In this document: positions 1-43,150 of the stretch, one piece after another
How positions within the stretch are numbered: the stretch's first letter is position 1
Layout of the letters: each line of letters starts with the position of its first letter
Source of the DNA: Hyphomicrobiales bacterium
GTDB lineage: Bacteria; Pseudomonadota; Alphaproteobacteria; Rhizobiales; Devosiaceae
Reading direction: 5' to 3'
NCBI GenBank assembly: GCA_004144345.1
Contig: SEEL01000029.1
Location: forward strand, 1 to 43,150
Length of the DNA stretch: 43,150 nucleotides
Made by a program: the position numbers and the translations under genes
Notes under the pieces: generated by a model
What the model was told of the DNA's origin: nothing
What the model saw: the letters and a program-made list of their open reading frames with translations, nothing else
The model's database searches: none

Positions 1-235
1 TCCGCCATTGGCGGCACGGTGGACGGCAGGGACAGTTACCAGCCCTGTCGAGCGGATGCGTTAGGAGCCGGTAGGGCGGCGCATCTGAACCACCGCCGGA
101 CGTGGAGAGAGATTCCGGCGGATCATCGATCCTGAGGCAGGGCCGGTTGCAGCGGCGAGGCGCGAGCCTCACCTCCTGCGGACTACCCGCGTCGAGGCAA
201 AGCCCTCGCCGCTGCTCGCTCTTCGCAAGAAGGGC
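1..235. repeat. Dispersed ~235-bp repeat, copy 1
   Basis: This stretch is the reverse complement of 20099-20333, about 94% identical by eye with a few substitutions and one small indel. I see no believable gene in it; the reading frames across it are GC-rich by-products. It contains short self-complementary pieces such as CCGCCATTGGCGG near its outer edge. The remaining 73 bases up to the TetR gene end at 309 show nothing recognisable. A repeat at the very first base of the window would fit a contig broken at a repeat. Confidence 0.85.
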
Positions 236-308
236 CATGACTTCCCCCGCAACCGGAGGCTCACACCCGATGGACGATCAAGCACGCCCTGAGCGCAGGA
301 GCGACGTT

Positions 309-872
309 CTAGCCAAGCTCCGGCCGGATCAGCCGCTCGCTCAGCAGCCGCAGCGCCGGACCGAGTTCGGCCGGCGATTGCGCCTTGTGGCCGATGCCAA
401 AGCTCGCGGCGAGCAGCAGCTGGGTCAGGAGCCGCGGCCGCGCGGCGCCGGCCAGAGTGAGTTCGGCGTCGAGCGCGGCGGACAACTCCGCCTCGAGCTG
501 GCGGAATTGCGGGGCGGCGAGGCGGTCCTGTTCGCCATAGATTTCGGCGGCATGCGGCGAGCCCGCCAGCAGCGCCATCACCGCCTTGTGCTTGGCGACC
601 AGCGCCGCGCCGGTGCGCTGTACGATATCGCCCTCGCCCCGGAGCGCGGCGAGGAAGTCCTGCCGCCAGAGCGCCACCAGTTCGTCGACGATGGCGAGGA
701 ACACCGCCTGCTTGTCGGGGAAATAGGCATAGAGCGTCGGCTTGGCGATCCCGGCCTCGCGGGCGATCGCCTCCATGCTGGCGCCGCGCAGGCCATGCTT
801 GAGAAACAGCCGCCGGCCGGCTGCCAGTATCGTCTCGCGCTTGCCCGTATTCGCCTTCATCACAGCGTCCAT
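309..872 (-). CDS. TetR/AcrR-family transcriptional regulator
   Basis: Protein of 187 residues with the TetR helix-turn-helix at the N terminus (about residues 10-55): the pattern GASMEAIAREAGIAKPTLYAYF is split here as GASMEAIAREAG then IAKPTLYAYF, followed by the usual DKQAVFLAI helix. The C-terminal ligand domain is divergent, so the inducer cannot be predicted. I chose the ATG at 872 over a TTG at 908 because the longer form would run through the operator at 882-907; an ATG at 860 is also possible. It is divergent from the SDR reductase gene at 926, so it probably represses itself and that reductase. Confidence 0.88.
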   Translation of the reverse strand: MDAVMKANTGKRETILAAGRRLFLKHGLRGASMEAIAREAGIAKPTLYAYFPDKQAVFLAIVDELVALWRQDFLAALRGEGDIVQRTGAALVAKHKAVMALLAGSPHAAEIYGEQDRLAAPQFRQLEAELSAALDAELTLAGAARPRLLTQLLLAASFGIGHKAQSPAELGPALRLLSERLIRPELG

Positions 873-881
873 TGAACGGAG

Positions 882-907
882 TGAACGAGTAGCATATGGT
901 TCGTTCA
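882..907. promoter_or_regulatory. Putative TetR operator between divergent genes
   Basis: TGAACGA and TCGTTCA form a perfect inverted repeat with a 12-bp centre. It sits between the divergent TetR and reductase starts. A plausible sigma70 promoter for the reductase, TTGAAC at 872-877 and TATGGT at 895-900 with 17 bp between, is covered by it, as expected for repression. Confidence 0.65.
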
Positions 908-925
908 ATTGCTATGGAGGGTCGC

Positions 926-1948
926 ATGACCGACCGCGTTCTTGTGACCGGAATCTCCGGCTTTGTGGGCGGCCATGTCGCCCTCGAGCTGCTCAGGCAG
1001 GGCTTTGCGGTCCGCGGCTCGGTGCGCGATCCCGGCAAGGCTGAAAAAGTCCGGCAGGCGCTGGGCCGGGCCGGCGCCGATCTCGGCCGCCTCGATTTCG
1101 TGACGCTCGATCTCACCGCCGACAGCGGCTGGGACGCGGCGATGGACGGCGTGCGTTACCTCCAGCACACCGCCTCGCCCTTCGTCACCACCATGCCCGA
1201 CGACAGGATGGAGCTGATCCGCCCGGCGGTTGAGGGCACGCGCCGCGCCATTGCCGCCGCGCTCAGGGCCGGCGTCGAGCGAATCGTCCTCACCTCCTCG
1301 GTCGCCTCAATCTATTATGGCCACGACAAATCCCGGACCGCGCCGTTCACGGCCGCCGACTGGACCCAGCTCGGCGGTCCCAACGTCAACGCCTATTCCG
1401 AATCGAAGACCCGCGCCGAACAGGAAGCCTGGGCGCTGATGGAGGCGGCGGGCCGCCGCAACGACCTCGCCAGCATCAATCCGGGCTCGATTTTCGGGCC
1501 GCTGCTCGATGACGACCCGGGTACCTCGGTGGCGCTGGTGAAGCGCATTTTCGACGGCAGCCTGCCGGCCGCGGCGCGCATGGCCTTCGTTGTCGTCGAC
1601 GTGCGCGACGTCGCGGCCGCCCATGTGGCCGCCATGCTGTCGCCTGGCGCCGGCGGGCAGCGGTTCCCGATCGGCGATTGCACCATGACGCTGATGGAAA
1701 TGGCCGAGGTGCTGAAGCCGGCGCTGCCCGGGCATGCCGCAAAGATGCCGCGTTTCGAGGTGTCGGACTGGCTGGTGCGGATCGTCGCGGCCTTCGACAA
1801 GGAGATTGCCGCCAATGTCGGCGAGCTCGGCAGCCGCAAGAAAATCGACGGCAGCCCGGCCGTTGCGCTGCTCGGGCGGCCGCTGATCACGGCCGACGAG
1901 GCCCTCATCGCCGCCGCCCGCAGCCTTGTGGCACAGGGGCTCGTTTGA
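926..1948 (+). CDS. NAD(P)-dependent extended SDR reductase/epimerase (dihydroflavonol-4-reductase-like)
   Basis: Protein of 340 residues. The N terminus has the Rossmann motif TGISGFVG (about residues 7-14), and the catalytic Tyr-Lys pair is in YSESK (about residues 158-162), preceded by the serine-containing LTSSVAS strand. This arrangement and length fit extended SDRs of the DFR/aldehyde-reductase group, which reduce carbonyls with NADPH; the substrate is unknown. Start ATG at 926 has GGAGG at 916-920; an upstream in-frame ATG at 896 lies inside the operator and lacks a site. The gene is probably derepressed when the divergent TetR protein binds its ligand, which would suggest a detoxification role. 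Confidence 0.85.
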   Translation: MTDRVLVTGISGFVGGHVALELLRQGFAVRGSVRDPGKAEKVRQALGRAGADLGRLDFVTLDLTADSGWDAAMDGVRYLQHTASPFVTTMPDDRMELIRPAVEGTRRAIAAALRAGVERIVLTSSVASIYYGHDKSRTAPFTAADWTQLGGPNVNAYSESKTRAEQEAWALMEAAGRRNDLASINPGSIFGPLLDDDPGTSVALVKRIFDGSLPAAARMAFVVVDVRDVAAAHVAAMLSPGAGGQRFPIGDCTMTLMEMAEVLKPALPGHAAKMPRFEVSDWLVRIVAAFDKEIAANVGELGSRKKIDGSPAVALLGRPLITADEALIAAARSLVAQGLV

Positions 1949-2008
1949 GATGAAAAAGGGGCTAGGCGGCGCCAGTTCGATTGGCTATTAAGCGCGCACC
2001 GTGCGGAC

Positions 2009-2084
2009 GGGGCTGTAGCTCAGTTGGGAGAGCGTATCGTTCGCAATGATAAGGTCAGCGGTTCGATCCCGCTCAGCTCCACCA
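2009..2084 (+). tRNA. tRNA-Ala (anticodon CGC)
   Basis: A 76-nt cloverleaf can be folded by eye. The acceptor stem GGGGCTG pairs with CAGCTCC and contains the G3:U70 wobble that marks alanine tRNAs. The D arm is GCTC...GAGC. The anticodon stem TATCG/TGATA encloses TTCGCAA, giving anticodon CGC (2042-2044) for codon GCG. The T arm is AGCGG-TTCGATC-CCGCT. CCA is encoded at 2082-2084. No other tRNA is adjacent. Confidence 0.96.
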
Positions 2085-2112
2085 CGCACGGTCTTCCCTG
2101 AAGTAGCGAGAA

Positions 2113-2997
2113 TCAGCCCGGCTGGCCGCCGATAGTGGCGACGGCCCGGGAACCGGCGGTAATGCCGGCCTTGAGGCAGGCATCGAGCGGCAGGCCCTTG
2201 AGTTCGCTCGACAGGAACGCCGCGGCGAACGCATCGCCGGCCCCGGTCGTATCCACCACTTCGGTCAGCGGCGCCGGCATCGACAGTGTCACGCCCTTCC
2301 GACCGCCCACCGCCGCACCCGCCACGCCGCGCTTGACCACGACGCGATCGTAAAACCGGCCCAGCGTCTGCATCTGCAGATTCAGATCGACCGAACCCGT
2401 CAGCTCCAGCGCCTCGTCGAGATTGGCAAAGATCGTCCCCGATCCCTGCGTCCATTTGAGGAAGTTCTCGGCGCCGATTTCGCGCAGGAACCCCACCGAG
2501 GCCGGGTCGACCGCCGTGGCAATCTGGCGGGCCCGGGCTTCCTTCATCAGCGCCAGCACCGCATTGCGCGGGCCTTCGGTGAAGAACACATAGCCCGAGA
2601 CCAAAACGAGGCTGACGCCATCGAGCAGGCTGGGCGGCAAATCCTCGGCAGCAAGATTGAGATTGGCCCCGCGGTCGGTGAGGAAGCTCCGCTCCCCATC
2701 CCCATCGACAATCGAGATCAGCACGCCGGAAGGCGCCACGGGATCGGCGGCGAGGAAGGGCTCGATCCCGCGCTCACGAAAATAGGCGGCATTGGGCTCG
2801 ACATCGGCCGCGCCAACGCGTGCGACGAATTTCACCGGTGCGCCAAGCGAGGCCAGCCACGCCGCCTGGTTGGCGGCCGAGCCGCCCGGCCGCTGGCGGA
2901 TCTTCGCGCGGCGGTCCGAACCGCGCACCACCGGCCCTTCCGGGATCACGATAATGTCGGTGATCACATCGCCGATGACGAGGACCGCACCGTTCAT
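2113..2997 (-). CDS. psuK: Pseudouridine kinase (PfkB family)
   Basis: Protein of 294 residues with both PfkB signatures: GGSAANQA near residue 38 for substrate binding and DTTGAGDAF near residue 250, which holds the anion hole and catalytic Asp. Its start overlaps the stop of psuG by ATGA (2994-2997), so the two are translationally coupled. With the glycosidase upstream the assignment is pseudouridine kinase (pseudouridine + ATP to pseudouridine 5'-phosphate) rather than another PfkB sugar or nucleoside kinase. The family alone would not settle the substrate; the neighbour does. No nucleoside transporter is nearby. Confidence 0.85.
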   Translation of the reverse strand: MNGAVLVIGDVITDIIVIPEGPVVRGSDRRAKIRQRPGGSAANQAAWLASLGAPVKFVARVGAADVEPNAAYFRERGIEPFLAADPVAPSGVLISIVDGDGERSFLTDRGANLNLAAEDLPPSLLDGVSLVLVSGYVFFTEGPRNAVLALMKEARARQIATAVDPASVGFLREIGAENFLKWTQGSGTIFANLDEALELTGSVDLNLQMQTLGRFYDRVVVKRGVAGAAVGGRKGVTLSMPAPLTEVVDTTGAGDAFAAAFLSSELKGLPLDACLKAGITAGSRAVATIGGQPG

Positions 2998-3917
2998 CGG
3001 TGCAGCGCCGCGAGGGCCACGGCGATCTGCGCGGCGACCTTCGCATTGTTCTCGACCAGCGCAATGTTCGACACGAGGCTCTTGCCGCCCGTCAGCTCGA
3101 AGATGCGCTTGAGGAGGAACGGCGTCGTCGCCTTGCCGGCGATGCCTTCGCGGTCGGCGTCGATCAGCGCCTGCTCGATATTGGCGGCAATGAAATCTGC
3201 CTCCAGCGCATCGGCTTCGGGGATCGGGTTGCCGATCAAGACGCCGCCCATGCCGAGCGAAAACTGCGTCTCGAGCAGCGCCGCGACTTCGGCGGGTGTG
3301 TCGAGCCGGTGGTCGGCCTTGAGCCCCGACGAGCGGGTCCAGAAGGCCGGGAAATACTCGGTGCCGAAGCCGATCACCGGCACGCCCTTGGTCTCGAGCA
3401 CTTCGAGGGTCTTGGGGATATCGAGGATCGCCTTGGCCCCGGCGCAGACCACGGCGACAGGCGTGCGGCCCAGTTCCTCGAGGTCGGCGGAAATGTCGAA
3501 GCTCAGTTCGGCGCCACGATGCACGCCGCCAATGCCGCCGGTGGCAAAGAGCTGGATGCCGGCGAGTTCGGCCGCCTGCATGGTCGTCGCGACGGTCGTG
3601 CCGGCCACGGCCTTGCTGTTGAGCAGCGCGGCGACGTCGCGGCGCGATGCCTTCGCCGCCTTGGCGCCGGTCTCGGCAAGCTTTTGCAGATCGTCCGCCG
3701 TCAGCCCGACGCGGAAACTGCCATCCATGATCGCGATGGTCGCCGGAACGGCGCCTGCTTCGCGCACGATGGCTTCCACCCGGCCCGCCATGTCGAGGTT
3801 CTGCGGGAAGGGCATGCCATGCGTGATGATCGTCGATTCGAGCGCCACCACTGCGGCGCCCTCATTGAGCGCATCGGCGACTTCGGGGCTGATTTCGACA
3901 AAGGGGGGCGTGGGCAC
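2994..3917 (-). CDS. psuG: Pseudouridine-5'-phosphate glycosidase
   Basis: Cleaves pseudouridine 5'-phosphate to uracil and ribose 5-phosphate. The product is 307 residues, close to the E. coli enzyme, and shows the family blocks VALESTIITHGMP near the N terminus, GTTVATTMQAAELAGI, FATGGIGGVHRG, VVCAGAKAILDIPKTLE, and GTEYFPAFW. I placed the start at GTG 3917; a TTG at 3923 in the same frame is an alternative. The open frame extends further upstream to 4094, but that part lies across and beyond the promoter at 3960-3988 and has no family similarity. psuG and psuK form one minus-strand operon that ends next to the tRNA-Ala gene. Confidence 0.9.
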   Translation of the reverse strand: MPTPPFVEISPEVADALNEGAAVVALESTIITHGMPFPQNLDMAGRVEAIVREAGAVPATIAIMDGSFRVGLTADDLQKLAETGAKAAKASRRDVAALLNSKAVAGTTVATTMQAAELAGIQLFATGGIGGVHRGAELSFDISADLEELGRTPVAVVCAGAKAILDIPKTLEVLETKGVPVIGFGTEYFPAFWTRSSGLKADHRLDTPAEVAALLETQFSLGMGGVLIGNPIPEADALEADFIAANIEQALIDADREGIAGKATTPFLLKRIFELTGGKSLVSNIALVENNAKVAAQIAVALAALHR

Positions 3918-3959
3918 TTGCAACCGGGCTTTTGACCGGGGCCTTGCCCCGTTGCGACC

Positions 3960-3988
3960 CTTAGAGTGCCCCTGTCCGAAAGCGTCAA
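3960..3988 (-). promoter_or_regulatory. Putative sigma70 promoter of psuGK
   Basis: On the minus strand TTGACG (3983-3988) is followed after 17 bp by TCTAAG (3960-3965). Transcription would begin near 3953, about 36 nt before the psuG GTG start. Confidence 0.55.
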
Positions 3989-4092
3989 GTGGCCGCGCAA
4001 AACATCGGCGCAAACTCTTGTGGCGCGGGGGTTTTGGCACTAGGGTCCGGCCAATTACGAGGCGCGTTTTCGAGGACACTCCGCTGCGCAAC

Positions 4093-4236
4093 ATGGCCTA
4101 TGGCCCGGAACGACCTCCGGACCCCCTGGCGCTCCTCAGCGCCGAGATCGCTGCCCTCGCGTTCCCCGGCGAATTGCTTCGCCGCTTGGCCGGAATGGCC
4201 CCGTACCCCGATCCAAATCAAGCCGCCGCAGGATGA
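4093..4236 (+). CDS. Possible small protein upstream of potF
   Basis: A 47-codon frame beginning MAYGPERPPDPLALLSAEI and containing AALAFPGELLRRLAGMAP, with a strong G/C bias at third positions and an amphipathic look. It fills much of the 390-bp gap between psuG and potF, reads in the potF direction and ends 74 bp before the potF start. No good Shine-Dalgarno is placed correctly (GAGGA lies about 14 nt upstream), and I recognise no family. It may be a genuine small gene or chance. The rest of the gap (3989-4092) holds nothing else I can identify. Confidence 0.3.
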   Translation: MAYGPERPPDPLALLSAEIAALAFPGELLRRLAGMAPYPDPNQAAAG

Positions 4237-4310
4237 CATCCGTGGCGGTTCAGCTTTTCCAGAATGCCCGTAATCAAGCGGGTACGCCCCCGATGACAAG
4301 GAGACGCATC

Positions 4311-5402
4311 GTGCAAAAATCGCTCGCCCTCTCGCTTGGCGCGCTGCTGCTGAGCAGCACCGCCCTGTTCGCGCAGGAGGAGCCGGTCCTCAACGTCTAT
4401 AACTGGTCGGACTATATCGCCGAGGACACGATCCCGAAGTTCGAGGCTGAGACCGGCATCAAGGTCAATTACGACGTGTTCGACAGCAATGAGCTGGTCG
4501 AGGCCAAGCTCCTCGCTGGCAGCTCGGGCTACGACATCGTCGTGCCGTCGGGCTTCTTCGTCGAGCGCCAGGTGGCGGCGGGCCTGTTCAGGGAGCTCGA
4601 CAAGTCGAAGCTGCCGAACCTCGCCAACATGGATCCCGACGTGATGGCGGCCACGACCGCCCATGATCCGGACAACAAATTCGCCATCGACTACATGTGG
4701 GGCACCACTGCCATCGGCTACAACCCGGCCAAGCTCGCCGAGCGGCTGGGCGATATGCCGATCGACAGCTGGGACCTCGTGTTCAAACCCGAAGTGGTCA
4801 GCAAGCTTGCCGATTGCGGCGTCAACATTCTCGACGCACCGGCCGAAGTGATGGCCTCGGCGCTCAACTATCTGGGCCTTGATCCGAACTCGGAAAGCCC
4901 GGACGACCTCAAGAAGGCCGAAGAGCTGATGATGTCGATCCGCCCGAGCGTGCGCACGTTCAACTCGGGGCAGTACATCGACGACCTCGGCAATGGCGAA
5001 ATCTGCCTCACCATCGGCTATTCGGGCGACGTGTTCATCGCCCAGGCCGCTGCGGCCGATGCCAATGCCGGCGTTGAAGTCGGCTACGTCATCCCGAAGG
5101 AAGGCGCGCTCAAGTGGTTCGACCTGTTCGCCATCCCGGCCGATGCCCCGCATCCCGAGAACGCGCTCAAGTTCATCGACTTCATGATGCGTCCGGACAT
5201 TGCCGCGGCCAACACGAACTATGTGTACTACGCTTCGGGCAACAAGGCGGCGCTTGAGTTCATCGACGATGCGGTCAAGAACGATCCGGCGATCTATCCG
5301 CCGGCCGACGTGTCGGCCAAGCTGTTCAACCTCAAGGCTCACACGCCCGACTATGACGAGCTGCTGACCGAGACCTGGCAGCGCATCAAGGCGGGTTCGT
5401 AA
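4311..5402 (+). CDS. potF: Periplasmic putrescine/polyamine-binding protein
   Basis: Substrate-binding protein of a polyamine ABC importer. The 363-residue product has a signal peptide (hydrophobic run about residues 4-20, cleavage after LFA in SSTALFAQEE), then NVYNWSDYIAEDTIPKFE, DYMWGTTAIGYN and GEICLTIGYSGD, all typical of PotF/PotD. GTG at 4311 is preferred because AAGGAG at 4298-4303 lies 7 nt before it; in-frame ATGs at 4233 and 4293 would lengthen the signal peptide unusually. It heads the potFGHI operon. Putrescine is the likely ligand by operon order, but related polyamines cannot be excluded. Confidence 0.92.
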   Translation: MQKSLALSLGALLLSSTALFAQEEPVLNVYNWSDYIAEDTIPKFEAETGIKVNYDVFDSNELVEAKLLAGSSGYDIVVPSGFFVERQVAAGLFRELDKSKLPNLANMDPDVMAATTAHDPDNKFAIDYMWGTTAIGYNPAKLAERLGDMPIDSWDLVFKPEVVSKLADCGVNILDAPAEVMASALNYLGLDPNSESPDDLKKAEELMMSIRPSVRTFNSGQYIDDLGNGEICLTIGYSGDVFIAQAAAADANAGVEVGYVIPKEGALKWFDLFAIPADAPHPENALKFIDFMMRPDIAAANTNYVYYASGNKAALEFIDDAVKNDPAIYPPADVSAKLFNLKAHTPDYDELLTETWQRIKAGS

Positions 5403-5460
5403 CAACCTGACTCCGGGACGGGGCTCCGGCTCCGTCCCTCACTATCCAGGGGCTCTCCTC

Positions 5461-6621
5461 ATGGCCAAGAAACCACTGCTCGCCGCCGATACGCGCCCCT
5501 GGCGCGATTCCGCCGCCAAGCCGTTCGTGCGCATCCGCAACGTCACCAAGAAGTTCGGTGACATCGCCGCGGTCGCCGATGTGTCGCTCGACATCTACAA
5601 AGGCGAGCTGTTCTGCCTGCTGGGTGGATCGGGCTCGGGCAAGTCGACACTGCTGCGCATGCTGGCCGGCTTCGAGCAGCCGACGTCGGGCCGCATCGAG
5701 ATCGACGGGCAGGACATGTCCGACGTGCCGCCCTACAACCGGCCCGTCAACATGATGTTCCAGTCCTATGCGCTGTTCCCGCATATGAGTGTCGCCCAGA
5801 ATATCGCCTATGGCCTCAAGCGCGACGGCATGCCCAAGGCGCAGATCGACCAGCGCGTCGCCGAATTGCTGCAACTGGTCAAGCTCACCGGCTATGAGAG
5901 CCGCAAGCCGCACCAGCTCTCGGGTGGTCAACGGCAGCGCGTGGCGCTGGCTCGCGCCCTCGCCAAGCGGCCCAAGCTGCTGCTGCTCGATGAGCCGCTC
6001 GGCGCGCTCGACAAGAAGCTGCGCGAGGAAACCCAGTTCGAGCTGGTGAAGATCCAGGAGACGCTCGGCGTCACCTTCATCGTGGTGACCCACGACCAGG
6101 AAGAGGCAATGAGCCTCGCCACCCGTATCGGCGTGATGAACCAGGGCGAGATCGTCATGGTCGGCGAGCCGACCGAGATCTACGAATTCCCCAATTCGCG
6201 TTTCGTTGCCAATTTCATCGGCTCGGCCAACATGGTGGAAGGCGTCGTCACCGAGGATGAGCCCGACCATGTGCGCATCCGCTCCGATGAAATGGGCACC
6301 GACATCTATGTCGACCACGGCGTCGACTGTTCGCCCGAGCAGATTTTGTGGTGGGCCATCCGTCCTGAAAAGATCGTGCTGACCCGCGACAAGCCGGCGC
6401 CACAGCCCGGCACGCCGGCCGATGCCAATATCGTCAAAGGCTATGTCGAGGACATCGCCTATCTCGGCGACATGACCGTCTATCAGGTCAGGCTCGACAA
6501 TGGCCGCTACATCCGGGTCACTAAGACGAACGCGTTGCGCGGCGATCCTGACGCCATCTCGTGGGACGAAACCGTGTGGGCCAGTTGGGCTGGCTCGTCG
6601 GGTTCGGTGCTAACCAATTGA
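5461..6621 (+). CDS. potG: Polyamine ABC transporter ATP-binding protein
   Basis: ATPase that energises the PotFGHI importer at the inner face of the membrane. In 386 residues it has Walker A GGSGSGKST at about 55-63, the Q-loop in FQSYALFPHM, signature LSGGQRQRVALARAL around 153, Walker B LLLLDEPLGALD around 172, the H-loop in VVTHDQEEA, and a C-terminal TOBE-type domain with a VEDIAYLGDMTVYQV strand set. Length and domain order match PotG. The stop overlaps the probable TTG start of potH. Confidence 0.93.
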   Translation: MAKKPLLAADTRPWRDSAAKPFVRIRNVTKKFGDIAAVADVSLDIYKGELFCLLGGSGSGKSTLLRMLAGFEQPTSGRIEIDGQDMSDVPPYNRPVNMMFQSYALFPHMSVAQNIAYGLKRDGMPKAQIDQRVAELLQLVKLTGYESRKPHQLSGGQRQRVALARALAKRPKLLLLDEPLGALDKKLREETQFELVKIQETLGVTFIVVTHDQEEAMSLATRIGVMNQGEIVMVGEPTEIYEFPNSRFVANFIGSANMVEGVVTEDEPDHVRIRSDEMGTDIYVDHGVDCSPEQILWWAIRPEKIVLTRDKPAPQPGTPADANIVKGYVEDIAYLGDMTVYQVRLDNGRYIRVTKTNALRGDPDAISWDETVWASWAGSSGSVLTN

Positions 6622-7745
6622 GCAGCTTCGACGCCGCCCCGCCGCGCCGGCCGCAACCCTGGACGTGGGTGAGCGGCGCCCTGGCTGCTGCCGGCATTTC
6701 CGGCCGAGCGCTGGTCATCGCGGCGCCAGCCGCGTGGATGACGCTGTTCTTCCTCGTGCCGCTGGCCGTGGTGTTCGGCATCTCGCTGTCGGTCAAGCAG
6801 TTTGGCCAGCCGCCCTTCACCGATCTGCTGACCACCGACAGCGGCACCGTGCAGCTGACGCTGCATCTGTCCAACTACCTAAAGCTGATCGAAGGCTCGA
6901 CGCTGGGTCCGAATTTCTGGACGCAGATCATCGTCTTCCTGCTGGTCGGTTTCGTCGCCTTCCGGATCGGCCGGGCGGTCGCCAAACATGTCGAGCCGGT
7001 GGCGCTGTGGGCCATCCATGCTGTCGCCATCGTCGCCATCGTGCTGCTGATCGCAACGCTCTATACGACTGAGTTCAACGTCTATCTCACGGCCTTCCTG
7101 AGCTCGATCCGGTTCGCCGCGATCTCGACGCTGTTCGCGGTGCTGATCGGCTATCCCATGGCCTATGCAATCGCGCGGGCACCGGACCGCTGGCGCAACA
7201 TCCTTTTGATGCTGGTCATCCTGCCGTTCTGGACCTCGTTCCTGCTGCGCGTCTATGCGCTGAGCGGCTTCATGCGCGGCGAGGGCGTCATCAACCAACT
7301 GCTGGGCACCGTCGGCATTCCGCCGCTGGTAATGCTGCAGACCGATTTCGCCGTCTATGTCGGCATCGTCTATTCCTACCTGCCGTTCTTCGTGCTGCCG
7401 CTCTACACCAACCTCGTGAAACTCGACCCGTCACTGCTCGAGGCGTCCGCCGATCTCGGGGCGCGGCCATTCCGCACGTTCCTGTCCGTCACGCTGCCGC
7501 TTTCGATGTCCGGCGTCATCGCCGGTGCCATGCTGGTGTTCATCCCGGCAATTGGCGAGTTCGTGATCCCGTCGCTGCTGGGCGGCCCGGGTACGCAGAT
7601 GATCGGCCGCATCCTGTGGGATGAGTTCTTCGCCAAGACCAACTGGCCCCGTGCGGCGGCGCTGGCTGTGACCTTGCTGGTGATCGTCGTCATCCCCTTC
7701 ATGCTGATGCAACGGGCGCAAGACGCCGTGGTCGCGGGGAGGTAG
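6618..7745 (+). CDS. potH: Polyamine ABC transporter permease PotH with enlarged N-terminal region
   Basis: Inner-membrane permease of the polyamine importer. The permease core follows PotH closely, including SSIRFAAISTLFAVLIGYP, FAVYVGIVYSYLPFFVLPLY, the coupling-helix EAA motif EASADLGARPFRTFLSVTLP and GEFVIPSLLGG. I place the start at TTG 6618, overlapping the potG stop as TTGA; a GTG at 6561 would overlap potG by 61 bp. The product is then 375 residues, about 60 more than E. coli PotH. The excess is an insert with two hydrophobic segments (about residues 97-150) between the first transmembrane segment and the core. Confidence 0.88.
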   Translation: MSSFDAAPPRRPQPWTWVSGALAAAGISGRALVIAAPAAWMTLFFLVPLAVVFGISLSVKQFGQPPFTDLLTTDSGTVQLTLHLSNYLKLIEGSTLGPNFWTQIIVFLLVGFVAFRIGRAVAKHVEPVALWAIHAVAIVAIVLLIATLYTTEFNVYLTAFLSSIRFAAISTLFAVLIGYPMAYAIARAPDRWRNILLMLVILPFWTSFLLRVYALSGFMRGEGVINQLLGTVGIPPLVMLQTDFAVYVGIVYSYLPFFVLPLYTNLVKLDPSLLEASADLGARPFRTFLSVTLPLSMSGVIAGAMLVFIPAIGEFVIPSLLGGPGTQMIGRILWDEFFAKTNWPRAAALAVTLLVIVVIPFMLMQRAQDAVVAGR

Positions 7746-7747
7746 AG

Positions 7748-8554
7748 ATGCGCCGTTCGATCTTCCTGCCGGTTGCTGCGACGCTGGGGTTTCTGTTCCT
7801 CTATGCGCCGATCATTTCGCTGGTTGTGTTCTCATTCAATGCGAACCGCCTGGTGACGGTGTGGTCCGGGTTCTCGACGCAGAGCTACGTCAATCTGTGG
7901 AACGATCCGCAATTGTTGCCGGCCACATGGCTCAGCCTCCAGATCGCGGCCGTGTCGGCCACGATCGCGCTGGTCCTCGGCACGCTCTGTGCCTATGCGC
8001 TCGTCCGCTTCCGCCGCTTCCGCGGCAGGACCGTGCTGCGGGCTACCGTGTCCGCGTCGCTGGTCATGCCCGACGTCATCACCGGCCTCGCATTGCTGCT
8101 GTTGTTCGTCGGCATGCAGTCGCTCATCGGCTGGCCCGCCGGGCGTGGTGTGATGACCATCATCATCGCGCATTCGACTTTCTGCACGGCCTATATCGCC
8201 GTCGTGGTGCAGAGCCGCCTGATCGATCTCGACCTCAGCCTTGAGGAAGCAGCGATGGACCTGGGTGCCACGCCCGTGCGTGTCTTCTTCGACGTTACGC
8301 TGCCGATCATCGCCCCGGCGCTGATCTCGGGCTGGCTGCTGGCCTTCACCCTGTCGCTCGACGATCTCGTGATTGCGAGTTTCGTGTCCGGCCCGGGTTC
8401 ATCGACGCTGCCGATGGTGATCTTCTCCAAGATCCGACTTGGTGTCGCCCCCGAGGTCAACGCCCTCGCCACCATCATCATCGGCTTTGTGGCCACCGGC
8501 GTGCTTATCACGACGCTGCTGCAACTGAGGCGTCCGCGCCCCGCCAAGAACTAG
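7748..8554 (+). CDS. potI: Polyamine ABC transporter permease PotI
   Basis: Second permease subunit, 268 residues, predicted six transmembrane segments. It starts two bases after the potH stop with GGAGG just before it. Recognisable blocks are FLYAPIISLVVFSFNANRL at the N terminus, the EAA loop EEAAMDLGATPVRVFFDVTLP around residue 165, and LDDLVIASFVSGPGSSTLP, characteristic of PotI. It is the last gene of potFGHI; the following 119 bp contain the operators of the next operon. Confidence 0.92.
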   Translation: MRRSIFLPVAATLGFLFLYAPIISLVVFSFNANRLVTVWSGFSTQSYVNLWNDPQLLPATWLSLQIAAVSATIALVLGTLCAYALVRFRRFRGRTVLRATVSASLVMPDVITGLALLLLFVGMQSLIGWPAGRGVMTIIIAHSTFCTAYIAVVVQSRLIDLDLSLEEAAMDLGATPVRVFFDVTLPIIAPALISGWLLAFTLSLDDLVIASFVSGPGSSTLPMVIFSKIRLGVAPEVNALATIIIGFVATGVLITTLLQLRRPRPAKN

Positions 8555-8621
8555 GCTGTTTCCCCCTGCCGCCGTCGCATAGCAACCGGCCGCCGGGGGC
8601 TGGCGCTTGCCCTCTTGCCAT

Positions 8622-8663
8622 TAACTGACCAGCGGGTTAGTTATAACTGACCAGTTAGTCAGT
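8622..8663. promoter_or_regulatory. Two palindromic operators and -10 box before the TetR-efflux operon
   Basis: Two similar palindromes lie side by side: TAACTGACC-AGCG-GGTTAGTTA at 8622-8643 (one mismatch) and ACTGACcagttaGTCAGT at 8646-8663 (perfect arms). Both contain AACTGACCAG. A -10-like TATAAC (8642-8647) lies between them. The second palindrome ends 10 bases before the TetR start, so autorepression is likely and the mRNA leader must be very short. Confidence 0.65.
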
Positions 8664-8673
8664 AGATGGCGCT

Positions 8674-9333
8674 ATGCAGACCGAACCGCGCGGACCCAAG
8701 TTCAGGCGGCGGGCCGAGGCCCGGCCGGAGGAAGTGCTCGATGCGGCGCTGGCGCTGTTCGTCGAAAAGGGCTTTGCCAGCACAAGGGTCGAGGACATTG
8801 CCAGCCGCGCCGGGCTCAGCAAGGGCGCGGTCTATCTCTACTTTCCGTCCAAGGAAGCGATTCTCGAGGGCCTCGTGCAGCGCGCGGTGGTGCCGATCGC
8901 CGCCAATGCGCTCGGCTTTCTCAGCAATTATACCGGCGATCCGCGGCCGGTGATCTCGTCCGTCCTCAAGATGGTGGCGCACCAGCTGACGCAGCCCGGG
9001 ACCGTCGCCATCCCGAAGCTGCTGATCCGCGAGATGATCCACTTCCCCGAGCTCGCCGCCATGTACCGGCGCGAGGTGCTCGACCGGGTGCTGCCGGTGC
9101 TTGAGCAACTAATCAGCAACGGCGTCGCCGAGGGCCATTTCCGCCCCATCGATCCGCAGCTGACCATCCGCTCCATCGTCGGTCCCATCGTCCTCCACAT
9201 GCTGATGGCCGAAGTCTTCGGCATCGTGCCGGACGAGGGGCTCGCGATGGAGCGGCTGGTCGACAATCATCTGGCGATCCTCTTTGACGGGCTCAGCGCG
9301 CCGCAGAGCGACCGCCGCTTCATGGCCACCTGA
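8674..9333 (+). CDS. TetR-family regulator of the adjacent efflux operon (CecR-like)
   Basis: Protein of 219 residues. The helix-turn-helix is at about residues 25-60 (ASTRVEDIASRAGLSKGAVY then LYFPSKEAIL). The C-terminal part, with PGTVAIPKLLIREMIHFPEL and later IVGPIVLHMLMAEVFG, resembles the TetR_C group seen in regulators that precede HlyD/ABC efflux genes. It is the first gene of a four-gene operon in the same order as E. coli cecR-ybhG-ybhF-ybhS/R, with its stop 10 bases before the next start. It probably represses the operon through the paired palindromes at 8622-8663. The effector is unknown. Confidence 0.88.
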   Translation: MQTEPRGPKFRRRAEARPEEVLDAALALFVEKGFASTRVEDIASRAGLSKGAVYLYFPSKEAILEGLVQRAVVPIAANALGFLSNYTGDPRPVISSVLKMVAHQLTQPGTVAIPKLLIREMIHFPELAAMYRREVLDRVLPVLEQLISNGVAEGHFRPIDPQLTIRSIVGPIVLHMLMAEVFGIVPDEGLAMERLVDNHLAILFDGLSAPQSDRRFMAT

Positions 9334-9343
9334 GGAGACCGCA

Positions 9344-10291
9344 ATGGACCACATCCTTGCCTGGCTGATGGGGCTGCTGTCCCTCATCCCCGGTATCGGC
9401 TCGCCCCCGCCGCAAAGCTGGAACGGCTATGCCGAGGCCGACTATGTCTATGCCGCGTCCGCTACGGGTGGCCGCATCGACCAAGTGCTCGTCCATGAGG
9501 GCGACGCGGTCGCGGCGGGCGATTTGCTGTTCGTGCTCGAAGCGCGCCAGCTTCTGGCGCAGCTCGACGCGGCCCGGGCGCAGACAGCGGCCGCCGAGGC
9601 GAGCCTTGCCAACCTCAAGTCCGGCGCGCGGCCGGAAGAACTCGACGTGACCCGCGCCTCGCTGGCGCAGGCGCAGGCCACTGCCGCGCTGGCGCAGCAG
9701 AATTTCGAGCGCAGCAAGGATCTGTTCAACCAGGGCAACGTGCCCCGCTCGCAGCTCGATCAGGCACAGGCCAGCCTCGATGCCGCGCAGGCCGCAGTGC
9801 ATCAGCTCGAGGCGCAGCTCAAGGTGGCGGAACTGCCGGCGCGCGAAGCGCAGATTGCTGCGGCCGCCGCCAATGTCGCTGCCGCGCAGGCCAGCGAGAC
9901 TGCGGCGCAGGCGGCGCTCGACAACCGTACGGTCACCGCGCCGGAAGCCGGCCGCGTCGAGCGGTTGTTCTTTTCCGCTGGCGAAGTGGCGGGCGCTGGC
10001 GTGCCGGTGCTGTCGGTGGCAGGCAGCGACGCGCTCAAGCTCAAATTCTATGTCGGCGAGGCCGACCGGTCGCAGTTCGCGCTTGGTGACATTGTCAGCG
10101 TCAGCTGCGATGGCTGCGCCGCCGGCCTCACCGCCACCATCGATCATTTCGACACCGATCCGCAGTTCACACCGCCCATCATCTATTCGCGCGATGAGCG
10201 CAGCCGGCTGGTGTTTCTCACCGAGGCGGTGATGGTGCAGCAGAACGGCATTCTTCCCGGTCAGCCCGTGAGCATTGCGCGGATCCCATGA
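9344..10291 (+). CDS. HlyD/YbhG-family membrane fusion protein
   Basis: Periplasmic adaptor of an ABC efflux pump. The 315-residue product has an N-terminal hydrophobic anchor (about residues 4-20), a biotinyl-lipoyl-like first half GGRIDQVLVHEGDAVAAGDLL starting near residue 40 (split motif), a long Ala/Gln-rich coiled-coil hairpin (about 70-200) and the second lipoyl half ending VFLTEAVMV. The start ATG 9344 follows GAGGAG that overlaps the TetR stop. It is coupled by ATGA overlap to the ATPase gene, so it should work with that ATPase and the ABC-2 permease. Confidence 0.9.
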   Translation: MDHILAWLMGLLSLIPGIGSPPPQSWNGYAEADYVYAASATGGRIDQVLVHEGDAVAAGDLLFVLEARQLLAQLDAARAQTAAAEASLANLKSGARPEELDVTRASLAQAQATAALAQQNFERSKDLFNQGNVPRSQLDQAQASLDAAQAAVHQLEAQLKVAELPAREAQIAAAAANVAAAQASETAAQAALDNRTVTAPEAGRVERLFFSAGEVAGAGVPVLSVAGSDALKLKFYVGEADRSQFALGDIVSVSCDGCAAGLTATIDHFDTDPQFTPPIIYSRDERSRLVFLTEAVMVQQNGILPGQPVSIARIP

Positions 10292-11235
10292 GCGAAGCGC
10301 CCGTCATCGATGTTCGGGGACTCACCAAGCGCTTCGGGCCGCGCACGGTGGTCGATCACTTCGATATCCAGGTTCCCAAGGGTGCCATCTATGGCTTCCT
10401 CGGTCCCAATGGCTCGGGCAAGACCACGACCATCCGCATGCTCTGCGGCCTGCTGACGCCCGATGCGGGCGAGGGCACCTGTCTCGGCTTCGATGTGCGG
10501 CGCGACGCCGCCCACATCAAGGAACAGGTCGGCTACATGACGCAGAAATTCTCCTATTATGAAGATCTGTCGATCCGCGAAAATCTCGATTTCGTGGCGC
10601 GCATGTACCGGCTCGACCGGCGCAAGGAACGAGTGCAGCAGGCGCTCGACGATCTGGGCCTTGCCGACCGGGCGAAGCAGCTTGCCGGTTCGCTGTCCGG
10701 CGGCTGGAAACAGCGGCTGGCGCTCGCCGCCTGCCTGCTGCACGATCCGCAATTGCTGCTGCTCGACGAGCCTACCGCCGGTGTCGATCCCAAGGCGCGG
10801 CGCGACTTCTGGGACGAAATCCGCCGCCTCAGCGCGCGTGGCGTCACCGTGCTGGTCTCAACCCACTATATGGACGAGGCCGTGCAATGCGATTTCATCA
10901 CCTACATTGCCTATGGCCGGAAGCTGATCGACGGGCCGTCGACCGAGATCCCCGTCATGGTCGGGCTTGAAACCTGGCGGGTCGAAGGTCCTGATCTCGC
11001 GGCGCTCGAAATGCGCCTCAAGAGTGAACCCGGCGTCGAGCAAGTGGCCCGCTTCGGTGCGGTGTTGCATGTGTCAGGTACCGACAAGCCGTTGCTCAAT
11101 GCCGCCGTCGAGCGACTGAGGGCCCAAGGCACGCATCGCTGGACGCTGCAGGTAGCCGGTCTCGAAGAGGCCTTCATCTATCTGATGGCGGGGGCACGCG
11201 ATAATTTCGCGGCCGATCCCAAGGTGCCGACATGA
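10288..11235 (+). CDS. ABC transporter ATP-binding protein (YbhF/CcmA-like)
   Basis: ATPase of 315 residues. Walker A GPNGSGKTT is at about 39-47, the Q-loop in YMTQKFSYYEDLSI, the signature is the variant LSGGWKQRLALA, Walker B LLLLDEPTAGVDPKARR, and the H-loop in VSTHYMDEA. The DUF4162-like C-terminal tail is typical of ATPases paired with ABC-2 permeases. E. coli YbhF has two nucleotide-binding domains, while this protein has one and presumably dimerises. Start and stop both overlap their neighbours by ATGA, which shows tight coupling. Confidence 0.92.
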   Translation: MSEAPVIDVRGLTKRFGPRTVVDHFDIQVPKGAIYGFLGPNGSGKTTTIRMLCGLLTPDAGEGTCLGFDVRRDAAHIKEQVGYMTQKFSYYEDLSIRENLDFVARMYRLDRRKERVQQALDDLGLADRAKQLAGSLSGGWKQRLALAACLLHDPQLLLLDEPTAGVDPKARRDFWDEIRRLSARGVTVLVSTHYMDEAVQCDFITYIAYGRKLIDGPSTEIPVMVGLETWRVEGPDLAALEMRLKSEPGVEQVARFGAVLHVSGTDKPLLNAAVERLRAQGTHRWTLQVAGLEEAFIYLMAGARDNFAADPKVPT

Positions 11236-12395
11236 GCCGCGCCGCGCCTGCGCGCAAACCGGACGGCCACTTCTTCTCCCTGCGCCGGTTTGGAGCCGTA
11301 CTCTACAAAGAGTTCATCCAGATGCGGCGCGATCACATCACCTTCGGCATGATGATCGGCCTGCCGCTCATCCAGCTGTTCCTGTTCGGCTTTGCCATCA
11401 ATGCCGACCCGCGCAATCTGCCGACGCTGGTCGAGATCGGCGATAATGGTCCGCTCACCCGCGCGGTGATCTCAGGCATGCAGCAATCGGGCTATTTCGA
11501 TTTCCGCGGGCAGGTGGCGGGAACGGCCGCGGGCGAGGAAGCGCTGCGCCGGGGCGTGGCCAATTTCGTCGTGGTGATCCCGCAGAATTTCGAGCGCGAC
11601 GTGGTGCGCGGCCGCTCGCCGCAAGTGCTCATCGCCGCCGATGCGTCCGATCCTTCCGCGGTCGGTGGCGCGGCGGCCGCCTTGTCGGGCATCGTCAATG
11701 TCGCCATCCGCGAAACGCTCATCGGGCCGCTGGCGCAGCCGAGCGCCGCGCCCCCCTTCTCGGTGGTCGTGCATCGCGAATACAATCCCGAGGGCAAGAC
11801 CTCGACCAACATCGTGCCGGGCCTGTTGGCCATCATCCTGTCGATGACCATGGTGATGATCACGGCGGTCGCCATCGTCAAGGAAAGCGAGCGCGGCACG
11901 ATGGAGATGCTCATCGCCACGCCCGTGCGGCCGCTCGAAGTCATGCTGGGCAAAATCCTGCCCTATGTCTTTGTCGGCTATGTGCAGACGGGGGTGTTCC
12001 TCGTCGCGGCCAGCGTCGTGTTCCATGTGCCGTTCGATGGGTCCTGGCTCGCCTTCTTCTGGGGCTTCAACCTGTTCATCGTGGTCAATCTGGCGCTCGG
12101 CTTTCTCATCTCTACGGCGGCGCGCAATCAGATGCAGGCGATGCAGCTCAGCTTCTTCACCATCCTGCCGTCCATCCTGCTGTCGGGGTTCATGTTCCCG
12201 TTCGGCGGCATGCCGGGCTGGGCGCAATTCATCGGTCAGGGTGTGCCGGCGACGCATTTCCTGCGTGTCATCCGCGCCGTGATGCTGAAGGGCGGCGATG
12301 TACCGGACGTGGCGTTCGAATGCGGCGCGCTGGTTCTCATTCTCATTGTCATCTCGGGTATCGCTTTGCTGCGCTACCGCCAGACTCTGGATTGA
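11232..12395 (+). CDS. ABC-2 type efflux permease (YbhS/YbhR-like)
   Basis: Inner-membrane permease, 387 residues. It has one transmembrane helix near the N terminus after KEFIQMRRDHITFGMMIG, a large extracytoplasmic domain (about 60-190), then about five helices including IVPGLLAIILSMTMVMITAV, the motif KESERGTMEMLIATPVRPLE typical of ABC-2 permeases, and SGFMFPFGGMP. E. coli has two permease genes (ybhS, ybhR) at this point; here there is only one, so it presumably forms a homodimer. It is the final gene of the TetR-efflux operon and is followed by a GC hairpin. Confidence 0.92.
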   Translation: MSRAAPARKPDGHFFSLRRFGAVLYKEFIQMRRDHITFGMMIGLPLIQLFLFGFAINADPRNLPTLVEIGDNGPLTRAVISGMQQSGYFDFRGQVAGTAAGEEALRRGVANFVVVIPQNFERDVVRGRSPQVLIAADASDPSAVGGAAAALSGIVNVAIRETLIGPLAQPSAAPPFSVVVHREYNPEGKTSTNIVPGLLAIILSMTMVMITAVAIVKESERGTMEMLIATPVRPLEVMLGKILPYVFVGYVQTGVFLVAASVVFHVPFDGSWLAFFWGFNLFIVVNLALGFLISTAARNQMQAMQLSFFTILPSILLSGFMFPFGGMPGWAQFIGQGVPATHFLRVIRAVMLKGGDVPDVAFECGALVLILIVISGIALLRYRQTLD

Positions 12396-12398
12396 GCG

Positions 12399-12421
12399 GC
12401 AGCCGGCCCGGGGCCGGCTGC
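12399..12421. terminator. Bidirectional GC hairpin terminator (no T-run)
   Basis: GCAGCCGGCCC and GGGCCGGCTGC form a perfect 11-bp stem around one base. It lies between the convergent efflux permease gene and the small membrane protein gene. There is no poly-T on either side. Confidence 0.5.
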
Positions 12422-12428
12422 ACTGGCG

Positions 12429-12746
12429 TTACGCGTGGTCGGGGAAGCGACCGGCGAAATAGCTGGCGACCATGACGCCCATCAGGGCGAAGCCGAGGCC
12501 GGCCACGACTACGTGGATGATGTCCTGGAAGTCGAAGCTGCCAACCTGGACCAGCAACAGATAGGCCAGTGCCAGATTGACGACGCCATAGATGACGTTG
12601 GTCGGCGGCGAGGACAGGCCCACGCCCGGCGGCTTGGCCACGGCAGTGGGAAATTTCCGGCCAGTGATACCGGCCACAAAGTGCGGAATGGCATTCGCCA
12701 GGAACGCGCCTCCGAAAAACCAGGCGATGAAGTCGAGCCAGGGCAT
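12429..12746 (-). CDS. Small integral membrane protein of unknown function
   Basis: 105 residues with about three hydrophobic stretches: FIAWFFGGAFLANAIPHFVAG near the N terminus (split here at FVAG), NVIYGVVNLALAYLLLVQVG in the middle, and VVVAGLGFALMGVMVASYFA near the end. I recognise no named family. The ATG at 12746 has GGAG seven bases upstream, which is why I reject a longer start at 12773 inside the palindrome. The striking operator immediately upstream (12761-12786) suggests a dedicated repressor that is not encoded in this window. Confidence 0.75.
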   Translation of the reverse strand: MPWLDFIAWFFGGAFLANAIPHFVAGITGRKFPTAVAKPPGVGLSSPPTNVIYGVVNLALAYLLLVQVGSFDFQDIIHVVVAGLGFALMGVMVASYFAGRFPDHA

Positions 12747-12760
12747 GCAAATCTCCAAAA

Positions 12761-12786
12761 TGCTAAGTCCCACTTAGCACTTAGTG
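12761..12786. promoter_or_regulatory. Strong palindromic operator with three CTAAGT half-sites
   Basis: TGCTAAGTCCCACTTAGCA is a perfect palindrome with 8-bp arms and a 3-bp centre, followed directly by another CTTAGTG half-site; CACTTAGTG overlaps this. It lies immediately upstream of the ribosome binding site of the minus-strand small membrane protein, as a repressor site would. Confidence 0.6.
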
Positions 12787-12873
12787 CCCGTGGATATGCA
12801 GCATCCGGTCAATCCGCTCGAGCCGCAACGGGCGGCCCGCTCCGTCCACATGATACCTTCGGCGCGCTATTCC

Positions 12874-12908
12874 TTGCCATTTGGCATCAAATCCACTACA
12901 TGATGCCA
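12874..12908 (+). promoter_or_regulatory. Putative promoter and autoregulatory operator of the Xre/RES module
   Basis: TTGCCA (12874-12879) and TACATG (12897-12902) are 17 bp apart. TGGCATCA (12882-12889) and TGATGCCA (12901-12908) form a perfect inverted repeat across the spacer and -10. Transcription would begin at or next to the ATG at 12911, so the mRNA may be leaderless, which fits the lack of a Shine-Dalgarno sequence. Confidence 0.5.
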
Positions 12909-12910
12909 TC

Positions 12911-13324
12911 ATGATATCAGCTCTCGTCCGCCTGCCGGCCGCTGAGGCCGAGTTCGAACCGGGTGCCATCACCGCCGAAGAGGGGGAGGCGATGTTTCGC
13001 GCGGCCCTCAATCTGTTCCGGCTCTGGGGTCTTGCCGATGAGCAGGCGTCGGTGCTGCTCGATCTGCCGTTGCGCACCTACCGGCGCTGGAAGGCGGAAG
13101 GGGCGGGTCGCATCGGCCGCGACGGACGGGCGCGGCTCTCCAATCTCATGGGCATCCACAAGGCACTGCGGCTGATCTTCCGCGAACCGCAGCGCGGCTA
13201 TGACTGGATCAAGGCGGCCAACAGTGCCTTTGGCGGCCGCAGCGCGCTCGAATTGATGCTGGGCGGCGAGTTGACCGACATCATGCGCGTGCGCCGCTAT
13301 CTCGACGCCGAGCGGAGCCTGTGA
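12911..13324 (+). CDS. Xre/MbcA/ParS-type antitoxin (DUF2384)
   Basis: 137 residues. The N-terminal half carries a helix-turn-helix-like segment (LFRLWGLADEQASVLLDLP then RTYRRWKAEG, about 36-68). The C-terminal half has the toxin-binding DUF2384 block: LSNLMGIHKALRLIF, PQRGYDWIKAANSAFGG, ALELMLGGELTDIMRVRRYL. Such proteins neutralise RES toxins and autoregulate. The ATG at 12911 is chosen over a TTG at 12881 that lies inside the palindrome. The stop overlaps the start of the RES toxin by 4 bases. Confidence 0.88.
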   Translation: MISALVRLPAAEAEFEPGAITAEEGEAMFRAALNLFRLWGLADEQASVLLDLPLRTYRRWKAEGAGRIGRDGRARLSNLMGIHKALRLIFREPQRGYDWIKAANSAFGGRSALELMLGGELTDIMRVRRYLDAERSL

Positions 13325-14022
13325 CCGGCTACCCCGTCGCGGCCATCGACTGGCCGGGGGCGGTACGGATCATCCGCAGCCTCCATCCTCCGATCGATCT
13401 GTTCGAGGATATTGCCGATCCTGCGGACTGGCCGTTGCTGATCGCCGCCGAGCAGAAGACCAATCCGCGGCTCATGGAAACCATCGGCCAGCTCGACCTC
13501 GTGCCGCCGGCGCGCCGCGTCTCGGGGCAGGGCGCGTCCTACCTCATGGCGCCCTTCGTGCATGCGACGCCGGACCGGCCCAGCCGGTTCAGCGACGGAC
13601 GCTTCGGCGTGCTCTATGTGGCGCGCGCCTATGAAACGGCGCTGCTCGAAACCATCCATCACCACCAGCTGTTCATGGCGCGCACTGCGGAAGCGCCGGG
13701 CTGGACGTCGCAGTTTCGCGAATTGCTGCTCGATGTGCACGGCGCGCTGCACGATCTGCGCAATGGTGCCGCGGCCCTGTTCGATCCAGCGGACTATGCA
13801 GCGGCACAGGCCACCGGAGGCGCGCTGCACGAGGCCGGGTCAGACGGCGTCGTCTATCCCAGCGTCCGCCATGCGGGCGGCGAGTGTGTCGGGCTGTTCT
13901 ATCCCGACCTTGCGCACAATGTCGTGCAGGCACGGCATCTCGACTATCACTGGAACGGCGTTCGCGTAGACTATGTGCGCGACGCCGGTACGCGTGAGGT
14001 ATTCGCCGTGGCTCAGGCGTAG
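13321..14022 (+). CDS. RES-domain toxin (NAD+-degrading)
   Basis: 233 residues. The family blocks are visible: FGVLYVARAYETALLETIHHH around residues 97-117 (split at ETIHHH), supplying the conserved Arg and Glu, and GSDGVVYPSVRHAGGECVGLF around 175-195, supplying the conserved Ser. Known RES toxins paired with Xre antitoxins deplete NAD+ by phosphorolysis or act as ADP-ribosyltransferases; which applies here is inference. Its first codon (GTG at 13321) overlaps the antitoxin stop. Its last 10 bases overlap the 3' end of the convergent SAF oxidoreductase gene. Confidence 0.9.
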   Translation: MTGYPVAAIDWPGAVRIIRSLHPPIDLFEDIADPADWPLLIAAEQKTNPRLMETIGQLDLVPPARRVSGQGASYLMAPFVHATPDRPSRFSDGRFGVLYVARAYETALLETIHHHQLFMARTAEAPGWTSQFRELLLDVHGALHDLRNGAAALFDPADYAAAQATGGALHEAGSDGVVYPSVRHAGGECVGLFYPDLAHNVVQARHLDYHWNGVRVDYVRDAGTREVFAVAQA

Positions 14023-15344
14023 CCTAGCATCTCGTCCTGCTTGCGCCGCAGGGCGTAGAGGCGCGTGGTCGCGTCGGGGGCGGCATTCGCCAGGGTCAGC
14101 AATTCGCCCTTCTTCACTGGCGCAATTACCTTGCCGCCTTCGAGCAGACCCACCGGTACAGCCTTCTGTGCGCGGGCTTCCGTCGCCAGCAGCGTGAAGC
14201 TGCGATAGCAGGTCTCGCCGATCGCATCGAACGTCTCGCCCACGGCCAGGTTGCGCTTGGCGACGGCGCAGACTTCGGCCACCGGCACCGGCAGCGGCAC
14301 CATGTCGGGCTTGCCATAGAGCATGATGCGCGCGGCGGTCAGCGGCACTTCGAGGCTCGTCAGATGATAGGGGCGGAAGAAGCTGTAATAGGGGCCGTGG
14401 CCGACATGGAGGTCGTCCATCCGCTCGATGATGCGCGGATGCTCGGCCTCGACGATGCAGAACACGCCGGGCGCGACGCCCTTGCCCACGGTGAAATCGA
14501 CGACGCCCTTCTTGTTGAGGATGCCACCGTCTTCCTTGGGGATCAGCACCTTCACCATCTGGTCGCGGTCGGCCGCCGGGCCATGCATGCCCGGCACGTC
14601 GGGGACGAGGCCAGTGGCGTTGGCGATGCACGCCATCTCGACCATGGTCTTCGATCCGTCGACGAATTCTACCAGCATGCGCGGGTTCATGTTCCGGCGC
14701 GTCGCTTCCTCGCGATAGTCGTCGGGCACCGCGTCGCGGTTGAAGGCATTGTTCTTGCCCTTGCCGGCCGCGACGATGCGGTAGCCGAGCGCGGTGGCGA
14801 ACTCGATCAGTTCCATGCATGAGCTCGGCTCGTCGCCGGCGCCCACCGAATAGATCACGCCCAGCCGGTCGGCTTCGTGCTTGAGGTAGGGACCGATGGT
14901 GACGTCGGCCTCGACATTCATCATCACCAGATGCTTGCCGTGTTCCATCGCCGTGAGGCAGTAGTCGGCGGCGACGCCGGGCTTGCCCGTCGCATCGATG
15001 ATCACGTCGATCTCGGGCGTCTGCACAAGCGTATCGGCCGAGGTGATCGCCAGCTTCTTCTGCCCGATGGCCGCCGACACCTTGCTCAGCGTATCGGCTT
15101 CCACCGCATGGGACGTATCGCCATAGGCGATAGCCGTCGCTTCGAGCGCGGTATGGGGGCGGCGGGTGGCGATGGCCGAGATCTCGACGCCGCGCATCAA
15201 CATGCCCTGCGTCACGAGGTCGGTGCCCATTTCGCCCGAGCCGATCACGCCGATGCGGATCGGCTTGTTCTCGTCGGCCCGCCGGGCCAGGTCACGGGCA
15301 AGGCCGGTGAGGTGAACGTTGGTCAGAGGCTGGTAATTCGGCAT
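14013..15344 (-). CDS. Homoserine dehydrogenase-like oxidoreductase with C-terminal SAF domain (COG4091 type)
   Basis: 443 residues. An N-terminal Rossmann domain starts at IRIGVIGSGEMGTDLVTQG (about 28-46), followed by VIIDATGKPGVAADYCLTAM and VMMNVEADVTIGPYL, as in homoserine dehydrogenase NAD-binding domains. The C-terminal 80 residues (KRNLAVGETFDAIGE...EGGKVIAPVKKGELLT) form a SAF domain like those in sialate synthase or FlgA. Members are annotated as predicted dehydrogenases of unknown substrate, often in sugar-acid gene clusters. The ATG at 15344 was chosen by similarity; the frame is open for 99 codons further but overlaps the next gene. Confidence 0.82.
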   Translation of the reverse strand: MPNYQPLTNVHLTGLARDLARRADENKPIRIGVIGSGEMGTDLVTQGMLMRGVEISAIATRRPHTALEATAIAYGDTSHAVEADTLSKVSAAIGQKKLAITSADTLVQTPEIDVIIDATGKPGVAADYCLTAMEHGKHLVMMNVEADVTIGPYLKHEADRLGVIYSVGAGDEPSSCMELIEFATALGYRIVAAGKGKNNAFNRDAVPDDYREEATRRNMNPRMLVEFVDGSKTMVEMACIANATGLVPDVPGMHGPAADRDQMVKVLIPKEDGGILNKKGVVDFTVGKGVAPGVFCIVEAEHPRIIERMDDLHVGHGPYYSFFRPYHLTSLEVPLTAARIMLYGKPDMVPLPVPVAEVCAVAKRNLAVGETFDAIGETCYRSFTLLATEARAQKAVPVGLLEGGKVIAPVKKGELLTLANAAPDATTRLYALRRKQDEMLGYA

Positions 15345-15408
15345 GGCGCGGGGGATAGCACCGCCGGCCGGACTTGAGAACAAGCGATTGTTCGGCGAAG
15401 GGTAGATC

Positions 15409-16452
15409 ATGACCAGCGAACTCGACATCTCCACCGACGGCCGGCTCGGCCGCATCGCCCTCAACCGGCCGCAGGCGATCAATGCCCTGTCGCTTGGCAT
15501 GATCGAGGGCATCTTCGCCCAACTTACCGCCTGGCAGGACGATCCGGCCATCGGCGCAATTGTGTTCGAGGGCAATGGCGAGAAGGGCTTTTGCGCCGGC
15601 GGCGATGTGCGCGCCGCGCGCGCGCTCGTGGTGGGCGGCACGCCGGAGCAGGCAGATGGCTATTTCGCCGCCGAATACCGCATGAATGCGCTTATAGCAG
15701 GCTATCCCAAGCCGCTGATCGCCCTCACCCATGGCATCGTGATGGGGGGCGGCATCGGCATTGCCGGCCATTGCGCCTTCCGCATCACCCAGCCGGGCGC
15801 CCGGTTTGCCATGCCGGAATCGGCCATCGGCTTCTTCGGCGACGTCGGGGTCAACGCCATCCTCGCCAAGGCGCCGCTTAACCGCGCGCTGCTGTTCCTG
15901 ATGTCGGGCATCAGTGTCGGCCCGGCCGATGCGCTGTCGCTCGGGCTCGCGGACGCCGTGGTGGCCCCCGAGCGGGTGGCGCAATTGCGCGCGGATCTCG
16001 CGGGGGCGGCCGCCTCCAGCCATCCGGCTGACGCGATCGGGCGGCTGATGCAGGCCGAGAGCATCGTCGCGGACGAGCCGTCCTTTACGGCGTTGTGCGA
16101 CTCTTTCGCGCCGTTCGAACCGCAATCGCCCGCTGTCGTGCTCCGTGCGGTAGCGGATATCCCGGAATTGTCCGAGCTTTCTCAATTGCTTGCCAAACGC
16201 AGCCCGACCTCCCTCGCCGCCGTTTTTTATTCCCAGCTCGAAGCCCGAAGGCTGATGCAGGTGGAGGCCACGCTGGCGATGGACCTGCGCCTCGCCAAGC
16301 TATTGAGTCGCCTACCGGATTTCGCCGAAGGCGTGCGGGCGGTGCTGGTCGACAAGGACCAGAAGCCGGCCTGGTCGCCCCAAAGCCTCGAAACCCTCGA
16401 CACCGCCCCCATTCTGGCGGCCGTCCGAGGGACTCGAATTAGCACTTCCTAA
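15409..16452 (+). CDS. 3-hydroxyisobutyryl-CoA hydrolase / enoyl-CoA hydratase family
   Basis: 347 residues, the length of HIBCH-type hydrolases rather than the ~260 of simple crotonases. The oxyanion-hole motif KGFCAGGDVR is near residue 60, and MPESAIGFFGDVGVN near residue 138 carries the Glu and Asp typical of the hydrolases; the C-terminal HIBCH extension is present with SPTSLAAVFYSQLEARRLM (split after EARR). It would release 3-hydroxyisobutyrate from its CoA ester in valine breakdown. It is divergent from the SAF oxidoreductase gene with 64 bp between starts. Confidence 0.87.
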   Translation: MTSELDISTDGRLGRIALNRPQAINALSLGMIEGIFAQLTAWQDDPAIGAIVFEGNGEKGFCAGGDVRAARALVVGGTPEQADGYFAAEYRMNALIAGYPKPLIALTHGIVMGGGIGIAGHCAFRITQPGARFAMPESAIGFFGDVGVNAILAKAPLNRALLFLMSGISVGPADALSLGLADAVVAPERVAQLRADLAGAAASSHPADAIGRLMQAESIVADEPSFTALCDSFAPFEPQSPAVVLRAVADIPELSELSQLLAKRSPTSLAAVFYSQLEARRLMQVEATLAMDLRLAKLLSRLPDFAEGVRAVLVDKDQKPAWSPQSLETLDTAPILAAVRGTRISTS

Positions 16453-16508
16453 ACCGTTCCGGTGGACACTGCCCGCGGGGTAAACCCTTAAGGGGCAGGG
16501 GCTTTCTT

Positions 16509-16802
16509 ATGGCCGAATCCAGCGATGCCAGGATTGTTGCACTGCCGGCGATCGTTGATCTGGACGCGCTCGACAATGTGCGCGACCGGCTGATCGACGC
16601 CGTCGAGCTGGGCGGCGCCCGCATTGACGCGTCGCAGGTCGAGCGTGTCGCGACCAATGCCCTCTTTATGTTGATCAGCGCTGCCGAGACGGCCAAGCGC
16701 AACAGTTTTCCGTTCGAAATTGTCGGCGCCAGCGCGCCCATGAACGCGGCAATCGAGCGCCTCGGCCTCGACGGCGCGTTCGCCGGTTTGATGAAAGGAT
16801 AA
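16509..16802 (+). CDS. STAS-domain protein of the chemotaxis operon
   Basis: 97 residues with the STAS fold pattern: an initial beta strand ARIVALPAIVDLDALDNVRD, a helix, IDASQVERVATNALFMLISAAE in the region that carries the phosphorylatable Ser/Thr in anti-anti-sigma factors, and FEIVGASAPMNAAIERLGLD at the end. Here Thr in VATNALF occupies the usual Ser/Thr place. It sits 9 bases before cheY. STAS proteins at this place in alphaproteobacterial che operons are common but poorly understood. Confidence 0.82.
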   Translation: MAESSDARIVALPAIVDLDALDNVRDRLIDAVELGGARIDASQVERVATNALFMLISAAETAKRNSFPFEIVGASAPMNAAIERLGLDGAFAGLMKG

Positions 16803-16811
16803 GCGCAAAAA

Positions 16812-17171
16812 ATGCGTGTTCTGACGGTCGATGATTCCCGCACCATCCTCGCCATGTTGCACCATACCCTGTCCAATGCAGGCTTCGAAGTGCTGCAGGC
16901 CGAGGACGGCCAGAAGGGGCTCGATGTGCTGAGCCGCGAGCAGGTGGATGTCGTGATCACCGACATCAACATGCCCGTGATGGATGGCATCGAGTTCATC
17001 AAGAATGTGCGCGCGTCGGGCGAATACAATTCGCTGCCGATCCTCATCCTCACCACCGAGACCAGCCAGGACAAGCGCGACCAGGGTCGCGCAGCAGGCG
17101 GCACCGGCTGGATCGTCAAACCCTTTGACCCCGAGAAACTGATCTCGGTGATCCATCGCGTGGTCCACTGA
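16812..17171 (+). CDS. cheY: CheY-type single-domain response regulator
   Basis: 119 residues, a receiver domain only. The acidic pair is Asp7-Asp8, the phosphoacceptor is Asp51 in VVITDINMPVMDG, the switch Thr is in ILTT (81/82), and Lys103 is in VKPFDPEKL. It should be phosphorylated by the CheA encoded 32 bases downstream and bind the flagellar switch or act as a phosphate sink. No flagellar gene is in the window, so motor output is not shown. Confidence 0.92.
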   Translation: MRVLTVDDSRTILAMLHHTLSNAGFEVLQAEDGQKGLDVLSREQVDVVITDINMPVMDGIEFIKNVRASGEYNSLPILILTTETSQDKRDQGRAAGGTGWIVKPFDPEKLISVIHRVVH

Positions 17172-17203
17172 CCGCGACATAACAAACCCAGAAGGGTTTC
17201 CAT

Positions 17204-19468
17204 TTGAGCGATCTCGACGACTTCAAGGCCACCTATTTCGACGAATGCTCCGAACTGCTGCTCGATCTCGAGGAGCAGTTCGCGGCGATCGAGGGCGGTG
17301 ACCGCAGCGCCGACCGGTTGAACGCCGTGTTCCGCGCCATCCATTCGATCAAGGGTGGCGGCGGCGCGTTCGGCTTTGCGGAGCTGGTGGCATTCTCGCA
17401 TGCCTATGAGACGCTGCTCGACCATGTGCGCGACGGCCGCATCGAGCTCAGCGAGCCGGTGACCAAGCTCTGCATCCGGGCCAATGACATCGTCGCTGAT
17501 TTCGTCAATGCGGCGAAGGCCGGGGCCAGCCTCGGCGCGGCCTATGGCGATGACGAGCGCAAGCAATTCGATGCGCTGACCAGCGGCGAGACGCCCGACA
17601 ATGGCGAGCCGCTGGACGAGTTCGACATCGACTTCACCCCGGTGATGGTCGATCTCGGTGGCGGCAGCGCAGTGACCGACGAAGCGGCGCTCGACGACAG
17701 CTTTGCCCAGGTGCCGCTGGCGGCCGAAAAGGGCCATTGGGAAATCCGCTTTGCGCCGCAGCGCGAACTCTATGCGCGCGCCAATGATCCGCTGCTGCTG
17801 TTCCGCGAACTGGCCAATATGGGCGAGCTCGGCGTGGTGGCCAAGCTCAATGAAATTCCGCCGCTGGCCGATTTCGAACCGTTCGGTGTCTATTGTGCGT
17901 GGGAGCTGACGCTGCTGTCGCCGACGGCCAATGTCGAAGCGATCGCCGAAGTGTTCGAGTTCGTCGAGGGCAATTGCGATCTGTCGATCGTCCAGCTCTC
18001 GAAAGGCGCGCCGCCCGTGCCGGCTGCCGCGCCGCTGGTGCCGCTGGCCGGCAATCCCGAGCCATCGCTCACCGAACTTGCCGCTATCGTGACGCCGCCG
18101 GGGGTGACGCTCGATCCCGGCCCGTCCCTCAGCTTTGCCGATCTCGCCGCGACGGTGCAGCAGGAGATGCCGCCGCGTGCCGTCGCTCCGGCGCCCGAAG
18201 CGCGGCCGGCCGCGCCGCTGGCCGGACCGAGCCTTGTGCATGACGAGCCCGAGGATCGCCGCAGCGGTCCCGAGGATCGCCGCGGCGCTGCCGTGCAGTC
18301 GATCCGTGTCGATCTCGACAAGGTCGATCGCGTCGTCAACATGGTGGGCGAACTGGTGATCACCCAGTCGATGCTCACCCAGCAGATGGATGACACGCTG
18401 CGGGCCCGCTACCAGGAACTGGTGCGCGGTCTCGAAGTGCTGGCGCAGACGACGCGCGGCCTGCAGGACGCGGTGATGGCGATCCGCGCGCAGCCGGTCA
18501 AATCGGTGTTCAGCCGCATGCCGCGCCTGGTGCGCGAGCTGGCGCTCAAGACCGACAAGAAGATCAAGCTCGAGACGATCGGCGAAGCGACCGAAATCGA
18601 CAAGACGGTGATCGAGCAGCTCAGCGATCCCTTGACCCATATGATCCGCAACTCGGCCGACCACGGCATCGAGATGCCGGACAAGCGCCGCGCCGCCGGC
18701 AAGCCGGAGACCGGCACGATCCGCCTCTCGGCGGAGCAGGCGGGCGGCAACATCTTGATCGCGGTCGAGGACGATGGCGGCGGTATCAACCGCGAGCGCG
18801 TGCTCGAAGTGGCGCGCTCAAAGGGCATCGTCGCGATGGACGTGACGCCGACCGACGAGCAGATCGACCAGCTGATCTTTGCGCCGGGCTTCTCCACCGC
18901 TGCTGAAGTGTCCGACATTTCGGGCCGCGGCGTCGGCATGGATGTGGTGCTGTCCAACATCAAGAAGATCGGCGGCTCGGTGCATGTGAAGTCGCGCACC
19001 GGACAGGGGACGCGCATGACGCTGCGCTTGCCGCTGACGCTGGCCGTGCTCGACGTGATGCTGGTCAAGGTCGGCCCGTCGCCCTATGTGGTGCCGCTCT
19101 CCTCGATCGTTGAAACCATCCAGTGTTCGCGCGCCGATTTCGGCCGGGCGCCGTCGGGTGCCAAAGTGCTGCGCGTGCGTGGCGAATATGTGCAGGTCGT
19201 CGATCTCGCCGAGCGCTTCCAGCTCGACACCGACAGCGAGATGGCCAACCGCTTCGTCGTGCTGTGCGAGGCCGAGGGCGGGGTCAAGGTCGCCCTGGTG
19301 GTCGATGACATCATCGGCCAGCAGCAGGTCGTGATCAAAAGTCTTGAAGAGAATTTCCAGTCGATCGAGGGCATCGCCGGGGGAACCATCCTCGGCGACG
19401 GGAATGTCGCTCTAATCGTTGATGTGCAGGGTCTCAGGACCCTGTCGCTCCACAAGAACGCCGCCTAG
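17204..19468 (+). CDS. cheA: Chemotaxis histidine kinase CheA
   Basis: 754 residues. The Hpt (P1) domain has phosphoacceptor His47 in AIHSIKGGGGAFGF. A P2-like domain (about 175-270) is followed by a Pro/Ala-rich linker, a dimerisation segment (VDRVVNMVGELVITQSMLT), the kinase core with N-box LTHMIRNSADHGIE, G1 VEDDGGG and G2 GRGVGMDV, and a CheW-like domain at the C terminus. Start is TTG 17204 with GAAGGG seven bases upstream (17191-17196), the first good start with a ribosome binding site. It phosphorylates CheY and is coupled to receptors through CheW. Confidence 0.95.
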   Translation: MSDLDDFKATYFDECSELLLDLEEQFAAIEGGDRSADRLNAVFRAIHSIKGGGGAFGFAELVAFSHAYETLLDHVRDGRIELSEPVTKLCIRANDIVADFVNAAKAGASLGAAYGDDERKQFDALTSGETPDNGEPLDEFDIDFTPVMVDLGGGSAVTDEAALDDSFAQVPLAAEKGHWEIRFAPQRELYARANDPLLLFRELANMGELGVVAKLNEIPPLADFEPFGVYCAWELTLLSPTANVEAIAEVFEFVEGNCDLSIVQLSKGAPPVPAAAPLVPLAGNPEPSLTELAAIVTPPGVTLDPGPSLSFADLAATVQQEMPPRAVAPAPEARPAAPLAGPSLVHDEPEDRRSGPEDRRGAAVQSIRVDLDKVDRVVNMVGELVITQSMLTQQMDDTLRARYQELVRGLEVLAQTTRGLQDAVMAIRAQPVKSVFSRMPRLVRELALKTDKKIKLETIGEATEIDKTVIEQLSDPLTHMIRNSADHGIEMPDKRRAAGKPETGTIRLSAEQAGGNILIAVEDDGGGINRERVLEVARSKGIVAMDVTPTDEQIDQLIFAPGFSTAAEVSDISGRGVGMDVVLSNIKKIGGSVHVKSRTGQGTRMTLRLPLTLAVLDVMLVKVGPSPYVVPLSSIVETIQCSRADFGRAPSGAKVLRVRGEYVQVVDLAERFQLDTDSEMANRFVVLCEAEGGVKVALVVDDIIGQQQVVIKSLEENFQSIEGIAGGTILGDGNVALIVDVQGLRTLSLHKNAA

Positions 19469-19491
19469 AAGGGCGGCAGAAGGACCAGAAG

Positions 19492-19980
19492 ATGGACAAT
19501 CTCGCCTACAAGGACGACTACGGACAGGTCGCCCAGATCAATGCCCAGAACTCGCTGCAGCTGATTGCCTTCTCGATCGGCGAGCAGACCTATGGCGTCG
19601 AGATCACCACGGTGCGCGAGATCCGCGCCTGGAATGGTGCAACGCCGCTGCCCAATACGCGCGAATATGTGCGCGGCGTGATCAATTTGCGCGGCACGAT
19701 CGTGCCGATCTTCGATCTGCGCGCCCGCTTCGGCGAAGGCCAGACCTCGCCCACCAAGAACCATGTGGTGGTGGTGATGTCGGTCGGCGACAAATGGGTC
19801 GGCATCCTGGTCGATGCGGTGAGCGACATCCTGACCGTGAGTAAGGACGAGATCCACAATGTGCCCGAGGGCAATTCGATGGATATGGAACTGCTCAACG
19901 GGATCGTGACGCATGAGAGCCGCATGGTCGGGCTGATCGATTTGCATGCGGTGGTCAGCGGCGCCAAGACGGACGCCTGA
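19492..19980 (+). CDS. cheW: Chemotaxis coupling protein CheW
   Basis: 162 residues, one CheW domain: LIAFSIGEQTYGVEITTVREI at the start (split at TYGVEIT), PNTREYVRGVINLRGTIVPI in the middle, and WVGILVDAVSDILTV later. It links CheA to chemoreceptors. It ends the operon, followed by a clear terminator at 20007-20032. No receptor (MCP), CheR or CheB is encoded in the window, so the array must be completed from elsewhere. Confidence 0.95.
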   Translation: MDNLAYKDDYGQVAQINAQNSLQLIAFSIGEQTYGVEITTVREIRAWNGATPLPNTREYVRGVINLRGTIVPIFDLRARFGEGQTSPTKNHVVVVMSVGDKWVGILVDAVSDILTVSKDEIHNVPEGNSMDMELLNGIVTHESRMVGLIDLHAVVSGAKTDA

Positions 19981-20006
19981 GTTAGATCGCCAGCACTGAG
20001 TTTTCG

Positions 20007-20032
20007 GGCTCGCGCGATGCGCGGGCCTTTTT
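20007..20032 (+). terminator. Rho-independent terminator of the chemotaxis operon
   Basis: GGCTCGCGC and GCGCGGGCC form a 9-bp stem (one G:T) around GAT, followed by five T residues at 20028-20032, 26 bases after the cheW stop. Confidence 0.85.
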
Positions 20033-20098
20033 ACATTTCACAGGGCGAGCGGAAACCTCCGCCGGCCCTACCGGCGATGTCAAAGAACCCTTGCTCTT

Positions 20099-20333
20099 GC
20101 CCTTCTCGGGCGAGAGCGAGCAGCGGCGAGGGCTGGCCTCGACGCGGGTAGTCCGCAGTTGGTGAGGCTCGCGCCTCGCCGCTGCAACCGGGCTTGCCTC
20201 AGGACCGATGATCTGCCGGAATCTCTCTCCACGTCCGGCGGTGGTTCAGATGCGCCGCCCTACCGGCTCCTAACGCACCCGCTCGACAGGGTCGGTAACT
20301 GTCCCTGCCGTCCACCGTGCCGCCAATGGCGGA
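20099..20333. repeat. Dispersed ~235-bp repeat, copy 2 (inverted relative to 1-235)
   Basis: Reverse complement of 1-235 at about 94% identity by eye. It is followed by 265 bases (20334-20598) in which I see no gene, RNA or clear repeat. The preserved length without an open frame argues for a non-coding repeat family rather than a decayed gene. Confidence 0.85.
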
Positions 20334-20598
20334 CACAGCATCGATCCCGGGTTGCTAGTGGCGAGCGACCCCGCCCCACCCGGCCTCCGCTCCCCGGCTG
20401 CTCGTTTGCAACCATCGCTCCCGAAGAGCGGATAGGGGCATAATACACCCGCTGGAATCGACGTGGATAAGTCGGCCGGAATCGGGGGTGGTTCTGGAGG
20501 AATGTTTAGCTGTGAGAGCGGCTTAGCGAGCGGAATGCATTAGTGGAGTTGAGGGTTTTCGGGGTGCGGATGAATGCGTAGATTCTGGTGGTTTGGGG

Positions 20599-20724
20599 CC
20601 CCACCCTCATCCGCCCTTCGGGCACCTTCTCCCATCGAAGGAGAAGGCCACCCCACCGGCATCGCGGCTCCGTCGCCTTCTCCCTTGATGGGAGAAGGTG
20701 GGCGAAGCCCGGATGAGGGTGGGG
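20599..20724. repeat. Long imperfect inverted repeat (CACCCTCATCCG family)
   Basis: The left arm begins CCCCACCCTCATCCGCCC and runs through TTCGGGCACCTTCTCCC; the right arm mirrors it and ends GGATGAGGGTGGGG. An inner pair, CCTTCTCCC and GGGAGAAGG, recurs. Similar intergenic palindromes are widespread in Hyphomicrobiales genomes. It does not encode a protein. Confidence 0.75.
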
Positions 20725-20747
20725 CGACGAGCTCGGTGCTAGCTGCG

Positions 20748-20773
20748 CTGGATTCCCGCCTGCGCGGGAATGA
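20748..20773. repeat. Short palindromic intergenic repeat, copy 1
   Basis: Contains GGATTCCCGCCTGCGCGGGA, a hairpin with TTCCCGC/GCGGGAA arms. The same 26-bp unit recurs at 20998-21023 and 29469-29494, and in diverged inverted form at 20946-20971. Confidence 0.8.
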
Positions 20774-20790
20774 CGTTGTGCTTGTGGCAC

Positions 20791-20929
20791 GCCCCACCCA
20801 CCGGCTGCGCCGGTCCCCCCTCCCCGGTGGGGAGGGATGGGCTCCACTCAAGGTGCGGCAGTCGGGTTATCCCTCCTCGGCGCGCAGCGCTGGGGAGGGG
20901 GGACCACGCGTAGCGTGGTGGGTGGGGCA
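20791..20929. repeat. Mosaic repeat module, copy 1
   Basis: Begins CCCCACCCACCGGC, has the inner hairpin CCGGTGGGGAGGGATGGGCT on one side and GCTGGGGAGGGGGGACCACG on the other, and ends GTGGTGGGTGGGGCA. The arms are roughly complementary. Closely similar modules are at 29238-29423 and (first half only) 29512-29570. Confidence 0.8.
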
Positions 20930-20945
20930 TGCAGCGTCCACTGCG

Positions 20946-20971
20946 TCATCCCCGCGAAGGCGGGGATCCAG
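20946..20971. repeat. Short palindromic intergenic repeat, inverted diverged copy
   Basis: TCATCCCCGCGAAGGCGGGG followed by ATCCAG is the inverted, diverged form of the unit at 20748-20773. Confidence 0.65.
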
Positions 20972-20997
20972 AGGCCACGACCATTGTGCTGACTGCC

Positions 20998-21023
20998 CTG
21001 GATTCCCGCCTGCGCGGGAATGA
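20998..21023. repeat. Short palindromic intergenic repeat, copy 2
   Basis: Same 26-bp unit as 20748-20773. The flanking GACTGCC before it and ATTTGTGGG after it are also shared with the copy at 29469-29494, so the shared unit is longer than the palindrome. Confidence 0.8.
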
Positions 21024-21065
21024 ATTTGTGGGGTGGCGCGAAGTGTAGTGCGTGGGGTGGCGGAC

Positions 21066-21096
21066 AAAAAGATGGCCGCCCTGCGGGAGGGCGGCC
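21066..21096 (-). terminator. Orphan minus-strand rho-independent terminator
   Basis: On the minus strand GGCCGCCCT and its complement form a 9-bp stem (21074-21082 with 21088-21096) followed by ATCTTTTTG. No minus-strand gene lies between it and the plus-strand DUF2147 start at 21326, so it would end an unannotated transcript of up to about 230 nt, or serve as an insulator. Confidence 0.6.
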
Positions 21097-21215
21097 CAGG
21101 CTTTGGGCGGTTTGGGGCGCTGGCGGTTGGCGACGGCAGCGCGGCCGGGTCCGGTGGTTGGGGGCTACCGGATGAGGGGAGGCTAGGGGCGGCGCATGAC
21201 ACCCTTGTGACGCCA

Positions 21216-21252
21216 CGATGGACGGTTGAGCCCCGATGGTGACGATTGAGCC
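21216..21252. repeat. Small tandem duplication
   Basis: CGATGGACGGTTGAGCC (21216-21232) is followed by CGATGGTGACGATTGAGCC (21234-21252). It lies about 75 bp upstream of the DUF2147 gene. Function unknown. Confidence 0.5.
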
Positions 21253-21325
21253 TTGATTCAGTCCCATTCGACCGCATGATTGGCGGCACGCGCGGGGGCG
21301 CTTACCGACTACGAGGAATATTCAG

Positions 21326-21721
21326 ATGATCGGATCGTTGCGGACCATTGTGGCGCTCGGCACCGCGGCCATGATGTCGATGAGCCCGGTGCTGGCGGCG
21401 GAGTCGCTTGGCATCTACCAGACCAGCGACCGCAAGATGGACTATGAGCTCAATTTGTGCGGCGACAATGGCAAGAATTTGTGCGTGACGCTGCTGGCGG
21501 CGCGCGGCAGCGCGGCGACGGGGCAGGTGAAGCCCTATATCGGCAAGCATGTGGTGAGCAACGCCAAGCCGTCGGGCAACAATAAATGGAAGGGCAAGAT
21601 GCGGGTGGGCCAGTATGAACTCAACGGCTCGCTGACCCTGACCCCGGGCAAGAAATTCGTGATGTCGGGCTGCGTCTATGTCGTCATCTGCGACGACTTC
21701 ACCCTGATTCCCGCAGAGTAG
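21326..21721 (+). CDS. DUF2147-family secreted protein
   Basis: 131 residues with a signal peptide (hydrophobic TIVALGTAAMMSMSPVLA, cleavage after LAA, about residue 25). The mature part follows DUF2147: YQTSDRKMDYELNLCGDNGK then NLCVTLLAA, KHVVSNAKPSGNNKWKGKM, and the end MSGCVYVVICDDFTLIP with a cysteine pair. The family is periplasmic or outer-membrane-associated and of unknown role. Its last 23 bases overlap the 3' end of the convergent EamA gene. Confidence 0.78.
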   Translation: MIGSLRTIVALGTAAMMSMSPVLAAESLGIYQTSDRKMDYELNLCGDNGKNLCVTLLAARGSAATGQVKPYIGKHVVSNAKPSGNNKWKGKMRVGQYELNGSLTLTPGKKFVMSGCVYVVICDDFTLIPAE

Positions 21722-22613
21722 GTTCGTGCTTCTGCCCGCGCAGAGCGGGCACCAGTTCGACCGTGATGATTGCCAGGAAAATGACTGCCGCCCCGAGATA
21801 GCCGAGGGGCGGCAGTCTTTCATGGAGGATCAGCGCACCACCGAGGGCCGCAAAAAGCGATTCCGCCGAGAGGATGATCGCGGCATTGGCGGCCGGCACA
21901 TGCTGCTGGCCGATGGCCTGGAAGGTGAAGGCGACGGCGGTCGAGAAGACGCCGGAATATAGAATCGCGATCCAGCCGGCCGAGATGCCCGTCAGTTCCG
22001 GCGTCTCGAGCGCGAACGCGCCGGCGAGGGCCAGCACCGCCACCGAACCGAAATTGACGGTCGAGATGAAGATGGGCATGCCGGTTTCCTTGACCAGCGC
22101 GCCCAGCATCGAGACCTGCACGCCCCAGAACACGGCGCAGATCAGCAATTGCAGATCGCCAATGCTCAGGCTGCTGAAATCGGCGCCGGTGAGCAGATAG
22201 ATGCCGAACAGAGCGAGCGGGGCGCCCAGATAGATGATCGGGTGCGGCTTGGCGCGGATGGTGAGGTAGGTGACGATCGGCGTGAAGATCACATAGAGCG
22301 AGGTGATGAAGCCGCCATTGGTGACGCTGGTGGTGATGAGCGCCACCTGCTGGAACCACACGCCGAGGAAGAAGGCGACGCTGAGAATGCCGATGCGGAT
22401 CCATTGCTCGCGGCTGATGACGACTCCCTTCGCCGTCTGCCGCCGGTATTCGCGGATGGCGAGCGGCAGGACGAGGAGCGTGCCGAGCACATAGCGCACG
22501 CCGGCGAAGGTGAGGGGCTGCATGTGCTCCATGGCCCCCTTCTGGAACACGAAGGCAAAGCCCCACAGGGCCGTGCAGATCACGAGCAGCAGAACAGCGA
22601 TGGCACGATTCAT
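21699..22613 (-). CDS. EamA/DMT-family transporter
   Basis: 304 residues with about ten hydrophobic segments in two EamA repeats. The first begins IAVLLLVICTALWGFAFVFQ with LTFAGVRYVLGTLLVLPLAI; the second starts around ICAVFWGVQVSMLGALVKET and ends with AIILSAESLFAALGGALILHE, the typical DMT helix nine. Exporters of amino acids and metabolites belong here; the substrate is unknown. It starts 5 bases after the class V aminotransferase gene ends, so the two are one transcription unit and the transporter may export or import a related compound. Confidence 0.88.
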   Translation of the reverse strand: MNRAIAVLLLVICTALWGFAFVFQKGAMEHMQPLTFAGVRYVLGTLLVLPLAIREYRRQTAKGVVISREQWIRIGILSVAFFLGVWFQQVALITTSVTNGGFITSLYVIFTPIVTYLTIRAKPHPIIYLGAPLALFGIYLLTGADFSSLSIGDLQLLICAVFWGVQVSMLGALVKETGMPIFISTVNFGSVAVLALAGAFALETPELTGISAGWIAILYSGVFSTAVAFTFQAIGQQHVPAANAAIILSAESLFAALGGALILHERLPPLGYLGAAVIFLAIITVELVPALRGQKHEPTLRESG

Positions 22614-22618
22614 ATGGA

Positions 22619-23848
22619 TCAGAGCTCTGCGTCGAGAGCTTTGATCAGCCGTTCGACTTCTTCGGGCGTGGTGTAGTGGACGAAGGAGAGGCGCAGCGCG
22701 CCATGGGCCGGGTTGACGCCCATCGCCTCGAGCAGGCGGTAGGCATAGAAATGGCCGCCGCCGACGCCGATATTGTGCCGCGCCAGCATGCCGGCGACAT
22801 GCGCCGCGGGCCGGTCGGTGACGATGGCGACGGTGGGGGCGCGCTTGACCGGATCGTCGGGGCCGAGCAGGCGAATGCCGTTCTTCTTGCGCAGATAATC
22901 GAGCAGCGGCGCGAGCAAAGCGACCTCCTGCGCCCGCATGGCGTTGTGGGCGATGCGGAAGGGACCGGCGCCCTGGATGGCGGTGCCGGCGATCTCGGCG
23001 ACCTTTTCGAGATAGTCGACGATGCCCGCGGCGGCGGCGATCTGCGCGTGGTCGGGACCGGCCGGGTTGAGGCGCTTTTCGCGCGCCGTCTCGTTGAAGA
23101 AGTGCGACTGGTTGGGCAGTTCGGAGGCGAGCGAGGGACGGACGGCCATGATGCCCTGATGCGGGCCGTACACCTTGTAGGCCGAGAACAGGTAGATGTC
23201 GCAACCGAGCGCGAGCACATCGGGCAGGCCATGCGGGGCGTAGGACACGCCATCGACGATCGAGACGGCGCCGAAGGCCTTGGCCTTCTTGACCGCTTCG
23301 GCGACCGGGTTGATCTCGCCGACGACGTTGGAGACATGCGGCATGCAGAGCAGGCGCACCTTGCTGTCGAGCAGCTTGTCGAGCGCCGCCAGATCGAGGT
23401 GGCCGGTCTGCTTGTCGACCTGCCATTCGCGGATCTCGATGCCGCGCGAGGCGAGCTTGCGCCAGACGCCGGAATTGGCCTCGTGGTCCTGATTGGTGAC
23501 GATGATGGCATCGGCCGGACGCAGCCAGCTCTCGAAGGCGCGGGCCAGCGTATAGGTGTTGGCCGAGGTCGAGGGGCCGAAATGGATCCAGTCGGCGGCG
23601 ACGTTCATGGCCTGAGCGAGGCGGCGGTAGGAATCGTCCATGGCGCGGGCGGCGGCGCGGGACGGGCCGTTGAACTCGTAGGGCTGGACCTTGTGGTTCC
23701 AGTAGAAGTCGCGCATCCGGTTGAGCACCTGGGCGGAGGTGTAGGACCCGCCGGCATTCTCGAAATAGGCGAAATCGGCCAGGTCGGGCTGGCGGAACGA
23801 GGGGAACTCGGCGCGGATGCGCGCGGGATCGAGAGGCAGGGTGGTCAT
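22619..23848 (-). CDS. Class V aminotransferase (cysteine desulfurase-like)
   Basis: 409 residues, PLP-dependent fold type I. Visible are FENAGGSYTSAQVLNRM near residue 28, HFGPSTSANTYTLARAFES, the PLP-binding Asp in SIVDGVSYAPHG, and the Schiff-base Lys in LFSAYKVYGPHQG near residue 225. The family includes SufS-like desulfurases and kynureninase-like enzymes; this one belongs to the stand-alone 'cysteine desulfurase-like protein' group and has no isc/suf genes around it, so I do not assign iron-sulfur assembly. It is followed by an EamA transporter in the same operon. Confidence 0.83.
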   Translation of the reverse strand: MTTLPLDPARIRAEFPSFRQPDLADFAYFENAGGSYTSAQVLNRMRDFYWNHKVQPYEFNGPSRAAARAMDDSYRRLAQAMNVAADWIHFGPSTSANTYTLARAFESWLRPADAIIVTNQDHEANSGVWRKLASRGIEIREWQVDKQTGHLDLAALDKLLDSKVRLLCMPHVSNVVGEINPVAEAVKKAKAFGAVSIVDGVSYAPHGLPDVLALGCDIYLFSAYKVYGPHQGIMAVRPSLASELPNQSHFFNETAREKRLNPAGPDHAQIAAAAGIVDYLEKVAEIAGTAIQGAGPFRIAHNAMRAQEVALLAPLLDYLRKKNGIRLLGPDDPVKRAPTVAIVTDRPAAHVAGMLARHNIGVGGGHFYAYRLLEAMGVNPAHGALRLSFVHYTTPEEVERLIKALDAEL

Positions 23849-23890
23849 GATTGGCGCCCGGAAGTGATCCGGTTTGGTAGCCGTTTGGCC

Positions 23891-23927
23891 GGAATAAGAA
23901 TAGCCCCGGCCGGGCGACCGGGGCTAT
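23891..23927 (-). terminator. Hairpin terminator downstream of the LTXXQ gene
   Basis: ATAGCCCCGG and CCGGGGCTAT form a perfect 10-bp stem (23900-23909 with 23918-23927). On the minus strand it is followed by TCTTATTCC, a T-rich tail. Confidence 0.65.
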
Positions 23928-23985
23928 CGGGCGAGGGGCGAGCTCGCCGCCGGGCGGGAGAGGGAACCCGCCGGGTTTGATTGGC

Positions 23986-24564
23986 TCAGCGGCCGGGGGC
24001 CGGGGCGCGGTGCGAGCGATCGCCGCCATCGTGGCGGCCGTGGCCGTCGCGATCATCATGGCGGAGCCAGCGGCGGGGCATCAGGTCGGCCTTCTGCGCG
24101 TCGGTCAGGCTGGCGTAGAACGCCTCGAAATCGGGGAGCACGGCGGTGAGGGCCGCAAGGCGCGATTCCTCGAGGGCGAGGCGCGACTTCAGCCGGGCCA
24201 GTAAGTCGGGCTCCGCGTCGGCGCTGCGGTCGGCGAGCGCTTCGGTGCAGGCATCGGCGAAGCTGGTCTGGTTGGTGAGGGCGCTGGTGCGGAAGGTGTC
24301 GAACAGGGTGGTCTGTTCGGCGGTGAGGCTCAGGCGATGCGAGAGGCGGACGAGGGCGACCTCGAGTTCCTCGGCGGCACGCGGCGAGCAGGTGAGATTG
24401 AGGAAAGAGGCACCGGGGCCGATGCCGCCCTGGCGGTCGATGCGATGCACCTGGCGGTCGGATTTGTTGGCGACGGGATTGGCGCTGCCCTGCGCCATGA
24501 CCGGCGCAACGGCGACGGTGAGCGTGGTGGCGACGAGCGCGGCGAGGGCGATTGATTGCTTCAC
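23986..24564 (-). CDS. Periplasmic LTXXQ (Spy/CpxP-like) protein
   Basis: 192 residues with a signal peptide (ALAALVATTLTVAVAPVMA, cleavage before QGS). Two LTXXQ-type motifs are present, LTAEQ near residue 80 and LTDAQ near residue 150, with a helical region between. Proteins of this kind bind misfolded proteins or metals in the periplasm. The last 25 residues are rich in His, Asp and Arg (HDDRDGHGRHDGGDRSH), which may bind metal; that is inference. GTG at 24564 is chosen because GGGAG lies six bases upstream and the signal peptide then starts at once. Confidence 0.72.
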   Translation of the reverse strand: MKQSIALAALVATTLTVAVAPVMAQGSANPVANKSDRQVHRIDRQGGIGPGASFLNLTCSPRAAEELEVALVRLSHRLSLTAEQTTLFDTFRTSALTNQTSFADACTEALADRSADAEPDLLARLKSRLALEESRLAALTAVLPDFEAFYASLTDAQKADLMPRRWLRHDDRDGHGRHDGGDRSHRAPAPGR

Positions 24565-24673
24565 TGGAGGCTCCCTAGGAGGGGGATCGACGCGATCCCG
24601 ATGCAAGGAGACTGGGCTGCGCCGCCTCACCGCGAGATTGCGGTCACATGAAGCTTTGGACAGTTTGGAAAGG

Positions 24674-24689
24674 CGGCGCCGGAGCGCCG
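24674..24689 (-). terminator. Weak GC hairpin after the CBS gene
   Basis: CGGCGC and GCGCCG pair around CGGA. On the minus strand the run CCTTTCC follows. It is weak evidence for termination of the CBS-domain gene. Confidence 0.3.
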
Positions 24690-24705
24690 GCCGTTCGCTG
24701 GCGCC

Positions 24706-25131
24706 TCAGGAGGCGATGTATTCCTTGAGCGCGGTGGCTTCGAACTCGGTCTCTTCGATCTTGCGCTTCACCACGTCGCCGATCGAGACGATGCCGACGA
24801 GTTCGCCATTCTCGACGATGGGCAGATGGCGAATGCGGTGTTCGGTCATGCGCTCCATGACGTCGGCGACGGTGGCGTCGCGTCCGGAGCTGATGACGTT
24901 CCTCGTCATGACATCGCGGACCGGGCGCTGGGCCAGGGCGGTCCAGTCGGTGCCAAGATGGCGGACCACGTCGCGTTCGCTGAGGATGCCAACCACCTTG
25001 CCATTGTCGGTGACGACGACGGCGCCGATGCGCTTGGCGTTCAGCAATTGCACCGCCTCGGCGATGGTGGCGCCGGGGCCGACGGTGGTGACCGCGCGGC
25101 CCTTGGATTGAAGGATAGTCTCGACCTGCAT
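24706..25131 (-). CDS. Tandem CBS-domain protein
   Basis: 141 residues consisting of two CBS domains. The first covers about residues 8-62 (VTTVGPGATIAEAVQLL, GAVVVTDNGKVVGILSERDV); the second about 73-128 (VISSGRDATVADVMERMTE, RHLPIVENGELVGIVSIGD). Such pairs sense adenine nucleotides or NAD. There is no fused catalytic domain and no neighbour that points to a partner. Confidence 0.9.
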   Translation of the reverse strand: MQVETILQSKGRAVTTVGPGATIAEAVQLLNAKRIGAVVVTDNGKVVGILSERDVVRHLGTDWTALAQRPVRDVMTRNVISSGRDATVADVMERMTEHRIRHLPIVENGELVGIVSIGDVVKRKIEETEFEATALKEYIAS

Positions 25132-25221
25132 CGTAAGCTCCTCCTCTCGGGCGCTCAGTCTGCCCCTATCGGGAGGGCGGATAAAGTCAGCCCGGCTGTC
25201 CTATCGACCGCGACTTTCGGC

Positions 25222-25566
25222 TCAGCCCTCGCGGCGGCCGGGCGTCCAGCGGATGACATCCTGGCGGCGCGGCTCGGGCAGGTCCTTGCGGGTGAAGGCG
25301 ATGCGGGTCGCCTCGAACATGATGGCGAGGACGAGGGCGAGGATGGGCGCGGCGAAGAGCACGGCGCCGACATCGATGCGCTCGATGCGGGTGAGGCCGC
25401 TGATGGGCAACATGCCGGCGAGGACCGCGATGCTGCCGGCGAGCAGCGTCAGCGAGAAGGAGACGATGGTGGTGGTGGTGAAGGCGAGCTTGCGACGGGC
25501 CCTGGTGGCTTCGGCGCTCGGCTGGGGCTGCTGAGCTTCGGTGGCGGGGGCGGTGGACTGGCTCAT
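25222..25566 (-). CDS. Small two-helix membrane protein, unknown function
   Basis: 114 residues. A Gln/Pro/Ala-rich N-terminal tail precedes two membrane segments, about residues 28-53 (FTTTTIVSFSLTLLAGSIAV then LAGML) and 67-85 (VGAVLFAAPILALVLAIMF). The C-terminal tail is basic (RRQDVIRWTPGRREG). I recognise no family. Codon bias at third positions is like its neighbours, which supports a real gene. Confidence 0.65.
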   Translation of the reverse strand: MSQSTAPATEAQQPQPSAEATRARRKLAFTTTTIVSFSLTLLAGSIAVLAGMLPISGLTRIERIDVGAVLFAAPILALVLAIMFEATRIAFTRKDLPEPRRQDVIRWTPGRREG

Positions 25567-25706
25567 CGGTGGATACTCACGCGGAAAACTTCACAAGGGC
25601 GTGAGTAAGCCAACCGAATGCGGAGATTCGACGTAGCTAATGGGACGACGCGCGGACCAAAGCGGGGCACAAATGTGGCCTCCTCCCCGCGGCGACGGAG
25701 GCCCGC

Positions 25707-26126
25707 ATGACGAAGCTCTCCCTGTTCTCGATCGTTCTGTCGTTTTTGATGCTGATTGCGCCGGTGAAGGCGCAGGAGGCGCCGGCGCCGTGGCAGGACG
25801 TGATCACCGGGCAGGTGGAGGCGTTCCGGCTGCATGACTCGCCGGCGGCGCTGAGCTTTGCGGGGGCGTCGTTCAAAGAGAATTTCGCCGATCCCGAGCA
25901 GTTCTATCTGGCGATCGCCAATTGGGGCTATGCGCCGATCCTCGAGTCGCGCTCGCACAGCTTTGGCAGCTACCAGCTGGTCGAGGCGGGCGTGGTGCTG
26001 CAGCGGGTGACGTTCACGGGCAAGGACCAGGCGCTCTATGAGGCGATCTACCAGCTCAACCTCGAGGCCGATGGCTGGCGGGTGGGCGGGGTGCAATTGA
26101 TCCGGACGCCGGGGGTAGGCGTCTAG
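25707..26126 (+). CDS. DUF4864-family secreted protein
   Basis: 139 residues with a signal peptide (LFSIVLSFLMLIAPVKA, cleavage before QEA). The mature part has the DUF4864 pattern: WQDVITGQVEAFRLHDSPAA, SFAGASFKENFADPEQF, and YQLNLEADGWRVGGVQLI at the end. Members have a cystatin/NTF2-like fold and unknown function. It is a single gene, with 126 bp before the aminotransferase. Confidence 0.75.
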   Translation: MTKLSLFSIVLSFLMLIAPVKAQEAPAPWQDVITGQVEAFRLHDSPAALSFAGASFKENFADPEQFYLAIANWGYAPILESRSHSFGSYQLVEAGVVLQRVTFTGKDQALYEAIYQLNLEADGWRVGGVQLIRTPGVGV

Positions 26127-26165
26127 ACCGACGGACGGCTTGCCTTCGCCGGGCGGCGCTTCTAA

Positions 26166-27455
<1,290 letters not shown>

Positions 27456-27475
27456 GCGGAGTTTTGACAGCCGCC

Positions 27476-28429
27476 CTAGATGGTCACCACAACGGCGCCG
27501 CGCTTGCGTTTGGTATCGACGTAAGCGTGGGCTTCGCGGATCTGCTCGAGCGCGTAGGTGCGATCGATGACCGGGGCAATGGCATCGGCGGCCACCAGAT
27601 CGTTGATGGTGAGCAGCATGGCCTGCGTGGTATCGAAGCTGCCGCTGACGATGCGCCTGCCATCCTTGAAGGGTGACAGGATGGCGAGCAGATCGGGCGT
27701 GTTCATCACCACGTTGAGGAACACCCCGCCGCGCTTGAGCAGCAGTCTGACCTTGTTGAAGCTGGTGGCGCCGACCGCATCCATGACGACATCGTAGGGG
27801 CCGGAGCCGGCATAATCCTCATTGGTGTAGTCGATCACGCGGTCGGCACCGAGGGAGCGCACGAGTTCGGCGTTGCGGCCGGAGCAGACGGCGGTGACCG
27901 TGGCGCCAAGGTGCTTGGCGAGCTGGATCGAGTAGACGCCGACGCAGCCGGAGGCCCCGATGATCAGGATGGATGTGCCGGGGCCGACCTTGCCGCTGTT
28001 GAGAAAGTGCATTGCCGTGGTGGTGCCGAAACCGATCGACGCCGCCTCTTCGAAGCTCAGGCTTTTCTCCATCGGCGCAATCGGGCCGGTTTCGGCGATG
28101 GTGAGATATTCGGCATAGGCGCCAAAGGTGCCGCCATAGACGCGATCGCCCGGCTTGAAGCGGCTGACGCCTTCACCCACGGCCTCCACTTCGCCGGCGA
28201 ACTCGTAGCCTAGAATTGGATTCTTCGGTGCCGGGTAGCCGAGCATGAAGCGGGCCGGAAGCTTGAACGGCCCGGGTATGTTGAAGGCGCGCATGCGGGC
28301 ATCCCCCGAGGTGACGGAGGTGGCGCGGACACGGACTAGAAGCTGGCCCGAGGCAGGGGAGGGTTTGGGCAGATCGACGAGGTTCAACACCTCGGGACCG
28401 CCATAGGCACGATAGGTCACGGCTTTCAT
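27476..28429 (-). CDS. Zinc-independent MDR alcohol dehydrogenase / quinone reductase-like
   Basis: 317 residues, medium-chain dehydrogenase fold. The N-terminal GroES-like domain carries ILGYEFAGEVEAVGEGVSRF and GDRVYGGTFGAYAEYL, and the Rossmann part ILIIGASGCVGVYSIQLAKH has the NADP-type GASGCVG loop (about residues 140-160). Zinc-ligand cysteines of true alcohol dehydrogenases are absent, so a quinone- or enone-reductase activity is likely. It starts with ATGA overlap on the Xre regulator gene, third in a minus-strand operon. Confidence 0.86.
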   Translation of the reverse strand: MKAVTYRAYGGPEVLNLVDLPKPSPASGQLLVRVRATSVTSGDARMRAFNIPGPFKLPARFMLGYPAPKNPILGYEFAGEVEAVGEGVSRFKPGDRVYGGTFGAYAEYLTIAETGPIAPMEKSLSFEEAASIGFGTTTAMHFLNSGKVGPGTSILIIGASGCVGVYSIQLAKHLGATVTAVCSGRNAELVRSLGADRVIDYTNEDYAGSGPYDVVMDAVGATSFNKVRLLLKRGGVFLNVVMNTPDLLAILSPFKDGRRIVSGSFDTTQAMLLTINDLVAADAIAPVIDRTYALEQIREAHAYVDTKRKRGAVVVTI

Positions 28430-28662
28430 TTTCTGTCTCCTGGCTCGCCGGCTTTCCACTGGAAGACATCGCCGATCGCGACGCCGAAGACTTCGGCGAT
28501 ACGAAAGGCGGCCTCGAGGGACGGCGAGTATTTGTTCTGTTCGATGGCGGCGATGGTCTGCCGGGTCATGCCGATGGCATCGGCCAATTGCTGCTGGGTC
28601 ATCTCGTTGGCGTCGAAACGCAGCCGCCGGATGGTGTTGGTGATGGGGGGAGGGGCAGCCAT
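28426..28662 (-). CDS. Small Xre-family regulator (YozG-like)
   Basis: 78 residues, essentially one helix-turn-helix domain: MTQQQLADAIGMTRQTIAAI with EQNKYSPSLEAAFRIAEVFG after it (about residues 21-60). The start ATG overlaps the stop of the upstream membrane protein by one base (TGATG), and its stop overlaps the next start as ATGA. Regulators of this size beside DUF-type membrane proteins are usual in bacteria. The repeat AAACATC/GATGTTT around the operon promoter is the best candidate for its binding site. Confidence 0.88.
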   Translation of the reverse strand: MAAPPPITNTIRRLRFDANEMTQQQLADAIGMTRQTIAAIEQNKYSPSLEAAFRIAEVFGVAIGDVFQWKAGEPGDRK

Positions 28663-29120
28663 CACGCGGTCATCCGGAAGCGGGCGATGTGGATCAGCTC
28701 GACAACCAATTCGGTCACGACGAGGCCGAAGAGGATCAGATTGGCGATGAAGATGGCGGTGGCGCCGGCCGGATCCGCCGGGAAGGCCGGCGCGATGATG
28801 GTGCTGAGCCAGGGGCAGGCGACGGCCAGCCCGAGCAGCAGCCAGCCGCGCAGGCGGTGGGCGATGGTGGTGGCGCTCATTTCGATCTGCCGCTCGAACT
28901 CATCGGGGCGGGCGCCGAAATCCCTGATGCGGTTGCGCGTGGCGAGCAGGTTGAGGCCGAGCATCAGAACGACCGTGAAGCCCATGCAGACCCAGAATCG
29001 CGTCAGCAGGCCATCGACGGTGCCCATCTGGAAGGACCGCCAGACCTCGAAGAAATAGTAGCCCCAGACGAGGATGGTGGTGATCGAGGCGATCCAGGCA
29101 TTCTTTTCGCGGAAGGACAT
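28662..29120 (-). CDS. Four-helix membrane protein paired with Xre regulator
   Basis: 152 residues with four predicted membrane segments: NAWIASITTILVWGYYFFEV, FWVCMGFTVVLMLGLNLLA, GWLLLGLAVACPWLSTIIA and AIFIANLILFGLVVTELVVE. The middle loop is charged (RPDEFERQIEMSATT). The pattern resembles the DUF2178-like small membrane proteins encoded with YozG-type regulators, but I cannot name the family with confidence. ATG at 29120 is the first start that gives a membrane helix directly; the open frame further upstream runs into repeat DNA. Confidence 0.75.
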   Translation of the reverse strand: MSFREKNAWIASITTILVWGYYFFEVWRSFQMGTVDGLLTRFWVCMGFTVVLMLGLNLLATRNRIRDFGARPDEFERQIEMSATTIAHRLRGWLLLGLAVACPWLSTIIAPAFPADPAGATAIFIANLILFGLVVTELVVELIHIARFRMTA

Positions 29121-29136
29121 GGCGGGCTCCAGTGCC

Positions 29137-29199
29137 AAACATCTGAGACGCCATATGGAGGATGTTTTACGCGATGTCAAGAATATCGAACATGATGTT
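29137..29199 (-). promoter_or_regulatory. Promoter and candidate Xre operator of the membrane/Xre/reductase operon
   Basis: On the minus strand TTGACA (29175-29180) and CATATG (29152-29157) are 17 bp apart. AAACATC at 29137-29143 and GATGTTT at 29161-29167 form an inverted repeat around the -10, and AACATGATGTT (29189-29199) lies just upstream of -35. Three ACATC-type half-sites around a consensus -35 suggest autorepression by the operon's Xre protein. Confidence 0.6.
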
Positions 29200-29237
29200 T
29201 GGTGGGTTTGGCGTGATGGGGTGGTTCGTGGGGCTCG

Positions 29238-29423
29238 CCCCCACCCACCGCCTTCCCCCCTCGCGCTTTCTTGCGCTCTGTCCAAAGCACGCGGAGACGC
29301 GTGCTTCGACCAACCGCTGAGTGGGGAGGGATGGGCTCCGCTCAAGGTGCCGGCAGTCGGGTCTCCCTCCTCGGCGCGCAGCGCTGGGGAGGGGGGACCA
29401 CGCGTAGCGTGGTGGGTGGGGCA
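29238..29423. repeat. Mosaic repeat module, copy 2
   Basis: Same module as 20791-20929, with about 50 extra bases inserted after the first arm (TCGCGCTTTCTTGCGCTCTG and GCACGCGGAGACGCGTGCTT, itself a hairpin). It ends with the same ACCACGCGTAGCGTGGTGGG. Confidence 0.8.
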
Positions 29424-29468
29424 CACTGCGTCATCCCTTGAGGGGCCACGGTCACCGTGCTGACTGCC

Positions 29469-29494
29469 CTGGATTCCCGCCTGCGCGGGAATGA
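29469..29494. repeat. Short palindromic intergenic repeat, copy 3
   Basis: Same unit as 20748-20773 and 20998-21023, with the extended flanks of the latter. Confidence 0.8.
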
Positions 29495-29511
29495 ATTTGT
29501 GGGTGTGGCTT

Positions 29512-29570
29512 GCCCCACCCACCGGCTTCGCCGGTCCCCCCTACCCGGTGGGGAGGGATGGGCTCCGTGG
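29512..29570. repeat. Mosaic repeat module, copy 3 (first half)
   Basis: Matches the first half of the module at 20791-20929 up to GATGGGCTCC, then diverges. 29571-29730 is G/C-rich, with CTCCACTCAAGGTGC again shared with copy 1, and no gene. Confidence 0.75.
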
Positions 29571-29732
29571 TTGAGGCAACTCCGGCTGCCGGCTTCGCGG
29601 GGCTGCGCATCACAGGACTTGGCTCCACTCAAGGTGCTCCCCCCTCCACCACGCGAGGGCGTGGTCCCCCTCCCCCGCAGGCGGGAGAGGACGCCGACTG
29701 CCGGGCGCCGTGAGGAGGTCGAGAATGTCCTG

Positions 29733-29876
29733 AAAACTAAAAGGCCTCGCTCGAGGGGATGAGCGAGGCCTTCGGGTTATTCGCCGGAGCGAATGACCGT
29801 TGAGAGGCGGCCAGGGAGGAGGAAGGCCGCGATTCTCTGGAACTGCGCCAGGGAGGAGGATTGGCAGGCAGTTCGT
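29733..29876 (-). ncRNA. Cuckoo-like (alpha-r14-like) small RNA 1 with two CCTCCTCCC loops
   Basis: Minus-strand RNA of about 144 nt. Hairpin 1 (29841-29873) pairs AACTGC and GCCA with TGGC and GCAGTT and shows ATCCTCCTCCC in the loop. Hairpin 2 (29807-29830) pairs GCGGCC with GGCCGC around TTCCTCCTCCCT. A third hairpin, ATTCGC-TCCG-GCGAAT, is at 29779-29794. The terminator has a 12-bp perfect stem (29741-29752 with 29761-29772) followed by TTAGTTTT. CCTCCTCCC is complementary to the Shine-Dalgarno consensus; sRNAs with this loop motif are known in alphaproteobacteria (cuckoo family, alpha-r14, CcsR of Rhodobacter) and would bind ribosome binding sites or the proteins that do. The 5' end is inferred from the promoter at 29883-29911. 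Confidence 0.8.
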
Positions 29877-29882
29877 GGGTCC

Positions 29883-29911
29883 GTTATGCGGTCCCCGACC
29901 GAGTCCGACAA
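29883..29911 (-). promoter_or_regulatory. Putative promoter of small RNA 1
   Basis: On the minus strand TTGTCG is followed after 17 bp by CATAAC (29883-29888). Initiation about seven bases later, near 29876, puts hairpin 1 at the very 5' end of the RNA. Confidence 0.5.
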
Positions 29912-29974
29912 ACGCGAAGTCGGAAGCCCACCCATGCCAAAACGCATAGGTCGATGTTCAGCGGACGGTCGGAC

Positions 29975-30145
29975 AAAAAAAGGGGCTCCATCCGAAGATG
30001 GAGCCCTACGAAAGTGTGGCAAACGGACGAGGGAGGAGGATACGCCGTTTGCCTATGGACCTTGCCGAGGGAGGAGGATTCGGCTCGATCCGTGCCGGGA
30101 GATGCGGGACCGCGGGAGGAGGATGCGGTGCGGCGTCTCAGCGAC
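29975..30145 (-). ncRNA. Cuckoo-like small RNA 2 with three CCTCCTCCC loops
   Basis: Minus-strand RNA of about 171 nt. Three hairpins present the same loop: ACCGC/GCGGT (30109-30129), GCCGA/TCGGC (30064-30084) and the long GGCAAACGG/CCGTTTGCC (30018-30053). In each the loop contains CCTCCTCCC (plus-strand GGGAGGAGG at 30114-30122, 30069-30077 and 30031-30039). The terminator is textbook: a 10-bp perfect stem GGGCTCCATC with a TTCG tetraloop (29983-30006) and seven T residues. Stems differ in sequence while loops are kept, which indicates selection on the loop and on pairing. Confidence 0.82.
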
Positions 30146-30151
30146 AAGGTG

Positions 30152-30180
30152 AATATGCTGTTTCAAAGCGGTTTAAGCAA
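30152..30180 (-). promoter_or_regulatory. Promoter of small RNA 2
   Basis: On the minus strand TTGCTT (30175-30180), 17 bp, CATATT (30152-30157). The layout aligns base for base with the promoter of small RNA 3. Confidence 0.6.
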
Positions 30181-30182
30181 TG

Positions 30183-30207
30183 CGCTCACTGACATGCCAG
30201 CCATGCA
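30183..30207 (-). promoter_or_regulatory. Conserved 25-bp box upstream of small RNA 2 promoter
   Basis: Contains GACATGCCAGCCATGCA (plus strand, 30191-30207). The counterpart at 30487-30511 has GACATGCCTGCTATGCA at exactly the same distance from -35. CATG occurs twice in the box. It is a candidate activator site. Confidence 0.6.
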
Positions 30208-30339
30208 CTCAGCGCAGGTAAGGTCAGGTATGTTGACCCATTTTGTCGCAGGCTGCCGCCCGTTCAGGCACTGTTAACCGATAGGCGGTGTCGGGGGGCG
30301 GCCGAACGGCGAGCAAAAAACGCATAGCTCATGGCGGCA

Positions 30340-30449
30340 GAAACAATAAGGCCCTGCTCGAGGGGGAGCAGGGCCAATTGAAGGAGGCGAGGGAGCCTCC
30401 GACAGGAGGGACACAGAGAGCTGGGAGGGAGAAGTGCCCGCTGCGTCTG
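30340..30449 (-). ncRNA. Divergent cuckoo-like small RNA 3
   Basis: Minus-strand RNA of about 110 nt. It carries pyrimidine-rich, anti-Shine-Dalgarno-like stretches: CTCCCTCCC near the 5' end (30423-30431), CCCTCC (30404-30410 region), and a hairpin GGAGGC-TCCCTC-GCCTCC (30383-30400). The terminator stem GGCCCTGCTC/GAGCAGGGCC (30350-30375) is followed by TTATTGTTT. Promoter and upstream box match small RNA 2, but the exact CCTCCTCCC loops are lost or altered. It may be a divergent or specialised paralogue. Confidence 0.65.
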
Positions 30450-30455
30450 ACCGGG

Positions 30456-30484
30456 GATATAGGGTGGTGAACGATTCTGCTCAA
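30456..30484 (-). promoter_or_regulatory. Promoter of small RNA 3
   Basis: On the minus strand TTGAGC (30479-30484), 17 bp, TATATC (30456-30461). Initiation would be near 30449. Confidence 0.6.
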
Positions 30485-30486
30485 TG

Positions 30487-30511
30487 AAATCAACGACATG
30501 CCTGCTATGCA
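30487..30511 (-). promoter_or_regulatory. Conserved 25-bp box upstream of small RNA 3 promoter
   Basis: Shares 18 of 25 positions with 30183-30207, and 15 of 17 in the core GACATGCCNGCNATGCA, at the same distance from -35. Just upstream (30506-30522) ATGCATCGCATGCAT forms a further small palindrome. Confidence 0.6.
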
Positions 30512-30553
30512 TCGCATGCATATGGTTTGAATACTAACTAAAGTCGTATGGCC

Positions 30554-31063
30554 TCACTCGCCAGCGACAAGCTCCGCCAGCACGGCGCGCAGATCGCCGC
30601 CGGTGGCGTAGGCGATATTGTCGACACGCCAGAAAGCGGCCTGGAAAGCGGGCATCTCAACGCGCTTGAGCAACAGGGTGTCGGTGAAGTTGGCATCCGG
30701 CTGATCGGGGAAGGCGTAGGCGATTTCGACCCGCGCATCGGATTTCATCAGGGTGACGAGCCCGACAGTGCATTCGGGCGCATAGTCGGGCCAGGCCTGC
30801 CACGGGATGCCGTCGCCGAGCGGCGGCTTTTCGCCGGGATTGGCGGCTTCCCAGGCGGCATTTGCCGCCCATGCTTCCGCCATGCCGGATTTGAGGGCGG
30901 GCGAGAGCAGGCCCTCGATGGCGCCTTCATCATTGCCGGTGCGCGACAGGCAGAAGATCTGGCCGATCTGCTCGGGCTTGAGCGTGGCCATGCTGTCGTC
31001 GGCGCGGACCGGCACGGCAACGAAGCCTGCGGCGAGCAGGATGGCGAGGAGAGATGAGCGCAT
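30554..31063 (-). CDS. Secreted protein of unknown function, paralogue A
   Basis: 169 residues with a signal peptide (SSLLAILLAAGFVAVPVRA, cleavage before DDS). The mature part begins LKPEQIGQIFCLSRTGNDEG and contains two cysteines (in IFCLSR and PECTVG), which could pair. The neighbouring gene at 31130-31534 encodes a protein with the same layout (IS-RLYCEALVAADMSTVQPIL and a Cys before RMVGA). I do not recognise a named family. ATG 31063 is preferred to a TTG at 31075 because GGGG lies upstream of it and the signal peptide then starts directly. Confidence 0.75.
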   Translation of the reverse strand: MRSSLLAILLAAGFVAVPVRADDSMATLKPEQIGQIFCLSRTGNDEGAIEGLLSPALKSGMAEAWAANAAWEAANPGEKPPLGDGIPWQAWPDYAPECTVGLVTLMKSDARVEIAYAFPDQPDANFTDTLLLKRVEMPAFQAAFWRVDNIAYATGGDLRAVLAELVAGE

Positions 31064-31129
31064 GAAAACCCCCAAATGACGCTGTTGGCGCCGTATGGGC
31101 GGGGGTGGCTGAACCGGCGCTGAACCGGA

Positions 31130-31534
31130 TTATTGCGCGGCGAGCGATTGGCGGAGCGAGCCGCCATCGGCGAAGGCGACGTCGTTTATGCGGATCTGTT
31201 CGTCGATGAAGCTCAGGACCAGGCGGTCGGAGCCGGAGGTGCCGTCGGCGAGCATGTAGAACAGCACGGCCTCGGGGTGGTCGAAGCTGCCACTGGCGCC
31301 GACCATGCGGCAGGCGGTGACGGTGCCGGGGTAACCCTGCCAGACAATGCCGGTGCGGCCTTCGATGGTGGTGGTGAGGTCGGGCGTCAGGATGGGCTGC
31401 ACCGTGCTCATGTCGGCAGCGACGAGGGCTTCGCAATAAAGGCGCGAAATGTCGTTGAGGCTGAGCGTCGACTGGGCGAGGGCGGGCGTCGCGATCGAGG
31501 CGGCGAGGACGGCGGCAACAAACAAACGGTGCAT
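31130..31534 (-). CDS. Secreted protein of unknown function, paralogue B
   Basis: 134 residues with a signal peptide (MHRLFVAAVLAASIATPALA, cleavage before QST). The mature part is related to the product of 30554-31063: start of transcription-independent blocks are the helix DISRLYCEALVAADMSTVQP, a Thr/Cys strand YPGTVTACRMVGA, and RLVLSFIDEQIRINDVAFAD, in which FIDEQIRINDV parallels VEMPAFQAAFWRVDNI of the paralogue. An NTF2-like small domain is possible. It lies 5 bases after vtlR and may be read through from it. Confidence 0.72.
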   Translation of the reverse strand: MHRLFVAAVLAASIATPALAQSTLSLNDISRLYCEALVAADMSTVQPILTPDLTTTIEGRTGIVWQGYPGTVTACRMVGASGSFDHPEAVLFYMLADGTSGSDRLVLSFIDEQIRINDVAFADGGSLRQSLAAQ

Positions 31535-31539
31535 CGGGA

Positions 31540-32433
31540 CTAGAACTGCCACTCGCGGGCTTTGCCGACAAGGAAATCGCGGAAAACGCCGACGCGCTTC
31601 GAATTCTTGAGGGCAGGGGGATAGACGAAATAGGCTTCGTAGGCCGGCAGTTCGACGCCGGTCAGCACGCGCTTCAGCCGGGTTTCGTTCTCGGTGACAT
31701 AGTCGGGCAGCATGGCGATGCCGATGCCGGCGCGGCACGCCTGCATCATGCCCATGATGGCGTTGACCTTCATGGAGGCACGGCGCGGCGAGGAATCGGC
31801 GCGGCCGAGGCGCTCGAGATAATTGATGTCGCCCAGATGCTGCGGCACCGGCTCGCCGAAGGTGATGATGCGGTGCTGGTCGAGCTCTTCGAGGGTGCGC
31901 GGCTCGCCATGCTCGGCGAGATAGTCGAGCGACACGTAGAAGTGGTTGTGCACCGTGAACAGCTTGCGCTGGATCATTTCCGACTGGTTCGGGCGGTGCA
32001 GGCGGATGGCCACGTCGGCCTCGCGCATGGCGAGATCGAGCTCGGAATCGTTGAGTTTGATGTCGATCTGGATGTCCGGATAGAGCATCAGGAATTCGTG
32101 GATGCGGCTCGACAGCCAGGTGGAGCCGATGCCCACCGTGGTGGTGACGATGAGCTGGCCGGTCGGCACGTCCTGGCTCTCGGACATCAGCTCCTGCACC
32201 TGCAGCAGTTCGGACTGCATGCGGTGGGCGGTGCGGAACAATTGCTCGCCCACTTCGGTGAGCACGAGGCCGCGCGCGTGGCGAATGAACAGCTTCAGCC
32301 CGAGATCTTCCTCGAGCGCCGAAATCTGCCGCGACACGGCAGACTGGCTCATGTTCAGCTTCTCGGCTGCATGGGTGAAGCTCCCGGACTCCGCGGCGGT
32401 ATGGAAGATCCTGAGCTTGTCCCAGTCGAGCAT
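31540..32433 (-). CDS. vtlR: LysR-family regulator of the VtlR/LsrB type
   Basis: 297 residues. The N terminus MLDWDKLRIFHTAAESGSFT and the helix-turn-helix KLNMSQSAVSRQISALEEDL (about 27-46) are very close to VtlR of Brucella/Agrobacterium and LsrB of Sinorhizobium, which also lie directly behind trxB. The C-terminal effector domain runs from about 90. The known proteins activate small RNA and small-protein genes (VtlR) and oxidative-stress functions (LsrB). The gene starts 2 bases after trxB ends, so both are one transcript. Its regulon here is unknown, but small RNA genes lie 1.1 kb away. Confidence 0.88.
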   Translation of the reverse strand: MLDWDKLRIFHTAAESGSFTHAAEKLNMSQSAVSRQISALEEDLGLKLFIRHARGLVLTEVGEQLFRTAHRMQSELLQVQELMSESQDVPTGQLIVTTTVGIGSTWLSSRIHEFLMLYPDIQIDIKLNDSELDLAMREADVAIRLHRPNQSEMIQRKLFTVHNHFYVSLDYLAEHGEPRTLEELDQHRIITFGEPVPQHLGDINYLERLGRADSSPRRASMKVNAIMGMMQACRAGIGIAMLPDYVTENETRLKRVLTGVELPAYEAYFVYPPALKNSKRVGVFRDFLVGKAREWQF

Positions 32434-32435
32434 GA

Positions 32436-33386
32436 TTACTCCGCGGCTTCGGCCAGATCTTCGGCGGCGAGGAAACGTTCGGCTTCGAGGGCGGCCATGC
32501 AGCCCATGCCCGCGGCGGTGACCGCCTGGCGGTAGACGTCGTCGGTGACGTCACCGGCGGCGAAGACGCCCGGGATGTTGGTCTCGGTGGTGCCCGGCTT
32601 CACCTGCAGATAGCCGCCGGGCTTCATGTCGAGCTTGCCGGCAAAGATCGAGGTGGAGGGCGTGTGGCCGATGGCGACGAAGATGCCGTCGACGGGAATG
32701 GCACTGGTCTCGCCGGTGGTGGTGTTGCGCAGCACCGCGCCGGTGACCGAGGGCGGCATGTTGGTGCCGGTGATGTCGGCCAGCTCGGTATTCCACAGCA
32801 CTTCGATCTTGGGGTGCTTGAACAGCCGGTCCTGCAGGATGCGCTCGGCGCGGAACTCGCTGCGGCGATGCACGACCGTGACCTTGGAGGCGAAATTGGT
32901 GAGGAACAGCGCTTCCTCGACCGCGGTGTTGCCGCCGCCGATCACCAGCACATGCTTGTCGCGATAGAAGAAGCCATCGCAGGTGGCGCAGGCACTTACG
33001 CCAAAGCCCTGAAATTTCGATTCAGAGGGGAGGCCGAGCCAGCGCGCCTGGGCGCCGGTGGCGACGATGACGGAATCGGCGGTGTAGACCTTGCCGCTGT
33101 CGCCGGTGAGGCGGAACGGGCGATGGTCGAAATCGACGTCGACGATGAGGTCGTGGGCGATTTTGGTGCCGACATGCTCGGCCTGTGCCTTCATCTGCTC
33201 CATGAGCCAGGGGCCCTGGATGACGTCGGCGAAGCCCGGGTAGTTCTCGACATCGGTGGTGATGGTCAGCTGGCCGCCCGGCTGGGTGCCCATGATCATC
33301 AGCGGCTCAAGCATTGCGCGAGCCGCATAGATAGCCGCGGTATATCCGGCCGGTCCCGACCCGATAATCACAACCTTGGAGTGCAT
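32436..33386 (-). CDS. trxB: Thioredoxin reductase
   Basis: 316 residues, NADPH-dependent flavoprotein that reduces thioredoxin. FAD-binding IIGSGPAGYTAAIYAARA is at the N terminus, the redox-active pair is in ACATCDGFFYRD near residue 135, the NADPH site is VIGGGNTAVEEALFL, and the second FAD motif is GVFAAGDVTDDVYRQAV. Start ATG 33386 follows GAGGGA by a normal spacing; the longer in-frame start at 33413 has none. It is the first gene of trxB-vtlR. Confidence 0.95.
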   Translation of the reverse strand: MHSKVVIIGSGPAGYTAAIYAARAMLEPLMIMGTQPGGQLTITTDVENYPGFADVIQGPWLMEQMKAQAEHVGTKIAHDLIVDVDFDHRPFRLTGDSGKVYTADSVIVATGAQARWLGLPSESKFQGFGVSACATCDGFFYRDKHVLVIGGGNTAVEEALFLTNFASKVTVVHRRSEFRAERILQDRLFKHPKIEVLWNTELADITGTNMPPSVTGAVLRNTTTGETSAIPVDGIFVAIGHTPSTSIFAGKLDMKPGGYLQVKPGTTETNIPGVFAAGDVTDDVYRQAVTAAGMGCMAALEAERFLAAEDLAEAAE

Positions 33387-33411
33387 CTGATAGTCCCTCG
33401 TATAGGCTAGC

Positions 33412-33441
33412 AATGTAGTAGCCGAGCTATGTCGCTTTCAA
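33412..33441 (-). promoter_or_regulatory. Putative promoter of trxB-vtlR
   Basis: On the minus strand TTGAAA (33436-33441), 18 bp, TACATT (33412-33417). It lies within the 260-bp gap to greA, whose remainder (33442-33646) shows nothing I can call. Confidence 0.45.
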
Positions 33442-33646
33442 GTCGGGGGTACCCGCAAAGCCCCGGATTCTCTAGCAACTCACCGAAATGTCACAGCCCG
33501 GTGGCATTTGCCCAAGGAATGGGCATCGCGAGCATGGCTTTGCGGCGGACGGCCCGGCGGCAGTACGGCCGAGCTATGCAACGGCGGAAAGGCTCAGCAC
33601 CGGCGCTTCTCGTAGGGGAGCGCGCCGGCGGGATGCGGCGGCAGGC

Positions 33647-34120
33647 CTAGATGTATTTGAGGTCGAGGATCTCGTAGCTGCGCGAGCCGCCGGGAGCGGC
33701 GACCTCGAAGCTGTCGCCCTTGGATTTGCCGATCATGGCGCGTGCGATGGGCGAAGAGATCGAGATGCGGCCTTCGCTGGCGTTCGCCTCGGCGTCGCCG
33801 ACGATCTGGTACTTCACCTCTTTTTCGGTGTCCTCGTCGACGATCTTGACCGTCGCGCCGAATTTCACGGTCGAGCCGGACAGCTTTGACACGTCGATGA
33901 TCTCGGCGAGGGCGAGCAGGCTCTCGAGTTCCTTGATGCGGCCCTCGTTCAGGCTCTGCTGCTCCTTGGCGGCGTGATACTCGGCATTTTCGCTGAGATC
34001 GCCATGGGCGCGGGCTTCGGAGATGTCGCGGACAATGCGCGGCCGCTCTTCGGACGTGCGGACACGATATTCCTCAGTGAGGGCCACATGCCCCGAGGGG
34101 GTCATCGGAATCTTGTCCAT
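33647..34120 (-). CDS. greA: Transcription elongation factor GreA
   Basis: 157 residues, full length for GreA. The N-terminal coiled coil contains [20 protein letters not shown] and the catalytic acidic tip region [16 protein letters not shown]; the C-terminal domain has [35 protein letters not shown] and [15 protein letters not shown]. It rescues backtracked RNA polymerase by stimulating transcript cleavage. ATG 34120 with GGAG nine bases upstream gives the canonical MDKIPMT start. Confidence 0.96.
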
Positions 34121-34247
34121 GGTCGCATCTCCCAGTCTCAGAAAGTCAAAAGTCCGCTTGCGCCCCATTTGGCGTTCGCGGACCGGCAGGTCATCAATAC
34201 GGGCGGCAACCTGCCCGCCCGGGGCGCCGCGGTCAAGCGGCAGGCAG

Positions 34248-34269
34248 GGCGGGGCTGGAAAGCCCCGCC
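34248..34269 (-). terminator. GC hairpin downstream of the TetR gene
   Basis: GGCGGGGCT and AGCCCCGCC form a perfect 9-bp stem around GGAA, 11 bases beyond the TetR stop. No T-run follows on the minus strand. Confidence 0.45.
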
Positions 34270-34280
34270 GCTGCAGTAGC

Positions 34281-34892
34281 TTAGGCCTTGACCGCGACCC
34301 AGGCAGCGTCGCCGAACAGCTCGGCGGCGCGCTTGGCGGCGATCCGGGCACGGCCGGTGGTCGCAAGGCGCAGATAGTTGTAGGCCGGCCCGAAAATCAG
34401 CGAATGGGCGGCCGGCCAGGGCAGATCCTTGACCTTCTTGGCCTTCACGAATTTCGAGAAGCTGGTCGACACCGAGCTCTGGCCCTCGACCAGGGTGTCG
34501 GCGATGTCGGCGAATTCCGGGGCGGTGACCGCGAGGGTGCGGATTTCGTCCATGAAGCGGAACAGCTCGGGATTCTTGAGGCCCCAGCTGATCAGACCGG
34601 CAGCGGACGCTTTGACGACGGCCTCCGGCGTTTCGCTGGTGCTGGTCGATTCACCGGACCAGCCGGCGACCGCGTCCTCGAGCAGCGCCATGGCCAGCGC
34701 GCCCTTGCCATCGAAGAAATGGTAGATCGAGCCGGTGGTGGCGCCCGACGCTTCGCGGATATCGTTGATGGTGGTGGCGATATAACCCTTTTCGAGGAAG
34801 CAGCCGAGGGCTGCGTCGAGGATTGATTCGCGACGTTCGTCACCGGTCAAGCGCTTGCGGGGCTTTACTTTTTTAGCGGCGGCGCGGGCCAT
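34281..34892 (-). CDS. TetR-family regulator with basic N-terminal tail
   Basis: 203 residues. A Lys/Arg-rich tail ([20 protein letters not shown]) precedes the TetR helix-turn-helix ([20 protein letters not shown], then FFDGKGAL; about 40-68). The ligand domain ends with [18 protein letters not shown], like TetR_C domains of the AcrR group. No divergent target is adjacent, so its targets are unknown. A palindrome just upstream (34919-34935) suggests autoregulation. Confidence 0.87.
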
Positions 34893-34918
34893 CGGTTTCC
34901 CTTTCCTAAAAGAATTCT

Positions 34919-34935
34919 CTGGAACTTTCTTCCAG
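34919..34935. promoter_or_regulatory. Putative operator upstream of the TetR gene
   Basis: CTGGAACTTTCTTCCAG is a perfect inverted repeat with 6-bp arms, 27 bases before the start codon. The rest of 34936-35240 shows no certain gene; a 61-codon frame at 35047-35232 is not convincing, and ATAGCATGCTAT (35185-35196) is a 12-bp palindrome without an assigned role. Confidence 0.4.
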
Positions 34936-35240
34936 CATGGACGAGAGCGTCGTTCTAGTGAAGCGTTTTGTTTGGGTTTTGGACAGCGTGGGAGATAGAG
35001 ATGCCCACCGAAGATGACAAGGTGAGGGCGGCTCCCCAGCGGCCCGATGCCTCAGGCGGCGGATCAGGTTGGTCGACCTAAGCCGCTGACATACAACAAT
35101 AATGCCGCACGGGAACTCCCGGCGGATGATTTTACGGCGATTCAGGCGGGAAAACCGGTGGGGCAGGGCGCCAGGGGGCGCACGATAGCATGCTATGTGC
35201 GGCGCTATGCTGCTGCAATTTCAAGAGGATAGCCCGAAAA

Positions 35241-35270
35241 CAGAAAAGGCGTGGCTGCCCGAGCCACGCC
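35241..35270 (-). terminator. Rho-independent terminator of the cold-shock gene
   Basis: GGCGTGGCT and AGCCACGCC form a 9-bp stem (35248-35256 with 35262-35270). On the minus strand TTTTCTGTTTTC follows. Confidence 0.8.
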
Positions 35271-35298
35271 CTTCATGTTTGTCGCGGTTTGGCTGAGA

Positions 35299-35511
35299 TC
35301 AGCCAGCCGTGGTGAGATTGTCGGCAGCGGATTTGCCCGTCCGCTTATCCTTGACGATCTCGTAGTTCACCTTCTGCCCCTCATCGAGGCCATTCAGACC
35401 CGAGCGCTGGACGGCAGAGATGTGAACAAACACATCCGCCCCGCCCTCATCCGGCTGGATGAAGCCGTAGCCCTTTTGCCCGTTGAACCATTTTACAGTG
35501 CCGGTAGCCAT
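35299..35511 (-). CDS. cspA: Cold-shock-domain protein (CspA family)
   Basis: 70 residues, one cold-shock domain. RNP1 is in KGYGFIQ (about 13-19) and RNP2 in VFVHIS (about 27-32). It binds single-stranded RNA and melts structure at low temperature or in stationary phase. GAGGGA lies eight bases before the ATG. The inferred leader of about 130 nt is like those of cspA mRNAs that are controlled by RNA structure; whether it is cold-inducible is not shown. Confidence 0.94.
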
Positions 35512-35647
35512 ATAAGTCCCTCTCGCAGTCTGCCGTGGCGGGCCCCAACCGAGGCGACCTCGCCAATCGAAATGTCGCTAGTGACGTCAGCAGGCGCGTT
35601 TAGGCGTCGCCAGGCACGAACAGTCGGCCGCAATATTCGACAGCAGC

Positions 35648-35676
35648 GTTCTAGCCTGAAAAGTTAACGGACACAA
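35648..35676 (-). promoter_or_regulatory. Putative promoter of cspA with a long leader
   Basis: On the minus strand TTGTGT (35671-35676), 17 bp, TAGAAC (35648-35653). Initiation near 35641 gives a leader of about 130 nt. The rest of the 35512-35909 gap shows no gene. Confidence 0.45.
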
Positions 35677-35909
35677 TATGTCGCAGAACAACAGTAAACG
35701 CCGCGCGGCGAGGGGCTTTGCGGGGCGCAATAGATGATAGCAATTCGACGCGTTCGGGTTCGATGAACCCGTGATATCCCGCTGCAACGGACCACTCGCG
35801 TCCAGCAGCGCGGAGAGAAGAGAATTTGACGTTTACGTCAATCGTACGGCAGCGTCCAGTATACCAACGCCTGGACCGGGCGATTGTGCCCCAGTCTTTT
35901 GAGAGCTTC

Positions 35910-36935
35910 ATGACACAAATTCGCGATGACTTCCGCTCCGACACCGTGACACGCCCGAGCGCCGGCATGCGCCGCGCCATGGCGGAAGCCGAAGTGGGCG
36001 ATGACGTGTTCGGCGACGATCCGACGGTGCAGCGGCTCGAAGCTGCGGTCGCCGAGCGGCTCGGCAAGGCGGCCGGGGTGTTCATGACCTCGGGCACGCA
36101 GTCCAATCTGCTGGCGCTGCTGGCGCATTGCGGGCGGGGCGACGGCTATATCGCCGGCATGGAGGCGCATTGCTACGCGCATGAGCAGGGCGGCGCGGCC
36201 TGGATCGGCAGTTTGCAGCCGCAGCCGGTGCCGCACCAGCCGGACGGCACGCTGGCGCTGGCCGATATCGAGGCGGCGATCGGCGACGACGATCCGCATG
36301 TGGCGACGACGCGGCTCGTGGCGCTCGAGAACACGTTCCACGGCAAGGTGATGCCGCAGGTATGGATCGGCGAGGCGACGGCGCTGGCGCGCGCCCATGG
36401 GCTGGCGACGCATCTCGACGGGGCGCGGGTGTTCAACGCGGCGGTGGCCGGCAATATCGACGTGGCCGAGATCGCGCGACCGTTCGATACGGTGTCGGTG
36501 TGCCTCAGCAAGGGGCTCGGCGCGCCGATCGGCTCGGTGCTGGTCGGCGAGGCGGCGTTGCTGGCCAAGGCGCGCCGCCTGCGCAAGGCGCTGGGCGGCG
36601 GCTTGAGGCAGGTGGGCATCCTCGCGGCGGCGGGACTTTATGCGCTCGAGCACAATGTCGAGCGGCTGGCGGACGACCACGCCAATGCCAGACGGCTCGC
36701 TGAGGGGCTGGCACGGATACCGGATCTCGCGGTGACGCCGCCCGATACCAACATCGTCTGGGTGAGCGTGGCGCCGGCCCGATCCAAGGCGTTCTCCGAC
36801 TTTCTCGGGGCCGAAGGGTTCGGCGTCACCGGCGGCTACGGCAAGACCCAGCAGCGCTGGGTGACGCATCTCGACGTCGACAGTGCCGCTATCGACCGCG
36901 CCATCGCCGCGGCGGAGCGGTTCTTCAGCGCGTGA
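35910..36935 (+). CDS. ltaE: Low-specificity L-threonine aldolase
   Basis: 341 residues, PLP fold type I. Blocks: FRSDTVTRPSAGMRRAMAEA at the start, VGDDVFGDDPTVQRLEAAVA, FMTSGTQSNLLALLAHCGRG, LVALENTFHGKVMP, LDGARVFNAAVAG with the PLP-binding Asp, and the Schiff-base Lys in VSVCLSKGLGAPIGS. It splits threonine and allo-threonine into glycine and acetaldehyde. ATG at 35910 begins MTQIRDDFRSDT as in the family; the longer frame from 35826 is not supported. Its last 11 bases overlap the 3' end of the convergent membrane protein gene. Confidence 0.92.
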   Translation: MTQIRDDFRSDTVTRPSAGMRRAMAEAEVGDDVFGDDPTVQRLEAAVAERLGKAAGVFMTSGTQSNLLALLAHCGRGDGYIAGMEAHCYAHEQGGAAWIGSLQPQPVPHQPDGTLALADIEAAIGDDDPHVATTRLVALENTFHGKVMPQVWIGEATALARAHGLATHLDGARVFNAAVAGNIDVAEIARPFDTVSVCLSKGLGAPIGSVLVGEAALLAKARRLRKALGGGLRQVGILAAAGLYALEHNVERLADDHANARRLAEGLARIPDLAVTPPDTNIVWVSVAPARSKAFSDFLGAEGFGVTGGYGKTQQRWVTHLDVDSAAIDRAIAAAERFFSA

Positions 36936-38418
36936 CCCTGAACAAATGGAAGATGCCGTCGCTGTCGAGAGGCACGAGGCCGGGCGGCGTGGTGACGGTA
37001 CCGCCAACCACAATGAGCACATAGTCGAAATCGGCAATAGCGGCGGGCCAGTCCACCGTATCGATGGCCTTTGACATGCCGTGCGCCAGTTCGGCGTGGC
37101 GAGTGGCGTATTCAGCCCGAACGACCATGGGTTGCTGCGGAGCCCTTGCAAAGAGCGAGGGGACGACCACACTGCGTTCAACAGTGGCGTAACTGGCATA
37201 ATGCAACAGGCCGCTGGTGCCGTAGACATAGGTGCGCTCGCCCGGAGGCGTCGACCGCAGCAGCGCCACACTGTAGAGCCGGGCGCCTTCAGGGACGTCG
37301 GTCACGATGGCATGGAGGCGCTGATACCGTGCCTCGTCGCGCTGCCAGATGCTGCTTACCGCGGCAATCTGGGCGGTCAGGAGGATCAGGATAAAAGCGG
37401 GCCACAGGACGCGTCCCCACCGTTCCATACGGAAGGGCAGCCAGGCGGCAGCGAACAAGCAGAATGGCGCCAGCATCCGGAAGTCGACGTTGGCACCGCC
37501 CATCAAGTTGGAGGGCAAGACGAAAAGCAGCAGCAGCAGCGACGCCGTGATGAGGCCCAGACGCAGATCCGGCCGCCGGAACAGCGCGACCACAATAGCG
37601 ATGCCCAGCGCGATGAAGGAAAGAATGCTCCAGAAACTGCCGGCCTGCAGGAAGGCGGCCATATCCATCACGCCCCCGGCAACGAAGCCGAGGGGATCGG
37701 TTGGCCAGCCATCGGCCCATGTCGGCAGGGCCTCCCGGGGTGTCAGGAACCAACCCAGAGCAATCGTTGCACTGGCGGCGGCGACAAGGAGCGCCCGGAG
37801 GGCGAACGGCGAGCTGCGCCGGACCCAGGGCAACAATTCCCACAACCCAATGGCGATCAGAAAGATGGCCGCGATGAAGAGGTGGGAGAAGAACACGGCC
37901 GCCGCCAGCGCGATGGCCGCCAGCAGTCGGACTGCCGCGGATTTACGTTCGAGCAGGATCCAGATCGCCAGCGCGAAGACGACCGCGACCGCACCGAAGG
38001 TGAAGTTCATGAATCCCATGGCGAGCGCACGGTTGAATAGGAATGCGGCGCCGATGAGCGGGGCGATCGAGAGCCGCCTATAGACGGCGTAATGCAACGC
38101 CAAAGGGCCGACGATCCAGCCTATGGCAATGAGTGCGACGAGCAACTTCGAGGCCAGAGCCAGTGACATGAATTGGCTGGCACCCAACAGCAGCAGGTCG
38201 GTCGCCAGATTGGGAATGATGGCCCAATGCACCTGGTAGTAGTCGAGCAGGGGGCTGCCCTCGGCGGCGCGAAGGACTGCAATGCGTGCGAGGTGATTGG
38301 GCAGGTCGCTCAGTGGCGGGTAGGTGACGCCGAAAAGCGGCAGCACGGCCAAAGTAATGGCCAAGACAAGCGACGTGAGAACTGTCGCCGTCAACGTCGG
38401 CCCAGATGTTGCGTTCAC
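36925..38418 (-). CDS. Polytopic membrane protein, GT-C glycosyltransferase-like
   Basis: 497 residues with about eleven hydrophobic segments. The first helix is followed by PPLSDLPNHLARIAVLRA, an acidic Asp-containing first loop as in GT-C glycosyltransferases that use lipid-linked sugars. The last 130 residues form an extracytoplasmic domain (from IWQRDEARYQRLHAIVTDVP onward). I infer a transferase of cell-envelope sugars but see no donor-specific motif, so function is uncertain. Third-position G/C seems a little lower than its neighbours, which may mean transfer; that would need counting. Confidence 0.68.
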   Translation of the reverse strand: MNATSGPTLTATVLTSLVLAITLAVLPLFGVTYPPLSDLPNHLARIAVLRAAEGSPLLDYYQVHWAIIPNLATDLLLLGASQFMSLALASKLLVALIAIGWIVGPLALHYAVYRRLSIAPLIGAAFLFNRALAMGFMNFTFGAVAVVFALAIWILLERKSAAVRLLAAIALAAAVFFSHLFIAAIFLIAIGLWELLPWVRRSSPFALRALLVAAASATIALGWFLTPREALPTWADGWPTDPLGFVAGGVMDMAAFLQAGSFWSILSFIALGIAIVVALFRRPDLRLGLITASLLLLLFVLPSNLMGGANVDFRMLAPFCLFAAAWLPFRMERWGRVLWPAFILILLTAQIAAVSSIWQRDEARYQRLHAIVTDVPEGARLYSVALLRSTPPGERTYVYGTSGLLHYASYATVERSVVVPSLFARAPQQPMVVRAEYATRHAELAHGMSKAIDTVDWPAAIADFDYVLIVVGGTVTTPPGLVPLDSDGIFHLFRVTR

Positions 38419-38473
38419 ATTAGCCCCCTGAAGCCGACATTTGTTGCCGGTTTATTTGGGGCTCGGCAAGACT

Positions 38474-39175
38474 TCAGTTCGGCAGAGTAAGCCTCGCCCA
38501 GATCGGGAGGTGGTCGGAGGCGTCGCGGGAGAGGGGGGTGCGGTGGACGCCGGCTTCGGCGATGGCGATGTCCTCGGTGACGATGATGCGGTCGAGGGAG
38601 AAGACCGGCATCGAGGCGTGAAAGCTCGGGCCGCACGCGGCGACGGTGTGGCGCTGCTCGAAGGCGCGGAGCACGCCGGATTTGAGGTCCGGCTCGTTGA
38701 GATCGCCCATCAGCACGGTGGGGAGGTTGGCTTCGAGGGCGGTGAGTTCGGAGACGATGGTCTGGGTCTGGAGCTGCCGCCATTTGCGGGTGAGCCCCAG
38801 ATGCATGCCGACGACGCGGACCGTCCGGCCGCCGCAATCGAGATCGGCCACGGCGGCGCCGCGCGGTTCGAGATGGGGGAGCAGGATCGGGCGCGCTGAA
38901 AGCACGTGGATGGATTTGCGGGCGAGGATGACATTGCCGTGGTGGCCGAGGCTCTGCGGGCGCTCGGAGAAGCGGATGGCGCGGTAGCCGGTTTCGGCTT
39001 CGATCAGAGCCGGGTCGAGCGCGGTGATGCGCGACCCGAAGCGGCGATCGACCTCCTGCAGGGCGATGATGTCGGCATCGATCTCGACCAGGACGCGGAG
39101 CACGCGTTCGGGCTTGCGACGCCAGTCGAGCCCGACGGCCTTGCGGATATTGTAGGACGCGACTTTGAGATGCAT
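38474..39175 (-). CDS. Endonuclease/exonuclease/phosphatase (EEP) family hydrolase
   Basis: 233 residues with all EEP motifs: ASYNIRKAVG at the start (Asn), ALQEVDRRFG (metal-binding Glu), VVGMHLGLTRKW (His), VLMGDLNEPD (Asp/Asn), FSLDRIIV (Asp), and DASDHLPIWARL at the end (catalytic Asp-His). These enzymes cleave phosphodiester bonds with Mg2+; the substrate may be nucleic acid, a phospholipid or a sphingolipid-like compound. It lies between a GT-C-like gene and a SEL1-repeat gene, all on the minus strand but with gaps, so no firm link. Confidence 0.9.
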   Translation of the reverse strand: MHLKVASYNIRKAVGLDWRRKPERVLRVLVEIDADIIALQEVDRRFGSRITALDPALIEAETGYRAIRFSERPQSLGHHGNVILARKSIHVLSARPILLPHLEPRGAAVADLDCGGRTVRVVGMHLGLTRKWRQLQTQTIVSELTALEANLPTVLMGDLNEPDLKSGVLRAFEQRHTVAACGPSFHASMPVFSLDRIIVTEDIAIAEAGVHRTPLSRDASDHLPIWARLTLPN

Positions 39176-39279
39176 GGAGGAGAAAGGCCGGAGCGCACCG
39201 AAGAGTTGCGGAAGCTAGGCGGCGGCGCGCGCCGCGTCCAGCGCTTGCCGCGCCGTGAGTAGAGTTTTGCGGGCCGGCG

Positions 39280-40563
39280 CTAGCCGCGGCCGCTGCCGAG
39301 GGGCGGGCGAGGGGGTTCGAGGCCCTCGAGGCGTTTGCGCTCCATGACCTGCTCCATCATGTAGGCGCCCCAGTTGGCGATTTGGGGGTCGGCGAACTGG
39401 CTGGCGATCATGCCGTATTCATAGACGCGGTCGAGGTCGTCGACGCCCGGCTGTATGAAGTAGTCGTAGAGCAGGATGAAGTCGTCGAGCATGCCGGCGG
39501 CGGCGGCAGATTCGAGCCAGCGGGTGCCGTCTTCCTGATTGCGGCGGTCTTCCGGAGCAAAGAGCAGCGCCTTGCCCAGGGCGAGTTGAGCCTCCGGCAG
39601 GCCGGCGCGGGCGGCGATGCGCAGCCATTTCTCGGAGTCGGCGCGGACTTCCGGCCGGCGCTCGGCTTCGCGTTCGAAGACAAGGCCGAGCTGGAAGGCG
39701 GCGTGAACGTCGCCGAGATCAGCGGCGCGCTGGAAGGCGGCGACGGCGCGGGCCGGGTCGCGGCGGCCGAACTGGTTGTCAACGTAGACCATGCCCAATT
39801 GGTACCAGCCCGGCGCTATGTCCAACTCGCTCGCCGCCTCGAACAGGGCGATTGCGCCATCGAGATCGCGCTCGGGGCAGTCGCAGAGCTTCAGCCGGCC
39901 GAGATCGACGCCGGCTTCGGGCACATTGGCGGCGAGGGCCTGCTCGTAGTAGCGGATGGCGCGCGGGCGGTCGATGCGGCCGGCATATTCCCGGCTATAG
40001 ATGTTGCCGAGGCCCCACCAGCCGGCGGCGAGGCCATGCGAGGCGGCCGCGAGATAGGCTTGCTCGGCCTTGTCGACGTCGGGCGCCACGCCAAGGCCAT
40101 CGAGATAGAGCGTGCCGAGTTCGAGCTGACTGCCGGCATGGCCCTGGTCGGCGGCGCGCTTCAGCCAGGTGAGGGAGGCGACGGGATCCCATTGCACGCC
40201 GCGGCCCTCGCGCAGGATGGCGCTATAGGCGGCCTGGGCCATCGGGTAGCCGGCGAGGGCGGCTTCGAGGAAGAACTGGGCCGCCTCCAGATGGCTGCCC
40301 TTGGCCGCGAACACGCGGCCGAGACGGTAGGTGGTCGCGGCATCGTCCGGTGCCTCGGCATGGGCCTGCTGGCAGACCGGCAGGGCGTCGCTGGTGGCGA
40401 GGCTTTCGAAGGCCGCGCTGACGCCGATCTCCTCCTGCGGATGGGCGGCGAGGCGGGCGCAGGCTTCGAGAGCGGATTCGGCCGCGTGCAGCGGAGCAGC
40501 CGGAAGTAAAACCAGAAGCAACAGGATCAAAATATTGCGCATGCCCGACCATGCGCGGGCCAT
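39280..40563 (-). CDS. Secreted SEL1-repeat (TPR-like) protein
   Basis: 427 residues with a signal peptide (RNILILLLLVLLPAAPLHA, cleavage before AES). The rest is a series of SEL1-like repeats, each with the A-x-x-x-LG-x-x-Y pattern, for example GSQLELGTLYLDGLGVAPD, GWWGLGNIYSREYAG, GWYQLGMVYVDNQFGRRDP and AAFQLGLVFEREAERRPE. SEL1 proteins act as scaffolds in the periplasm, often in envelope or signalling processes. ATG at 40563 or 40542 could start it; both give a signal peptide. Its partner is not evident. Confidence 0.83.
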   Translation of the reverse strand: MARAWSGMRNILILLLLVLLPAAPLHAAESALEACARLAAHPQEEIGVSAAFESLATSDALPVCQQAHAEAPDDAATTYRLGRVFAAKGSHLEAAQFFLEAALAGYPMAQAAYSAILREGRGVQWDPVASLTWLKRAADQGHAGSQLELGTLYLDGLGVAPDVDKAEQAYLAAASHGLAAGWWGLGNIYSREYAGRIDRPRAIRYYEQALAANVPEAGVDLGRLKLCDCPERDLDGAIALFEAASELDIAPGWYQLGMVYVDNQFGRRDPARAVAAFQRAADLGDVHAAFQLGLVFEREAERRPEVRADSEKWLRIAARAGLPEAQLALGKALLFAPEDRRNQEDGTRWLESAAAAGMLDDFILLYDYFIQPGVDDLDRVYEYGMIASQFADPQIANWGAYMMEQVMERKRLEGLEPPRPPLGSGRG

Positions 40564-40612
40564 TGCTCCGTTTCCAGCCGGAGTTGCTTCAAGCGTTAAT
40601 GGCAAGTGGCCG

Positions 40613-40981
40613 CTATGCCGAGGATTTCGACTTCAGCGCACGGAGCCGCGCCTTCACCAGCCGGGTCACGAGGCCGTAGGGGATGGGCTTGCTGTAGACG
40701 AGCTTGACCGTGTCCTTGCTGGCCCGGAGCGGCGCGAGTTCCGCTTCGAGCGCGGGCGCCTGCGGGTAGATGGGGTAGAGGCCGACATGCTTCTTCCAGG
40801 CGCCCAGATAGAAGATGTAGCCGTCGCCATGGCGGAAGACGGGCATGTCGTATTTGAAGCCCTCGGTGGCGCCGGGGGCGGCCTTGTGGATGGTGTCGCG
40901 CAGGCGTTCGAGGATGAACGCGACATCGGGCGGGAAGCCCGCGATGTAGCTGTCTACGGCCGCGAGCTTCCCTTCGATCAT
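40613..40981 (-). CDS. DUF1801-family protein (YdhG-like)
   Basis: 122 residues with the DUF1801 pattern: VDSYIAGFPPDVAFILERLR, then DTIHKAAPGATEGFKYDMP, VFRHGDGYIFYLGAWKKHVG, and YSKPIPYGLVTRLVKARL at the end. The fold is known in the family but not the function. It starts with a one-base overlap (TGATG) on the stop of the PhyH gene, so the two are coupled. Confidence 0.88.
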   Translation of the reverse strand: MIEGKLAAVDSYIAGFPPDVAFILERLRDTIHKAAPGATEGFKYDMPVFRHGDGYIFYLGAWKKHVGLYPIYPQAPALEAELAPLRASKDTVKLVYSKPIPYGLVTRLVKARLRALKSKSSA

Positions 40982-41772
40982 CAGCGTCCCAAGGCGTTGC
41001 GTATGGCGATCTCTACGGGCGAGTAGGCACTATCGGACCGCTCCAGCGCAAGCTCGCCGCGCGGAAAGAGCGGCGGCTGGGCCATGATGCGCGGCCGCGT
41101 GCCGCGATGCGGCTGGGCCGAGTGAATGAGGAACGGGTGGCAGAGATAGACGGTGCCCGGGCTGCCGGTGGCCAGCACTTCGGCGGCCCCTTCATCCCAG
41201 TCGTAGGCCTCGTCGAGCAGTTGGCGCAGCGACACGCCGCGTTCGCCCCTATCGGCGATGTGGCGGGCGAAGCGCTGGTGCGAGCCGATGCGGATGCGGG
41301 TGGGGGCATCGTCGGGGCCGGTTTCGGTGAAGAGGAACAGCATCAGCAGGGCGCGGCCCTTGCTGGCGATGTTCACCCGGACGCTGAAGAAATCCGCCGG
41401 ATCGTCGCCTGGGATCGAGGCATCGACATGCCAGCCGGCATCGCCCGGATTGTCGGGCGAGGGGAAGCGGATGGGGAAGGTACCGAGGCCCTGGGGCGGC
41501 GCCCAGCGGCCGGGGCCGACGAGCTGATCATAGGCCGATATGAGCACCGGGGAATTGGCGGCGTCGCGGAAGGGCTGTTGCGCGTAACCGCCGAGGCGGA
41601 TGACGGGCTTGGTCCAGCTCGCCGGATTGTCCGGGTCGACGCCCGCGTCGCGCCAGAGGATGGCACGGGCGTCGGCGGCGGTTTCGGCGGTGAAGGCATT
41701 GTCGATGCGCACGAAGCCATCGGCGATGAAGGAGGTGATCTGAGCCGGGCTCAGCACAGGCATGTTGGGCAT
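40981..41772 (-). CDS. PhyH-family Fe(II)/2-oxoglutarate-type dioxygenase
   Basis: 263 residues. The N terminus ITSFIADGFVRIDNAFTAET is typical of phytanoyl-CoA dioxygenase-like proteins. The iron-binding HxD is in GWHVDASIPGDD near residue 115; the distal His and the 2-oxoglutarate-binding Arg are in FLIHSAQPHRGTRPRIM near residue 220. It should hydroxylate a small organic substrate that cannot be told from sequence. It is followed, with one base of overlap, by the DUF1801 gene. Confidence 0.85.
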   Translation of the reverse strand: MPNMPVLSPAQITSFIADGFVRIDNAFTAETAADARAILWRDAGVDPDNPASWTKPVIRLGGYAQQPFRDAANSPVLISAYDQLVGPGRWAPPQGLGTFPIRFPSPDNPGDAGWHVDASIPGDDPADFFSVRVNIASKGRALLMLFLFTETGPDDAPTRIRIGSHQRFARHIADRGERGVSLRQLLDEAYDWDEGAAEVLATGSPGTVYLCHPFLIHSAQPHRGTRPRIMAQPPLFPRGELALERSDSAYSPVEIAIRNALGR

Positions 41773-41846
41773 TGTTGATCTCGCATGAGTTCAGTCCCGC
41801 GCGCGGCAGGACGACAGGTTTCGGCGGGCCCGAGGGGCCGGTGCTC

Positions 41847-41891
41847 AGGCGAGCAGAAAGACCGAAGCGTAGGTGCGGATCATCATCATGA
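41847..41891 (-). CDS. Possible 14-residue leader peptide upstream of the PhyH gene
   Basis: MMMIRTYASVFLLA followed by TGA, read in the same direction as the PhyH gene and ending 74 bases before it. GGAA lies seven bases before the first ATG. A small GGCCC-CTC-GGGCC hairpin lies in the gap. No run of one regulatory amino acid is seen apart from the three Met, so attenuation is only a possibility. Confidence 0.25.
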
Positions 41892-41983
41892 CGGATTCCG
41901 AGTAGCGCAGAGCGGGGCGGGCGTCAAACCCCCTTGCTTTCGGCCATGGTTGAGGTAGTGCACGCCGCCCCTGGTGCTGCTTC

Positions 41984-42931
41984 ATGCGTCCCATACAGTT
42001 TTCGTCCGGCGATTACGCCGTGGACCGCCGCGCCGGTGTCGCGGCGGCGATGGCACATGCCCAGGATTTTGCGGCCGCCGCCGAGGTGATGGCGGGAGCG
42101 CTGGAACTGGCGCCGCACTGGACGGCGGGCTGGCAGTTGCTGGGCGACTATTACGCGCATGCGGGCGAGGCAGGCCGGGCGACCGCTGCCTACCGGCAGG
42201 TGCAGACGCTCGACCATGACGGGATTTTTGGCGCGACGCTGACGCTCGCCGCGCATGGCGAGGCGCCGCCGCCGGTGGGGACGGATGTCCGCTATGTCGA
42301 GACGCTGTTCGACGAATATGCGGGGCGGTTCGAGCAGGAGCTGCTCGATGATCTCGGTTATGCCGTGCCGCCGGTGCTGGGCCGCATGGTGAGCGACGCG
42401 CTGGGCGGACGGCCGGTGGCGCGGGCGGTGGATCTTGGTTGCGGCACGGGGCTGATGGGGGCGGTGATCCGGCCGCTCTGCGCGCGGCTCGAGGGGGTCG
42501 ATCTCTCGCAGCGGATGCTGGCGAAGGCGCAACGCAAGGGCATTTACGACCGGCTCGAGCAGGCCGAGCTGGTGACGTTCCTCAGCGGCGATGCCGGCGG
42601 CATCGAGCTGCTGACGGCGGCGGATGTGATCATCTATTGCGGGACGCTGCCGCCGGTGCTGGCGGTGGCGCTCAGGGCGATGGCACCGGGCGGGCTGTTT
42701 GGCTTTTCCCTCGAACTGCACGAGGGAACTGGAACGCTGCTCCAGCGGCGGCAGCTGCGCTACGCGCACAATCCCGCAGAGGCGGCCGCCGAATGCGAGG
42801 CGGCAGGGTTCGAGGTGGTCACGACCGAGCGGATGGGCATCCGGCGCGAGCGGGACGTGCCGGTGGACGGGCTGGTGCTGCTGGTGCGGAAGCCAAGCGA
42901 TCAGCCGAGCGCGGCGTCTTCGGCGGCGTAG
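41984..42931 (+). CDS. TPR-containing SAM-dependent methyltransferase
   Basis: 315 residues. The first 90 residues form two TPR-like helical pairs (FAAAAEVMAGALELAPHWTA, LGDYYAHAGEAGRATAAYRQ). The Rossmann-type methyltransferase part has motif I AVDLGCGTGLMGAVIRPL near residue 147, then LEGVDLSQRMLAKAQRKG and YCGTLPPVLAVALRAMAPGG (motifs II-IV). Proteins with TPR fused in front of such a domain occur in alphaproteobacteria and modify small molecules or proteins; the target is unknown. Confidence 0.85.
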   Translation: MRPIQFSSGDYAVDRRAGVAAAMAHAQDFAAAAEVMAGALELAPHWTAGWQLLGDYYAHAGEAGRATAAYRQVQTLDHDGIFGATLTLAAHGEAPPPVGTDVRYVETLFDEYAGRFEQELLDDLGYAVPPVLGRMVSDALGGRPVARAVDLGCGTGLMGAVIRPLCARLEGVDLSQRMLAKAQRKGIYDRLEQAELVTFLSGDAGGIELLTAADVIIYCGTLPPVLAVALRAMAPGGLFGFSLELHEGTGTLLQRRQLRYAHNPAEAAAECEAAGFEVVTTERMGIRRERDVPVDGLVLLVRKPSDQPSAASSAA

Positions 42932-42955
42932 TCGAAGGGGTTGGCCGGTGTGGCC

Positions 42956-43018
42956 GAGAGTGACGCGCCAGCCTTCATCGAGCAGGCGCGCTGCGGTGGC
43001 GATGCCGATCTGTCCCGT
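42956..43018 (-). other. Possible fragment of an NAD(P)-binding (SDR/epimerase) protein
   Basis: On the minus strand the frame reads TGQIGIATAARLLDEGW then RVTL, the first beta-alpha-beta of a Rossmann fold. It cannot be followed upstream because the sequence turns into the terminal palindrome at 43012, and downstream it runs into the methyltransferase gene in another frame; a second frame ends NPFDYAAEDAALG just there. It may be the start of a gene cut off by the contig end, with errors, or a remnant. Confidence 0.3.
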
Positions 43019-43150
43019 GCTCCTTCGTTGCTCTGTCCCAGCGGAAGGGGCGTCGGCGGCAGCAGAACCCGCCGCTCAGCCGGCTGGCGGCGGGTTCTGC
43101 TGCCGCCGACGCCCCTTCCGCTGGGACAGAGCAACGAAGGAGCACGGGAC
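43012..43150. repeat. Perfect inverted repeat with 64-bp arms at the window end
   Basis: 43012-43075 is the exact reverse complement of 43087-43150, with an 11-bp centre (itself containing CAGCCGGCTG). The outer ends read GTCCCGTGCTCC and GGAGCACGGGAC. The second arm stops exactly at the last base of the window. Confidence 0.95.

Follow-up and report, generated by a model that had tools for sequence, protein, structure and literature searches.

A vtlR-linked row of predicted anti-Shine-Dalgarno small RNAs in Devosia, with VtlR-type boxes ahead of its units

What kind of locus lies downstream of a LysR-type regulator gene in a Devosiaceae bacterium where hairpin after hairpin presents the same C-rich loop, and what could such loops serve? 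The window analysed here is the whole stretch of 43,150 nucleotides of contig SEEL01000029.1 (assembly GCA_004144345.1, Hyphomicrobiales bacterium). The original prediction placed three tandem small RNA genes with terminators of their own on its minus strand, and three intrinsic terminators were located, confirming this layout (Table 1). Five identical CCTCCTCCC loops on unlike stems had also been described; single-sequence folds bear this out, as all five copies in the array are unpaired hairpin loops carried by different stems. That only RNA1 and RNA2 bear loops is true of the exact loop word, but RNA3 is C-rich as well and carries the degenerate motifs CTCCCTCCC and CCCTCC. RNA3 is the first RNA unit past vtlR, about 1 kb off with two short ORFs in the gap; the window frames 30554-31075 and 31130-31570, between vtlR and the array, have no Pfam or NCBIfam match, and 13 short frames overlap the array when both strands are counted. 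Judged by its sequence, the array is real and conserved, composed of predicted RNAs of kinds known elsewhere in an arrangement that is new. It is likely that the locus is an array of trans-acting sRNAs controlled by VtlR/LsrB, the loops of which would block the Shine-Dalgarno (SD) sites of uptake-gene mRNAs.

Table 1. Coordinates of the array and its neighbours within the window.
Feature	Position	Strand	Remarks
trxB, thioredoxin reductase	32436..33413	-	TIGR01292 above cut-off
vtlR/lsrB orthologue	31540..32433	-	LysR-type, 297 aa; proposed activator
RNA3 box	30498..30511	-	TGCATAGCAGGCAT; TGCA-N6-GCAT form
RNA3 putative promoter	30457..30484	-	TTGAGC - 16 nt - CTATAT; by analogy with the aligned consensus
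RNA3 (unit A)	30347..30450	-	AbcR-like layout; R2 model match; predicted ends; order: CTCCCTCCC-loop hairpin, single-stranded CCCTCC stretch, second hairpin, terminator
RNA3 terminator	30375-30350	-	intrinsic
RNA2 box	30194..30207	-	TGCATGGCTGGCAT; both published forms
RNA2 putative promoter	30152..30180	-	TTGCTT - 17 nt - CATATT
RNA2 (unit B)	29975..30145	-	alpha-r14-type; three CCTCCTCCC loops; predicted ends
RNA2 CCTCCTCCC copies	30114-30122, 30069-30077, 30031-30039	-	
RNA2 terminator	30006-29983	-	intrinsic
RNA1 box	29925..29937	-	GCATGGGTGGGCT; GCAT-N3-TG-N3-T form
RNA1 putative promoter	29883..29911	-	TTGTCG - 17 nt - CATAAC
RNA1 (unit D type)	29737..29876	-	two CCTCCTCCC hairpins, small third hairpin; predicted ends
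RNA1 CCTCCTCCC copies	29851-29859, 29814-29822	-	
RNA1 terminator	29773-29740	-	intrinsic

The regulator gene had been named vtlR from the outset, and the name holds. Its product has its nearest named relatives in Devosia sp. (93% identity) and matches PDB entry 9hh1_A with an E-value of 1.6e-107. The cysteines of 9hh1_A, counted in the alignment, lie at 144, 236, 244 and 273; because the cysteines of Agrobacterium LsrB carry these same numbers in PMC11975290, 9hh1_A was taken as LsrB/VtlR. By this match the gene is a VtlR/LsrB orthologue, and it adjoins trxB, given in the same paper as the usual lsrB neighbour in Rhizobiales. As a separate observation, Devosia VtlR is without both conserved redox cysteines: the window protein has Val at 144 and 273, and among 66 loci (L009-L074) none of the 63 that could be read at position 144, and none of the 57 that could be read at position 273, has a Cys there. 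Since the redox cysteines are absent, the signal of Devosia VtlR may differ.

The loop word itself is found six times in the window against 0.44 expected, a number reached by none of 100 shuffles; the sixth copy is at 25679, outside the array. Genome-wide there is no enrichment of CCTCCTCCC, with 31 matches and also 31 for the reversed control, so that the signal is the cluster of motifs and not the word. Outside arrays, no motif pairs at most 60 nt apart were seen in 1.44 Mb, both strands, of array-bearing related loci. A chance run of C-rich sequence is ruled out by this clustering together with the stem covariation described below.

A search with the LysR protein yielded 76 loci, 64 of which were taken as Devosia-type (L009-L071, L073); the 12 excluded have at most 51% identity, consist of a 39-residue piece or belong to other LysR genes. 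At least two copies of CCTCCTCCC within 1.6 kb are present in 56/56 Devosia-type loci having at least 3.7 kb of downstream flank, and in the eight with less than 3.7 kb the motif is present in three and absent from five. The number of exact motifs per array ranges from 2 to 10, seven being the commonest (22/56 loci); two or more three-loop units occur in 36 of the 56 loci, one in 17 and none in 3. An R2 model built on the first unit (A) from 19 training rows, the window row among them, detects that unit at 42 bits or more in 32/36 sources, missing in L011, L022, L062 and L063. It matches RNA3 at 30347-30447 with 62.3 bits (E 4.2e-11; RNA3 itself is a training row) and also gives RNA1 of the window 42.6 bits. 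In about ten relatives a fourth unit (D) follows the three-loop units, and RNA1 has in common with it the promoter words (GCGTTTGT), the third hairpin and the terminator. The full array is read here as A-B-C-D; in the window, A is represented by RNA3, B by RNA2 and D by RNA1, unit C being absent. The unit types are relative because RNA1 also scores as ar14 (39.1 bits). RNA1 is a third type in the window, not a plain duplicate of RNA2.

Compensatory changes in the stems, for which a comparison of the locus in related genomes had been proposed, are found in both alignments of three-loop units. The first alignment (A1) holds 51 RNA2-type sequences, namely the window and 50 of the 55 available first three-loop units; it leaves out L033, L057, L058, L062 and L068, where the three-loop cluster met first probably corresponds to the second unit. 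In A1, 20/31 predicted pairs have changed on both sides with pairing preserved, and 97.0% of its cells are paired against 33-48% when partners are slid. The second alignment (A2) comprises all 38 second three-loop units and the window row; it assumed RNA1 to be the orthologue of the second three-loop unit, an assumption ruled out by the promoter words, third hairpin and terminator that fit unit D. The window row is therefore misplaced in A2, and its counts speak for unit C of the relatives, with both-side pair-keeping changes in 25/40 pairs and 95.1% of cells paired against 27-52% for slid partners. The A1 and A2 structures were derived from the same alignments, which gives them an advantage over the slid versions; the covariation score was matched by 0/500 shuffles in A1 and A2 alike. 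Loop constancy in both sets is partly by choice, because a unit had to have three exact motifs to be included. Among 13 sequences of the RNA1 type, both-side changes affect 7/21 pairs, and 11/13 rows keep the exact motif.

To which known RNAs are these units related? With Rfam's own thresholds, the covariance-model search originally proposed gave no small-RNA match in the whole window and one tRNA only. Below threshold, RNA1 and RNA2 both fit RF02344 (ar14) best among the Rfam families, at 39.1 bits (E 1.9e-5) and 36.8 bits (E 6.1e-5), and the window units (39.1, 36.8 and 22.8 bits) all lie under its gathering score of 58.8. One more weak ar14 candidate (30.8 bits) is located on another contig of the window's genome. 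None of the 31 genomes of a looser ar14 search reached the RF02344 gathering cut-off; a unit downstream of vtlR in a genome of another genus of the same family (G134) scores 62.2 bits, above the gathering score. With ar14 as best family and the G134 unit above cut-off, the proposed alpha-r14/cuckoo/CcsR-type identity next to vtlR holds. Cuckoo-type RNAs are described as having two to four CCUCCUCCC-loop hairpins and several copies per genome (PMC3927594). Hairpin loops of CCUCCUCCC on variable stems are likewise a feature of alpha-r14/NfeR1 (RF02344), cuckoo, RFMSmelA075 and RFMSmelA099, and the repeated CCUCCUCCC loop is shared by RNA2, with three loops, and RNA1, with two. A further trait of the alpha-r14/cuckoo group is anti-SD silencing of mRNAs that does not depend on Hfq. 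Unlike in alpha-r14 and cuckoo, the units here are lined up next to vtlR, and each is preceded by a box.

RNA3 is placed by layout. It is not supported as a plain member of Rfam ar15: RF02345 (AbcR, ar15) gives no match at E 1 over 29500-30700 or at E 0.1 in the whole genome, and an AbcR model run over Devosia loci did not detect unit A in 27 sources. The arrangement of C-rich stretches in RNA3 resembles that of AbcR, but the sequence differs. In PMC3712013 and PMC8844928, AbcR1 and AbcR2 (alpha-r15) are tandem sRNAs adjoining lsrB/vtlR, with an anti-SD loop and a VtlR box before AbcR1; RNA3, with its VtlR-type box, has that place and layout. Unlike AbcR, RNA3 is without the word GCTGTTCCCCTC, present in 13/59 vtlR-downstream stretches, and unlike the AbcR pair, one AbcR-like unit is followed here by multi-loop units. 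Counterparts of RNA3 with the full CCTCCTCCC were seen in 25 loci, these being loci found by that motif. It is possible, though not what we would expect, that RNA3 is an alpha-r14 relative with lost loops and no counterpart of AbcR; the missing ar15 match, an E-value of 0.077 against ar14 and the failure of the AbcR model on unit A would fit such an origin, whereas unit A comes first after vtlR and has, besides one loop motif, an unpaired CU-rich segment ahead of hairpin 2.

The corresponding position in other families of the order bears on this choice. A VtlR relative was found in 113/120 genomes of the order, and the surroundings of vtlR were taken from 59 genomes (L143-L201), of which 55 belong to families other than that of the window; L143 is not independent because it is the same locus as L032. 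RF02345 was detected at E 0.01 in 18/120 genomes, above its cut-off in four, and in 12/18, including all four above cut-off, it is on the vtlR strand and no more than 0.8 kb past the gene. RF02344 was detected at E 0.005 in 49/120 genomes, above cut-off in 17, and lies at most 3.5 kb downstream of vtlR in 7/49, a number that contig breaks could keep too low. Those seven genomes represent all five sampled genera of the window's family, presumably Devosiaceae, and both genomes of family f6, with only G134 above cut-off; in both f6 genomes the exact loop motif is absent from the vtlR-linked ar14-like units. Control matches numbered 0/14 for the RF02345 and RF02344 searches over 120 genomes, and 1/14 and 3/14 for the looser ar14 and ar15 searches. 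Outside the window's family the R2 model gave 18 weak matches (E up to 5), 12 of which share the strand of vtlR and begin no further than 600 nt beyond it on the downstream side (binomial 1e-10). This speaks for RNA3 as the AbcR counterpart and against an alpha-r14 origin, but layout alone could give the same result, and the placement of weak R2 matches beside vtlR could reflect shared layout instead of descent. Two further observations were made at these places. Downstream of vtlR, the f6 loci L168 and L169 have two tandem weak ar14-like units, and in families f38 and f48, L161 (G056) and L170 (G066) each have three similar C-rich hairpin units beside vtlR, about 215-330 bp apart, with loop sequences that differ from CCTCCTCCC.

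The link between array and regulator is carried by the boxes. Two forms of the VtlR/LsrB box are published, GCAT-N3-TG-N3-T (PMC7486931, PMC8844928) and TGCA-N6-GCAT (PMC10746234). Such words in the window alone are hardly above chance (11 against 5.67 expected and 6 against 2.40; 3/100 and 4/100 shuffles are as high), so the evidence rests on comparison across units. GCATRGC is found 95 to 66 nt before the first loop in 94/95 three-loop units against 0.68% of 22,327 background windows, and the exact GCAT-N3-TG-N3-T 90 to 60 nt before it in 73/95 against 0.17%. Over all 142 motif clusters the counts are 117 and 99, respectively, one cluster less than 120 nt from vtlR (L028) being omitted. A motif-blind count gave 166 places with box, TTG and ATA downstream of vtlR, in 56/56 loci; at +60 to +120, the exact motif is present in 111/166 and CCTCC in 156/166, while only 2/51 control places (reverse strand or upstream of vtlR) have the exact motif. 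The relatives thus keep the loop word also where it was not used for selection, and uncompensated stems beside drifting loops are not what they contain. The comparative evidence for VtlR-type boxes is strong, and the new element is such a predicted box at a fixed distance ahead of the first loop in nearly every unit. Neither these boxes nor the AbcR-like layout of RNA3 formed part of the original prediction. Conserved structure, fixed-distance boxes and vtlR synteny are all observed in this comparison.

The box lies at about -64 to -51 relative to the predicted start; that of AbcR1 is published at -61 to -49 (PMC8844928). A generic sigma-70 scan found no promoter, and the promoters originally predicted for each unit emerge only from the alignment of relatives, in which a VtlR-type box is followed by a -35 of TTG type and a -10 of CATATT type. 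Without mismatch, TGCATRGCNGNCATG occurs only twice in the 4.1 Mb genome, both times in the array, and with up to two mismatches it occurs at 373 places against 67 for the reversed control, the pattern having been drawn from these arrays themselves. In three-loop units (L015, L025, L028 and others), the spacer between -35 and -10 frequently has an inverted repeat, for example TGACCAAACGGTCA.

The boxes might instead belong to another LysR-type or stress regulator, the vtlR synteny being inherited linkage only. In S. meliloti, AbcR2 is a neighbour of lsrB but is RpoH1-dependent (PMC8844928), and in the arrays the first exact motif is found anywhere between 0.1 and 4.3 kb from vtlR; but the boxes fit both published VtlR/LsrB forms and, for almost all units, are placed close to where published boxes lie, and an activator other than VtlR is held to be improbable.

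Under control by VtlR, as favoured here, the protein encoded just upstream would bind the box before each unit and recruit RNA polymerase to that unit's own promoter, and each RNA would stop at its own terminator. The anti-SD loops would then pair with the SD sites of several mRNAs, blocking translation; many of these mRNAs probably encode ABC-transporter binding proteins. RNA3 would fill the place and layout of AbcR, RNA2 would be an alpha-r14 (NfeR1-like) three-loop RNA and RNA1 a two-loop RNA of a third type. Binding and activation by VtlR, transcription and the targets are what we infer. In the published systems, LsrB activates AbcR1 (PMC8844928) and NfeR1 (PMC10746234), VtlR binds its own box ahead of two sRNA genes and one small-protein gene (PMC7486931), and NfeR1 and AbcR silence uptake-gene mRNAs via anti-SD stretches (PMC7143759, PMC3712013); by analogy, we infer the same anti-SD silencing of uptake-gene mRNAs in Devosia. 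The genome holds 45 sites of the form GGAGGAG-N4-9-ATG against 21 for the reversed control. Follow-up of these sites covered 30 loci, with 10/30 frames scanned (9/14 of at least 80 aa plus one of 74 aa, leaving out five longer frames that are apparently spurious), and ABC solute-binding proteins make up 2/9 of the Pfam-labelled genes at strong SD sites, a weak hint that such proteins may be among the targets.

It seems rather unlikely that the RNAs are made but serve mainly as sponges or decoys, binding SD-like sequences or titrating a protein in place of silencing mRNAs. Identical repeated loops would suit titration (five in the window, up to ten in one related array), but the array loop is presumably equal to the 16S anti-SD core, and a loop identical to that core cannot pair with the 16S anti-SD. 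Furthermore, the one alpha-r14 RNA that has been characterised, NfeR1, uses its redundant loops to silence mRNAs (PMC7143759). Silencing of mRNAs is the preferred reading.

In having related RNAs in a row, the locus is like CcsR1-4 of Rhodobacter sphaeroides, four RNAs tied in the literature to the cuckoo/CIN1 group (PMC10253847). CcsR1-4 come from one RpoHI/RpoHII-driven precursor that also includes a DUF1127 gene and is cleaved by RNase E, whereas separate terminators and boxes are found here; a CcsR/CIN1-like operon with DUF1127 was rejected, as the four DUF1127 matches of the genome are all on other contigs. VrsA of Agrobacterium is an sRNA under direct VtlR activation via the same box type (PMC7486931); it is encoded by one gene between atu4669 and atu4670, antisense to the latter, in contrast to the array described here. 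The original prediction knew of no description of the layout in this lineage; tandem rows and multi-loop RNAs are already reported in PMC3927594 and PMC10253847, and it is the vtlR-linked arrangement that is new. No description of such an array in Devosia was found in the literature searched, which excluded most subscription papers.

In S. meliloti, a single regulator, LsrB, drives NfeR1 as well as AbcR1, the latter encoded next to lsrB. If the present reading is right, Devosia combines both RNA kinds at a single site, with a VtlR-type box for each, and the array resembles a local, enlarged version of the nutrient-uptake control circuit of related bacteria; the number of loops differs between Devosia species. 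Speculatively, AbcR and alpha-r14 (NfeR1) may stem from one anti-SD locus beside vtlR, where a row of VtlR-driven units is still expanding and contracting in Devosiaceae and the number of identical loops (2-10 exact copies) might set how strongly one regulator represses nutrient uptake. The origin of both RNA families and the tuning by loop number would then be directly testable, and the VtlR-sRNA circuit would gain a simple model beyond the host-associated bacteria studied so far.

Two minor observations concern other parts of the genome and the far edge of the locus. A small DUF1127 gene of the window's genome (L241, reverse strand, about 888-1110) has a VtlR-box-like TGCATAGC upstream, and VtlR is reported to activate a small-protein gene in Agrobacterium (PMC7486931). 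Just past the array, window positions 29400-29720 are GC-rich, with inverted words such as TTCCCGCGCAGGCGGGAA.
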